Assembly (NCBI RefSeq): GCF_000285295.1
Contig: NZ_CADP01000007.1
Location: 35,075-87,517 of the forward strand
Direction of reading: 5' to 3'
Source: Komagataeibacter europaeus LMG 18890
GTDB taxonomy: Bacteria > Pseudomonadota > Alphaproteobacteria > Acetobacterales > Acetobacteraceae
DNA length: 52,443 nt
The notes below the pieces were generated by a model, which saw nothing but the letters and a program-made list of their open reading frames with translations, was not told the DNA's origin and searched no databases. Positions 1 through 52,443 of this stretch are shown piece by piece. The position numbers were made by a program, and so were the translations under genes. Numbering within the stretch: the first letter of the stretch is position 1; the number at the start of each line of letters is the position of its first letter.

Positions 1-1299
1 GCGTGCTGGGCGGCCGCCGTGGTGGTCGGTGTGGTTGCGGTGGGTTTCGCCATGGCGGCGGACGCGGCGGCCACGGTGCGCAACCATATCATCGGCATCA
101 GCCCATGGATCATGCTGGCGCTTACGCCGGGGGGGCTGGCGCTGTCCACGTGGCTGACGCGCACATGGTTCCGTGGCGCGCAGGGCAGCGGCATTCCCCA
201 GACCATCGCGACGCTGCACCTTGAAAACTTCGCCATCATCGACCGGCTGCTGTCGCTGCGGGTGGCGGCGGGCAAGATCCTGCTGACCACGCTGGGGCTG
301 GTGGCTGGCGCCTCCATCGGGCGCGAGGGGCCAAGCGTGCAGATCGGCGCCGCCATCATGCATGCCTGCGGGCGGTGGCTGAACCTGTCCACCATCAGCA
401 TGCGCCGCGGGCTGATCCTGGCGGGTGGGGCATCGGGCGTATCGGCGGCGTTCAATACGCCGCTGGCCGGCATCGTGTTCGCGATCGAGGAACTCAGCCA
501 CTCATTCGAACAGCGCACCAGCGGCACCATGCTGACGGGGGTGATCCTGTCGGGCGTGACTGCCATCGCGCTGGTGGGAAACTACAGCTATTTCGGCCAT
601 ACCGACGTGGTGGTGCCGATCGGCATAAGCTGGATCGCGGTACCCACCTGCGGCATCCTTGGCGGGATCGGGGGCGGCGTGTTTTCGGCCATCCTGATCC
701 GGGCCACGCGTGGCCTGCCCGGCGGGGTGGGGCGCTTTGCCCGTGGCAGACCGATGGCGTTTGCCGCGACCTGCGGGCTGTTGCTGGCGATCATCGGCAT
801 TGCATCGGACGGCATCACCTACGGCACCGGCTATGAACAGGCGCATGAAATCATTGAAGGCAAGACGCATTATCCCGCATCCTTCTTCATCCTGAAATTC
901 ATCGCCACCATCATTTCCTACTGTTCGGGCATTCCGGGGGGACTGTTCGCGCCCTCGCTGGCCATCGGGGCGGGGTTTGGCGGATGGGTGGCGCAGTTCC
1001 TGCCGCACACCACGCCGGGGGCCGTGGTGCTGCTGGGCACGGTCGCCTATTTTTCCGCCGTGGTGCAGTCGCCACTGACCGCATCGGTGATCGTCATGGA
1101 AATGTGCGACAACCAGCAGGTGACGCTGGCGCTGCTGGCCACGTCATTCCTTGCCTATGGCGTCTCGCGCATGATCTGTTCGCAGCCGCTTTACGCGGCC
1201 CTGGCCGAAGCATTCCTTGACGGCATGGCCTCGGCCCCCAGGCCCCCCGTGGCGACGCCACGGCCGCCGCCTGCATCGCCGCTACCTGCCGCGCGCTGA
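1..1299 (+). CDS. ClC-family chloride channel/transporter, 5' end outside window
   Basis: Polytopic membrane protein of the voltage-gated chloride channel (ClC) family, which moves Cl- across the inner membrane, often in exchange for protons. The frame is open to base 1, so the N-terminus lies outside the window; about 433 residues are visible. Family motifs can be read in order: GSGIPQT (selectivity filter 1), GREGPSVQIGA carrying the gating glutamate, SAAFNTPLAG, and GIPGGLFAPSLAIGAGFG in the second half. The C-terminus is a short Pro/Ala-rich tail with no CBS domains. The gene converges on the following glycosyltransferase and overlaps it by 18 bp at the stop. Family assignment is firm; the transported ion and the channel-versus-antiporter mode are inferred. 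Confidence 0.93.
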   Translation, partial: ACWAAAVVVGVVAVGFAMAADAAATVRNHIIGISPWIMLALTPGGLALSTWLTRTWFRGAQGSGIPQTIATLHLENFAIIDRLLSLRVAAGKILLTTLGLVAGASIGREGPSVQIGAAIMHACGRWLNLSTISMRRGLILAGGASGVSAAFNTPLAGIVFAIEELSHSFEQRTSGTMLTGVILSGVTAIALVGNYSYFGHTDVVVPIGISWIAVPTCGILGGIGGGVFSAILIRATRGLPGGVGRFARGRPMAFAATCGLLLAIIGIASDGITYGTGYEQAHEIIEGKTHYPASFFILKFIATIISYCSGIPGGLFAPSLAIGAGFGGWVAQFLPHTTPGAVVLLGTVAYFSAVVQSPLTASVIVMEMCDNQQVTLALLATSFLAYGVSRMICSQPLYAALAEAFLDGMASAPRPPVATPRPPPASPLPAAR

Positions 1300-2319
1300 C
1301 AGCACGCGTTCATACAGCGCAAGCCACTGCGCGGTTACGGCCTGGCGGGTAAAATGCGCTTCGTAATCCCGCCTGCCGCCTGCGACGATCCGCGCGGCCA
1401 GTGCCGGGTCGTCCAGCACGCGCTGCATGGCGGTGGCCAGCGCGGGCGCTTCATCAATGGGCACCAGCATGCCATTATCCCCGTCGCGCACATGCGCGCG
1501 CGGCCCGGCGGCCGCACACGCCACCAGCGGCACATCCGCCGACCAGGCATCCAGAATGACAGTGCCAAAAGGCTCATAACGCGACGGCAGCACGCATATG
1601 TCCGCCGCCGCCAGCAAAGCTCCCCGATCCGAACGCCAGCCCAGGAAATGCACCCGGTCCGCAATACCCAGACGGGCCGCCTGGGCCGCAAGGGCCGCCT
1701 TCAGTTCCCCTTCCCCCGCCAGCCACACATGGCAGCGCGGCAGCAGGGGCAGCGCATCCAGCAGCGTTTCCAGTCCCTTGGCCGGATGCAGCCGCGACAG
1801 CACCAGCAACACCGGCGCATCATCTGGCGTATCCAGCGACTGGCGGGAAACCGGCGCCTGCGGCATGACGGAGGGAAAGGTCGGCACATAGGCCACCCGG
1901 TCAGGTGGCGCGCCCCGTTCGCGCATGGATTCGGCCATATCCGGCGTGCATCCCACGAACCAGTCGCAATGCGCAAACGGGCGCAGATCCTTGTAATTGC
2001 CAAACCAGCCAATGACGGGAACACCCGTATGCGCCGGCACCAGTTCTGCCGCCCGGCGCAGCCAGCAATGGATCAGGTCGGGCTGCATGCGTTCGATCAG
2101 GCGATGCAGCGCATGGCGGATCAGGGGACGCAGGGGCAGGCGCAGCGGGCCTGTTTCCACCGCCATGCCCGCATGCCGCAGTTCCCTGCTGCGGGGGGCG
2201 GCAGGATGCATGACCACGCGTTGCGTCAGTCCCGCCATGTGCAGGCTGAGCATGACATCGGTGGAATACAGTTCAGCCCCACCATTGCCCCGGGCGGCCA
2301 TGATATGAAGTACGCGCAT
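1282..2319 (-). CDS. Glycosyltransferase family 4
   Basis: A 345-residue GT-B fold retaining glycosyltransferase of the GT4 type, acting in the cytoplasm on an unknown sugar acceptor. The N-terminal part has the glycine-rich donor loop MAARGNGGAE. The C-terminal half has the usual blocks: LVLSRLHPAKGLETLLDA (phosphate-binding region), VHFLGWRSD, and the ExxxxxGxxxLEA-like signature PSRYEPFGTVILDAWSADVP. I chose the ATG at 2319, which follows a GGGG-rich Shine-Dalgarno; a TTG four codons upstream is the alternative. Its neighbours (channel, WD40 protein) do not reveal the pathway. A copy of the dispersed hairpin repeat lies directly upstream, between this gene and the WD40 gene. Confidence 0.88.
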   Translation of the reverse strand: MRVLHIMAARGNGGAELYSTDVMLSLHMAGLTQRVVMHPAAPRSRELRHAGMAVETGPLRLPLRPLIRHALHRLIERMQPDLIHCWLRRAAELVPAHTGVPVIGWFGNYKDLRPFAHCDWFVGCTPDMAESMRERGAPPDRVAYVPTFPSVMPQAPVSRQSLDTPDDAPVLLVLSRLHPAKGLETLLDALPLLPRCHVWLAGEGELKAALAAQAARLGIADRVHFLGWRSDRGALLAAADICVLPSRYEPFGTVILDAWSADVPLVACAAAGPRAHVRDGDNGMLVPIDEAPALATAMQRVLDDPALAARIVAGGRRDYEAHFTRQAVTAQWLALYERVLSARGR

Positions 2320-2339
2320 AACGCCCCGCAATTCATGAA

Positions 2340-2428
2340 AAGTTCCTGGTTAAGCCTTTTGCAAGAAACTTCAGCGAACGCCGCCTTTTTTCAAAAAAGG
2401 CGGCACCCAGAAACCTTTATGACTTAAC
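2340..2428. repeat. Dispersed double-hairpin repeat, copy 1
   Basis: AT-rich insert between GC-rich genes. A perfect stem, GCCGCC-T6 paired with A6-GGCGGC, spans 2380-2404 and is followed by CACCCAGAAACCTTTAT. The left half (AAGTTCCTGGTTAAGCC...) is a degenerate first hairpin. The same layout recurs near 15666, 23568, 39085, 39272, 46205 and 48170. With T-runs on both strands it could end transcription of the WD40 gene. Confidence 0.8.
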
Positions 2429-2433
2429 CCGTT

Positions 2434-3498
2434 TTATTTGGCGCTCAGGTCCACAACGCAGGCGCGGCCATCTTCCGAACCAAAGGCAAGGCAGCAGCCA
2501 TCGGGACTGAATTCCAGCGCCGTCACCGCGCCCGACCCGCCGATGCATACCGGCAGGATACGCTGCGCCCCGGTATCGGCCATCAGCACCGATCCGTCGG
2601 CAAACCCCGCCGCCACAATATCATGGACGGGATGACAGGCGACACGGGTGCACATGACGCCCGGCAGGCCGCCGGCCTCGGCCGGGGGCTTGCCCATCGG
2701 GCCGCCACCAAAGAACGGCCACATCACGATGGTGTCCGCCCCGCTGGTCACCAGCCACTTGCCATTGCGGGTAAAGGCCATGGACTGCACCTTGGACGGA
2801 TAACCGCTCATGCGCATGTTATGCCCGTCCGACAGCCGCCAGCCATGCAGTTCCGATTCCTGCATGGATGTGACCAGCGCCTCACCGGCGGGATGGATGG
2901 CGATGCCGATATGGCTGCCCTTCCATTCCAGCGGACGCACGGTATCCACCTTCGCCTGCACGAACCACATTGATGCGCCATTATAGTGTGAGGCGGCAAT
3001 CCGCTTGCCCTTGGCATCGAACACGATGCCGCTGACGGTGGAAGGATGATCCAGCACCTTCAGCGTGGTCTGCCCGTCGGCATCGCGCAGTTCGACCTGC
3101 TTGCCCGATGCAAAGGCGATCACGCCGCCCTTGCCATTGGTCCATGTCGTGATGTGCTCGATCCAGCGGCGACCTTTTGCAAGGTCCGTGACGCTGCCAT
3201 CGGCGCCGACACGGCGCAGGGCGTTGTCATCGCCACCGGTCAGGAAGCCGGTGGGGGCGGCATCGGGCGCAATGGCAAGGATCGCGCCATCATGCACGGT
3301 CATGACGTTCCATGCATTCGACTGGCCCCAGTCCGCCCGGTCCGCCACCATGATGTCGCCCTCACCCGTGGCGAAGGCGACCTGCTGGCTGTCGCGTGAG
3401 ATGGCGCAGCCGGTAATCTGGCCTTCCATCTGGCGCATGGCCCCACGGCGTTCCAGCAGGCCGGTGGCGGGGATGGTATCGTTTACGGTATCGCTCAT
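2434..3498 (-). CDS. WD40-repeat protein, partner of CobW-type GTPase
   Basis: A 354-residue protein built almost wholly from WD40-like blades. Repeats with the rhythm 'xxVAFATGEGDIMVAD', 'FTRNGKWLVTSGADTIVMW' and 'FSPDGCCLAFGSEDGRACVV' recur about every 40-45 residues, so a seven-bladed propeller is plausible. No signal peptide or enzyme motif is visible, so it probably acts as a cytoplasmic scaffold or binding platform. Its ATG overlaps the stop of the upstream CobW-type GTPase by 4 bp (ATGA), implying translational coupling and a shared role, possibly in metal handling. The biochemical function is unknown. Confidence 0.85.
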   Translation of the reverse strand: MSDTVNDTIPATGLLERRGAMRQMEGQITGCAISRDSQQVAFATGEGDIMVADRADWGQSNAWNVMTVHDGAILAIAPDAAPTGFLTGGDDNALRRVGADGSVTDLAKGRRWIEHITTWTNGKGGVIAFASGKQVELRDADGQTTLKVLDHPSTVSGIVFDAKGKRIAASHYNGASMWFVQAKVDTVRPLEWKGSHIGIAIHPAGEALVTSMQESELHGWRLSDGHNMRMSGYPSKVQSMAFTRNGKWLVTSGADTIVMWPFFGGGPMGKPPAEAGGLPGVMCTRVACHPVHDIVAAGFADGSVLMADTGAQRILPVCIGGSGAVTALEFSPDGCCLAFGSEDGRACVVDLSAK

Positions 3499-4496
3499 TT
3501 CGCACGGCAGCTTTCAAAACCGCGGCGAAGCTGCGGACGGTTGAGGTTACGGCCAATGAAGACCAGGCGGGAGACACGCGGCTCACCTTCCTTCCACGGG
3601 CCGATGAAGCCGCCATCGGCCATCATGTGCACGGCCTGGAAGGCGAAACGCTGGTCCTCGCCAGCGTAGTTCAGGATGCCCTTGGCGCGCAGGATGTCGG
3701 CCCCCTGTTCCTGCAGCACCGCGCCGATCCATGCCTGGAACTTGGCGGCGTCCAGCGGTTCTTCCACTTCATAGGACAGGGAAGTCACGTCCGCTTCATG
3801 GGAATGGCTGGTATCCTCAAGGAAACGCGGCGCGTGTTCCAGCGCGCGCTGCAGGTCGAACCCGCCCTGGTCCAGCACATCGGACAACGGCACGTCGCCG
3901 CGCTGCGCGCGGTGGATGCGCCCGACGGCGTTGATGGAACGGATGCGCGATTCGATGGTGGCCAGCGCCACTTCGTCCACAAGGTCGGTCTTGTTGAGGA
4001 TGATGACATCGGCAAACGCGATCTGGTTCACCGCTTCCGGGCTTTCATCAAGCGTCTGGATGACGTTGTAGGCATCGACCACCGTGACCACGGCGTCCAG
4101 CCGGGTCTTGCCGCGCACGTCCTCGTCCACGAAAAAGGTCTGGGCGACGGGGGCGGGATCGGCCAGGCCGGTAGTCTCGACAATGATGCCGTCGAACTTC
4201 GCCCGGCGCTTCATGAGGTTGCCGAGAATGCGGATCAGGTCGCCGCGCACGGTGCAGCAGATGCAGCCGTTGTTCATCTCGAACACTTCCTCGTCGGCAT
4301 CCACCACGAGGTCGTTGTCCACGCCAAGTTCACCGAACTCGTTCACCACCACCGCGTATTTGCGGCCGTGCTGCGCCGTCAGGATATGGTTGAGCAGCGT
4401 GGTCTTGCCCGCCCCCAGGAATCCCGTCAGCACCGTAACCGGCACGAGGGTGTTCTGGGCTGTGGCGTCTGGCGACGCCTGAACGGTATCGGACAT
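3495..4496 (-). CDS. CobW/COG0523-family GTPase, putative metallochaperone
   Basis: A 333-residue G3E-class P-loop GTPase of the CobW/YjiA/ZigA type. The Walker A motif GFLGAGKTT is at residues 25-33, the metal-binding CXCC motif (CICC) is at 78-81, and NKTD gives guanine specificity near residue 168. The C-terminal CobW_C domain (roughly 230-325) ends with the family's 'RLVFIGRNL' strand. Members load or deliver zinc, cobalt or other metals using GTP. There is no His-rich stretch, so the metal cannot be guessed. First gene of a two-gene unit with the WD40 protein (4-bp overlap). I found no convincing Zur-type palindrome in the 120 bp upstream. Confidence 0.9.
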   Translation of the reverse strand: MSDTVQASPDATAQNTLVPVTVLTGFLGAGKTTLLNHILTAQHGRKYAVVVNEFGELGVDNDLVVDADEEVFEMNNGCICCTVRGDLIRILGNLMKRRAKFDGIIVETTGLADPAPVAQTFFVDEDVRGKTRLDAVVTVVDAYNVIQTLDESPEAVNQIAFADVIILNKTDLVDEVALATIESRIRSINAVGRIHRAQRGDVPLSDVLDQGGFDLQRALEHAPRFLEDTSHSHEADVTSLSYEVEEPLDAAKFQAWIGAVLQEQGADILRAKGILNYAGEDQRFAFQAVHMMADGGFIGPWKEGEPRVSRLVFIGRNLNRPQLRRGFESCRAK

Positions 4497-4616
4497 GTGG
4501 CCTCCGGTCTTTTCAAATTGCCTGCATCATGCGTGGCGTAAGCCTTGTGTGCCCAGATATAGGGCCATGGGGCGGCGTGTCCCATACCCGGCGGCACAGA
4601 AAAACGGAAAAGAGGG

Positions 4617-5714
4617 TCAGGCCCCGCCCCGGTGCAGGGCTGCATCACGCATCGCATCGCGGCAGGCACGGGCATGTTCGATGCTGAAACGCGCGGCCTG
4701 CACCCGGCCGCGTGCAGTCAGGGCTTCACGCGCGGGCAGATCGTCCATCAACCCGGCCATGGCCCGGGCCAGCCCCGTTGCGGGTTCGGGCGCGCACAGC
4801 AGGCCGCCATTCTCCACCACTTCGGGCAGTCCGCCCACCGGGGACGCGATCAGGGCGGCCCCGGCGGCCATGGCCTCCAGCGCCGTCATGCCGAATGGCT
4901 CGGGCCAGCGGCTGGGCACGACCACGATGGCCGCCTGCGCCATGGCCGCCAGAACATCCGCATGTGGCCTGTATCCGGTCATGTCCACGCCCGCCGCCGC
5001 GGCTTTGGGCAACAGGTCGGACATGAACGGGGTCAGTGGCGCATCAGTGCGGAAACGGTCGGCGCCGATCATGCGGAAATCCCAGTCGGGATGGGTCCGT
5101 GCAAGCTGTCCGCAGGCGGCGACAAACAGGTCCGCCCCCTTGTCCGCCACCACCCGCCCGGCAAACAGCACGCGGCGCGCGCGCTGCGCCATGGGGGGCA
5201 CCATTGCCGGCAACGCCACGCCATTGGGCGACAGCCCGACCTGCCGCGCGCAGGCCGCGGGCAGGCCGTCAAGGAACCGCTGCCGCACCCAGCCCGATAC
5301 GCAGGCCACATCCATCAACCGCAGCAGGTCACGACGCTGGCCAGGCGTGTCCGCCCCGCGCATGCCCTGCGGGTCGTTATGCAGCACCAGCAGCACGCGC
5401 TGTTCCAGGCGGTGTCGGGCAATGTAATGGGCGGTATCGGGACGGTTGTGGACTTCCACCACGGCGGCGCCCGTCTGGGCCACCGCGCGCGCGATGGCTG
5501 CGGCATAACGCAGGCTGCGTCGCCCCGGTGGCCACAGCCCGGGCTGCACGGCACGGTAGTCATGATCCGGCAGCAGGGATGGCCCGTCCAGCGACGGCCC
5601 CACGATCACGTCCCGCGGCCCCGCAAGGGCGGCGACCTGCAACCCGATCGCCCCCACGGCGCCAGGAGAAAATCCCTCACGCGCGGGCAGTACCACCGCC
5701 ACGCGCCATGGCAT
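4617..5714 (-). CDS. Glycosyltransferase family 4
   Basis: A 365-residue GT4-type glycosyltransferase starting at MPWRVAVVLP. The open frame extends further upstream but that part would overlap the GST gene, and the ATG at 5714 lies just past the GST stop, so it is the likely start. Donor-binding blocks are VLFAGRVVADKGADLFV (about 205-221) and the signature PSRWPEPFGMTALEAMAAGA in the last third. VEVHNRPDTAHY in the N-terminal domain resembles the acceptor-side loop of capsule and EPS transferases. It is last in a minus-strand run mnmA-gst-GT4 with very short spacing, so it may be co-transcribed although its function looks unrelated. Confidence 0.88.
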   Translation of the reverse strand: MPWRVAVVLPAREGFSPGAVGAIGLQVAALAGPRDVIVGPSLDGPSLLPDHDYRAVQPGLWPPGRRSLRYAAAIARAVAQTGAAVVEVHNRPDTAHYIARHRLEQRVLLVLHNDPQGMRGADTPGQRRDLLRLMDVACVSGWVRQRFLDGLPAACARQVGLSPNGVALPAMVPPMAQRARRVLFAGRVVADKGADLFVAACGQLARTHPDWDFRMIGADRFRTDAPLTPFMSDLLPKAAAAGVDMTGYRPHADVLAAMAQAAIVVVPSRWPEPFGMTALEAMAAGAALIASPVGGLPEVVENGGLLCAPEPATGLARAMAGLMDDLPAREALTARGRVQAARFSIEHARACRDAMRDAALHRGGA

Positions 5715-5730
5715 GGTCACGGGCGGCCCC

Positions 5731-6399
5731 TCAGGCAATGTCCTCGAAACGGGACTGCCGCCATTCCGCGGGTTCCTGCGCGGCCTTCTGGTACCAGTCA
5801 TCGACCAGCGGATGCGCGCGCACGGCGGCCATGTAGGCACGCGATTCGGGCGACGGGCTGATGCCATAGGACAGGAAGCGCGAGACGATGGGCGCGAACA
5901 TGGCATCCGCCATGCCGAACGTCGCCCCGAACAGGAACGGACCATCCTTGCCAAAATCCAGCCGGGCCTCGGTCCAGATGGCGTCGATCCGGGCGATATC
6001 CGCATCGATGTCCGGCGTGGTGCCCGCCGCCAGCGGGCGGTTGTCACGACCGATATTCATGGGCATGGCCTGCCGCACGGCGCGGAAACCCGCATGCATT
6101 TCAGCCGAGATGCTGCGGGCATAGGCACGCTGGCGGACATCCTCCGGCCACAGGCCCGGCGTCTGTTCGGCGCAGTATTCACAGATTGCGATGCTTTCCC
6201 ATACCGCAACACCCTTATGTTCCAGATAGGGCACCTTGCCATTGGGCGAAATGGTGCGGATGGCCGGGGTTTCCCCGTTATCGGCCAGCGGGATCACCTG
6301 TTCGCGCACATCCAGCCCGGCCAGACGCACCGCCAGCCACCCGCGCAGCGACCAGGATGAATACCGCCGCGTGCCAATGACCAGAATACCATCACTCAT
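5731..6399 (-). CDS. Glutathione S-transferase family protein
   Basis: A 222-residue soluble protein with a thioredoxin-like N-terminal domain (about 1-80) and an all-alpha C-terminal domain. YSSWSLRGWL near the start carries the Ser used to activate glutathione in this subgroup; NGKVPYLEH supplies the cis-Pro loop; WESIAICEY matches the 'ES' glutathione-binding motif. The later MPMNIGRD block is typical of the YfcF/zeta-like bacterial GSTs. Substrate unknown. The ATG overlaps the mnmA stop by 4 bp, so the two are translationally coupled. Confidence 0.88.
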   Translation of the reverse strand: MSDGILVIGTRRYSSWSLRGWLAVRLAGLDVREQVIPLADNGETPAIRTISPNGKVPYLEHKGVAVWESIAICEYCAEQTPGLWPEDVRQRAYARSISAEMHAGFRAVRQAMPMNIGRDNRPLAAGTTPDIDADIARIDAIWTEARLDFGKDGPFLFGATFGMADAMFAPIVSRFLSYGISPSPESRAYMAAVRAHPLVDDWYQKAAQEPAEWRQSRFEDIA

Positions 6400-7505
6400 G
6401 ACGCCGCCTTTCCTTCGCTTCCGGCCTGAACAGCTTCCGCCCGGCGGATGAAGCCACCGCCCAGCACCCGTGTGCCATCGTACATCACGCAGGCCTGACC
6501 CGGCGCGGGGACCGCCCCTTCATCCAGTTCCACCCGCGCGCCATTGCCATCCGCCTGCCATACCGTGGCGGGCTGGGCGGCTTCGCGCGCGCGGATCTGC
6601 ACCGCGCAACGCATGCCATCCGGCCCCGGCGGGGGCACAAGCCAGTTCATGTCCCGCAGCATAAGCGTGCGGGCCACGGCCTGCGCGCGCGGGCCGATCA
6701 CCACGCGACGGCTGGCGGGTTCGATTCCCACCACCATCTGGCGTTCGCCCTGCCGCATGGCGGCGTTGCCCAGCCGCCTGCTCTGCCCCACGGTGTAGCG
6801 GGTCACACCTTCATGCTGGCCCACCACATGACCGGACCGGTCCACGATTTCACCAGCGCCCGTTACATCGGGACGCAGCTTTTCCACCAGTCCGGCATAG
6901 GAACCATCGGTCACGAAACACAGGTCCTGGCTGTCGGGCTTGGCCGCGACCGCCAGGCCAAAGCGTTCGGCTTCCGCCCGCACGGTGGCCTTGTCGGGCA
7001 TGTCACCCAGCGGGAAGCGCAGGAAATCAAGCTGGTCGCGGGTCGTGGCGAACAGGAACCATGACTGGTCACGCCCGGCGTCAACGGGACGATGCATTTC
7101 CACGCCATCCGGCCCGTCCACGCGGCGGACGTAATGGCCGGTCGCCATGGCATCCACCCCCAGGTCACGCGCCATGCCCAGCAGGTCGGTAAACTTCACG
7201 CCCTGATTGCACGCAACACACGGCACCGGGGTCTCGCCCGCGGCATAGGCATCGGCAAACGTGCCGATCACGCTGTCATGGAAGCGGCGTTCGGCGTCGA
7301 TCACGTAATGGGGAATGCCCAGCCGGTCGGCCACGCGGCGGGCGTCATGAATGTCACGGCCCGCGCAGCATGCGCCCTTTTTCGTGCTTTCGCGCGAATC
7401 ATACAGCTGGAGGGTCGCGCCGATCACCTCGTGTCCCTCGTCCACCAGACGGGCGGCAACGACGGAACTGTCCACCCCGCCGGACATGGCCACAAGAATG
7501 CGCAT
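6396..7505 (-). CDS. mnmA: tRNA-specific 2-thiouridylase MnmA
   Basis: Adds the 2-thio group to U34 of tRNA-Glu, -Gln and -Lys, using ATP to adenylate the uridine and a persulfide as sulfur donor. The PP-loop SGGVDSS is at residues 8-14. The two catalytic cysteines are seen in the family contexts VACNQGVKF and SQDLCFV. The C-terminal beta-barrel ends in the family-typical ARVELDEG and PAPGQACVMY segments. I set the start at MRILVAMSGG (7505; 369 residues) because an upstream in-frame ATG at 7574 would add 23 residues absent from the family. It lies about 120 bp downstream of two cysteine desulfurases and a ferredoxin, fitting sulfur supply for tRNA thiolation. Confidence 0.97.
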   Translation of the reverse strand: MRILVAMSGGVDSSVVAARLVDEGHEVIGATLQLYDSRESTKKGACCAGRDIHDARRVADRLGIPHYVIDAERRFHDSVIGTFADAYAAGETPVPCVACNQGVKFTDLLGMARDLGVDAMATGHYVRRVDGPDGVEMHRPVDAGRDQSWFLFATTRDQLDFLRFPLGDMPDKATVRAEAERFGLAVAAKPDSQDLCFVTDGSYAGLVEKLRPDVTGAGEIVDRSGHVVGQHEGVTRYTVGQSRRLGNAAMRQGERQMVVGIEPASRRVVIGPRAQAVARTLMLRDMNWLVPPPGPDGMRCAVQIRAREAAQPATVWQADGNGARVELDEGAVPAPGQACVMYDGTRVLGGGFIRRAEAVQAGSEGKAAS

Positions 7506-7623
7506 GGCTTGGTTCCACTTCCCGATGACAGGCAATGCCCGCAGGACTATCCGCCCCCGGGCATCGCACGTCAAACATCATGTTGCGCGCGTCTCATGAC
7601 GCGCGGTGTATAACAGGTGCCGG

Positions 7624-7938
7624 TCAGGACGTGCGCGGCAGGCGCACCACCAGACCGTCCAGCGCCTCGGTCATCACGATCTGGCAGCCCAGGCGCGATG
7701 TCTTTTCCAGACCGAAGGCCAGGTCGAGCATATCTTCCTCGTCCTCGGTCGGCGGAGTCAGCCGGGATGCCCATTCGGGGTCCACCACCACATGGCAGGT
7801 GGCGCAGGCCAGCGAGCCCTCGCACGCACCCTCAAGGTCGATCCCGTTCTTGTGAGCGATTTCCAGAACGGACAGGCCCAGCGGGGCCGCGACTTCGCGG
7901 CGGCTGCCGTCACGCTCGATGAATGTTATATGCGCCAT
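7624..7938 (-). CDS. 2Fe-2S ferredoxin, adrenodoxin/ISC type
   Basis: A 104-residue electron carrier with four cluster ligands in the adrenodoxin-like pattern C39-x5-C45-x2-C48-x36-C85 ([10 protein letters not shown] and GCQIV). The start [11 protein letters not shown] at 7938 matches the family length; an upstream ATG 15 codons away would extend into the desulfurase gene. It begins 4 bp beyond the stop of the cysteine desulfurase and probably supplies electrons for Fe-S cluster assembly or persulfide reduction. The loop [11 protein letters not shown] near 61-71 is the acidic interaction helix of this ferredoxin class. No iscU, iscA or hscAB is nearby. Confidence 0.93.
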
Positions 7939-7942
7939 CTTT

Positions 7943-9157
7943 TCATCCTGCCTGTGCTGTGTGCCCGTCATGGGGCGAAACACTGCCTTGCGCGCGGCAC
8001 CGTGCCACGGCCTGGCACAGGATCACCGCCGCGCGATCCACATCGGCGGGTGAGGTATAGCGTCCGACGGCCAGACGCAAGCCTCCGGCGGCCTGAACCG
8101 CATCCAGCCCCATGGCCGTCAGGACATAGGATGGCGTTACTTCGGCCGATGAACAGGCCGATCCGGTGGACAGGCACAGCTGTGGTACCGCCGCCAGCAG
8201 GTCCAGCGCGCGCACGCCGTCAAAGCGCAGGTTGAGGTTTCCCGCCAGCCGCCCGGACCCCGACATGGCGCCATGGACATGGATGCCATCGCAGCCCGCC
8301 CTTAACGCCGCCAGCAGCCGGTCCCGCAACCCCGCGACCCGCGCGCGTTCCGCCGGCCCTTCGTCACGCGCAATACGGCAGGCCGCGCCGAATCCGATCA
8401 CCAGCGGTGCGGGCAGCGTGCCAGAGCGCAGGCCACGTTCCTGCCCGCCACCCGAAAACAGCGGGGTCAGCCGCACGCGCGGCCTGCGGCGCACGAACAG
8501 CGCCCCCACTCCCTTCGGCCCATACAGCTTGTGCCCCGACACGGACGCCAGATCGAGATCCCACGCCCGCACGTCCACATCCATCTTGCCCACCGCCTGC
8601 GCCAGGTCGCTGTGCAGCAGCGCGCCCGCATTGCGGACCAGCGGCGCAAGGGCTGCCATGTCCTGCACCACCCCGGTTTCGTTGTTGGCGGCCATGATGC
8701 TGACCAGCAGGGTCGGCACGCTCAGGGCATCAGCCAGCACGTCAGGGGCCAGCGTGCCATCGGCCCTGACCGGCAGGATCACCGGCTCGCATCCTTCGCG
8801 CGCCAGGTCACGCACCGATTCCAGCACGCATTTATGTTCGGTCGCCAGCGTAATCACCCGCCTGCGCGCGTCCCCCCGGTCCAGCAGGTGACGCACCGCG
8901 CCCTTGATGGCGATGTTGTTGGCCTCTGTCGCACCGGATGTCAGCACGATTTCGCGCACGTCCGCCCCCAGTATCGCAGCCACTTCGGCGCGGGCCTGTT
9001 CCACCGCGTCATGCGCAGCACACCCCGCCGCATGGTCAAGGCTGTGGGGATTGGCGAATCTTTCGGTAAACCATGGCATCATTTCCGCCACCACACGTGG
9101 ATCGCATGGCGTGGTGGCCTGATAGTCGAGATAGATCAGATCATCGGGCATGGTCAT
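7943..9157 (-). CDS. Cysteine desulfurase (IscS/NifS-like), second of tandem pair
   Basis: A 404-residue PLP enzyme taking sulfur from L-cysteine as an enzyme persulfide and releasing alanine. The PLP lysine is K210 in [15 protein letters not shown] holds the cofactor-stacking histidine, and the catalytic cysteine is C335 in [11 protein letters not shown], within the longer loop typical of group I (IscS/NifS) desulfurases. Its ATG overlaps the upstream paralogue's stop by 4 bp, and the ferredoxin follows after 4 bp, so all three form one operon. Sulfur acceptors are inferred: MnmA downstream and Fe-S scaffolds encoded elsewhere. More IscS-like than its partner. Confidence 0.94.
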
Positions 9158-10290
9158 GCCGCACCCGCCTGCAACGCGGGCAACCGCCCGGCCATGGCGT
9201 CATAGGCCGCGATGAAGCCATCCACCTGCGACTGTGCCGCCGACCACGGCAGGGAAACGCGGATGGCGCAGCCTGCGTCCTCCCCGAACCCCATGGCGTC
9301 CAGCACGTGCGAGCGCGTGACCTTGCCCGATGAACACGCCGACCCGGCCGAGACGCAGTATCCCGCCATGTCCAGCGCGATCAACTGCGTCTGTGCGCGC
9401 CGTCCCGACAGCACAAGGCTGGTCGTATTGGCCAGGCGCGGGGCCGTGCCACCGCAGACCCGCGCGCCCGCGCTCAGTGCCGCCGTCTCGATCCGGTCGC
9501 GCCATGCGCCGAGCCTTTCGGCCTGTTGCGCCATGTCCCCTGCCGCCACTTTGGCCGCCGCGGCCATCCCTGCAATGGCGGGTAGCGCGGGGGTGCCACC
9601 GCGCCGACCCTGTTCCTGCCCGCCCCCGGCCAGAAGCGGGGCAAGGGCATGAAACCGGTCCCCCGCCAGCAACAGCGCGCCAGCCCCCTTCGGGCCACCG
9701 AATTTATGGCCTGAAATCGCGATGCTATCCGCCCCCAGTTCCCCGATGGCAAAAGGAATGCGACCCGCCGCCTGCACCGCGTCCACATGCACCAGCGCCC
9801 CATGGGCGTGGCAAAGTGCTGCGATGTCCCGCACGGGATTGATGACCCCGGTTTCGTTATTGGCCAGCATGACACAGACCAGGGCCGGGGCCGCGCCATC
9901 GGCTGCCAGCATGCGTTCCAGCGCGGCACGGTCCAGCACGCCATCGGGGCGGACCGGCACCACGTCCGCCCGCGCCGCACCCCGCACGGCGTCGTGTTCG
10001 GTCGCCCCCACCAGCACCCGCCGGCCCTGTGCCTGACCGGTGATGGCCAGCACGTTCGCCTCCGTCCCGCCGGAGGTCAGGACACAGTTTTCAGCCGACA
10101 CGCCAAACAGGGTGGCCAGATCCTCCCGCGCGGTTTCCAGCACGGCACGCGCGGCACGCCCCGCACGGTGGACGGATGACGGATTGCCCACCACTTCCGC
10201 AGCCGACACCATGGCCGCCAGGGCCTCCGGCCGGAGCGGTTCGGACGCGTTGGCGTCAAGGTAGGTAAAACTGTCGCGTCGGGTGTTCAT
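9154..10290 (-). CDS. Cysteine desulfurase family protein, first of tandem pair
   Basis: A 378-residue PLP-dependent class V aminotransferase-fold protein, divergent from the following desulfurase. It keeps the PLP lysine K196 (SGHKFGGPKG) and the sulfur-carrying C319 (SAGSACSSGKV), so it should be active. NNETGVINPVRDI matches the NifS/IscS group. It starts the operon desulfurase-desulfurase-ferredoxin, followed by mnmA. A tandem pair of desulfurases is found in several alphaproteobacteria; the two may serve different acceptors (Fe-S clusters versus thiolated tRNA) or form a heterodimer, which the sequence cannot decide. Confidence 0.93.
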   Translation of the reverse strand: MNTRRDSFTYLDANASEPLRPEALAAMVSAAEVVGNPSSVHRAGRAARAVLETAREDLATLFGVSAENCVLTSGGTEANVLAITGQAQGRRVLVGATEHDAVRGAARADVVPVRPDGVLDRAALERMLAADGAAPALVCVMLANNETGVINPVRDIAALCHAHGALVHVDAVQAAGRIPFAIGELGADSIAISGHKFGGPKGAGALLLAGDRFHALAPLLAGGGQEQGRRGGTPALPAIAGMAAAAKVAAGDMAQQAERLGAWRDRIETAALSAGARVCGGTAPRLANTTSLVLSGRRAQTQLIALDMAGYCVSAGSACSSGKVTRSHVLDAMGFGEDAGCAIRVSLPWSAAQSQVDGFIAAYDAMAGRLPALQAGAA

Positions 10291-10865
10291 GCTGTCCAGC
10301 CATATGGTTACGCCAAGTCGTTTTGCGAGGTGGATTACGATTTATCTGGCATTTTGTGAATCCACACCGCTATAAGGCAGCGCAACATAATATTTATTGC
10401 AACGTGTTATGGCGGGTGCGCGCACCTTTCCCATACCGCTGCCTCAATGTCGCCCGCCCGTCATCCGGGTCATGGCAAGGAGAGCGAACCGACACGACAC
10501 ACCCGGACCAGCGGCGGAAAACCTTTTCCCCACGCCGGGTGAACACGACGCATCACCATATCTGCCCCCCGCGCAGGGCACGCCTGCCAAAGACGCACTT
10601 TATATCCGGTAGGCAGCAGGCCCATTATCAGGCGGGTTGGTATACTTTCGGCCTGACGTACCAGACCGGATCAATTCTGTTTTTCGTGCCACCATCACCG
10701 GATGAATACACGACGTATTCCTGCTTCCGGCACGGATGACATCGAAGGACAGCATTTTCTCTGCCTGCCGACCTGACGGGGCATCGCCGGTCGGACGGGC
10801 TGTAACAGCAACCTTTCCCGCTGCAATGCCTGGAATGCGCGGGGAAATGCAAATGCGGGATACCT
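10291..10865. other. Long divergent intergenic region
   Basis: 575 bp between the cysteine desulfurase operon (leftward) and the alpha/beta hydrolase (rightward). I see no convincing gene: the longest frame (138 codons from 10323) has no recognisable protein character or ribosome-binding site. A 7-bp inverted repeat, GTGGATT...AATCCAC, lies at 10330-10336 and 10359-10365, within 75 bp of the desulfurase start, where a regulator could act. No known RNA family was recognised. An undetected sRNA is possible. Confidence 0.45.
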
Positions 10866-11531
10866 ATGCCTGAGGTCATGTTTGCCGGCCCTGATGGCCG
10901 CCTGGAAGGTCGATACCACCATTCAAGCGCGCCCAACGCGCCGCTTGCGCTGGTACTTCATCCCCACCCGCTGCATGGCGGGACCATGAATAACCGCATC
11001 ACCTATGCGATGTACCGCGCGTTCGAGAAAATGGGCTTCTCGGTCATGCGTTACAATTCGCGTGGGGTTGGCCGCTCGCAGGGGCGCTATGACGGTGGCA
11101 TTGGCGAGATTTCGGACGCGGCCGCCGCCCTTGACTGGATGCAGATGGTCAATCCGAACGCCAGCGGCCTGTGGATCGCGGGGTATTCGTTCGGTGCGTT
11201 CGTCGGCATGCAGCTGCTCATGCGCCGCCCCGAAATCACGGGGTGGATCAGCGTGGCGCCGCCTGCCAACCACTATGATTTCGGCTTCCTTGCGCCATGC
11301 CCGTGTGGCGGGCTCATGATCGCGGGGGAAAACGACGAACTCGTGCCAGAACCGGCCGTGCGCAAGCTGGTGGACAAGCTGAACACCCAGAAGGGCGTGA
11401 CCGTGGACTACCGCATCTTCAAGGGAGCCGACCACGTCTTCGCCAACCATGCGGACCAGGTGGCCGAGGCGCTGGAAGACCACGTCAGCACGGTCATGAA
11501 CCGCAAGGCGCTGGCGTTGGCCGCCGACTGA
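10866..11531 (+). CDS. Alpha/beta hydrolase, COG2945 type
   Basis: A 221-residue cytoplasmic serine hydrolase. [14 protein letters not shown] forms the oxyanion-hole region of the COG2945 family. The nucleophile elbow is GYSFGAFVG, the acid is the Asp in AGENDELVP, and the histidine lies in GADHVFANH, so the triad is complete. No lid domain and no signal peptide. Substrate unknown. CGGGA seven bases before the ATG at 10866 supports the start. It stands alone ahead of tyrS, with about 120 bp between them. Confidence 0.9.
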
Positions 11532-11649
11532 CGCCCATAACCCATCCCGGTCGGGCCGGGCTGTTCCATCATGGGCCGTGAACATGCTAGAGGCTGGTCC
11601 GCGCCGGGGCGGCCCGGCCAGCGATGCCCATCACAGCGCGGAACAGATC

Positions 11650-12897
11650 ATGCCCAAGAGTGAATTCCTCCGGGAAGCCGAAGCACGCGGCTTCATTTTC
11701 CAGTGCACCGACATGGACGCGCTTGACGTGGCCATGCAGGCCGGTCCGGTGGGGGGCTATATCGGTTTCGACCCCACGGCGGACAGCCTGCACGTGGGCA
11801 GCCTGATCCAGATCATGATGCTGCGCCTGCTGCACCGCCACGGCCACCGCGCCGTGGCCCTGGTGGGCGGCGGCACGGCGAAGATCGGCGACCCGTCCTT
11901 CCGCGAGGAAGCGCGCAAGCTCATGACGGCGGAAACCATCGCCACCAACCTGCGCGGGGTGGAAGCCTGCCTGAAGCAGTTCCTGCCGCTGGGCACGGGC
12001 GCCACCGATCCGCTGCTGACCAACAATGCCGACTGGCTGGACAGACTGTCCTACATCGACCTGCTGCGTGATGTGGGCATCCATTTTTCCGTCAACCGCA
12101 TGCTGTCCTTCGACTCGGTCCGGTCGCGGCTGGAGCGTGAGCAGGGCCTGACGTTCCTGGAGTTCAATTACTCCATCCTCCAGTCCTATGATTTCCGGGA
12201 GCTCAACAGCCGTCATGGCGTGACCCTTCAGATGGGGGGATCGGACCAGTGGGGCAACATCGTATCGGGCATCGACCTTGTGCGCCGGATGAATGGCGCG
12301 CAGGTGTTCGGGCTGACAACGCCGCTGCTGACCACAAGTTCCGGCGCAAAGATGGGCAAGACGGCACAGGGTGCGGTCTGGCTGTCGGCGCGGCGCCTGC
12401 CGGTATTCGATTACTGGCAGTTCTGGCGCAATGTGGAGGATGCGGATGTCGGCCGCTTCCTCAGGCTGTTCACGGAACTGCCGATCGCGGAATGTGACCG
12501 TCTGGCCGCCCTTGGTGGCGCGGAAATCAATGAAGCGAAAAAAGTCCTCGCCACCGAGGCCACGGCCCTGTGCCACGGCCGCGCCGCCGCCACGGAAGCC
12601 GCCGAGGCCGCACGCCGCACGTTTGAGGAAGGGGCCGTAACGGCTGCCGCCCTGCCCACCGTCCACCTGCCCGCCGCCCTGCTGTCCGAAGGCGTGCCCG
12701 CCTTCCGCCTGTTCGTGGAGGCCGGTTTCGCCGCCAGCAACGGGGAAGCCCGTCGCCTGATCCGTGGCGGGGGCGCGCGGGTGAATGACGTGGTGATAAA
12801 GGACGAGGCACAGGTCGTGTCCGACAGGGACCTGATTGACGGGTCGCTCAAGCTGTCGTCGGGCCGCAAGCGCCATATCCTGGTCCAGCCCGCCTGA
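11650..12897 (+). CDS. tyrS: Tyrosyl-tRNA synthetase
   Basis: Class I aminoacyl-tRNA synthetase charging tRNA-Tyr. The HIGH-type signature is LHVGSL, in [14 protein letters not shown]; the second signature is KMGKT in the KMSKS position; GGSDQWGN and QSYDF form the tyrosine pocket. The C-terminal S4 RNA-binding domain is clear ([12 protein letters not shown]). I prefer the ATG at 11650 ([14 protein letters not shown], 415 residues), the usual length; an in-frame ATG at 11578 would add 24 non-conserved residues. The DUF4186 gene follows 11 bp after the stop, probably in the same transcript. Confidence 0.96.
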
Positions 12898-12908
12898 AGG
12901 GCACGGCC

Positions 12909-13430
12909 ATGACACGCAGGCGGCCAGGCCGGGACAGGGCGCAGGCACGACAGCCCGACCTGTTCGCGCCCGCCACGCCGTCAGCCCCGGCCCCGCCAGA
13001 AAGCCCCGGCCCGGCCATACCGGACCTGCACTCACTACCCGCCGTGCCGGGGGAATTGTGGGAACGGTTGGCCTATTCACGTTTCCGCGCGCGCTTCCAC
13101 CTCGGGGCGAAGGAACGCGATTATCTGGCGACGCGGGGCCTGCCGGAAGTCATGACGCACGCGGCGGATTTCATCGCCACCCGACTCGCTCCCGCCCACC
13201 CGGACAAGGACGGCCGCCAGACCCCGTGGCGGGGCCATCCGGTCTTCATCGCCCAGCATGCAACGGGCACATGCTGCCGGGGCTGTGTCGCCAAATGGCA
13301 CGCCATGCCCGCGGGGCAGGCGCTGGATACGCAGCAGCAGGCCTATATCCTGTCGGTCATACAGGAATGGATCAGACGGGACGCGGCGGCCCCTATGGCG
13401 CAATCCGCGCCCAGACCTGATCCCCGCTGA
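12909..13430 (+). CDS. DUF4186 domain protein
   Basis: A 173-residue protein. The first 45 residues are Pro/Ala/Arg-rich and disordered-looking; the rest is a DUF4186 domain, recognised by FRARFHLGAKERDYL, the RLAPAHP..DGRQTPWRGHPVF stretch and HATGTCCRGCVAKWH. The CCxxC plus His arrangement suggests a metal or cluster site, but no function is known for the family. It follows tyrS by 11 bp. Its 3' end overlaps the convergent Rieske gene by 38 bp. Confidence 0.82.
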   Translation: MTRRRPGRDRAQARQPDLFAPATPSAPAPPESPGPAIPDLHSLPAVPGELWERLAYSRFRARFHLGAKERDYLATRGLPEVMTHAADFIATRLAPAHPDKDGRQTPWRGHPVFIAQHATGTCCRGCVAKWHAMPAGQALDTQQQAYILSVIQEWIRRDAAAPMAQSAPRPDPR

Positions 13431-13740
13431 TCCAGCATTCATGGGATCGCGGCATCGGTCCCGCCGCCTCCATCCGCCCACCGGGAGCCTGCGCGCGCCC
13501 GTCGGGGCCAAAGGTCCACATGTGCAGCGGACAGACAATGCGCCCATACAGCACGTAACCGGCGGAAAGCCGGGCATTGCCGTGGGGGCAGCGGTCATCC
13601 AGCACGGCGGGGCGGTCGTCCTCCACCATCCACACCACCAGCGCGCGGCCATCGCACATGACCCGCTGGGGTTCCGCGCGTGCGGCGGATACCGCGCACA
13701 GGGGACGGGAACCCGGTAACGCCTGTTTCATTGAACTCAT
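13393..13740 (-). CDS. Rieske [2Fe-2S] ferredoxin-like protein
   Basis: A 115-residue protein with both halves of a Rieske cluster site: CPHGNARLS and CPLHMWTF (C-x-H ... C-x2-H). It lacks an oxygenase domain, so it resembles small Rieske ferredoxins of the NirD/BphF type that pass electrons to a partner oxygenase or reductase. No partner is nearby. The ATG at 13740 has GGGGGA five bases upstream. The C-terminal 12 codons overlap the convergent DUF4186 gene. Confidence 0.87.
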   Translation of the reverse strand: MSSMKQALPGSRPLCAVSAARAEPQRVMCDGRALVVWMVEDDRPAVLDDRCPHGNARLSAGYVLYGRIVCPLHMWTFGPDGRAQAPGGRMEAAGPMPRSHECWISGDQVWARIAP

Positions 13741-13861
13741 GCCTTCCCCCCTGCTGCGCAGTTACCATCTTACGTGAATGGGGTGTGTCGTCTATCGTGC
13801 CTGCGCTTCGCGCATGTATGGAGCGGTACAACGGTCAACATTAATCAGGATATGATGACGC

Positions 13862-15109
13862 ATGGTTCTTTCCCCCCAGCATGAACATCTTCTGGACCGT
13901 CTGGCTGAAGTCGCCGTCCGGGTTGGCGTCAATATCGCGCATGGGCAGCAGTTGCTGATCACGGCCCCGCTGGATGCCGTGCCACTGGTACGCCGCATCA
14001 CGGAACACGCGTATAAAGCCGGGGCATCACTGGTCACGCCGTTCTATGCCGATGACGTGGCGACGCTTGCCCGCTTCCGCCATGCCGCCGATGATACGCT
14101 GGATACCGCCGCCGACTGGCTGCAGGACGGCATGGCCAATGCCTACCGCAAGGGGGCCGCGCGCATGGCGATCACGGGGGCCAATCCCGTGCTGCTGGCC
14201 AATGAAAAGGCCGAGCGCGTCTCCCGCGTTGGCCGCGCCGCATCGCGCGCGGGGCGTCCGGCCATGGAACTGATCACCCGTTTCGCCATCAACTGGAACA
14301 TTGTGGCCTTCGCCACGCCCGCATGGGCGCAGCAGGTCTTTCCCGACCTGTCGGTGGATGCGGCGGTCAGCCGGTTGTGGGATGCGATTTTCCAGGCGTC
14401 CCGCGTCATGGTGAATGACCCGGTCGCCGAATGGGAAGCCCATAACGCCCACCTGCGCAAACGCGCGGCGTGGCTGAACGAACGGCGTTTCGCGGCCCTG
14501 CATTTCAGCGGTCCGGACACGGACCTGACCGTAGGGCTGGCTGACGGGCATGCATGGGCCGGGGGCGCGGAACCCGCGGGTAACGGCATCATCTGCAACC
14601 CCAACATCCCGACCGAGGAAGTATTTACTACCCCCCACGCCCGCAAGGTCAGCGGGACGGTGCGCGCGACCAAGCCACTGTTCCACCAGGGCACGCTGAT
14701 TGACGATATCGCCGTGCGTTTCGAGGACGGCCGCATTACCGAAGCCCATGCCCGCACGGGACAGGACGTGCTTGAACGAATCCTTGATACCGATGACGGC
14801 GCGCGCAGGCTGGGTGAAGTGGCGCTTGTTCCCGCGTCGTCCCCCATTTCCAGAAGCGGCATCCTGTTCCGCAATACGCTGTTTGATGAAAACGCGGCCA
14901 GCCACATCGCCCTTGGCCAGTCCTATGCCAAGTGCATGCTGGATACCGACAACCTGACCGAAGCCCATCTGGCGCAGCAGGGCGCCAATACCAGCTTTAT
15001 CCATATTGACTGGATGATCGGGTCCAGCAAGATCGATGTGGACGCCGTCAACCATGACGGCACCCGCGAACCCCTGATGAGACAGGGCGAATGGAGCAAC
15101 CAGCCATGA
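13862..15109 (+). CDS. M29-family aminopeptidase
   Basis: A 415-residue cytoplasmic metallo-aminopeptidase of family M29 (AmpS/AmpT/PepS). Diagnostic stretches are ICNPNIPTEEVFTTPHA with metal-binding Glu residues, the HIALGQSY segment, and the C-terminal HIDWMIGSSKIDVDAV followed by an acidic residue. These peptidases remove N-terminal residues using two Co or Zn ions. The stop overlaps the ATG of the next gene (ATGA), so the two are translationally coupled. Confidence 0.92.
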   Translation: MVLSPQHEHLLDRLAEVAVRVGVNIAHGQQLLITAPLDAVPLVRRITEHAYKAGASLVTPFYADDVATLARFRHAADDTLDTAADWLQDGMANAYRKGAARMAITGANPVLLANEKAERVSRVGRAASRAGRPAMELITRFAINWNIVAFATPAWAQQVFPDLSVDAAVSRLWDAIFQASRVMVNDPVAEWEAHNAHLRKRAAWLNERRFAALHFSGPDTDLTVGLADGHAWAGGAEPAGNGIICNPNIPTEEVFTTPHARKVSGTVRATKPLFHQGTLIDDIAVRFEDGRITEAHARTGQDVLERILDTDDGARRLGEVALVPASSPISRSGILFRNTLFDENAASHIALGQSYAKCMLDTDNLTEAHLAQQGANTSFIHIDWMIGSSKIDVDAVNHDGTREPLMRQGEWSNQP

Positions 15110-15639
15110 TATCTTCCTTCGTGCGCAAGACGCTTTTGGCCGCCACGTGCGCCCTTGCCGTGGCCCCTCTTTCCGCCGCCATGGCCCAGCAGCCCACGCA
15201 GCAGATGACACAGCAGGCCCCCAGCGCGGCACAGCAGGCCGCCATCCAGCATGACATGGAAACCGTGGCGCGCTACAAGCTGCCCAAGGATTTCTTCACG
15301 CGCATGACCCCGGTGATGGAACAGATCCGCAACTCGCGCATTTCCCCGCCCGAGACACCGAACATGTCGCTCGAAGACACCATCAAGCGCACGGAAGCCA
15401 TGCCCCAACTTGAACCGATCCTGAAGCAGGGACACATGACGGCGCGTGAATTCGTCATGGGTATCACCACCTTCGGCATGACCGCCGCCGTGATGCAGCA
15501 CCCGTCACAGGACAGCCGGTCCATGCCCGCGCTGAACCCGGACAATGTCAGCCTGCTCAAGTCCCATGCGGCACAGACGCAGGCGCTGATCCAGATCATG
15601 GGTGGCGGCGACAGCCAGCAGCAGGCCCCGGGACGTTAA
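15106..15639 (+). CDS. Hypothetical secreted protein
   Basis: A 177-residue protein with a clean signal peptide: a basic start (MISSFVRK), a hydrophobic core and AMAQQ as the probable cleavage site near residue 27. The mature part is Gln/Met-rich, helical-looking and has no cysteine, so it should be soluble in the periplasm. I do not recognise a family. It is translationally coupled to the M29 aminopeptidase (4-bp overlap at 15106-15109), although the two products would sit in different compartments. Start set at 15106; an in-frame ATG five codons earlier is less likely. Confidence 0.75.
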   Translation: MISSFVRKTLLAATCALAVAPLSAAMAQQPTQQMTQQAPSAAQQAAIQHDMETVARYKLPKDFFTRMTPVMEQIRNSRISPPETPNMSLEDTIKRTEAMPQLEPILKQGHMTAREFVMGITTFGMTAAVMQHPSQDSRSMPALNPDNVSLLKSHAAQTQALIQIMGGGDSQQQAPGR

Positions 15640-15665
15640 GGGGAGAGCCCAGAACAACCTTCTGA

Positions 15666-15762
15666 TAAAAAACACAAATTCTTGTATGCCGCCTTTTTTT
15701 TAGAAAGGTGGCGTCTTCCTGGAGCTTTTTGAAAAAAGCTTCACCAAAAACTTTTTCATGAT
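15666..15762. repeat. Dispersed double-hairpin repeat, copy 2, entering a coding region
   Basis: On the minus strand it reads AAGTTTTTGGTGAAGC..., a T-rich hairpin (AGCTTTTTTC/GAAAAAAGCT), then ACGCCACCTTTCT...AGGCGGC. It holds the stop codon and the last 18 or so codons of the adjoining glycosyltransferase, so this copy is partly translated. It separates that gene from the convergent secreted-protein gene. Confidence 0.8.
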
Positions 15763-16905
15763 TTGCAGGGCATCTTTTGCAACGGCTGGATGCCCCGCCG
15801 TCAGCAGGGGCACGGTGCGCGCCATGATTTCGGCCTGTGTGTAACAGGCCAGCGCGCGCATCCTTCCAGCTTCGCCCATATGCCGGCGTAACGCGCTGTC
15901 ATGCACCAGATGTTCCAGCGCCGCAGCCAGCCGTGGCACATTGCCCGGTGGCACCAGCAGGCCGGTCTGACCGGAAACCACCTGCTCGCACGGGCCGGAA
16001 ATGTCGCTGGCCACCACCGGCAGGCCGCACAGCATGGCTTCGATCACGCTCATCGGCAGGCCCTCGAAATGGCTGGGCAGGACAAAGATATCCGCAGCCG
16101 CCATGACCCGCGCCACATCCGCACGGTATCCAAACATGACCAGCCGCGCGCCAAGTGCCGCACGGGCCGCAGCAAAACACGCGCCAAGGTCCACGCCACG
16201 GTCGCTGGGCAGGCGCGTGCCCACCACCCATAACACCGCATTATCAGGCAGGGCACGCATGGCCGCCAGCAGTTCGGGATAGCCCTTGCCCCGCACCAGA
16301 CGGGAAACGGCAAGGATGACAACCTGATCCGCCCCTACCCCCATCCGCGCACGCAGGGCCGCGCGCTGTTCGGGCATGGGATGGAACATGGCCGGGTCGC
16401 GCCCGTTGCCAATGGCCGTGGCACGGGGGTGGATATGCAGCCTGCGGGCATCGCGGGCCTCCCTGTCCGATACCGTGAGGTAGATGTCGGTCACCCTGCC
16501 AGCCAGCCATTCCAGCGCAAGGGCCACGCCACGACGCACCCGCGATCCCGGCTGGTTGAACAGAAAACCGTGGCAGGTATAGGCAATGCAGGGCACGCCG
16601 CAACGCCATGCCGCGAAACGCGCCAGCAGGCCGCTTATGGGCATGTGGGCATGGACCATATCGGGCTTTTCCGCCCGGATCAGGCGCACCAGCCCCCGCC
16701 ATGCCCGCCATTGCGCAAGGGGGGACAGGGTGCGTGACATGGGCACGGTCTCGACCCGCAGGCCACATGCCCGGACGTCCGCCAGCAGGGGACCATCGGC
16801 ACAGACCCCGATCACGTCATGTCCATCGTCGCGCAATGCCAGCATAAGGGGAAACAGGAACTGACGTAACGAGAAATCAACATTCGTGATCTCAAGGATC
16901 TTCAT
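15700..16905 (-). CDS. Glycosyltransferase family 4 with repeat-derived C-terminal tail
   Basis: A 401-residue GT4 enzyme. The N-terminal domain shows MVHAHMPISGLLAR and YTCHGFLF, common in undecaprenyl-linked polysaccharide transferases; the donor domain has VSRLVRGKGYPELL and the signature PSHFEGLPMSVIEAMLCGLPVVA. The last 19 residues (MKKFLVKLFSKSSRKTPPF) are basic, unlike the rest, and encoded by the dispersed repeat; they were probably gained by repeat insertion near the original stop. The ATG overlaps the upstream heparinase-like gene's stop by 4 bp, so the two are coupled and likely act on the same polysaccharide. Confidence 0.9.
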   Translation of the reverse strand: MKILEITNVDFSLRQFLFPLMLALRDDGHDVIGVCADGPLLADVRACGLRVETVPMSRTLSPLAQWRAWRGLVRLIRAEKPDMVHAHMPISGLLARFAAWRCGVPCIAYTCHGFLFNQPGSRVRRGVALALEWLAGRVTDIYLTVSDREARDARRLHIHPRATAIGNGRDPAMFHPMPEQRAALRARMGVGADQVVILAVSRLVRGKGYPELLAAMRALPDNAVLWVVGTRLPSDRGVDLGACFAAARAALGARLVMFGYRADVARVMAAADIFVLPSHFEGLPMSVIEAMLCGLPVVASDISGPCEQVVSGQTGLLVPPGNVPRLAAALEHLVHDSALRRHMGEAGRMRALACYTQAEIMARTVPLLTAGHPAVAKDALQIMKKFLVKLFSKSSRKTPPF

Positions 16906-18575
16906 GTCAGCAGCAGCAGCTTTTCACGCCTGAACGCCCAGCGCACCACCTGTCGCACCTTGCCCATCGGCCCGTCAGCCTGCGTCAGCAGGGCCGTGCC
17001 GCCACCCTCTTCCGCGTCGTGCTGGCGGCGTGCGGGATCGACACGCACGACCAGTTGCAGGGTCGGCTGCGGAACCTGACCGCCGGAATAGATGCTGTCC
17101 TCAATGGCGACTTCGCCACCCGCCGCACGGAAACGCCAGTGCTGTTCGCCCGCTTCCAGCAGGATGGAACCATCCTGCGCATCAAGCGCGTTGACCGATG
17201 GATGCAGGTGCAGGCGCAGGACGAAGGCCACTTCACGTTCGCCTTCCAGCATTTCCTCCCCGCGCAGGATCTCGCCATCACCACCCAGATACAGCCTGCG
17301 GTAATACGTCACCCCCGCCGAGGGGTGATAGCCATCATGCGACAGGTTCAGCCAGTGCGCCCCTTCGGCCACGGCATGGTCCACGCCCACATGGGCCGGC
17401 CTGCGCCGCACCGTGCCGTCCGGCCCGAATTCGGACGACGACATATCCTCCACCACCACGACGGAATGGGCGGCCGTCTGGCGGAGGGCCTCCTTCCACG
17501 CGGGCAGTACGCCGCCCCCGCAATTGACGATCAGGCGCTGGCGCGCGCAGGAAAATTCGAATGAAAGCGTCCCCGCATGCGCGTTACGGTCATATTCGGG
17601 CGGCGCCGGAATCCCTACATCCACCAGCAGCAGCGACCGTATGGCCTGCATGCGCATGAAACCGCCATCCGGCATGGAATGGGCCACGACACGGGTGCGC
17701 GTGGCCTGCGACAGCACCATCTCGATCAGTGTTGCGCTGCGTTCATGGCTGCCGTTGAACAGGGCAAGCCCGCCATCCCCATGCCGCATGGCCCGCAGCA
17801 CGGGACACATCTTGTCCAGCGCGATGGCGACCGCATGGGGCAGCGCATGCTGTACCGCCTGCATCATGGCCCGCATTTCCGCCAGTTCCCGCACGGCACG
17901 CAGCTGTACTTCCGGGCTGCGTTCGATATGCCAGCCATCGGGCAGGATCTGGCTTTCCACCTCATTATCGATATAGCGGCGGTACCGGGTCAGGAAGCCG
18001 GTATATTCCGGCATGGCCACGGCCACCGCCAGCAGTCCCTTCAGCGCGGTCAGGGACTGCCAGCCATGCCGTTCCGGCGGCATGAGGGCGGCAATGGTGC
18101 GCCCTTCCACCAGGATACGGGCCATGAGGCGCTGGCGGAAGGAATCGCTGGCCGACGCGGCAAAGAAATCATAATGTCCCAGCCACGCCGCGACCCGCGC
18201 GCCAATCACACCGCATTCCAGCGCCAGCGGATCCTGCGACGGATGGTGCAGCCAGTCATCAACCAGCGCGCGCGCCTTCAGCCGCGCGGCGTCGGTGCCC
18301 ACCGCGCGCAGGTCACGCAACCAGCGGAAACTGAGCAGCCCTTCACGGAACGCGGGTTCAAAATCCGGCGAATCCCACTGTCCCGGCCCGACGGGATGGG
18401 TATAGCCCGCCCATGTCAGGCTGCCACGGGCAAGCTGCGCGCCCGCCGCCGGGTCGCCCGGCCACAGGTCACGCACGTTATGGACGGGCGCGACAGGCAG
18501 CCGCCTGCCACCCCCCAGCAGGGGCAGCCGCGCAAAGGAAAGGCGCGCGCCCCGCGCCAGACGCTTCAGCGGCAT
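16902..18575 (-). CDS. Heparinase II/III-like family protein
   Basis: A 557-residue protein with the layout of heparinase II/III-like polysaccharide lyases: an alpha/alpha toroid (roughly 60-300, including DGWHIERSPEVQLRAV with its conserved polar pair) and a C-terminal beta-sandwich (about 330-545, with FEFSCARQRLIVNCGG). It has no signal peptide, so a cytoplasmic role in polysaccharide turnover or assembly is as likely as export. It is coupled by a 4-bp overlap to the following GT4 gene, and rpe and rsmB lie directly upstream on the same strand. A GGAGGGA sequence precedes the ATG. Substrate unknown. Confidence 0.88.
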   Translation of the reverse strand: MPLKRLARGARLSFARLPLLGGGRRLPVAPVHNVRDLWPGDPAAGAQLARGSLTWAGYTHPVGPGQWDSPDFEPAFREGLLSFRWLRDLRAVGTDAARLKARALVDDWLHHPSQDPLALECGVIGARVAAWLGHYDFFAASASDSFRQRLMARILVEGRTIAALMPPERHGWQSLTALKGLLAVAVAMPEYTGFLTRYRRYIDNEVESQILPDGWHIERSPEVQLRAVRELAEMRAMMQAVQHALPHAVAIALDKMCPVLRAMRHGDGGLALFNGSHERSATLIEMVLSQATRTRVVAHSMPDGGFMRMQAIRSLLLVDVGIPAPPEYDRNAHAGTLSFEFSCARQRLIVNCGGGVLPAWKEALRQTAAHSVVVVEDMSSSEFGPDGTVRRRPAHVGVDHAVAEGAHWLNLSHDGYHPSAGVTYYRRLYLGGDGEILRGEEMLEGEREVAFVLRLHLHPSVNALDAQDGSILLEAGEQHWRFRAAGGEVAIEDSIYSGGQVPQPTLQLVVRVDPARRQHDAEEGGGTALLTQADGPMGKVRQVVRWAFRREKLLLLT

Positions 18576-18612
18576 GGGGCCTTATCCCTCCGACACATCA
18601 GGGACCATACCC

Positions 18613-19290
18613 TCACGCCGGGTTATGCGTCCCGGTCCGTAGGTTCCTGATGGCCGCGGCATAATCATCCTGCCCGTACACGGCCGTGCCGGCGACCAGC
18701 ATGTCAGCACCCGCGGCAACCGCCAGCGGCGCGGTCTGCGGGTTGATGCCGCCATCGACACCAATGCGGATGTCACGTCCCGTCGCATCAGCCATGCGAC
18801 GCAGGGTTTCGATCTTGCGCAGCTGGCTGGTCAGGAATTTCTGGCCACCAAAACCGGGATTGACCGTCATGACCAGGATCATGTCCACCAGGTCCAGCAC
18901 TTCGCCCACCGCTTCGGGCGGAGTGGCGGGACAGATGGCGACGCCGGGCTTCACGCCATGGTCGCGCACATGCTGCAGCGAGCGGTGGGTATGGGGACCG
19001 GCTTCCACATGCAGGTGGATATGATCGGCCCCGGCCTTTGCAAAGGCTTCGATATACGGATCGACCGGCGCGATCATCAGGTGCACGTCAAACGGCAGCT
19101 TCGATTTCGGGCGAAGCGCCTTGATCAGTTGCGGCCCCATGGACAGGTTGGGCACGAAATGCCCGTCCATGACATCCAGATGCAGCCAGTCCGCACCAGC
19201 GCGTTCGACGGCGGCGACTTCATCCGCCATGCGGGAGAAATCAGCCGACAGGACACTGGGCGCGATAAGGGGAGTTTCGAGAGCAGCCAT
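18613..19290 (-). CDS. rpe: Ribulose-phosphate 3-epimerase
   Basis: A 225-residue (beta/alpha)8 enzyme interconverting ribulose-5-phosphate and xylulose-5-phosphate in the pentose phosphate pathway, a main sugar route in acetic acid bacteria. Metal and catalytic motifs are intact: APSVLSADF, HLDVMDGHFVPN (catalytic Asp and metal His), DVHLMI, VMTVNPGFGGQKF and GVDGGIN with the second catalytic Asp. Start at MAALETPLIAPS. It lies between rsmB and the heparinase-like gene on the same strand with short gaps. Confidence 0.96.
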   Translation of the reverse strand: MAALETPLIAPSVLSADFSRMADEVAAVERAGADWLHLDVMDGHFVPNLSMGPQLIKALRPKSKLPFDVHLMIAPVDPYIEAFAKAGADHIHLHVEAGPHTHRSLQHVRDHGVKPGVAICPATPPEAVGEVLDLVDMILVMTVNPGFGGQKFLTSQLRKIETLRRMADATGRDIRIGVDGGINPQTAPLAVAAGADMLVAGTAVYGQDDYAAAIRNLRTGTHNPA

Positions 19291-19350
19291 GCCTGTTTTT
19301 TAACAGCAATCAATGACTAACGCGAATCTTTCCTCATCCCCGCGCCCATA

Positions 19351-20685
19351 TCAGGCGCGCCGGAACCGCGCGGCGAAGAAGCCGTCCATGCCACCCAGAT
19401 CCGCCAGCATGCCGGGATGGGTGCGCAGCCAGCCTTCCGGCGTGCGGGCCTGCGGCAGGAAAGCCAGTTCGTCTGGCGTGAAGGGATCGGGGACCAGCCC
19501 CATCGCGGCGGCGGCCAGCGCGCGCTGCTCGCCTTCCTCGGGCTGGAGCGAGCATACGGCATAGACCACGCGCCCGCCCGGTCGCAGCATGTCACGGCTG
19601 GCGGCCAGCAGCCGGTCCTGCCCTTCGGTCATGGTGGCGATGTCGCGCGGGCGCTTGATCCACATGGCATCAGGGTGGCGGCGGATGGTACCGGTGGCCG
19701 AGCATGGCGCGTCCAGCAGGATCGCATCCAGCGGGGCGTCGGGCCGCCACTTTGCTGCGTCTTCATGGATCACCTGCACGCCCGACAGCCCGAGGCGGGC
19801 CAGATTCGCGCGCAGGCGTTCGATCCGGCGGCCTTCGCGTTCGATGGCGAACACCTCCGCCCCCGCAAAGGCCAGCTGGGCGGTCTTGCCACCAGGTGCC
19901 GCGCACAGGTCGGCCACGCGTTCGCCCGCTTTCACATCCAGCAGCCGCGCGGGCAGGCTGGCCGCCATGTCCTGCACCCAGAACGCGCCTTCGGCAAAGC
20001 CGGGCAGGTCCACGACCTTTACCGTGCCCGCGGCGAAGCGCACGCTGCCACCCGGCATCACCTCGCCCCCCGGCGGGGCTTCGGCGCCGGGGCGGATGGT
20101 CAGGTCCAGCGGCGGCTCATGGCCCAGCGCGCGGGCGATGGGACGCGCAAGCTTCCCCCATGACTGCCACAGCCACGGCGGCACATCCAGCCGCGCCTGA
20201 TCCAGCCCGTCCAGCGCCCCGGTCCCGCCCGCGGCCACGCGGCGCAGCACGGCGTTGACCAGCCCCGCGAACGGCACCAGCCCCCGCCTGCGCGCAAGGG
20301 CCACGGACGTGGCCACGGCGGCATGCGCCGGCGTGTCAAGGAACAGAAGCTGCGCCACCCCGATCAGCAGCACCACGCGCACGGGTTCGGGCGGCTCGCG
20401 CTTGAGGAACGGGGACAGCACTTCGTTCGCGGTGCCCATGTGCCGCAGCACGGTCGCGGCCAGCCTGTGGCCCGCGGCACGGTCACGCGGTTCAGCCGTG
20501 CGGGCGGCGACCGAGTGGTCCAGCGACGTATCGAGCATGCGGCGGTGGACGATCACCCCTTCGACGATATCGAAGGCGATGTCGCGCGTCGGATCAGGGG
20601 CGGCCTTGCCACCACGCCGGTCGGGGCGGCCTTTGTCGGGACGGCGACCAGTGGGGCGGGGTGACGGGGACGGGGAAGGCTTCAT
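19351..20685 (-). CDS. rsmB: 16S rRNA m5C967 methyltransferase RsmB
   Basis: A 444-residue SAM-dependent methyltransferase. An N-terminal NusB-like RNA-binding domain (about 35-180) is followed by a NOL1/NOP2/Sun catalytic domain. SAM site: ADLCAAPGGKT. Catalytic cysteines lie in DAPCSATGTIRRHPD and VYAVCSLQPEEGE. The first 30 residues are a basic Pro/Ser/Arg tail. I chose the ATG at 20685 (MKPSPSPSPR), which has AGGA at a good distance; an ATG nine codons upstream is possible. Divergent from the YggS-type gene, with starts only 70 bp apart. Confidence 0.93.
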   Translation of the reverse strand: MKPSPSPSPRPTGRRPDKGRPDRRGGKAAPDPTRDIAFDIVEGVIVHRRMLDTSLDHSVAARTAEPRDRAAGHRLAATVLRHMGTANEVLSPFLKREPPEPVRVVLLIGVAQLLFLDTPAHAAVATSVALARRRGLVPFAGLVNAVLRRVAAGGTGALDGLDQARLDVPPWLWQSWGKLARPIARALGHEPPLDLTIRPGAEAPPGGEVMPGGSVRFAAGTVKVVDLPGFAEGAFWVQDMAASLPARLLDVKAGERVADLCAAPGGKTAQLAFAGAEVFAIEREGRRIERLRANLARLGLSGVQVIHEDAAKWRPDAPLDAILLDAPCSATGTIRRHPDAMWIKRPRDIATMTEGQDRLLAASRDMLRPGGRVVYAVCSLQPEEGEQRALAAAAMGLVPDPFTPDELAFLPQARTPEGWLRTHPGMLADLGGMDGFFAARFRRA

Positions 20686-20755
20686 GTAATCCTGACCTGA
20701 AAGCTGCGGCATGCGGGGGCTTGACCGGGGAGGTATTCAGGCCAAGCCTAGAGCC

Positions 20756-21439
20756 ATGTCAACATCCACATCCATAGCGGATGCCCTGACGGGTATCCAC
20801 GCCCGCATTGCCGCCAGCGCGCGGGCGGCGGGCCGCGACCCCTCCACCATCGAACTCGTGGCCGTTTCCAAGTTCCATCCACAGGCCAGCGTCATCGCGG
20901 CGCTGGAGGCGGGACAGCGGATATTCGGTGAAAACCGCGTGCAGGAAGCCGCCGCGAAATTCCCTGGCCTGCGCACGCGCTGGCCCGACCTGCGGCTGCA
21001 CATCATCGGTGGCCTGCAGACCAACAAGGCGCTGGAGGCCGTCAGGATCGCGGACATGATCGAAAGCCTCGACCGCCCTTCCCTGTCGGACGCGATCGCG
21101 CGCGCGGCTGAAAAGGCAGGCCGCCTGCCAGACCTGCTGGTACAGGTGAACACGGGTGACGAGACCCAGAAATCAGGCGTGAAGCTGGAAGAGGCCGATG
21201 CCTTCATCACCGCCAGCATGACGCGGTTTGGGGACAGGGTGCGTGGCCTCATGTGCATCCCGCCGCACGACCAGGACCCGACCCCGCATTTCCGGCTGCT
21301 GGCGGACATGGCGGCGCGGCATGGACTGCCGGTGGTGTCCATGGGCATGTCGGCCGATTTCGAACGCGCGATCGCCTGTGGGGCCACGCTGGTGCGGGTG
21401 GGCAGTGCGATTTTCGGCGCCCGTCCGGCCCATGCCTGA
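20756..21439 (+). CDS. YggS-family pyridoxal phosphate homeostasis protein
   Basis: A 227-residue single-domain PLP-binding protein with the fold of alanine racemase's N-terminal barrel. It controls B6 vitamers and amino-acid pools rather than catalysing a known reaction. The PLP lysine is in LVAVSKFHP, with FGENRVQE, HIIGGLQTNK, the GLMCIPP turn, SMGMSADFERAI and VRVGSAIFG as family marks. The ATG at 20756 (MSTSTSIAD) gives the usual length; an in-frame start 15 codons earlier has no support. Confidence 0.94.
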   Translation: MSTSTSIADALTGIHARIAASARAAGRDPSTIELVAVSKFHPQASVIAALEAGQRIFGENRVQEAAAKFPGLRTRWPDLRLHIIGGLQTNKALEAVRIADMIESLDRPSLSDAIARAAEKAGRLPDLLVQVNTGDETQKSGVKLEEADAFITASMTRFGDRVRGLMCIPPHDQDPTPHFRLLADMAARHGLPVVSMGMSADFERAIACGATLVRVGSAIFGARPAHA

Positions 21440-21565
21440 ACGTGCCTGAATGGCACCTGAGCGGAGACGACCCTTGCTGCGCATGGGGCAAGGCGGTAAT
21501 GCGAGACTATCCGGTCGCTATGTGACGCCGGTTTTCTGTCTTCATTGCCGCGGAGCCGTCACGAC

Positions 21566-23566
21566 ATGACGCAACCCACGGGGCCTTCTGCCCCCGGATC
21601 CCCGACGACGCCGGATGGCGCAGGTCATCGCGCAACTGCCGTGGACAAGGCCACGACCACGCCCAAGATTACCGAATACGGCGCGGACCAGCACGAACAC
21701 GCGGCCAACCCCGTGGGCTTCGCTGCCCTGCTGGGCGTGCTGGGCGTGGTGTTTGGCGATATCGGCACAAGCCCGATCTACGCCCTGCGCTCGACCATCA
21801 TGGTCGTCTCGCAGCATCACCGCATCGCACCGTGGGAGGTGCTGGGCGTCCTCAGCCTGATCATCTGGTCGCTGCTGCTGATCGTGACGGTCAAATACGT
21901 CATCCTGATCATGCGCGCCGACCATAATGGCGAAGGCGGGATCATCTCGCTCATGTCGCTGGCCCAGCGCGTGGCGCCGAGCAACCGCATGCGCATTGCG
22001 CTGGGCATGGTGGGAATCGGCGGCGCCTGCCTGTTCTTTGGCGATGGCATGATCACCCCCGCCATTTCCGTGCTCTCGGCAGTGGAGGGGCTGGAGGTCA
22101 GCTTCCCCGCCGCCCGTGACCTGGTCATTCCCATAGCGCTTCTGGTGCTGGTCGGCCTGTTTTCGGTCCAGTGCTATGGCACGGGCAAGGTGGGCACCGT
22201 GTTCGGGCCGATCATGCTGGTGTGGTTCAGCCTGCTGGGCATACTGGGGGGGCTGCAGATCCTGCATCACCCGGCGGTGCTGCTGGCGATATCGCCCACC
22301 TATGCCGTGCAGTTCATTGTCTATCACGGGTGGCTGTCGTTCATTGCCCTCGGGTCGGTCGTGCTGTCGGTCACGGGGGCGGAGGCGCTGTATGCCGACA
22401 TGGGGCATTTCGGCCGCCAGCCCATCCGGTATGCGTGGCTGTTCTGCGTGCTGCCCTGCCTTGCGCTGAATTACCTGGGCCAGGGCGCGCTGATCATTTC
22501 GGACCCCAAGGCGCTGGCCAACCCGTTCTTCCTGCTTGGCCCCCACTGGCTGCAGGTGCCGATGATCATCCTGTCCACCTTCGCCACGGTCATTGCCAGT
22601 CAGGCGGGCATTTCGGGCGGGTTCTCGCTGTGCCGCCAGATCATCCAGCTGGGCTACCTGCCGCGCATGCGCGTGACCCACACCAATGCGGAGGAGGAAG
22701 GCCAGATCTACCTGCCGGAATTCAACCGCTTCCTGATGGTGGGCGCATTGCTGCTGGTGCTGGCCTTCCGCAGTTCGGACGCGCTGGCTTCGGCCTACGG
22801 CATTGCGGTGACGGGCACGTTCATGTGCACCTGCGTGCTGGCGATGGTAGTGTTCCGCAGGCTGTATCACTGGACGCGGCCCGCCGCGATCGCAACGTTC
22901 GGCGGCTTTTTCCTGCTTGATACGACATTCTTTGCGTCCAACGCGCTCAAGATCCCGCAGGGCGGCTGGGTGCCGGTGCTGCTGGGCATCGTGCTGACGC
23001 TGATGATGACGACGTGGAAGAAGGGCCGCCAGCTGATCATGAACCGGCAGAAGCAGGACAGCATGCCGATGAACTCGTTCCTGGCCCGCCTGCCGCAGTC
23101 GCGCATCATCCGCGTGCCGGGCACGGCGGTGTACATGACCGGGAACCCGGATTTCGTGCCGGCCTGCCTGCTGCATAACCTCAAGCACAACAAGGTGCTG
23201 CATGACCACGTGCTGTTCGTGACCGTGCAGACGCTGGACCAGCCCGAAGCCGATCATGGCCACCGCGTGGCGCTGCAGGAACTGGCCCCCGACATCTACC
23301 GCATCATCCTGCGCTACGGCTTCATGGAAATGCCCAACCTGCCCCGCGCGCTAGAGGACCTGAAGGCCAGCGGGCTGGATTTCGATGCACTGCAGGCTTC
23401 CTACTTCACCAGCCGCGAACTGCTTGTCCGTTCCTCCGTGCCCAAGCTGTCGCGGTGGCGGATGTCGCTGTTCCTGTTCATGGCGCGCAACGCGACGCCG
23501 GCGACCGAGTTTTTCCGTATTCCACCCGACCGCGTGGTGGAACTGGGCGTGCGGCTGGCGATCTGA
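21566..23566 (+). CDS. kup: Low-affinity potassium transporter Kup
   Basis: A 666-residue inner-membrane K+/H+ symporter of the HAK/KUP/KT family. After a roughly 45-residue cytoplasmic lead, [18 protein letters not shown] marks TM1; [31 protein letters not shown] and [12 protein letters not shown] are other hallmark blocks, with about 12 predicted TM helices and a cytoplasmic C-terminal domain from about residue 490. Start set at the ATG at 21566 (MTQPTGPS); an in-frame TTG seven codons earlier is possible. A dispersed repeat follows directly and may act as terminator. Confidence 0.95.
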
Positions 23567-23567
23567 A

Positions 23568-23672
23568 AAAACAATAACAGTTTTTGGGTGTCGCCTTTTT
23601 CCAGAAAGGCGACATTCCCTTTGAAGCTTTCTGCAGAAAGCTTCACCAAAAACTTCTTCTGGTTTGCAAGGG
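23568..23672. repeat. Dispersed double-hairpin repeat, copy 3
   Basis: Contains two hairpins: GTCGCCTTTTTCC/AGAAAGGCGAC and GAAGCTTTCTGC/GCAGAAAGCTTC, followed by ACCAAAAACTTCTT. It lies between kup and hemW and reads in the consensus direction on the minus strand. Perfect arms and U-runs make it a good terminator candidate for kup. Confidence 0.8.
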
Positions 23673-23711
23673 ATTTCATTGGCGGGCTTTTCAGACAGCC
23701 TCTTGTCCGGC

Positions 23712-24884
23712 ATGGCGGAACCGCTGGCACTGTACGTGCACTGGCCGTTCTGCCTGTCCAAATGCCCTTACTGCGATTTCAACAGCCATGTGCGTGATGA
23801 AATTCCCCGCGCCCGCTTCGGCGCGGCGTTGCAGCGCGAACTGGCGCATGAAGCGGCGCGCATGGGCGACAGCCAGGGCGAACGGCCGACCATAGGCTCC
23901 ATTTTCTTTGGTGGCGGCACGCCGTCCCTCATGGCGCCGGATGCGGTGGCCGGGCTGATTGACGATGCCCGGGACCTGTTTGGCCTGACGGATGATGTCG
24001 AAATCACGCTGGAAGCCAATCCCACCAGCGTGGAGACCGGCAGGCTGCGCGCCTTCCGTGATGCGGGGGCCAACCGCATTTCTGTGGGTATCCAGAGCCT
24101 TGATGCCGAGGCCCTGCGTTTTCTGGGGCGCGAACATGACGCGCCACAGGCCATTGCGGCGCTGGAGACGGCACGCAGCCTGTTCGAACGTATTTCATTC
24201 GACCTGATCTATGCCCGCCCGGGACAGGATGCCGCCGCATGGCGTGCCGAACTGGAGGCCGCGCTGTCGCTGGTGTCGGATCACCTGTCGCTGTACCAGC
24301 TCACCATCGAGCCGGGTACGAAATTCGAAAGCCTGTACCGTCAGGGCCGCTTTCGCCTGCCCGATGGGGATGATGCGGCCCGGTTGTATGAACTGACCGC
24401 CGAGGTCGCATCCCGCCACGGGCTGCTGGGGTATGAAATATCCAACTACGCCCGCCCTGGCGCCGAAAGCCGCCACAACCTGACCTACTGGCGGTATGGC
24501 GATTATCTGGGCATCGGTCCGGGGGCGCATGGGCGACTGACCCGCAATGGCGTGACCTGTGCCACGCGCCGCCACCGCGCGCCCGAACCATGGGCGGAAC
24601 GGGTGGAACGCACCGGCACCGGCGCGCATGCGGAAGAACGGCTGGATAACCGTGACCGGGCGCGTGAAATGCTGCTGATGGGGCTGCGGCTGGCGGAAGG
24701 GATTTCCACCACGCGCTTCGCCCGCCGCACCGGCATGACGGTACAGGACGCGACCGATGCAGACATCATGGCGGCGGCGGTGGAAGAAGGCTATCTGGTC
24801 CCTGATCCCATCCACCACACCCTGCGGGCCACGGCCGCAGGCCGGTTGCGGCTGGAAAGCCTGCTGGCCGCGCTGGTGCTTTAG
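23712..24884 (+). CDS. hemW: HemW, radical SAM haem chaperone (HemN-like)
   Basis: A 390-residue radical SAM protein. The 4Fe-4S site CLSKCPYC spans residues 14-21, followed by GGGTPSL and the ISVGIQSLD strand. The haem-binding HNxxYW motif of HemW (HNLTYW) is present, separating it from true coproporphyrinogen dehydrogenase HemN, and the C-terminal HemN_C domain is intact. It probably inserts haem into respiratory proteins. The ATG at 23712 is the family start; an upstream in-frame TTG lies inside the repeat. Confidence 0.93.
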   Translation: MAEPLALYVHWPFCLSKCPYCDFNSHVRDEIPRARFGAALQRELAHEAARMGDSQGERPTIGSIFFGGGTPSLMAPDAVAGLIDDARDLFGLTDDVEITLEANPTSVETGRLRAFRDAGANRISVGIQSLDAEALRFLGREHDAPQAIAALETARSLFERISFDLIYARPGQDAAAWRAELEAALSLVSDHLSLYQLTIEPGTKFESLYRQGRFRLPDGDDAARLYELTAEVASRHGLLGYEISNYARPGAESRHNLTYWRYGDYLGIGPGAHGRLTRNGVTCATRRHRAPEPWAERVERTGTGAHAEERLDNRDRAREMLLMGLRLAEGISTTRFARRTGMTVQDATDADIMAAAVEEGYLVPDPIHHTLRATAAGRLRLESLLAALVL

Positions 24885-24900
24885 GAATTTTGGCAATACG

Positions 24901-26064
24901 ATGACTTCCCGCCTCCCCAGCGCCAATGGAGTACGCCGCGTGTTTTCATCCGCTCTTTCACTGACTGCGCGGCTTGCCGCATGCGCCACGGCAATGGTGC
25001 TGGTCACCGCCACCACCGCCCTTGCCGCCCCTGCCCCCGCAACCGCCGGGCCGGAACTGGTGATCGAGGATAATGATTTCCTGGGTCCGGGCGGTTCGGA
25101 TCAGCTTTCCACCATTCCACTGCTGGCCAACCCGCATGTGCGCGTGCTGGGCTTTACGGTCGTGACCGGGGATGGATGGGAAAACGCCGAATCAGCCCAT
25201 CTGCGCCGCCTGCTGGAAATCATGGGCCGCACCGACGTGCCCGTGGCCGATGGCGCGGTCTATCCACTGGTCAACACGCGCGCGGAAATGAAGCTGCATG
25301 AACAGCAGTATGGCTCCATTCCGTGGAAAGGCGCGTGGGGGGCGCTGGGCTCGATCGACGGGGCGCCCGATATCCAGCCCGCCATTCCGGCCATGAAGGA
25401 AGGCGCGCCCCACCTCGCCCCCGTGGCGCAGAGTGCGGCGCAGTTCCTGATCGAGCAGGTGCATGCCCACCCGCATGAGGTCACGATTGTCGCGGCGGGC
25501 CCGCTGACCAACCTTGCCCTGGCGATCCGTCAGGACCCGACCTTTGCCGAAACGGCGAAGCAGCTTGTGTTCATGGGCGGCATGCTGGACACCAGCATGA
25601 TGTCCATTACCGGCAATGCGGATTTTGCCTCCGATTTCAACATGATCTTTGATCCCGAAGCCGCCCATATCACCCTGACCGCGCCGTGGAAGAAGATTAC
25701 CGTGGTGGGTAGCGTGTCGAACGACCTCATGCTGTCGAAACAGTACCTGGCGCAGCTTACGGCAAAGAAGACGCCGCTGACCGACTATATCGGGAAATAT
25801 TACGACCCCCTGCCCATGTGGGATGAAATGACGACCGCCATCGCAGCCGATCCCACGCTGGTGACATCCGCCGTGGATGCCCGCATGGATATCGACACCA
25901 GCCGTGGCCCGCATTACGGCCATGCCTTCGTCGTGCCCGATTCGCTTGCCCCGCATGACAGCCCGATACGCACCATGCATATCGTACGCAGCATTGATGC
26001 CGACCGCTTCCGCGACACCTTCGCGCGGCAGGCGCAGGCCGACCTGCCGGTTCAGGGACACTGA
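24901..26064 (+). CDS. Secreted nucleoside hydrolase-like protein
   Basis: A 387-residue member of the inosine-uridine nucleoside hydrolase superfamily with an N-terminal signal peptide (hydrophobic core ending TTALAAPAPA), so likely periplasmic. The Ca-binding N-terminal motif, normally DxDxxxDD, reads VIEDNDFLGPGGSDQ, with DND kept and the spacing changed. GPLTNLALAI and the NADFASDFN block, corresponding to the usual 'GNxxxxAEFN', are present. It may release ribose and bases from external nucleosides, or bind another N-glycoside. Start uncertain: ATG at 24901 is given, but a GTG at 24940 has GGAG eight bases upstream and still leaves a full signal peptide. Confidence 0.82.
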   Translation: MTSRLPSANGVRRVFSSALSLTARLAACATAMVLVTATTALAAPAPATAGPELVIEDNDFLGPGGSDQLSTIPLLANPHVRVLGFTVVTGDGWENAESAHLRRLLEIMGRTDVPVADGAVYPLVNTRAEMKLHEQQYGSIPWKGAWGALGSIDGAPDIQPAIPAMKEGAPHLAPVAQSAAQFLIEQVHAHPHEVTIVAAGPLTNLALAIRQDPTFAETAKQLVFMGGMLDTSMMSITGNADFASDFNMIFDPEAAHITLTAPWKKITVVGSVSNDLMLSKQYLAQLTAKKTPLTDYIGKYYDPLPMWDEMTTAIAADPTLVTSAVDARMDIDTSRGPHYGHAFVVPDSLAPHDSPIRTMHIVRSIDADRFRDTFARQAQADLPVQGH

Positions 26065-26083
26065 AGGGGAGGACACGCACCCT

Positions 26084-26527
26084 ATGCTGCACATGGTCAA
26101 GCTGGCGGTTGGCATCCAGTCCATCGAGGATCTGGCCGCGCGCCAGTCCCTCCAGACCCCGCCGGTCGATGATCTGGACGGCACCAGCGCTGCCGGCATG
26201 CCATGGTTCCGCACGCGCATGTATCCCCGCCGGGCTGCGGAAATACTCGATGGGGGGTCGATCTACCGCGTGATCGCGGGCCGCATCCTGTGCCGCCAGC
26301 GCATTACCGCCATCCAGCCCGACACGCGTGAAGATGGCACGCCATGCGCGCTGGTTGTCATGGCGCCCGACATCATTCCCGTCCAGCCCCGCGCCATGCG
26401 CCCGTTCCAGGGGTGGCGCTACCTGCGGCCCGAGGACGCGCCGCCGGACCTGCTGGCCAACAGCCATACGGGCGACGTGCTGCCCGAAGCCCTACGCAAC
26501 GAACTGGCGGAACTGTGCCTGATCTGA
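26084..26527 (+). CDS. DUF1489 family protein
   Basis: A 147-residue protein matching the alphaproteobacterial DUF1489 family: start MLHMVKLAVGIQSIEDLA, central TRMYPRRAAEIL, and GWRYLRPEDAPPDL near the end. Function unknown; no membrane segment, signal peptide or catalytic motif. It sits between the nucleoside hydrolase (19 bp) and the lytic transglycosylase (2 bp), so the three may share a transcript. GGGGAGG lies about 11 bases before the ATG. Confidence 0.85.
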   Translation: MLHMVKLAVGIQSIEDLAARQSLQTPPVDDLDGTSAAGMPWFRTRMYPRRAAEILDGGSIYRVIAGRILCRQRITAIQPDTREDGTPCALVVMAPDIIPVQPRAMRPFQGWRYLRPEDAPPDLLANSHTGDVLPEALRNELAELCLI

Positions 26528-26529
26528 AC

Positions 26530-27621
26530 ATGCCCACGACCCTTCCCTCACTCCGGGGCATGACGCGCCTTGGCCTGCTGGCCCTGACCGGCCTCGGCCT
26601 TGCCGCCTGCGCCAGCTCGGGGGGCGGGGGGGGCAAAACGTCCCATTACAACAGTTATTACCAGGGCAAGGCCGCCTACCGCGCGCCGGGACCGGAGACG
26701 GATCCGTGGCAGCCCTACATTGCCGATGCCTCCACCCGTTTTTCCGTGCCGCAGGAATGGATCCGCGCCGTGATCCAGAAGGAGTCCGGCGGTCATGAAT
26801 ACATGGACGGGCACCTGACCCGTTCAGCCAGCGGGGCGATCGGGCTCATGCAGCTCATGCCACCGACCTATGCCGACATGCAGCGCCGCAACCACCTTGG
26901 TTCCGACCCGTACAACCCGCATGACAACATCCTTGCGGGCACGGCCTATATCCGCATCCTGTACGGGCTGTATGGCGCGCCGGGGTTTCTTGCAGCCTAT
27001 AACGCGGGCACGGAGCGGCTGAACGACTACCTTGAAAACGGTCGGCCACTGCCCAGCCAGACGGTGCGCTACCTGCGCATCATCACCCCCAACCTTGGCA
27101 ACGAGGTCGCACTGAGCGGCCCGCTGGCGGTCTATGGCGGCGCTGGCCAGCGCGTAGCGGCCAATCCGCCCACACTCAGCCCGGTCAATACCAGGGTCCA
27201 GCCCGACCATACCTATGTCCAGTACGCCACCCTCAACCCGCCCGCCCCCATACAGCACCGCACCGCCTGCGTGCAGGATGTCAACCTGGCGTATGATCCC
27301 ACCAATACCACATGCCATACCGATGCCCGCACGGCGGCCGCACCGGCGGCCAGCGCCGGGGCCGGTTACGGCGCATGGATGGTGCAGGTCGGGGCCTTCA
27401 CCGCGGAAGGGCAGGCCCGCTTCGCCACCACCATGGCCCGACAGGGGGATTTCGCCGCCCTGCAGGGCGCGCGCAGCATGGTCATTCCCGTCAACAAACC
27501 CGCAGGCGGCGTGATCTATCGCGCGCGCCTTGCCGGACTGTCACAGGCGACCGCCACGCAGGCCTGCGCCACGCTGAAGAACCAGGGCCTGCCCTGCACC
27601 GTGATCCGGCCGGGACAGTAA
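26530..27621 (+). CDS. Lytic transglycosylase lipoprotein with SPOR domain
   Basis: A 363-residue lipoprotein cutting the glycan strands of peptidoglycan. The lipobox LAAC gives lipidated Cys27. The SLT domain spans about 60-190, with catalytic Glu85 in VIQKESGG followed by GAIGLMQLMPPTY and AAYNAGTERL. A C-terminal SPOR domain (about 280-363, starting WMVQVGAFTAEGQA) would bind denuded septal glycan, suggesting a role at the division site, like RlpA-type enzymes. Begins 2 bp after the DUF1489 stop. Confidence 0.92.
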   Translation: MPTTLPSLRGMTRLGLLALTGLGLAACASSGGGGGKTSHYNSYYQGKAAYRAPGPETDPWQPYIADASTRFSVPQEWIRAVIQKESGGHEYMDGHLTRSASGAIGLMQLMPPTYADMQRRNHLGSDPYNPHDNILAGTAYIRILYGLYGAPGFLAAYNAGTERLNDYLENGRPLPSQTVRYLRIITPNLGNEVALSGPLAVYGGAGQRVAANPPTLSPVNTRVQPDHTYVQYATLNPPAPIQHRTACVQDVNLAYDPTNTTCHTDARTAAAPAASAGAGYGAWMVQVGAFTAEGQARFATTMARQGDFAALQGARSMVIPVNKPAGGVIYRARLAGLSQATATQACATLKNQGLPCTVIRPGQ

Positions 27622-27654
27622 GCACGGGGCCGGTGGGGCAGATCATCCTGCCGC

Positions 27655-29682
27655 CTATTCAGCCGTTACGGCCGGCGTGGGCGTGCTGTCCAGCACACCG
27701 GGCACATGCAGCGCGGGCAGGTGAAGCGTTGCATGCCGCACCATCATGACGGACGACAGCCCGAGCGAGAGGGTATAATCCCCCGCCGCCACATTCCAGT
27801 TGCCCCCCGCCGGGTTCCACTGTCCCACCAGCCGCAGGCTGAACGGCACGCTCAGCCGTACCGTATGGCCCGGCGCCACCATGACGCTGCGCCAGCCAGC
27901 CAGGCGGCGCGCGGCACCCGGCAGGTCGTCGGGCATTTCCACATAAAGCTGTGGCACCGCACGCACCGGCGTATCATCGGGATTGGTGATGGAGAAATTT
28001 GCGCTCACATGGTTCCCGTCACGTACGACACGCAGGTCGCCCAACGTCACGTGTCCATGCGTTGACAGGCCGTAGCCAAACGGGAACAGCGGCACCACAT
28101 GGGCGCGCGCGAACGCGCGATAGTCGGCATCCGCCATGCCCGGCGGATAGAAGCCACCCGTCAGCGTGACCGGCAGGTGACCGGAAAAATCCTGCTGTCC
28201 CGACAGAAGGGCCGCCAGCGGCTGGGCATATTCATTGCGCCATGCCCATGCCTGCACCACGCTGTCCACCGTATCCAGCCATGGCATCTGCCGGTCGGGA
28301 TCATCGGCCACCAGCACGACGGCGACATGGCCGCCCATTTCCGCCAGGGTGGAAATCATCTGGTTGTCGTCATTGCTGTCACTCAGCACCAGCGTGCGGG
28401 CGGCCTGTGCCGTGGCGGGCGGCAGGGTGCCGGGGGCGCCAGCCCCCGCAGTCGTAACGGACAACGTCACGTTCAGCCCCGCATGGCGCAGCGCGTCCGC
28501 CAGTTTTTCAGCGGCCGGGCGCAATGCGGGACGGACCAGCATCAGGACTGGCCCCCAGGCGGGATCAAATGGCACGACCTTGTTTTCATTCTGCAGCAGC
28601 ACCGCGCCCTGCGCCTCCACATCCGCCACCAGCGTATCGGCGGATGCGGACTGCGCACCCTCATGCGCACTGGCGAAGGCAGGCGGATGGTCAAGGCTGC
28701 CCGACATGTAGAACGAGGCGAGGATATGCATGACCATGGCCTGAACCTGCGCCGGTTTCACGCTTCCCTCACGCACGGCCTGCCGCAGGGCTGCGCCAAG
28801 GACATCGTGGCCGTCCTCGCCCGGCGCCACCTGTTCCATGTCCATCCCGGCCGCCACAGCGGCCAGCGTGGGGGCGATATCCTTATCCCTGATCGCGCCC
28901 GCCCCACCGGGTAGCGCCATGATCATGCCGGGAAAGCGCCAGACGTCATGCACCATGCCCCCAAGCCCGGTTACGGTCTGGCAGGGCGCCAGACCACCGC
29001 ACAGTATGGCGCCCCCACGGGCCGTTTCCAGCGCCATGGCCACGCCCAGCAGCCCCTGCGACGCCAGCCGGGCCGCAGGTACCGGCGTCGTGCGGTCGGG
29101 CACGGCGCCATCGGCACGGGCGTGTTCCTCCCGCACCACAGAACCGAAGACCGGCAGCACATGTCCCGCCAGCAGTCCCGCGCCGATCATACCCGCCATG
29201 CTTCCGGCAAGGACCTGATCTTCCCCGGCCTGCAGGCGCCCAGATGGCAGCAGGTCAACGCCGCCCACACGCAGCACCGCGCGCGCCTGCTGCCATTCAG
29301 CCCGTGCCAGCGCATTGCCCGCGCGGCGGGCCAGGTCGGGATCCCATGTCGCGGCCAGCGCCAGCCAGGGCAGCAGCGGGCGGGCATTGCCATCGTCAGG
29401 TGCGACCGCGAAATCGGGCATGCGCAGCACCGGCAGGCCAAGCCGCGGCACGCCCGGCCATGCCAGCAGGCCCGCCCTCCCCGTGCCCGGCGTCGGGGCG
29501 GGACGGGCCTGCAGGACGGCCTGCTGTTCGGCTGGTTGCATGCGCATGGCCATGTCCGCCGCGTGGGCCGCCCCCGTGCTGCCGCCCGCCACCCCGGCCG
29601 CGTGGGACGGCATGGCCGACAGCGGCAGGAAAACCATGCCCATGCACAGGGCGGTGATGAAGCATGTGGCTGAATGTCTCAT
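27655..29682 (-). CDS. Glycoside hydrolase family 3-like protein, nucleophile apparently lost
   Basis: A 675-residue exported protein (signal peptide ending SHAAG) with the GH3 domain order: (beta/alpha)8-like domain (about 60-300), alpha/beta sandwich with GAVLLQNENKVVPF (about 350-560) and fibronectin III-like domain (about 580-660; FPFGYGLSTHG before it). In the first domain, IMALPGGAGA stands where active GH3 beta-glucosidases have the nucleophile in an SDWG-like motif, although AAGMDME just downstream is conserved. The substrate-binding KHF region is also unrecognisable. It may therefore bind sugars without hydrolysing them. Convergent with the lytic transglycosylase (33 bp gap). Confidence 0.8.
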   Translation of the reverse strand: MRHSATCFITALCMGMVFLPLSAMPSHAAGVAGGSTGAAHAADMAMRMQPAEQQAVLQARPAPTPGTGRAGLLAWPGVPRLGLPVLRMPDFAVAPDDGNARPLLPWLALAATWDPDLARRAGNALARAEWQQARAVLRVGGVDLLPSGRLQAGEDQVLAGSMAGMIGAGLLAGHVLPVFGSVVREEHARADGAVPDRTTPVPAARLASQGLLGVAMALETARGGAILCGGLAPCQTVTGLGGMVHDVWRFPGMIMALPGGAGAIRDKDIAPTLAAVAAGMDMEQVAPGEDGHDVLGAALRQAVREGSVKPAQVQAMVMHILASFYMSGSLDHPPAFASAHEGAQSASADTLVADVEAQGAVLLQNENKVVPFDPAWGPVLMLVRPALRPAAEKLADALRHAGLNVTLSVTTAGAGAPGTLPPATAQAARTLVLSDSNDDNQMISTLAEMGGHVAVVLVADDPDRQMPWLDTVDSVVQAWAWRNEYAQPLAALLSGQQDFSGHLPVTLTGGFYPPGMADADYRAFARAHVVPLFPFGYGLSTHGHVTLGDLRVVRDGNHVSANFSITNPDDTPVRAVPQLYVEMPDDLPGAARRLAGWRSVMVAPGHTVRLSVPFSLRLVGQWNPAGGNWNVAAGDYTLSLGLSSVMMVRHATLHLPALHVPGVLDSTPTPAVTAE

Positions 29683-29911
29683 TCATGTCCCGTTGCTGTT
29701 GGAAGATGCCGCCATTTTTGCTCCCGTAGGCCCGGATTGTCACGCAACGCAGGGTAAAGTGGCCGTGCGACTTGGCGGGACAGGCGGGGCAGGATATGAA
29801 GAACGGATAACGCGACAGGCCAGAACGCACCCTGCCCGGCATGGCCGGCAGTTCAGGCGCATGGCTGGATTACCACATGCGGGGGCCATCCCCGGCGTCC
29901 ATAGAGGCATC

Positions 29912-30445
29912 ATGACCCTTCGTCCGCCCAGTTTTGCCCCTCCCGCCGCCCCTATGGGCCGCCACCTGCTGCCGCGCGCGGCGGCACCAGCCCTGCTGGC
30001 CGTAAGCCTTCTGGCTGGCTGCGGCAGCGCGCCACAGCACGACAAAAGCGGGCTGGCCATACCCCAGAATCGCCTGCTGAAGGAAGATCGGGGCGCCAAT
30101 GGCGGTTCAACCCCGCTGGAAAGCAACGGGGTCAACGCCTTCCTGTGGCGTGGTGCGCTGGATACGCTGTCCTTCATGCCGTTCGCATCCGCCGATGCGG
30201 TGGCTGGCGTGATCCTGACGGACTGGTACACGCCCCCCGCGACCAAGGATGAACGCTTCAAGATCACCTGCTTCATCCTGTCGCGCAGCCTGCGTTCGGA
30301 CGCGGTGCGCGTATCGGTGTTCCGTCAGGTGTTCCAGGACAACCAGTGGGTCGATACCCCGGTCGCGGCCAATACCGTATCCGACATCACCGCGCGTATC
30401 CTGACCCGCGCGCGCCAGTTGCGCACCGATAGTGGACAGCACTAG
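29912..30445 (+). CDS. DUF3576 family lipoprotein
   Basis: A 177-residue protein with a lipobox LLAGC (Cys37 counted from the ATG at 29912; a second ATG at 29954 gives a more normal signal length). The mature part carries the DUF3576 pattern: NAFLWRGALDTLSFMPFASADAVAGVILTDWY, split here as NAFLWRGALDT and FASADAVAGVI, then ITCFILSRSLRSDAVRVSVF. Members are alphaproteobacterial outer-membrane lipoproteins of unknown function. It precedes leuS-lptE-holA by about 100 bp, so a link to envelope assembly is plausible but unproven. Confidence 0.85.
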   Translation: MTLRPPSFAPPAAPMGRHLLPRAAAPALLAVSLLAGCGSAPQHDKSGLAIPQNRLLKEDRGANGGSTPLESNGVNAFLWRGALDTLSFMPFASADAVAGVILTDWYTPPATKDERFKITCFILSRSLRSDAVRVSVFRQVFQDNQWVDTPVAANTVSDITARILTRARQLRTDSGQH

Positions 30446-30551
30446 CCCCCCTGCCCGACCCGTTATCCATCCACCGGGTGGCGCGTGAACGCGTGGCCCG
30501 TATCTTTCCGGCGGGCACGGCCCCGTCCACCGCATACCGAACCAGAAGAAG

Positions 30552-33185
30552 ATGACCGAAACCAGCACCCCACCGGACAGCGCCACCCCCGCCTATGATT
30601 TCCACACGGCCGAACCGCAGTGGCAGGAACGCTGGGCGTCATCAGGCGTCTTCGATGTCCCCGACGTGCCGCCCGCCGACCGGCCCAAATATTATGTGCT
30701 GGAGATGTTCCCGTACCCGTCGGGCCAGTTGCACATGGGTCATGTACGCAACTACACGCTGGGTGACGTGGTGGCGCGGTACAAGCGTGCGCGCGGCTTC
30801 AGCGTGCTGCACCCGATGGGCTGGGACGCCTTTGGCCTGCCGGCGGAAAATGCCGCGCGCGAACGCGGCGTGCATCCCGGCCAGTGGACGATGGACAACA
30901 TCGCCGCCATGCGCACGACCCTCAAGCGGCTGGGCTTTTCATTCAACTGGGACCGGGAAATCGCGACCTGCCTGCCGGAATATTACGGCAGGCAGCAGAA
31001 GCTGTTCCTCGACATGCTCAAGGGCGGGCTGGTCGAACGGCGCGAAAGCTGGGTCAACTGGGATCCCGTGGACAACACCGTGCTGGCGAACGAGCAGGTG
31101 GTGGACGGGCGCGGCTGGCGTTCGGGCGCGCTGATCGAACAGAAGAAGCTGTCGCAGTGGTTCCTGAAAATCACGAAATTCGCGCCGCAACTGCTCGATG
31201 GCCTGTCCACCCTGTCGCGCTGGCCCGAACGCGTGCGCACCATGCAGGAACGCTGGATCGGCCGTTCGGAAGGGGCGAAGGTCCGTTTCGGCCTGCATGA
31301 ACCGCCTGCCGGTTTCGACACCGACCTTGATTCGATCGAGGTCTTCACCACCCGTCCCGACACGCTGTTCGGCATGTCCTTCCTGGCCATTGCCGCGGAT
31401 CACCCGCTTGCGGCCAAGGTTGCGGCGAAAAATGCGACGGCAGGGGAATTCATAGCCGAATGCCAGCGCCTGGGCACATCGGAAGAAGCAATCGAAACAG
31501 CGGAAAAGCGCGGTTTCGATACCGGCCTGCGGGTCAGTCACCCGTTCATGCCCGACAGGTCCTTTCCGGTATGGATCGCAAATTTCGTGCTGATGGATTA
31601 CGGCACGGGCGCCGTGTTCGGCTGCCCGTGCGGGGATCAGCGCGATCTTGATTTCGCGCGCAAGTACAACCTGCCCGTCACCCCGGTCATCCTGCCGCCG
31701 GGGGCTGAAGCGGGCACCTTCACCATGACCGACAGGGCGTGTGACGGGCATGGCACGCTGTTCAATTCCGGCTTTCTGGACGGGCTTGATACCGAAGCCG
31801 CGAAGAAGGAAGCGATTACCCGGCTGGAAGGCATGGGAATCGGTCAGGGCGTAATCAACTGGCGGCTGCGTGACTGGGGCATTTCGCGCCAGCGTTACTG
31901 GGGCTGCCCCATTCCCGTCATCCACTGCACCGATTGCGGCGCGCAGCCCGTGCCCGATGACCAGCTTCCGGTAAAGCTGCCCGATGACGTGACATTCGAC
32001 CGTCCCGGCAACCCACTGGAACATCACCCGACATGGAAGCACGTGGCCTGCCCCAGCTGTGGCAAGCCCGCCCTGCGCGAAACCGATACCTGTGACACGT
32101 TTGTGGACAGTTCATGGTATTTCGCCCGCTTTACCGCGCCACACGCCCCCACGCCCACCGTGCCTGCGGCGGCGGATGGCTGGCTGCCGGTGGACCAGTA
32201 CATCGGCGGGATCGAACATGCGATCCTGCATCTGCTCTATGCCCGTTTCTTCACCCGCGCGATGCATGAAACCGGGCATCTGCATGTGGATGAGCCCTTC
32301 AGCGGGCTGTTCACGCAGGGCATGGTCAACCACGAAAGTTACCGCGACGCGCAGGGCAACTGGCTGTATCCCGAAGAGGTCGAGCGCAAGGCCGATTCCG
32401 CCGTGCGCCGCGACAATGGCCAGCCCGTCACCATCGGGCGCGTGGAAAAGATGTCAAAGTCCAAGCGCAACACGGTGGCCCCTGTCGCCATCATCGAACG
32501 CTTTGGCGCGGATACGGCGCGGTGGTTCGTGCTGTCCGACAGTCCGCCGGAACGTGACATGGAATGGACGGAATCCGGCGTTGCCGCAGCCGCGCGCTTC
32601 CTGCAGCGCCTGTTCCGTATCGTCCGCACGGTGGCGGAACAGGTCCCGGCGGGCACGGCGTGTCCCACGACACTGTCACGCAATGCGGACGCCCTGCGCC
32701 GCGCCACCCACCGTACCATCGCGGCGGTGACCGATGCGCTGGAAACCTTCAGTGTCAACGTGGCGGTCGCCCGCCTGCATGAACTGACCTCCGCCCTTGC
32801 CGAAGCGGAAAAGACGGCAGGCGAGGACGGCATGGCATTCGCCCGGCGTGAAGCCGCCACCACGCTGGCGCTGCTGTGCGCGCCGATGGTGCCCCATCAG
32901 GCGGAAACAATGATGGCGCAGCTTGAACCCGGTGGCCAGCCGGTGGTGGAACGCACCTGGCCGGTTGCCATTGCCGACCTGCTGAAGGCGAATGAACTGA
33001 CCATTGCAGTGCAGATCATGGGCAAGCTGCGCGGCACCATTGAAGTGGCGCCGGACCTGCCGGCGGACAGGGTGATCGCCATGGCGGAAGCCGAGCCGAA
33101 TGTCGCGCGCCTGCTGGACGGCGCGCGGATCGTCAAGCGCATCCATGTGCCGGGCCGGATCGTCAACTTCGTGGTGGCGAAGTAA
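30552..33185 (+). CDS. leuS: Leucyl-tRNA synthetase
   Basis: An 877-residue class I synthetase. The HIGH motif is HMGH at residues 61-64 ([14 protein letters not shown]), and KMSKSKRN is near residue 633. The CP1 editing domain is inserted between about 230 and 430, with TTRPDTLFG and [17 protein letters not shown] as the conserved editing-site segments. The C-terminal anticodon-binding and LeuRS-specific domain is full length. First gene of leuS-lptE-holA, an order conserved in many proteobacteria; lptE begins 3 bp after its stop. Confidence 0.97.
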
Positions 33186-33188
33186 TCC

Positions 33189-34046
33189 ATGGCGCACCCC
33201 GTCCGTCATCCTGCCGTTCTGGGCATCGTGCTGTTGCTGGCGGGATGCGGCTTTTCGCCCATGTACAAGACGACGGGAAAGCATATCGGCGCGGATGGCA
33301 AGCCCACCGTGACCGATGTGCTGGCGGAACTGAAGGAAGTATATGTTCCGATCATCAAGGAACGGTACGGCCAGCAGTTGCGCCAGTTCCTGCAGCAGGA
33401 CCTGAGCGGGGCATCACCGGAAAACCCGACCCGCTACGCACTGCAGATCCGCACCTATCTCATGAACGAAGCCGTGGATATCCATGCGGACAATACCAGC
33501 GGCCGCACGCGGACAACCGCCTTCGCCCACTGGCAGCTTTACCTGCTGGGGGATAATCCGCGCCTGCTGGCGGGCGGGGATGCCTCGGTCGTGGATGGGA
33601 CCAACAATACATACGAACAGTATTTCGCCCTGACGCTGAACCTGGAAACCGTGCGCACCCGCGTGGCCAAGAACATGGCCGATCAGGTGACCCAGCAGGT
33701 GGCGACATGGTTCCGGACCCATGCCACCCCGGCGGTGGACGGGTCGGTCGCGGGCCAGAACCAGCCGCGCTATGTCGATCCCAACAGCATCGTCAATCCC
33801 AACAACCAGATGCCGTCCCAGCAGCCGGGTGCGGATGGCCTGCCCGCGCTGGCGACAGGCCGGACCGATTCCCAGCTGAACGAGGAAAATAACGAAGGCG
33901 ACAGCCTGTCCACCGAAAGCGGGCCGATGGACAACATGCCGCAATCCACCACGGGCAGCAACCAGGGCCCGTCGCACTCCGGCGCCACGGCACCGGATAA
34001 CGATACCGTCCCCGGTTCGGGCATCAGCATAGGCGGCGGGAACTAG
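33189..34046 (+). CDS. lptE: LPS-assembly lipoprotein LptE
   Basis: Outer-membrane lipoprotein that plugs the LptD barrel in LPS export. The lipobox LAGC places lipidated Cys20, followed by GFSPMYK, the usual LptE start. The LptE domain covers about 20-180. The remaining roughly 100 residues form a low-complexity Asn/Gln/Pro/Gly/Ser tail (NPNNQMPSQQPGADG, ending SGISIGGGN), which makes the protein about 60% longer than a typical LptE. Identification rests on the lipobox, size of the folded part and position between leuS and holA. Confidence 0.87.
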   Translation: MAHPVRHPAVLGIVLLLAGCGFSPMYKTTGKHIGADGKPTVTDVLAELKEVYVPIIKERYGQQLRQFLQQDLSGASPENPTRYALQIRTYLMNEAVDIHADNTSGRTRTTAFAHWQLYLLGDNPRLLAGGDASVVDGTNNTYEQYFALTLNLETVRTRVAKNMADQVTQQVATWFRTHATPAVDGSVAGQNQPRYVDPNSIVNPNNQMPSQQPGADGLPALATGRTDSQLNEENNEGDSLSTESGPMDNMPQSTTGSNQGPSHSGATAPDNDTVPGSGISIGGGN

Positions 34047-34051
34047 GTCCG

Positions 34052-35071
34052 GTGAAGATCGATGCCCGCGCCACCAATGCCACCCTGCAGGCACCCGGCG
34101 CGCTGCGGGCCATCATCCTGCATGGGGACGATGCAGGCCTGATCCGCGAACGGGCCACGACAGTGGCGAAAGCGGTCTGTCCCGACCTGCATGATCCATT
34201 CCGCGTTGCCATACTGGGCCGTGAGGACCATGACCGGCTGGAGGAGGAAACAGCCGCCCTCGCCCTGACGGGCGGGCGGCGGGTGGTCTGGCTGCGTGAC
34301 GCGGGCGACAGCGTGCTGGCGGCATTGCAGCACAGCCTGGCCCGGCCATCCGATACGCTGGTCATCATCGAAGCGCCGGGGCTTGCGTCGCGCTCGAAAC
34401 TGCGGGCCTTTGCGGAAAAGGACAGGCAGTGCGGGATAATCGGCTGTTACCCCGAAGAAGGGCGGACGCTGGAAGCCGCCATCCGGCAGATGCTATCGGC
34501 GCAGGATGTCGGTATCGACCCCGATGCGCTGGGATGGATGGTGGAACGCGCAGGCCCGGACCGCGCGGCAACACGCAGCGAGGTGGAGAAACTGGCCCTG
34601 TTCGCAGGCAAGGGTGGCAGGCTGGGGCTGGAGGATGTCCGTGCCTGCGTTGGTGACGCGGCTGGCGTATCACTGGAAGATGCCGCCTTTGCCGCCATGG
34701 CGGGCGACCGCAGGGGGGCAGATACCGCAGCCGAGCGCGCGCTGACCATTGATGGCAGCAGTCCCATCGCCCTGACGCGCGTGCTGCTGTCGCATATCCA
34801 CCGGCTACGCCGGGCACGCCTTGCGGTGGATGGGGGGGCAAGCCGGGCGGACGCCATGCGACAACTCCGCCCCCCGGTCTTTTTCAAACGCACCGACAGC
34901 TTCGGGCAGGCCATGATGATATGGTCGGCCAGCGCCCTGCTGCACGCGGCGGAGGAAACACAGGCGCTGGAACTGGCCTGCAAGCAGACCGGCAGCCCCG
35001 ATGTCGTGCTGTGCCTGCGCCATGTCGCCCGTTTGTGCGCACAGGCACAGCAGATGCGCAGGCGACGTTGA
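34052..35071 (+). CDS. holA: DNA polymerase III delta subunit
   Basis: A 339-residue clamp-loader subunit that opens the beta clamp. Domain I-II (AAA+-like without Walker A) covers about 15-200, with AIILHGDDAGLIRERA at the start, RRVVWLRDAGD, and LVIIEAPGLASRSKLRAFAEK; the C-terminal helical collar domain follows. It starts with GTG at 34052, 5 bp after the lptE stop, consistent with the leuS-lptE-holA operon. Confidence 0.93.
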   Translation: MKIDARATNATLQAPGALRAIILHGDDAGLIRERATTVAKAVCPDLHDPFRVAILGREDHDRLEEETAALALTGGRRVVWLRDAGDSVLAALQHSLARPSDTLVIIEAPGLASRSKLRAFAEKDRQCGIIGCYPEEGRTLEAAIRQMLSAQDVGIDPDALGWMVERAGPDRAATRSEVEKLALFAGKGGRLGLEDVRACVGDAAGVSLEDAAFAAMAGDRRGADTAAERALTIDGSSPIALTRVLLSHIHRLRRARLAVDGGASRADAMRQLRPPVFFKRTDSFGQAMMIWSASALLHAAEETQALELACKQTGSPDVVLCLRHVARLCAQAQQMRRRR

Positions 35072-35145
35072 GGGGCGAAATATTCCCTTCCCCTTCGTGA
35101 AACATCTTGCCGCGCGCCTGGGCCTCGTTTAGAAAACCCGGGTGT

Positions 35146-35447
35146 GTCCGCGTAGCTCAGCCGGATAGAGCACAGGATTCCTGGTTTGCAATTGGGCGTC
35201 ACGACGGGAAACCACGTGGCGGATCTGCTCAAATTCGGGGAACGCTCTGGCAAATGCCGTGCCAATCCCGAGCCAAGGCCGGTTTTCCGGCAAGGTGTAG
35301 AGACTGGATGGGCAGCACCTGTCAACCGCATGCGGTTTATGGTGAAGGGACAGTCCAGACCACGAACGCCATACCCCTATGGCGGCGGTGAAAGCCGAAG
35401 TGGTACGAATCCTGGGGCCGTGGGTTCGAATCCCGCCGCGGACACCA
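35146..35447 (+). tRNA. tRNA-Arg(CCU), split by a group I intron
   Basis: Exon 1 is 35146-35182 and exon 2 is 35408-35447. Joined, they give a 77-nt cloverleaf: acceptor GTCCGCG/CGCGGAC, D-arm GCTC...GAGC, anticodon stem CAGGA/TCCTG with loop TTCCTAA (anticodon CCU), T-arm GTGGG-TTCGAAT-CCCGC, discriminator A and encoded CCA. The intron interrupts the loop directly after the third anticodon base. CCU reads the AGG arginine codon. General tRNA finders may miss it because of the insert. Confidence 0.95.
35183..35407 (+). ncRNA. Self-splicing group I intron (225 nt), tRNA-Arg anticodon loop
   Basis: Splice sites fit the class: the upstream exon ends in U (35182) and the intron ends in G (35407, omega-G). 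P1 can form between exon CCU (35180-35182) and intron GGG (35194-35196), giving a U-G pair at the cut. Conserved core elements appear in order: P (AAATTCGGGGAAC, 35231-35243), Q (AATCCCGAGCC, 35264-35274), R (GTAGAGACTGGATGG, about 35297-35311) and S (AAGGGACAGTCCAGACC, about 35345-35361), with GACTG/CAGTC forming P7. No homing endonuclease is encoded. Size and site match the intron known in Agrobacterium tRNA-Arg(CCU), subgroup IC3. Confidence 0.93.
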
Positions 35448-36464
35448 CACATTCCACATTGTCATGTGGTGCCTCCTGAACCCTGAAAACGGTTTTCACA
35501 TGCGGCGTCCCGCCGCCATGCGAAAGGTCGTTCGGCATCCCACCCCGGATGAAACCACATCCCGCCCTGTCACATCCTGTTTGCGAGCCGCCCTACGGCG
35601 CTGAATACGGTATGCCGCCATCAAGGCGGGATGTGCCGTGGCTTTTCTCGCGTCCCGGGGGAAGCCACATGCGCCAACACCGTGCAGCAGCAGGCTGCAT
35701 CCGGCAAGGGGCGTTGCGACCGGATTGCCCAGGACCAGACCATCCGGTCCCGGGATGCGGTATAAGGCATGATGCTACTGTTCCGGATTTCCGGACCTGT
35801 CAGGCTGCCTTGAGAGACAGCCCATGAGATGTCCCGCGCATTCTGAAGAATAGTCTTCAAAAAGCAGAATTAACAAAATCATTCCTCATTCATGAATGAT
35901 CCATAGGACAATTATTCTGAATTTACCAATTCACATACAATAAATTCTATAAATGGCACGATGATAAATGCCAATATTCATTAAATTGGCAAAATAAAAT
36001 AACAAATGAAATATTACGAAAACAAAAACAGCATCGAGACATTATAAAAAATAACAAAATATTTCTATTCCATTCCATGAACAGTCAATTCATAGAGGAC
36101 AAAATACATACTGTTTGCGGGAAGCATGCGGATAGAAAAAAGTTTCATGGATACAATAATTTATGAACGAAAATATTTCGTGTTCCGATTTCCGCATGGA
36201 AAACCATCGAAAGTGTGTGATTTGTACCAACCCCACCATTCCTGGACTGAACTGTTTTTTTTGTGATTGTTGTCCGAGATACGGTAAATGTATGGTTAAG
36301 ATATGGCGGAACATAATGTCCGTTTTTGAGCATCTTCAGGTCCTGACAGGCCTGAAACAAGAAACGTGCGCGTGTTTCGTTCCATACCGCAAATAAAAAC
36401 CTGCGTTTCCTGTTCCTTGCTAAATAACGCTCCGCTCTCGGACTTACTGGCTGGTGGATTTCTG
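35448..36464. other. Gene-poor region, strongly AT-rich in its right half
   Basis: About 1 kb with no convincing gene. 35448-35830 has normal GC with small hairpins (TGAAAACGGTTTTCA at about 35486; GCGGCG-TCC-CGCCGC after it), which may end tRNA transcription. From about 35830 to 36420 the base composition drops sharply, unlike any flanking DNA. It contains the dyad TGCCAAT-N9-ATTGGCA (35969-35991). A 77-codon Cys-rich frame (36163-36396) has no good ribosome-binding site. Probably foreign DNA or a long regulatory leader for the next gene. Confidence 0.6.
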
Positions 36465-37700
36465 ATGAATACCGACGTAGCCATTATAGGGGCTGGCCCC
36501 TATGGACTCTCCCTTGCGGCCCATTTGCGTGACAGGGGGGTAAACTTTCGTATCTTCGGACGCCCGATGGGATTCTGGCGCGAACATGTTCCCGCCAGCC
36601 TGCGACTGAAGGCAGAGGGATTCGCACTGGACCTGTTTGATCCCGGTCGCCGGTCAACGCTTGCACGGTTCTGCAGGGAACGGGGATATCCCTACGCCCC
36701 GATCGGGGAGCCCATTCCTACCGCGGTTTTCACGGAATACGGTGAAACGTTCCAGAAAACCCATGTACCGCAACTGCAGCCATGCATGGTCGCGCACCTG
36801 TCGCGCACGATGGACGGCTTTGTCATGCATCTAGATAACGGGGAAACCGTCATGGCGCGTAATGTGGTCATGGCGGTGGGGATCGAACATTTCGCCTACA
36901 CGCCCCCGGCCGTGCGTGGCCTGCCGTCCGACCGGGTCAGCCATACATTCGACGAGACCACGTTCGAACGCTTCGCGGGCAAGCGGGTCGCCGTGATCGG
37001 GGCGGGGTCGTCGGCTGTGGATACGGCGTGTTTCCTGCATAACGTGGGTGCGCAGACCTTCATCTGTACCCGCAGGCCAAAGATATGGATCAATCATCCC
37101 CCCCACAGGATCCGTGGCCTGAAACTGCTGTGGACCCGGATCAAGAAACCCGTTTCAGGTCTGGGAACGGGCTGGCGTTCCCGCATGGCCTGTGACCTGC
37201 CGGATGTGTTTCACATGCTGCCCGCACGCCTGCGCCTGCGCATCACGCGCGGCCATCTGGGCCCGGCGGCGGGGTGGGTAACGGGCCAGGTCGTGCGCGA
37301 CAAGGTCCCGATATGGCTTAACGTTGACCTGCAATCCGCACGGATGCGCGATAACGTCGTGCATCTGGAATTCAGGGATACACAGGCAGGCTGCCCGCGT
37401 GTCGCGGATGTCGATCATGTTTTCCTGGGCACCGGGGTCAGGGTGGACATGGAACGCATCCCGTTCCTTGACCGCGTGCTGGCGCGCGCCATCCGTACCG
37501 AAGACAACATGCCCGCCCTGTCGCGCAGCTTTGAATCAAGCGTGCCTGGGCTTTACGTCATCGGTCCCATGGCGGCAGGCAGTTTTGGCCCCCTTCTACG
37601 CTTTGCCTGGGGCGCGCGCTTTGCCGCGCGCCGTGTCACCGCCCGGCTGGGACGGCAACCCGTGTCACAACCCGTGCCGCAGCCCGCATTCGCGTCATGA
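36465..37700 (+). CDS. FAD/NAD(P)-binding flavoprotein oxidoreductase
   Basis: A 411-residue two-dinucleotide-domain flavoprotein. An FAD-binding GxGxxG (GAGPYG) is at residues 9-14, FGRPMGFWREH follows, a second nucleotide motif GAGSSA is at 179-184, and FAD-contacting GLYVIGPMAAGSFGP lies near the end. This layout is that of class B flavin monooxygenases and N-hydroxylases such as SidA/lysine N6-hydroxylase relatives. The substrate is unknown. GGTGGA precedes the ATG at 36465; an in-frame extension of 33 codons runs into AT-rich DNA and is unlikely. The ATP-grasp gene follows after 53 bp, so the two likely form one unit. Confidence 0.85.
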   Translation: MNTDVAIIGAGPYGLSLAAHLRDRGVNFRIFGRPMGFWREHVPASLRLKAEGFALDLFDPGRRSTLARFCRERGYPYAPIGEPIPTAVFTEYGETFQKTHVPQLQPCMVAHLSRTMDGFVMHLDNGETVMARNVVMAVGIEHFAYTPPAVRGLPSDRVSHTFDETTFERFAGKRVAVIGAGSSAVDTACFLHNVGAQTFICTRRPKIWINHPPHRIRGLKLLWTRIKKPVSGLGTGWRSRMACDLPDVFHMLPARLRLRITRGHLGPAAGWVTGQVVRDKVPIWLNVDLQSARMRDNVVHLEFRDTQAGCPRVADVDHVFLGTGVRVDMERIPFLDRVLARAIRTEDNMPALSRSFESSVPGLYVIGPMAAGSFGPLLRFAWGARFAARRVTARLGRQPVSQPVPQPAFAS

Positions 37701-37753
37701 CGCCCATGCACCCCTAGTCCTGCATCCTGACATGAGCTGGAAAGTCCTGGATC

Positions 37754-39082
37754 ATGAAAAACGATTTTACAGTTCTCATCATCTCCTCCGTGTGGTGGTC
37801 CGCCATTACACGCGCTGCGGTGGAATTCATCGAAAGCGGGGTGACGGTCCATGCCATCTGCCCGGCCGGACATTCCCTGCGCTGCCTGCAGGCAATCGAA
37901 AGCATACGGAACTATCCATATGTCGCGCCAACCGCGACACTGGCTGGCGCCATTGCGCAACTGCGGCCCGACCTGATCATCCCGGCGGATGACCGGGTGG
38001 TCGTGACACTGCACCAGGTTTACAACGAGGCCAATCCCGCAACTGCCATGGGCCGCCTGTGTCGTGACACGATCGAACGCTCACTGGGGCGGCACGAATA
38101 TTTTGGCTATGCGCAGATGCGGCTCAAACTGATCGATGTCCTGCGTGAACAGGGCATCCCGACACCCGCCGCCACCAACCTTGCCACCCTGCACGATGCC
38201 AGACGGTGGTGCGCCACCACACCCGGACCATGGGTATTCAAGCGTGACCGTAGCTGGGGCGGGTCCGGCGTGGTGATCGCCGATACGCAACACGAAGCCG
38301 AAGCCGGCTTCCACCGTCTGTCGCAACCGGTACGGATGGTCTGTGCCCTGCGCGTGCTGCTGGCGGACCGCGATATCTATTCCTTCATGGAAGCGACGGA
38401 GCGCCGCCCGCTGCCTGTCATTGCACAGGCGCATGTAACCGGCATGCCCGCCAATATCATGGTAGCCTGCTGGGAGGGAGAAGTCCTTGCCACGCTGGGG
38501 GTCAATGTCGTGTCCTACCAGGGGCGCACGGGGGCGGCGACGGTGATCGAGATCACACAGTCCGCCGATATGGAACGCGCGGCACGGGTGGCCTGCGCGA
38601 CACTGAAACTGTCGGGTTTTTTTGGCCTGGATTTTGTACGTTGCGCAAAAACCGGCACCTATCATTTCATAGAAATGAACCCCCGCCTGACCCAGATCGG
38701 GCATCTATGCCATGGTGGCAATACCCTGATCCGCCGCCTGTTGCAGCATGTGCGCGGCAGGGCGCAGGTGGCCGTGCCCTCCGCCGCGATGGAACTGCAC
38801 GAACGCACCATGATCGCCCTGTTCCCACAGATCCTGCGGACCGAGCCCCAGACACTGAACAGTACGGCCGCATGGATCGACATTCCATGGCGATACCCTG
38901 AACTGGTGGAGGAACTGCTGCGCCGCCCATGGTCCCGGCGCGGGTCGGTCGCGCGGCTGGAGGAACGCCTGCGGCCCAACATGCCTTATGGCAAGTCAGT
39001 GGACAGGGGCGAAGCACTGGGCAAGCTGTCCACGCTGCTGCAGGCGGGCATGATTACGGACATGCCGGTGGCCGCGCTGTAA
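37754..39082 (+). CDS. ATP-grasp domain carboxylate-amine ligase-like protein
   Basis: A 442-residue ligase of the ATP-grasp superfamily, which activates a carboxylate as acyl phosphate and joins it to a nucleophile. The pre-ATP-grasp Rossmann domain covers about 1-110; the glycine-rich ATP loop KRDRSWGGSG is at 163-172; the Mg-binding EMNPR is at 307-311, followed by LTQIGHLCHGG. The helical C-terminal part is unrecognised. No biotin-carboxylase or D-Ala-ligase signature is seen. Paired with the preceding flavoprotein, it could make an oxidised amide, peptide or ester product; this is inference. A repeat follows the stop. Confidence 0.85.
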   Translation: MKNDFTVLIISSVWWSAITRAAVEFIESGVTVHAICPAGHSLRCLQAIESIRNYPYVAPTATLAGAIAQLRPDLIIPADDRVVVTLHQVYNEANPATAMGRLCRDTIERSLGRHEYFGYAQMRLKLIDVLREQGIPTPAATNLATLHDARRWCATTPGPWVFKRDRSWGGSGVVIADTQHEAEAGFHRLSQPVRMVCALRVLLADRDIYSFMEATERRPLPVIAQAHVTGMPANIMVACWEGEVLATLGVNVVSYQGRTGAATVIEITQSADMERAARVACATLKLSGFFGLDFVRCAKTGTYHFIEMNPRLTQIGHLCHGGNTLIRRLLQHVRGRAQVAVPSAAMELHERTMIALFPQILRTEPQTLNSTAAWIDIPWRYPELVEELLRRPWSRRGSVARLEERLRPNMPYGKSVDRGEALGKLSTLLQAGMITDMPVAAL

Positions 39083-39084
39083 AC

Positions 39085-39142
39085 TATCAAAAATATCCGG
39101 GCGTCGGCTTTTTAAAAAAGCGGCACCCGGATATTTTCATTT
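39085..39142. repeat. Dispersed hairpin repeat, copy 4 (short)
   Basis: Starts just after the ATP-grasp stop: ATATCCGGGCGTCGGCTTTTT/AAAAAGCGGCACCCGGATAT is an imperfect long hairpin that keeps the CGGCTTTTTTAAAAAAGC and GCACCCGGATATTTT parts of the consensus. Likely terminator for the flavoprotein/ATP-grasp unit. Confidence 0.7.
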
Positions 39143-39271
39143 ATCAATGATCTGTTTTTAAGAATTATATTTAATGCGCGTGGGGAATTCTGCGTCCCGT
39201 CAAAATATGGCCTGCCGGTATCCGTGCCCAAGAGGCTGCCTGAAAAGTCAGGTCAGGAACATCCTGCTGCC

Positions 39272-39354
39272 ATAAGGAAGCTTTTTTCAGAAAGCTTCGA
39301 AGAGCGCCCCCTTATTTGAAATAAGAAGGCACCCAAAAACTTTTATTGTTTTTT
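39272..39354. repeat. Dispersed double-hairpin repeat, copy 5
   Basis: GAAGCTTTTTTCAGAAAGCTTCGAAG (hairpin 1), a degenerate hairpin 2 (CGCCCCCTTATTTGAAATAAGAAGGC), then CACCCAAAAACTTTTATTGTTTTTTATC. It lies downstream of the porin gene on the minus strand and could end its transcript. Confidence 0.75.
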
Positions 39355-39395
39355 ATCGTTCGTTTGTTTTCAAATGATGCTTGCGGGCAACCGCC

Positions 39396-41090
39396 TTAGA
39401 AGGCTGCCTGAATACGCCCGGCGACGGAATTGCCGTGACGGCCCATGATGTCATAAAGCGCGGTGCCGCCACTGCTTGCCTTGTTGTCATCGCTGACAAT
39501 GAAGTGGTTGAAATCAAGCATGAAGCGGAAGTGACGGTTGGGATACCAGTTCAGCCCGGCCGACCAGACCGTCTGCTGGCCGCCACGGATGGCATTGGCC
39601 GAATTCAGGTTGCTGTTCAGGTCGGTCACGCTGTAACGGGCGGAGACTTCCAGCGCGCCCCAGTAGCCATTCGCGGGATCAAAGGCATGATCCACGCCGG
39701 GTGCCGCGAATGCGCCTTCCTTGATGTTATAGGAACGCGGCTTGCCGAAAATGGTGTAGTTGGCGGCGCCATAGTAACCGGTGAAGTTGACCGTGCCCTG
39801 GTCGGCGGCGCTGCCACCGGAATTGTTTCCGCGCGTGACCCCGATATTGTAATATTCACCCTTCAGCACCAGTCGCTTCCAGCGGAAGCCCAGTTCCGGG
39901 CCAGCCGACCAGATGCTGCCCACGTTGCCGACGGTCGCACTCAGCAGCTTGGTGGTGGTCAGGTCAACTTCCGGCTGTTCGGCAAATGTCGCGGAACGGT
40001 CGTCCGAAGCCGTCGCCTGCGCCACCTTGAAGGCGCTGATCGCCGATACGCCGACATGCACATCGATATCCTTGGACACATAGGGGCGACCCGCGACACG
40101 GAAGGTTCCGCCTGTCTGGCTGTCATAGCCGGCGGCCCGCTTGCCATAGCTCTGTCCCGTCAGGTAACCCGCGATCCACCAGCGCTTGCCATAATGCAGG
40201 GCGCCCACGCTCATGCGGGCATCACCGGCGGCAATGTTACGCACGATATCGGTGATGGCGGGACGTTCCATCATCTCGAATTCGTTCGAGCTTTCGGAGT
40301 CTTCTTCCGTAACGCGCGGCTGGAAATAACCCGCGGTAATGACGGTGTTGTGGAAACCGGCATAGTTCAGGTTCGCTTCATACAGCGTGGCCGAACCATC
40401 AGCATTGGATGACCCGAAATCCGGGGTGATGTTCGCAATCCAGTTCTTGTAACGGAACGAGATGGGGATACGCAGGCGGCGGGCATTTTCGGTCAGGCCT
40501 TCATAATCGCCCTTCTTTTCCCCCGCGCGGGGGGACATGCCCATGAAACCGCCAATATCTTCGTGAAAGGCCAGGCCGATGGACATGGCATACATGCCGT
40601 CATCAGACGAAATGGTCGGGCGCCCGCCGGGAAAACCCACCATCATGCCACCCAGATGCAGGGCTTCGTCCTTCTCGGTCGCGGCACGGAACGATTCCCA
40701 CGACGACGTCACGCCACGGTCGGACGGGGGCGTGCCCAGATCGGCCCGCTTCATCAGGCTGCCCATCCCGGTTCCCATCCCGCTATCGCCACCGATATGG
40801 ATATCACGTGCGTAGCTGTCGGGCAGCGGCTCACCCTTGCTGGCTGCAACCCGACGGGCCTGTGCCGCGTTGGCGGCACGGGTGTTGCTGTGGGCTTCGG
40901 CCCGGACCAGGCGCTGGCGCAGCATGCTGATCTGACCGGACATTTCCCGGCGCATTTCCTGCATTTCACGCTGCAGGGCCTGGATCTGCTGGGCATCCGA
41001 CGCGGATGCTGCATGGGCCTGATGGAAGGATGACGCACCCCATAGGGCGGAAGAACCAAGCAACAGCGAAACAGCGGACCGGCGGATCAT
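39396..41090 (-). CDS. Outer-membrane porin, OprO/OprP (phosphate-selective) type
   Basis: A 564-residue exported protein. The signal peptide is MIRRSAVSLLLGSSALWG... ending QAHAA, followed by a coiled-coil segment (AQQIQALQREMQEMRREM) as in OprP-type trimer porins, then a long beta-barrel with alternating strands and a C-terminal aromatic residue (IQAAF). I chose the ATG at 41090 (GGA nine bases upstream) over the ATG at 41099. A three-unit PhoB-like site lies about 65 bp upstream, and pstS precedes it, so induction under phosphate limitation and uptake of phosphate or phosphate esters is likely. Confidence 0.87.
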   Translation of the reverse strand: MIRRSAVSLLLGSSALWGASSFHQAHAASASDAQQIQALQREMQEMRREMSGQISMLRQRLVRAEAHSNTRAANAAQARRVAASKGEPLPDSYARDIHIGGDSGMGTGMGSLMKRADLGTPPSDRGVTSSWESFRAATEKDEALHLGGMMVGFPGGRPTISSDDGMYAMSIGLAFHEDIGGFMGMSPRAGEKKGDYEGLTENARRLRIPISFRYKNWIANITPDFGSSNADGSATLYEANLNYAGFHNTVITAGYFQPRVTEEDSESSNEFEMMERPAITDIVRNIAAGDARMSVGALHYGKRWWIAGYLTGQSYGKRAAGYDSQTGGTFRVAGRPYVSKDIDVHVGVSAISAFKVAQATASDDRSATFAEQPEVDLTTTKLLSATVGNVGSIWSAGPELGFRWKRLVLKGEYYNIGVTRGNNSGGSAADQGTVNFTGYYGAANYTIFGKPRSYNIKEGAFAAPGVDHAFDPANGYWGALEVSARYSVTDLNSNLNSANAIRGGQQTVWSAGLNWYPNRHFRFMLDFNHFIVSDDNKASSGGTALYDIMGRHGNSVAGRIQAAF

Positions 41091-41154
41091 ATTAATCATT
41101 CCGTAATGAAGGATGAGTTCATTTAGAATGGGCGCACAGTTTTGTGTGTTATGT

Positions 41155-41187
41155 TTCCGATACAGTTTTATGAAGGATTTATGACAG
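41155..41187 (-). promoter_or_regulatory. PhoB-type box upstream of porin gene
   Basis: On the minus strand, three 11-bp units in a row: CTGTCATAAAT, CCTTCATAAAA, CTGTATCGGAA. The first matches the Pho-box unit CTGTCAT + 4 exactly. The middle unit is identical to that upstream of pstS. A -10-like CATAAC follows about 10 bp downstream toward the porin start. Confidence 0.8.
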
Positions 41188-41199
41188 TCCACGATACAG

Positions 41200-41226
41200 A
41201 AAAGCCGCCCGGAAACCGGGCGGCTT
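41200..41226 (-). terminator. Rho-independent terminator after pstS
   Basis: AAGCCGCCCGG-AAA-CCGGGCGGCTT forms an 11-bp perfect stem with a 3-nt loop; on the minus strand it is followed by TTTT. It lies 40 bp after the pstS stop and before the porin's Pho box, insulating the two genes. Confidence 0.9.
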
Positions 41227-41266
41227 CATGCCGTCATTACTGTAAAATCATAACTGTGGAATTATA

Positions 41267-42286
41267 TTATTTGGCTGCATCCCACTGCTGCAGGATATCG
41301 GTTTTCACATTCGCGGGCACCGGCACATAATCAAGACGGTAGGCGGCAGCGTCCCCGTTCTTCAGCGCATAGCCAAAGAATTTGCGTACTGCCGGGCCAT
41401 GTTCGGTCTTGCCCGTCGGCACCGGCACCAGCACATAGGTGGGAGAGACAATCGGCCATGCCCCCGCGCCGCTGGTGTCCAGCAGGTCAACGGCGAAATG
41501 CGATGCATCCTTCCAATCCGCGGCTTCCGCCGCACGGCTGAAACTGTCCATGCCCGGGGCGACAAAGGCGCCGCTGTGATTCTTCAGCTTGACGGTGGTC
41601 ATGTGCGCATTGGCGGCGAAGGCATATTCGACATAGCCGATCGCCCCTTCCGTATTGCGCACGGACGCGGCCACGCCATCATTGCCGCGCGCCCCGATCC
41701 CGCCAGGCCATGAAATGGAAGCGCCAGCCCCCTGCCCTTCGCGCCATTCGGGGGAAACACGGGCCAGATAGCCGGTGAAAACCGCCGTCGTGCCCGACCC
41801 GTCCGCACGGTGCACGGTGGCGATGGCGGTATCAGGCAGCTTCAGCCCGGGATTGAGGGCCGCGATTTTCGGATCATTCCACTGTTCGATCTCGCCACGA
41901 TAGATCGCGGCCAGTGTCGGACCATCAAGCTGGATCTGGTTGGCGGCGATACCCGGCAGATTGATGACCGGCACAATCCCGCCCATGACGGTGGGAAACT
42001 GGAACAGGTGGGCATTTTCCAGCTTCTGGCGATCCATGGGCACGTCGGATGCACCGAAATCAACCGTGCCGGCCAGAATCTGGTTCTGTCCGGCGCTGGA
42101 CCCCACGGTCTGGTAATTCAGGTTGACGCCAGCCGCGCTCCGTCCGTCAGCCCCCCATGCCCCGTAAATGGGCGCGGCAAAACTGGAGCCGGCACCTGTA
42201 ATATCCGCAGCATGTGCGATGACCGGCAATGCGGTCGCCAGCAGGGCACATGTAAGCATTCGAGCAGGAAAGTACATAATACTCAT
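41267..42286 (-). CDS. pstS: Phosphate ABC transporter substrate-binding protein PstS
   Basis: A 339-residue periplasmic phosphate-binding protein. The signal peptide ends VIAHAADIT; ITGAGSSFAAPIY is the phosphate-binding loop of PstS; DFGASDVPM, HRADGSGTT and AIGYVEYAF complete the site. No pstC, pstA, pstB or phoU is adjacent, so the permease is encoded elsewhere or this is an extra copy. The ATG at 42286 has GGAG three bases before it; an ATG four codons upstream lacks a ribosome-binding site. A Pho-box array lies about 90 bp upstream and a strong terminator follows the gene. Confidence 0.94.
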   Translation of the reverse strand: MSIMYFPARMLTCALLATALPVIAHAADITGAGSSFAAPIYGAWGADGRSAAGVNLNYQTVGSSAGQNQILAGTVDFGASDVPMDRQKLENAHLFQFPTVMGGIVPVINLPGIAANQIQLDGPTLAAIYRGEIEQWNDPKIAALNPGLKLPDTAIATVHRADGSGTTAVFTGYLARVSPEWREGQGAGASISWPGGIGARGNDGVAASVRNTEGAIGYVEYAFAANAHMTTVKLKNHSGAFVAPGMDSFSRAAEAADWKDASHFAVDLLDTSGAGAWPIVSPTYVLVPVPTGKTEHGPAVRKFFGYALKNGDAAAYRLDYVPVPANVKTDILQQWDAAK

Positions 42287-42376
42287 GTTCTCCGACATGA
42301 AGAAGACAGACGTGTCTGGCTATCCATCAGACATGCGGGGACATTAAAAAACTGCCGGAACAAATAACAATGATAT

Positions 42377-42409
42377 GTCCATGACAGTTTTATGAAGGAT
42401 TCATGAAAT
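42377..42409 (-). promoter_or_regulatory. PhoB-type box upstream of pstS
   Basis: On the minus strand, three 11-bp units: ATTTCATGAAT, CCTTCATAAAA, CTGTCATGGAC. The spacing and the identical central unit match the site before the porin gene, showing common control by a PhoB-like regulator. A TATCAT sequence follows and could be the -10. Confidence 0.83.
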
Positions 42410-42434
42410 TCCCTGTCCGGCTGCCCCTGCCAAA

Positions 42435-42474
42435 AAATAAAAAGGCATGGAATGACCACAGCCATCCCATGCCC
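42435..42474 (-). terminator. Rho-independent terminator after manC
   Basis: On the minus strand, GGCATGG...CCATGCC closes a stem with a 16-nt loop, followed by TTTTTATTTTTTGG. It lies 27 bp past the manC stop. Confidence 0.8.
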
Positions 42475-42500
42475 CGATACATCAGTAATGGAAGAACAGG

Positions 42501-43958
42501 TCAGTTACGGCTGTAGACGTCTTCAAGCCGGACGATATCATCCTCGCCAAGATAGGGGCCGGACTGGACCTCGATCAGGGTCAGGGGAATGCGACCGGGA
42601 TTTTCCAGCCGGTGCACGGCGCCGAGCGGCAGGTAGACGCTTTCGTTTTCACGCACGAGGATCACCTCCTCATTGCGTGTTACCTGCGCCGTCCCTTCCA
42701 CCACCACCCAGTGTTCGGCACGATGATAGTGCTTCTGCAGTGACAGCTTTTCCCCCGGTTCCACCACGATCCGCTTGACCTGGAAACGGTTGCCTTCGAT
42801 CAGGGTCTCGTAAAAACCCCACGGGCGGTAGCAGCGGCTGTGGGTGGTCGCTTCCTTGCGGCCATCCTTTTTCAGCCGCGACACGATGGCCTTTACATCC
42901 TGCGCGTGGTCGCGATGCGTCACCAGCACCGCATCGTCATTGACCACCACCAGCAGGTCTTCCACCCCGGTCACGGCCGTCAGGACACCATCGGTACGCA
43001 CATAGCTGTTGGATGTGTTGAACACCGCCACATCGCCAATGGTCACGTTGCCATGGTCGTCTTTCGGGCCAAGTTCCCACAATGCGTCCCAGCTTCCCAC
43101 ATCGGACCAGCCGAAATCACCGGGGATCACGGTCATGAGGTCGGTGCGTTCCGCCACCGCGTAGTCAATGGAAATATCGGGCGAGCTGGCAAAGGCCGCG
43201 GCATCCAGCCGTTCAAAGTCAATATCCGACCTGCGATCCTGCACGGCCTGCCGCACCGCGCTTACGATGGCGGGTTCATATTTTTCCATTTCCTGCAGCA
43301 TGGTGCGGGCCGTAAACACGAACATGCCGGAATTCCACAGGAACTGCCCTGATTCCAGCATGCGGGCGGCATTCGCGGCATCGGGTTTTTCAACAAAGCG
43401 CGCAACGTTCCAGGCCCCATCATATCCGGCCAGCGGCGCGCCCTTTTCAATATAGCCGTACCCCGTTTCCGCCTTGGTAGGCGTCATGCCGAATGTCACG
43501 ATCCGGCCCGCGCGCGCCACCTTGACCGCAAGATCCAGCGCAGGCCCGACATTTTCGGGTTTCTGGATCGCGGCATCCGCCGCCATGACCCACAGCACGG
43601 CGTCGGGATCGGTTTCAGCCGCCAGCAGGGCCGCCGCCGCAATGGCCGGGGCCGAATTACGGCCAACCGGTTCCAGCAGGATGCGTGGCGCGGTAATGCC
43701 GACTTCCTTCAGCTGTTCCGCCATGACGAAGCGATGTTCGTTGTTGCAGACGATAATGGGCTGGGCAAACCCCGGCCCCTGGCTGCGCAACGCGGTTTCC
43801 TGCACCATCGTACGCCGCGAGACCAACGGCCAGAACTGCTTGGGAAATGAACTGCGCGAGACGGGCCACAACCGGCTGCCACTGCCGCCAGACAGGATCA
43901 CGGGTATCACTGGCGTAGAGGCAGGCTGCGATGCTGCATGCGTGACGGAAATGACCAT
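42501..43958 (-). CDS. manC: Mannose-1-phosphate guanylyltransferase / mannose-6-phosphate isomerase
   Basis: A 485-residue type II bifunctional enzyme making GDP-mannose. The nucleotidyltransferase domain starts with ILSGGSGSRLWPVSR and includes FVEKPD and GDFGWSDVGSWDAL. The C-terminal cupin isomerase domain has PWGFYE, VEPGEKLSLQKHYHRAEHWVVV with its metal-binding histidines, and LPLGAVHRLENPG. GDP-mannose feeds exopolysaccharides such as acetan and LPS in these bacteria. The ATG at 43958 is preceded by AGGAG seven bases upstream; a GTG two codons earlier is less likely. A terminator follows. Confidence 0.95.
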   Translation of the reverse strand: MVISVTHAASQPASTPVIPVILSGGSGSRLWPVSRSSFPKQFWPLVSRRTMVQETALRSQGPGFAQPIIVCNNEHRFVMAEQLKEVGITAPRILLEPVGRNSAPAIAAAALLAAETDPDAVLWVMAADAAIQKPENVGPALDLAVKVARAGRIVTFGMTPTKAETGYGYIEKGAPLAGYDGAWNVARFVEKPDAANAARMLESGQFLWNSGMFVFTARTMLQEMEKYEPAIVSAVRQAVQDRRSDIDFERLDAAAFASSPDISIDYAVAERTDLMTVIPGDFGWSDVGSWDALWELGPKDDHGNVTIGDVAVFNTSNSYVRTDGVLTAVTGVEDLLVVVNDDAVLVTHRDHAQDVKAIVSRLKKDGRKEATTHSRCYRPWGFYETLIEGNRFQVKRIVVEPGEKLSLQKHYHRAEHWVVVEGTAQVTRNEEVILVRENESVYLPLGAVHRLENPGRIPLTLIEVQSGPYLGEDDIVRLEDVYSRN

Positions 43959-44009
43959 TCTCACTCCTGAAAAACCGGCTATCGGGGCCTGCAGGGCCCG
44001 GGGGAAACC

Positions 44010-44687
44010 TTAGCGGACCTTCTGTGCTGTCGCACGCAGAACGTCCAGCGAAGCACGCAGCTGCATTATTTTTTCGAAATCGGCTATTTCCTGCCGTCGG
44101 GCGGCGAACAGGATGGCATCGACATGAATGACCAGCTTGCGCAGGCGCCAGAACTGCTCGGCATCCACAATCAGCGTGCGCGATATGTCCTCCAGCGCAC
44201 CCACCTGTATGTATTTGGTGTGCGTGACGGGATCATCATTCAGTTCCTCGACAAAGATCGGAACGAAGCACAGCGGCACGGAACAGGGGGAGGGAACAAA
44301 AGGACGCGTTTCATGCCCGTCATAGACCTTGACGCGGCTGATATCGAATTTGCGATATTCCTGCAAAAGCCACGCCATCTGTACCGGGGGGGCAATACGG
44401 GCGAATTCGGCGCGCGTGATGTCAAGGAAAACACGACGGTCGCGTACGATCGTCGCATCATATTGCGCAAGCTGCTGGGCGTAGGCGGCTTCTTCCTGCG
44501 AATGCTTCATCAGGACATTATGCCTGGCGAAATTGGCATCGCTTTGGCTGCTCCAGCCCAGATAGCCGCCAAAGCCAGCCAGCAGGCACAGCAGGACCGG
44601 CAGGGCCATGCACATCCACCAGTGCCGCATCATGAACGCCCACAGACCCGTGCGCTCCAGTGCCCGCACCGGATGATAGATCATCAT
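44010..44687 (-). CDS. Membrane-anchored protein of unknown function
   Basis: About 225 residues with one N-terminal membrane helix (MCMALPVLLCLLAGFGGYLGW, shortened here to its hydrophobic core ALPVLLCLLAGFGGYLG) and a roughly 180-residue domain, probably periplasmic. A cysteine pair occurs in SPCSVPLCFVP, possibly a disulfide. The C-terminal third is helical and charged. I do not recognise a family. Start unsure: ATG at 44687 follows AGGGAG by nine bases; ATGs at 44684 and 44738 are alternatives. It lies 51 bp upstream of manC on the same strand, so it may be co-transcribed and linked to polysaccharide export. Confidence 0.65.
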   Translation of the reverse strand: MMIYHPVRALERTGLWAFMMRHWWMCMALPVLLCLLAGFGGYLGWSSQSDANFARHNVLMKHSQEEAAYAQQLAQYDATIVRDRRVFLDITRAEFARIAPPVQMAWLLQEYRKFDISRVKVYDGHETRPFVPSPCSVPLCFVPIFVEELNDDPVTHTKYIQVGALEDISRTLIVDAEQFWRLRKLVIHVDAILFAARRQEIADFEKIMQLRASLDVLRATAQKVR

Positions 44688-44820
44688 CCACCGGTTCTCC
44701 CTGACTGTGTATGCCCCGCCCTGACAGGAATGCATCATGCGTCAGGCAGTTTCCTGCTCCTTGCAGACAAGGCCGTTTTTCTGCACCGGCATACTAGCAG
44801 AACCCGCATGTTGCTGTCAT

Positions 44821-44839
44821 GCAGGGATATATTCCCTGC
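44821..44839. promoter_or_regulatory. Perfect dyad upstream of acid phosphatase
   Basis: GCAGGGA-TATAT-TCCCTGC has two perfect 7-bp arms around a 5-bp centre and ends 22 bp before the phosphatase ATG. It could be an operator or a 5'-UTR hairpin. A single CTGTCAT lies directly before it (44814-44820), but no second Pho-box unit is clear. Confidence 0.5.
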
Positions 44840-44861
44840 CCCCGCCCAGGATCGTGCCCGC

Positions 44862-46127
44862 ATGTCCCGCCTGTTCCGCGCCCTTGTTATCCTGTCCTGC
44901 ACCTGGCTGCAGGCGGCGGGTGCGCGGGGGGCAACGCCTGCGCCCCCCGCCCCCGTGCTGGAACGCGTGGTGCTGGTCGCGCGCCACGGCATACGCAGTC
45001 CCACCCATCCCATTGCGGAACTCGATGCCCATACCCACCGGCAATGGCAGGCGTGGCCCGTCGCCCCGGGTGAACTGACCGAGCATGGACAGCGTGACCT
45101 GGCGCTGATGGGAACGGCGCTGGGACTGCATTACCGACAGGCAGGCGTCCTGCCCGCACACGGATGCGGGACCGGGGAACTGGCGGTCTGGTCCGATGCG
45201 GCGGACCAGCGCACGCTGCAGACCGGGGATATCATGGCCCATTCCCTGACACCTGGCTGCCCGGTCATGCCCGGCAGCCTGCCCCCAGGCACGCATGACC
45301 CGGTCTTCAATGACCTGCCCATGCAGGCCAGTCCCGCGCTGCAACACACCATCATGACCGACCTGTCCGCCACGCTGGCGCATGACCGGGAAACCCGTCC
45401 GGCCGATGTGCGCAAGGCGCAGGCGACGGCGCAGGCCGTGATCCAGCCTGCCGGATGCACCACGGGCATGCCCTGCTTCACCCAGCCGGACAGGGCGACA
45501 TGGCACAAGGGCGCCCCGCACCTGTCCGGTGGCCTGTCACAGTCGGCGGATGTGGCGGAAGACATGCTGCTGGAATACGCGCAGGGCATGCCGTGCGCGG
45601 CGATTGGCTGGGGATATCCGGACATGCGCCATGTCATTGATACCCTGCAGCCTGCCCACAACCATGCCAGCCGACTGGTGCGCCGCCTGCCCGCCCTGGC
45701 CTTTCCGCGCGGGCATATCCTGGCGGGCATGATCGTGGATCTGGTCGCGGGGCAGGCCGTGCGTGAACCCAATGGCGACATGATCGCGGCCACCACGCCG
45801 GTTATCGTATTTGCGGGACATGACAGCACGCTGGACATGCTGGCGGCGATTTTTGGCCTGGACTGGTCCTTTGCCGACCTGCCAGACCCCACCGGCCCCG
45901 ACACCACACTGGGGTTCGAGACATGGCGCATGCCAGATGGCCAGCGCCGGGTGCGGGCCGTGATATTCCATCAGGGAATGGATGCGCTGCGTATGGAACA
46001 GCCTGTGACGGCACAGCCTGAAACCCTGCCCCTGTCGGCCTGCCACCCCAGACAGGATGGCAGTTGTGCACTGGGCGATTTCACGCGGACCTTTACCAAA
46101 CGCCTTGATGCCTACCAGCACAAATGA
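44862..46127 (+). CDS. Histidine acid phosphatase (AppA/Agp-like phytase family)
   Basis: A 421-residue exported branch-2 histidine phosphatase. The signal peptide runs from MSRLFRALVIL to ARGATPAP. The phospho-histidine lies in ARHGIRSPT (residues 40-48), and the proton-donor HD motif is FAGHDSTLDML. Several paired cysteines (CGTGE, GCTTGMPCF, SACHP..GSCAL) suggest disulfides in the periplasm. Related enzymes release phosphate from phytate, glucose-1-phosphate or other esters. It sits near pstS and the Pho-regulated porin, so a phosphate-scavenging role fits, though its own Pho box is not clear. Divergent from the membrane-anchored protein gene. Confidence 0.9.
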   Translation: MSRLFRALVILSCTWLQAAGARGATPAPPAPVLERVVLVARHGIRSPTHPIAELDAHTHRQWQAWPVAPGELTEHGQRDLALMGTALGLHYRQAGVLPAHGCGTGELAVWSDAADQRTLQTGDIMAHSLTPGCPVMPGSLPPGTHDPVFNDLPMQASPALQHTIMTDLSATLAHDRETRPADVRKAQATAQAVIQPAGCTTGMPCFTQPDRATWHKGAPHLSGGLSQSADVAEDMLLEYAQGMPCAAIGWGYPDMRHVIDTLQPAHNHASRLVRRLPALAFPRGHILAGMIVDLVAGQAVREPNGDMIAATTPVIVFAGHDSTLDMLAAIFGLDWSFADLPDPTGPDTTLGFETWRMPDGQRRVRAVIFHQGMDALRMEQPVTAQPETLPLSACHPRQDGSCALGDFTRTFTKRLDAYQHK

Positions 46128-46199
46128 CGGCACCTGTCATGCAACCGGAAAAATATTCCAGAAGCCTGCCTGTGAAATGCCCTGAAAATCAGGAAAATT

Positions 46200-46248
46200 C
46201 CTGATGACGCCTTTTTCAAAAAGGCGGCACCCAAAAACTTTTATCTTA
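46200..46248. repeat. Dispersed hairpin repeat, copy 6 (half)
   Basis: Only the second half of the repeat: ACGCCTTTTTCAAAAAGGCGGCACCCAAAAACTTTTAT, with a CGCCTTTTT/AAAAAGGCG stem. It sits between the convergent acid phosphatase and DNA methyltransferase genes and could terminate either. Confidence 0.75.
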
Positions 46249-46274
46249 ATCAATGCATTCCTGAGCGATATCAT

Positions 46275-47594
46275 TCAGGACATTCCCAGTCGGCAGAACC
46301 GGAAACCCGTCCCCGGTCGGGCATGACGTGCCAGCACATGCGCAAGGCGGGGCTGGGTCACGGTCGTGGCGATATGTTCATCCATTTCCATCACGATAAA
46401 ACGGCGCGTACCGCCATCTTCCGCATTCAGGTCCATGACGGCCTGTCCCGTCGTGCCCGAACCGCCAAAGGCATCCAGCACCACAGCCGCGGGATCCGGG
46501 CACAACGCGCGCAGCAGGTAGGTCACCAGTGAAAGCGGTTTGGGATAGTCAAAGCGCACGCCACATTGCGCCAGTTCGGTCGCGGCCTGCTGCACCGTTC
46601 CCATGCCTTCCAGCACCGTCAGGATATGGCTGGGCTGCGCCAGCCGGTCCTTTTCCATGAAAACCGCACCGCTGGACGTCAGGTAAAAGCGCGTTTTCAG
46701 GCCCTGCCGGTCAATAATGTCGTCAAACCCCGCCGCGATGAAGGCCGCGCACTGACGGCGGGAACTCCACCCGCTACGCAGGGTCACGGCCTGCGCCAGA
46801 CGACCGTCCCTGATCACAATCGGCACGTCAAAACGCGGCCAGAAGCCGGGATCGGTTGGAACGGGAATGGCGCCATCCTCAACGCGGGCGGGAAAACCCA
46901 CCGGAAGCACAAGGTCGGACACCGGGTTGCGCGGTCCATTCTTGATGATGGTGTTGCGGATGACCGGCCGCCGCAGCTTGCTGCGCGCGCCCACCTGCGG
47001 AGCCAGAACGCGGCCGGGCACGAAGCGCCTGGCATCGCGTGCGAACACCACCACATATTCATGGTTGGTCTTGATCCGGCTGTGGTTGTCGATATTGCCG
47101 GTATTGACCCATACGAACGTCGCCAGAAAATTCGCGGGCCCGAACACCTCCTCCATCAACAGGCGCAGGCGGGGATATTCGCGGTCATCGATACAGCAGG
47201 CGATCACGCCATTTTCCGCCATAAGCTGCCGCAGTTGCAGCAGGCGCGGATACATGAGGCACAGCCAGCGGTCCTGTCGTGACAGGCGACCGGCCTGCCC
47301 CGGTCCAAGGACCGCCTCCAGCCAGTGCAGGGCGGCGGGGGTGCTGGCGCTGTCATCATACAGCCAGTCGCGCCGCCCGGTATTATAGGGCGGGTCGATC
47401 AGCACCATGTCCACCCGTCCCGCATGATCGGGCATGAGCGCATCAAGTGCTGCCAGGTTATCCCCCAGGATGATCATGTCCCGCCCCTCCGCCGCCCCGC
47501 GGCACAGGTGGGGATCAACCTGCAATACCCCCGCGCGCATCCGTTCCAGACAGGCAGTAACGGCGTGCTTGCCCTCCCATTCCAGCGTGGCCAC
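46275..47594 (-). CDS. Solitary beta-class DNA methyltransferase
   Basis: A 439-residue SAM-dependent DNA methyltransferase. Motif IV (DPPYNTG, residues 67-73) precedes the SAM-binding motif I (DAFGGSGTTGQAV, last sixth), the beta-class order shared with type III Mod subunits and N6-adenine or N4-cytosine enzymes; DPPY is typical of adenine methylation. EYVVVFARD and TNHEY match Mod-type cores. The start is the GTG at 47594 (VATLEWEGKHAV), with GGGAGG five bases upstream; the open frame continues 25 codons further but without a site. No restriction or Res gene is adjacent, so it is an orphan, perhaps regulatory or anti-restriction. Confidence 0.88.
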   Translation of the reverse strand: MATLEWEGKHAVTACLERMRAGVLQVDPHLCRGAAEGRDMIILGDNLAALDALMPDHAGRVDMVLIDPPYNTGRRDWLYDDSASTPAALHWLEAVLGPGQAGRLSRQDRWLCLMYPRLLQLRQLMAENGVIACCIDDREYPRLRLLMEEVFGPANFLATFVWVNTGNIDNHSRIKTNHEYVVVFARDARRFVPGRVLAPQVGARSKLRRPVIRNTIIKNGPRNPVSDLVLPVGFPARVEDGAIPVPTDPGFWPRFDVPIVIRDGRLAQAVTLRSGWSSRRQCAAFIAAGFDDIIDRQGLKTRFYLTSSGAVFMEKDRLAQPSHILTVLEGMGTVQQAATELAQCGVRFDYPKPLSLVTYLLRALCPDPAAVVLDAFGGSGTTGQAVMDLNAEDGGTRRFIVMEMDEHIATTVTQPRLAHVLARHARPGTGFRFCRLGMS

Positions 47595-48121
47595 GTGCCC
47601 TCCCGTTCCTTGCCTGTCCCCTATCGACCTCACTATCCCGCAATGCGCGCCAGAAAGGGAGACCCGCATGCACGCCGCCGCGAAGACGGTTCATACCCGG
47701 ATCTGGACGGTTCTTTTTCTATATATATTACAGTCGATAATAACATATTGGGCCTGAACACACATGCCTACCTGCAAGTCAGGCAATGACACAGGACGCG
47801 CAGATTGCCGCTGCCCCCTCCTGTTTCCTGACCATCGGGTCATCGGGATACACACGATGCGTTTAGTCAGCAGGCCGATGACTGGCGTACCGGGGGTCAT
47901 GGGCAGGATATTTCTACAACCTGTAATCCGCGCCCCTTTGTGCTTCGGCAGCGCCAGCGTTGCGATGTCCCTGACGCCCTACGGTTCCATGGCTCTACAA
48001 CGCTCCCATCCGCACAAAATACTGGCAATTATCCAACCCGCGTCGGACATCATGCCACCTGCTACGGAAGCCCATCATGCAGGCATACGGTCGACATCAA
48101 TTCGGTTTTGAAGTGATCACA
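47595..48121. other. Intergenic region, no gene recognised
   Basis: Bounded by the methyltransferase start and the composite repeat. A run CTATATATATTAC near 47719-47731 could be part of a promoter. A 115-codon frame from 47764 has no protein-like pattern or ribosome-binding site; it may be decayed coding DNA. Confidence 0.4.
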
Positions 48122-48285
48122 AGAGACTGTTTAAAAAATTAACCCGGAAAAACATTCCGCAATCATAAAGAAGTTTTTGGTGAAGCTTTTTTCAAAAAGC
48201 TTCGAAGAACGCCGCCTTTTTTAAAAAGGCAGCACCCAAAAACTCTTATTGTTTTTTATCAATGATTCGCTTTCAAACAGTCTCT
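48122..48285. repeat. 164-bp composite repeat with 11-bp terminal inverted repeats (copy 7)
   Basis: The best-preserved copy of the dispersed repeat: AAGTTTTTGGTGAAGC, hairpin GAAGCTTTTTTC/AAAAAGCTTC, hairpin GCCGCCTTTTTT/AAAAAGGC, then ACCCAAAAACTCTTATTG. It is framed by a perfect inverted repeat AGAGACTGTTT (48122-48132) / AAACAGTCTCT (48275-48285), which suggests the unit can move as a small non-autonomous element. Confidence 0.7.
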
Positions 48286-48314
48286 AAGCCCCGTCTGGCA
48301 CCACCACTCGCATG

Positions 48315-48473
48315 CTATCGGGTCAGCATATGCCGGACGTATGTTTCCATGGTTATGGTATGGTCAATATAATAATGCCGATAATCAGGCGATACCTGGG
48401 GTTTCATGCCCAGAACGAACGCAAATATATCAAACGCGAATAATATTATTGAAAGATACGTATATTTCTTCAT
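48315..48473 (-). CDS. Small membrane peptide, 52 residues
   Basis: The ATG directly follows the TAA of the mannosyltransferase 3' fragment (TAAATG), implying coupling in the original operon. The peptide has a basic start and hydrophobic helix (MKKYTYLSIILFAFDIFAFV), then a polar tail (SPDYRHYYIDHTITMETYVR) ending at 48315. It would be an inner-membrane peptide with a short periplasmic tail, perhaps a partner of the lipid-linked glycosylation enzymes. No family recognised. With the upstream genes broken by insertions it may no longer be expressed. Confidence 0.6.
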   Translation of the reverse strand: MKKYTYLSIILFAFDIFAFVLGMKPQVSPDYRHYYIDHTITMETYVRHMLTR

Positions 48474-48626
48474 TTAAATAAGAGCAATATGTCCGTGGAA
48501 CCATAGTTCAATAACAACGATATGCAGGACCAGAAGTAGCGTCAAGATTGACCAGCGTCTTACCCGTGCCTGCGTTAGCGTCAGGAAGGCCAGGAATTCA
48601 ATCATCAGCGGGTTAGAAAAGACATA
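48474..48626 (-). pseudogene. 3' fragment of disrupted PIG-V-like mannosyltransferase
   Basis: Fifty codons (YVFSNPLMIEF... to HGHIALI) plus stop, including a final membrane helix (ILTLLLVLHIVVIELWF). It has no start of its own near the IS edge. Joined to the 5' fragment after removal of IS and MITE, it continues the frame exactly: ...GLESIER + YVFSNPL..., completing a 382-residue protein. See the 49615-50613 entry. Confidence 0.88.
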
Positions 48627-49468
48627 GGGCCTGTTAGGGCTTGATCCAGTCTGCTGCGGCAGCGATGTGGATGACCGCGAGGAACGACGTTGCTGTTTTT
48701 TCGTATCTGGTTGCGACAGCGCGCCACTCCTTGAGGCGAGCCCAGAGGTTCTCGACAAGATGTCGACACCGATAGGCCCATTTTGGGCAGGCGACCGGCC
48801 CATCGCGTCGTTTCGCAGGAATGGCGGGCCGGGCTCCCATGTCCCATATCCGTTCACGAAAGGCATTCGACGCATAGCCCTTGTCCGCCACTACCCACAG
48901 GGGAATGGCGGGAAGGTTGTCGAGCATGGCTGGTGCCAGGGGCAGTTCATGAGCCTGTCCGGGGCCAGCGCAAAACCGAAGGCTTTTCCATGTCCATCAG
49001 CGATCACGCAGACTTTCGTGCCATAGCCGCCGCGAGAGCGGCCAAGTGCTTCACGATGGTCCCGCTCTTCGAAAGAGGCCCCTTTTTTTGGGCTCCCGCC
49101 GCCTTGTGGTGAGCCCTGATGTTCGTACCATCCAGAAAAGTCATTCCGAACGCCACTCCCTGTTGTTCCTGAACCAGTTCGAGCAAGCGTTCCCATACGC
49201 CGAGTTTCGACCAGCGGATGAAAAGCTGCGCCGCCCGCCACCATGGACCCAGTTCAGCGGGGATGCTCCGCCATTTCGCGCCATTCTCATGGCGCCAGAA
49301 AATTGCTGCTATCGTACGCCGCAGATCATGGGGCGGCGTCTTGCCCCTTGGGCGAACCGCCTCAATCAGAGGTTCCCAGATCGCCCATGTCTCGTCCGTA
49401 AAGGTGCCTGTTCTGTCTCCTTCTTCCATCCCTATAATATGGGAAGAAATTCAAGATCTAACAGGCCC
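48627..49468 (-). mobile_element. IS5-family insertion sequence (IS427-like), 842 bp
   Basis: Terminal inverted repeats GGGCCTGTTAG...CTAACAGGCCC (11 perfect bp, then NNCTTGA also shared). It is flanked by TA direct repeats (48625-48626 and 49469-49470). It contains a DDE transposase on the minus strand in more than one frame. It is inserted next to a MITE inside the mannosyltransferase gene. Confidence 0.92.
48634..49429 (-). pseudogene. IS5-family transposase, two frame changes
   Basis: Frame A (49429 to 49004): TDETWAIWEPLIEAVRP, a DUF4096-type N-terminus, and FLDGTNIRAHHKAAG with the first catalytic Asp. At AAAAAAA (49083-49089), a -1 shift of the kind programmed in IS427-group elements leads into the frame reading EALGRSRGGYGTKVCVIADG. 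Near 48970 a further -1 shift is needed to reach PLWVVADKGYAS (second Asp) and HLVENLWARLKEWRAVATRYEK (final Glu region). The second shift looks like a lost G in the sequence coding LAPGQAHELPLAP, so this copy is probably dead. Confidence 0.85.
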
Positions 49469-49470
49469 TA

Positions 49471-49615
49471 GCACTACAGTTGCAGTTTGTTTTGTTCGTT
49501 AATTGTTCATGGTTTCCGTGCTTTCCAGAAAGCTCGAATTTCAGACGGTCTACATCGAGAAAAACCGCAAATTCTTCATCTTTCTAGGCCGGAAACCAAA
49601 CTGCAACTGTAGTGC
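49471..49615. mobile_element. 145-bp MITE with 19-bp perfect terminal inverted repeats
   Basis: Ends GCACTACAGTTGCAGTTTG (49471-49489) and CAAACTGCAACTGTAGTGC (49597-49615), flanked on both sides by TA, the target duplication typical of IS630/Tc1-type transposases. The interior is AT-rich and non-coding. It interrupts the mannosyltransferase gene, and its right-hand TA forms part of the premature TAG stop (49615-49617). Confidence 0.9.
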
Positions 49616-50613
49616 TAGCGTTCGATTGATTCCAGACCGGTCGATCCCACCATCAACGCAATGAACGCCATGATGGCAAAGTTCAGGTACCACTTTTTTA
49701 AAAGCATTCCATAAATAAAATAGCAGGAAAATATAAAATAAATGCCCAGCTTTATCTTCTTCGCCTGCAGGAACGAATCAATGAAATTGGTCAGGAAAAA
49801 GCTGAAATGCTTTTCCCATCCCACCTCCACATGCGAAAATGCAAACCCGTCCCCCATAAGATTGTAAAGATAGAGCACGAAAACCGACAGCCCCGCCCCA
49901 GCGGCGGAAATCAGCAGGAAACTTTCCTGTGCGGGCACGGCCAGACGCCCCCGGACAATGGAACGTGTCCGCAGCGTGATGCCGGTACGCCTAAAAAACC
50001 ACCACCCCGCAATCATGACCCCGGTGGGAAAACCGGTTGGACGGGAAAAACCAAGCAGGAAACAGGCAAGTGCCGCCCATAATATGTGGTTTTTCCGGAG
50101 CAGGATCAGCGTGCTGATCAGGAGCACACCATAAACCCCTTCCGAATACTGTGACGTGTACCAGATATTGAAAGGATACAGAACACAGAAAAGGGCGAAG
50201 CCGATCCGGTCCACATTGATCGCGCGTGCCGCCAGTTCCCTCCAGCACAGGTAAATCAGCACCGGCCACAATATCAGGTTGACCGACAGTTCCGCCCACA
50301 ACGTGCTGATATGCAGGCCCACCTGCATGGCGTAGGACACAAGGGGATAAAGCGGGAAAAATGCCCAGTCCGCCTGTGTCAGGCCATCACTGCCCTGTAA
50401 CCGTGGCAACCTGTCGTAACCATTGTGGACAATGCCCGTGTACCATCTGCAGTCCCACTGGCATGTCGCACGCGCGATATCGCCGTAGTGGGAAAAATGG
50501 GCAACTAGGGAAAGAAAACCGAAATTAAGGCTGCACAGCGCAAAAATGAAAACAAGAAACGCTCTGTTATTCCTGTCTATGTATTCCCTGAAATCCAGAA
50601 AATGGCGTTTCAT
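49615..50613 (-). pseudogene. PIG-V-like mannosyltransferase, 5' part (332 codons), interrupted
   Basis: Polytopic membrane protein (about 8-9 helices) resembling the PIG-V/Mannosyl_trans2 family of lipid-linked sugar transferases: WDCRWYTGIVHNGYD and FFPLYPLVSY are the conserved luminal/periplasmic motifs, with the catalytic-type Asp after W. Translation now ends at a TAG made by the MITE junction, removing the last 50 residues with one helix. It is preceded by a GT2 gene remnant that could have made the polyprenyl-phosphate sugar donor. GGGGA precedes the ATG at 50613. A shortened product may be made, but is unlikely to be fully active. Confidence 0.87.
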
Positions 50614-50671
50614 GTTTTCCCCGGCTGTTTACGCGATGGAAATATATTACTTCTTCCCTGACACATAATGA

Positions 50672-51400
50672 TTACGGACTGCCGAAACCCTCTTTTTCTT
50701 CGATATGGGACCGGGGACGCCGCTTGGTTTCCAGATATATCTTGCCCAGATATTCCCCGATGATCCCGAGACACAGCATCTGCACCCCACCCATGAAGAA
50801 CAGGGCGACAATAACCGAAGCCCATCCCTGAATGGGATTGCCAATCATCTTGTTGATCAGCACCACCACGATTGCCAGGATGGCGACAGCACTGATAATG
50901 AAGCCGGTCAGCGTAATGATCCGGAGCGGCATGACAGTCATGGAAGTAATGCCTTCCAGCGCCAGCGCCATCATCTTGTGCAGCGGGTATTTCGAAACAC
51001 CCGCCGTACGTTCCCTGCGGTCGTAATAGACTTCCGCCGACGGAAAACCGACCAGCGGGACAAGGCCACGAATGTAGATGTTCCGTTCATGATATTCCAG
51101 CAGCGCATCCCGCGCCCTGCTGCTCAAAAGACGGAAATCCGCATGGTTGAAGACCTGCTTGACCCCCATCATGGTCATGAGGCGGTAAAAAACCTCCGCC
51201 GTCATGCGCTTGAAGGCCGTGTCCGTCTGGCGCGAGGCCCGCACCCCATACACGACATCATGCCCGGCGACATAGGACTTCACCATTTCCCCGATGGCGT
51301 TGATGTCATCCTGCAGGTCGGCATCAATACTGACAATGGCATCGGCATTGTCGGCATTGGCCAGACCTGTCAGCAGCGCGGCCTGATGGCCCTTGTTATA
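50672..51400 (-). pseudogene. GtrB-like GT2 polyprenyl-phosphate glycosyltransferase, 5'-truncated
   Basis: 242 codons remain, starting at NKGHQAALLTGL just inside the IS110 end; about 90 N-terminal residues with the UDP/GDP-sugar loop are missing. Present are SIDADLQDD (DxD-like metal site), RASRQTDTAFKRMTAEVFY, NHADFRLLS, and two C-terminal membrane helices (about 51000-50750). The family (GtrB, DPMS, ArnC) loads a sugar on undecaprenyl phosphate for a membrane transferase such as the PIG-V-like protein 58 bp downstream. The 5' part probably lies beyond the IS, outside the window. Confidence 0.88.
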
Positions 51401-51723
51401 CCAAGGGCTACTGTCTCTGACTCATCTGTGAAGTGACGCGAAGGGCCTTATGTGGACGGCTCTGTCTTGCAAGGGGGAAAATAGTGGTGTGACCGTGTCG
51501 TTTGCACCCATATGTCCGGCCTGTTGTTGCAGTGTTCAGACTGCTGGCCAAGATGGTTTCTGCGATGGAAGTTCCATTCAGTTCTGCGGTTTTTGAAAAC
51601 CACGGGCTCTTGCGGAGTGTCTTCCATTCAGATCGAACGATCCCCCCATCTCCTCTTTGCAGGACTGCGGTATCGGCTCACACGATCACATTCCGTTTCT
51701 GTGCATCGTGTTGGCCAATTTCG
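51401..51723 (-). ncRNA. Non-coding end of IS110 element, possible bridge-RNA locus
   Basis: About 320 bp between the transposase stop and the element's edge without a gene. IS110-family elements express a structured bridge RNA from a non-coding end, in the IS1111 subgroup downstream of the transposase. I could not fold it by eye with certainty, so the RNA is inferred from position and length only. Confidence 0.35.
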
Positions 51724-52443
51724 TCAGGAAGCGGCAGCTGCTGCCATCGCGCCGGCCTCCACCGGTTTGCGATATGTCTCGCCGCTGGTCATCAGCTTCC
51801 ATGCAATGCGTGCCATCCTGTTGGCCAGGGCTACAGCAGCGAGCTTCGCCTTCTTTCTGCCCAGAAGACTGACGAGCCACGGCGTGGCGAGGCGGCTCTG
51901 TTTGTTCTGCCGCACATGCCGAAGCACGGTTGTTGCTCCGACAACCAGGGTGCTTCTCAGGCGGCTGTCTCCGGCCCGGGTAATCCCGCCGTGTCTGACT
52001 TTGCCGCCGGACGAATGATCCCGAGGGGTGAGACCTATCCAGGCCGCGAAGTCCCGGCCTGAACGGAACAGATGCGGATCCGGAGCCTTCATGAGCAGCA
52101 GAGCCGCTCCCAGAGGACCGATGCCCGGAATTCCGGATAGCCTGCGGCTCACCTCCTGACTTCGATGCCATGTGGCAAGTTTTTCATCAAGCTCCCTGAT
52201 ATGCTCCATCAGGGCACCATACTCTTCTGCCATCTGTGCAAACATCTCGCGCGCCAGGGAGGGAAGGATATCCTCGGACGCAATCTGCCTGAGGAACGGC
52301 TCAACGCGGGAGAGACCAAGGGGAGCAGTCAATCCGAATTCGGCAGCATATCCCCGGATGGAGTTGGCCAGCTGCGTACGTCTGCCAACGAGCCGCTCCC
52401 GCATGCCGACAAGCATGAGGGCTGCCTGCTGCTCAACCGTCTT
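51724..52443 (-). CDS. IS110-family transposase (recombinase), 5' end outside window
   Basis: 239 residues of the C-terminal two-thirds. After a coiled-coil linker (MEHIRELDEKLATWH), the transposase_20 domain begins with LSGIPGIGPLGAALLL, then FAAWIGLTPRDHSSGGK and GGITRAGDSRLRSTLVVGA, the region with the serine used by these DEDD/serine recombinases. The N-terminal RuvC-like DEDD domain would lie beyond base 52443. The long non-coding part after the stop resembles the IS1111 subgroup. Confidence 0.9.
   Translation of the reverse strand, partial: KTVEQQAALMLVGMRERLVGRRTQLANSIRGYAAEFGLTAPLGLSRVEPFLRQIASEDILPSLAREMFAQMAEEYGALMEHIRELDEKLATWHRSQEVSRRLSGIPGIGPLGAALLLMKAPDPHLFRSGRDFAAWIGLTPRDHSSGGKVRHGGITRAGDSRLRSTLVVGATTVLRHVRQNKQSRLATPWLVSLLGRKKAKLAAVALANRMARIAWKLMTSGETYRKPVEAGAMAAAAAS

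Follow-up and report, generated by a model that had tools for sequence, protein, structure and literature searches.

A group I intron in the anticodon loop of a tRNA-Arg(CCU) gene, and its relatives in the anticodon loops of other tRNAs

The stretch of 52,443 nucleotides analysed in this work (hereafter, the window) carries on the plus strand, at 35146-35447, a tRNA-Arg(CCU) gene split by a 225-nt group I intron. The intron is very probably functional, a member of the family found in alphaproteobacterial tRNA-Arg(CCU) genes, and a nearly neutral passenger of the sole tRNA-Arg(CCU) gene found in the genome. When introns are allowed, ARAGORN reports a tRNA-Arg(cct) at these coordinates, and places the intron between ttcct and aatcc; removal of the 225 nt separating the anticodon from A37 leaves a sequence which folds as tRNA-Arg(CCU). 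The boundaries match to the base those of a preliminary description of the window, in which the intron had been located directly 3' of the anticodon. The 5' exon (35146..35182) ends with the anticodon CCU (positions 34-36), the intron (35183..35407), recognized also by RF00028 and by the family model R1 described below, ends with omega-G, and the 3' exon (35408..35447) encodes the CCA end.

The splice bases are those expected from the preliminary description, the last base of the 5' exon being U, and the last of the intron G. The P1 helix, also anticipated there with its U-G pair, was read by eye: the intron GGG pairs with the exon CCU, the U.G pair falls at the splice site, and the helix can be extended by pairing GGUU with AAUU. 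The internal guide sequence AAUUGGG, similarly identified by eye, spans 35190..35196, and the AUU beside GGG can pair with AAU of the 3' exon to form a candidate P10. The covariation alignment places the P2 hairpin, capped by a GAAA tetraloop, at 35198..35220, the two strands of P3, enclosing P4, P5, P6 and the 5' strand of P7, at 35225..35315, the P8 hairpin at 35316..35344, and the 3' strand of P7 at 35351..35355, its partner being 35302-35306. The P9 region, outlined from sequence and alignment, with hairpins drawn by eye, extends to the 3' splice site (35363..35407). In the RF00028 alignment, the core elements P, Q, R and S follow one another in the order previously indicated. No endonuclease gene resides in the 225-nt intron; the ORFs found there, 94-107 aa long, overlap one another, extend across the tRNA, and are apparently spurious. 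One of 107 aa, on the minus strand (35129-35452), overlies the split tRNA; similar peptides are encoded antisense to two relatives (L229 and L240), and antisense ORFs over split tRNAs may have been mis-annotated as proteins. The gene preceding the split tRNA presumably resembles holA. A relative of this gene adjoins 15 of 58 split genes, and none of the 12 intact genes fetched, as counted in flanks of 1 or 1.5 kb, some of which are interrupted by contig ends.

That the tRNA would be overlooked by ordinary searches holds true, as ARAGORN in its default mode detects no tRNA anywhere in the window. A run in which the position of the intron was fixed returned a wrong anticodon (Gln), and was discarded. 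ARAGORN labels of split genes are often wrong (e.g. His, Phe), and boundaries were therefore set by hand from the tRNA loops. According to a passage of PMC8450103, tRNAscan-SE is not designed for intron-split tRNAs of this type, the cases mentioned being fMet and Ile2. A scan of the window with Rfam models at gathering score was empty. A permissive scan of the interval 35000-35600 (601 bases) revealed a match to RF00028 at 35177-35366, covering positions 1-253 of the 253 of the model (34.3 bits, E 4.8e-7). The covariance model, recommended earlier as a check, thus recognizes the intron in full length, yet below the gathering score of 50, which is a curated threshold, and no defining part of a group I molecule. 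The family model R1, built from relatives, assigns to the intron 178.8 bits, and finds a single place in the 4.2-Mb genome (E 8.5e-55). The match to group I introns is far beyond chance.

The fold was assessed on a structural alignment of 78 introns, reduced to 61 by a redundancy filter, and to 55 by removing by hand six sequences, mostly with long insertions. In these 55 introns, 94.6% of the cells of the P2-P8 structure, including the P7 pseudoknot, are paired, against 32-44% when partners are slid, a percentage leaning to the window intron because the structure was drawn from it. Changes occurring on both sides of a pair are stronger evidence. They were counted in 257 cells, against a mean of 66 in shuffled alignments (none of 500 shuffles being as high), and involve 29 of the 42 pairs. 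The two helices of P2 are paired in 90.9% and 80.5% of cells, and 7 of their 8 pairs vary on both sides. Paired cells amount to 99.4% in P3, 100% in P4, 87.4% in P5, a short hairpin, 100% in P7, where two pairs vary on both sides, and to 100% and 86.8% in the outer and inner parts of P8. The P3-P8 core, with the P3/P7 pseudoknot and P4-P6, is therefore present and backed by covariation, as befits a group I intron. By resemblance to introns hosted in tRNAs, the subgroup is probably IC3. The insertion in the anticodon loop and the homologous core place the intron among those of alphaproteobacterial tRNA-Arg(CCU) genes, as judged from relatives in genomes of its family.

The genome to which the window belongs is available as an assembly of 4.2 Mb in 321 contigs, with a stated completeness of 99.99%. 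A tRNA model identifies 54 places, all of which could be read, and the Arg anticodons are UCU, CCG and ACG. The preliminary description had remarked that an intact tRNA-Arg(CCU) gene elsewhere would turn the split copy into a decayed remnant; no second tRNA-Arg(CCU) is found among the 54 intact tRNAs, and the intron DNA is single-copy. It is possible that an intact gene resides in one of the assembly gaps. As far as the assembly goes, the notion of a decayed duplicate fails. AGG accounts for 72 of the 14,090 codons of 33 window ORFs, and is about four times as frequent as AGA (17 codons): the codon is uncommon, as stated earlier, but not the rarest.

In a sample of 150 genomes of the same family, a full-length intron at the same site of tRNA-Arg(CCU) occurs in 58, including the one analysed here, and a pattern denoting an intact gene, with up to two mismatches allowed, in 48. 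Intron and intact pattern are never found together, and 44 genomes have neither, either because the pattern misses variants, or because the gene can be absent. Both states coexist within at least two genera, g49 (G048 split, G120 intact) and g73 (G073 split, G133 intact), and the distribution is therefore patchy. Two further genomes of the genus to which the window belongs feature the same split arrangement, with 93% identity. In G073, each of the two tRNAs that read AGR, Arg(UCU) and Arg(CCU), is interrupted by an intron of the same family (L128, L069).

The hypothesis, formulated in the preliminary description, that splicing is a regulatory step, its efficiency setting the level of tRNA-Arg(CCU) and hence the decoding of AGG, is in keeping with the finding of a sole tRNA-Arg(CCU) gene, and with the prevalence of AGG over AGA in the window. 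Yet, tRNA-Arg(UCU), which should decode AGG by wobble, is present and intact, and the occurrence of the intact-gene pattern in 48 of 150 genomes implies that the intron is dispensable in relatives; the proposal is left unsupported, and we regard it as improbable. More improbable still is that the gene is dead, splicing having been lost. An AGG reader may be dispensable, given tRNA-Arg(UCU), but the residues of the core, the splice bases and the stems of the tRNA have been preserved, no intact copy was found, and the arrangement is kept in the two congeneric genomes. Chance resemblance, or another class of RNA, could be invoked to explain the Rfam score under the gathering cut-off, but is refuted by the E value obtained in the 601-base scan, by covariation, and by the tRNA halves flanking the intron.

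A functional intron, tolerated as a passenger, remains the preferred reading. The gene would be transcribed as an interrupted pre-tRNA, in which the intron would fold into a compact ribozyme, probably of the IC3 subgroup. The guide GGG would pair with the CCU that closes the 5' exon, where cleavage would occur with a guanosine cofactor. CCU would then be joined to AAUCC at omega-G, to produce, in a form suitable for charging, a tRNA-Arg(CCU) for which no other gene was found in the genome. To judge from the sequence, the intron probably cuts itself out of the tRNA. It has probably been inherited within the genus, carries no endonuclease gene, and in all likelihood represents an almost neutral passenger, obliged to splice well.

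The host had been surmised to be an acetic acid bacterium, a view supported, though not proven, by two sets of data. The best matches of a 2-kb stretch of one rRNA locus, around tRNA-Ile and tRNA-Ala, are three plasmid records of Acetobacter, Oecophyllibacter and Formicincola (89-91%). In turn, two insertion sequences in the window match Komagataeibacter plasmids with 97.5% and 97.6% identity, evidence which is weak because such elements are mobile. The two elements (~48620-49475 and 51445-52443) are IS5-like and IS110-like according to the records matched, and overall exhibit about 95-98% identity to Komagataeibacter plasmids and 89-96% to Acetobacter ones. Neither the leading 25 kb of the window nor a plasmid search with its LeuRS-like protein yielded a signal of this kind.

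On balance, the data incline towards the view that a single lineage of small ribozymes is a general guest of tRNA anticodon loops, being hosted in tRNAs with 13 anticodons, at four positions (33/34 to 36/37), in both chromosomes and phages. The ribozyme would switch targets through changes in its guide, 3-4 bases long, and may travel from one species to another in phage tRNA genes. R1 matches were obtained in 72 of the 150 family genomes (82 places), in 42 of 289 genomes drawn from the class, and in 36 of 299 drawn from the phylum, 5 genomes belonging to the same family in each of the two latter samples; R1 searches over 40 genomes were run with stricter filters, and weak matches were lost. 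The hosts in the family sample are tRNA-Arg(CCU) in 58 places, Leu(UAA) in 12, Thr(GGU) in 5, and Leu(UAG), a doubtful reading of an odd loop, in 2. Lys(UUU), Arg(UCU) and Leu(CAA) occur once each, and two weak places, one of which is an Asn(GUU) candidate, were not counted. Lys(CUU), Thr(CGU) and CAU tRNAs, besides further Leu(UAA), come to light in the samples drawn from the class and the phylum. Loci unreadable as split tRNAs (nine of the 20 of one search set, and L222) were excluded, and places fetched twice were counted once.

Introns interrupt the loop at 33/34 in two Leu CAA and two CAU tRNAs, at 34/35 in Leu UAA, two Arg UCU and one Lys UUU, at 35/36 in the remaining Lys, and at 36/37 in Arg CCU, Thr, two CAU and one Arg UCU. 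The anticodons found split overall are CCU, UCU, UAA, CAA, GGU, CGU, UGU, UUU, CUU, CAU, UUG, GUU and UUC, several of which rest on one to three examples. The U at the exon end and the G at the intron end are partly built in, boundaries having been chosen to give them. In one tRNA-Leu reading CAA (L213), the intron resides at the Leu(UAA) site, the exon seemingly ends with C, and a C-G pair may take the place of the usual U.G. A partial match of 39.8 bits marks a candidate different intron in tRNA-Asn(GUU) (L177), and two weak R1 matches, 37 bits each, lie at a short distance from one another near tRNA-Gly and tRNA-Cys (L191, ~1001-1226 and 1444-1641). A split Leu(UAA) occurs in 12 family genomes; in 7 of these, the intact-pattern matches listed are only of the Leu(CAA) type. 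Four of the other five have one match, as if only Leu(CAA) were there; G014 has two, and may carry an intact Leu(UAA) beside the split one.

An exact motif, derived from non-Arg introns, identified at least 121 places in named bacteria. Among the matches listed, 109 were readable: 88 Leu(UAA), split at 34/35, 15 Arg(CCU), 2 Thr(GGU), 2 Thr(UGU), 1 Lys(UUU), and one odd Leu; given the origin of the motif, these shares say nothing on the frequency of each class. Split Leu(UAA) genes occur, among the matches listed, in Sphingomonas yantingensis, Bradyrhizobium lablabi, Reyranella soli, Paracoccus zeaxanthinifaciens, Paraburkholderia tropica and Carnimonas nigrificans. In named Methylobacterium genomes, relatives interrupt the same tRNA as in the window, and at the same position. 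The automated loop reader agreed with labels assigned by hand in 93 of 144 cases, and in 140 of 144 when the 3'-most omega-G was taken to break ties and one stem mismatch was allowed, settings tuned and checked on the same set.

Guides fit their hosts. In the aligned guide column, give or take one base, 3 or more bases of the own exon are paired in 111 of 113 introns; the exceptions, two Thr(CGU) introns, have a matching GCG two bases away. Summed over all introns, the guide score reaches 371 (mean of shuffles 281.7, highest 306), and 182 when Arg(CCU) is left out (mean 126.5, highest 145); in neither case did any of 2000 shuffles reach the score. GGG is found at the guide column in all 63 Arg(CCU) introns, and GAGU in all 25 Leu(UAA) introns. 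The own host class was outscored by another one in the case of Arg(CCU) (3.03 vs 3.00), Leu(UAG) and Arg(UCU); many exons can form wobble pairs with GGG. A test based on the best P1 found anywhere, from which three Thr(CGU) introns fell out, ranked the own class first in only 2 of 9 classes, and was replaced by the aligned-column test; its totals exceeded those of all 1000 shuffles. The intron tree, from which L177 was excluded, as from the aligned-column test, includes 143 introns and was built by a quick method leaving out P1 and P2. Host labels change 25 times on it, the least possible being 9 and the shuffled mean 65.4, and a minimum of 2 changes is required for Arg(CCU), of 3 for Leu(UAA) and of 2 for Thr(GGU) even if only starred branches are considered. 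The window intron groups with two others of its genus, all in Arg(CCU), with support 88. Resolution of the tree is poor, with 63 of its 140 inner branches open, and we draw from it no direction of transfer.

At least 120 stretches of predicted viral contigs (L226-L345) contain the exact core motif. Among the 121 places listed, 80 fall in a called split tRNA, 79 of which are readable: Leu(UAA) 43, Arg(UCU) 20, Lys(UUU) 5, Arg(CCU) 4, Gln(UUG) 2, Asn(GUU) 2, CAU 2, and Glu(UUC) 1. The remaining 41 lack a called split tRNA, and some appear, on inspection by eye, to be protein genes. Of seven proteins taken from two viral contigs, five match phage families, and no structural protein is among them. 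Host DNA may account for the four Arg(CCU) cases, and in one (L229) an apparently ordinary bacterial enzyme, judged by eye, is encoded alongside. One contig (L254) hosts two split tRNAs, Arg(UCU) and Leu(UAA). An isolated phage is a carrier as well: Gordonia phage Daredevil (NC_048021, complement 41820-42131; L467 1880-2191) has a tRNA-Lys(UUU) gene split by a 238-nt intron, next to an integrase gene and with no annotated feature over it. When the window intron DNA was compared to 50,697 phage records, three matches were obtained at the sensitivity used, two of which are Daredevil. On another contig (L247), a gene resembling homing endonucleases (3439-4062) lies ~1.1 kb downstream of a split tRNA-Leu(UAA) (2008-2291); any connection between them is conjectural. 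The DNA of the split gene of the window matches also 1270 of 72,556 plasmid records, mostly from Enterobacteriaceae. In two enterobacterial plasmids (L465 2949-3245, L466 2925-3222) the split tRNA, labelled "Stop" by ARAGORN and Leu(UAA) by the loop reader, is found near an aac(3)-IId gene.

The intron of the window explains a tRNA missed by default searches. More broadly, tRNA genes, some apparently the sole reader of a codon, would rely on a ribozyme overlooked by tRNA finders. The same kind of intron is carried by tRNA genes of phages, and the movement of endonuclease-free tRNA introns becomes directly testable. Small IC3 group I introns reside in the anticodon loops of Azoarcus tRNA-Ile(CAU) and cyanobacterial tRNA-Leu(UAA). 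The window intron is likewise small and placed in the anticodon loop, and R1 finds CAU and UAA hosts also in proteobacteria; the tRNA differs, and the likeness is one of description. A study by Paquin in 1999 reportedly concerned the sporadic occurrence of the tRNA-Arg(CCU) intron and its transposition.

Bacterial tRNA introns are described in PMC4033280 as residing mostly in cyanobacteria, and in few alpha- and betaproteobacteria; further literature on the subject includes PMC11835236 and PMC4013482. Among the titles and opening lines of abstracts listed, no report was found of proteobacterial Leu, Thr or Lys tRNAs split in this way, or of phage tRNA genes with such introns, though part of this may be in print; a passage of a 2014 review assigns all phage introns then known to protein-coding genes (PMC3984707). 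That the class is known from Agrobacterium tRNA-Arg(CCU), as indicated in the preliminary description, agrees with PMC7717549, where the family is said to have been first seen in Agrobacterium, and the Bartonella tRNA-Arg(CCU) intron BbgpI to self-splice. These introns share with the one of the window the tRNA, the group I helices, and the property of being missed by tRNA annotation (PMC7717549). The host of the window differs in resembling an acetic acid bacterium, and the introns are likened by description rather than by direct sequence comparison. In Asaia bogorensis, an acetic acid bacterium, a tRNA-Arg is split by a group I-like intron, according to a table footnote, a passage giving neither anticodon nor structure (PMC4596401). 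The occurrence in what looks like an acetic acid bacterium is less surprising than previously thought. The intron of the window is real, and an ordinary case, one more member of an intron family already known and hinted at before in acetic acid bacteria. Less expected, and worth following, are the dispersal among many tRNA genes, the fitting guides and the phage carriers.
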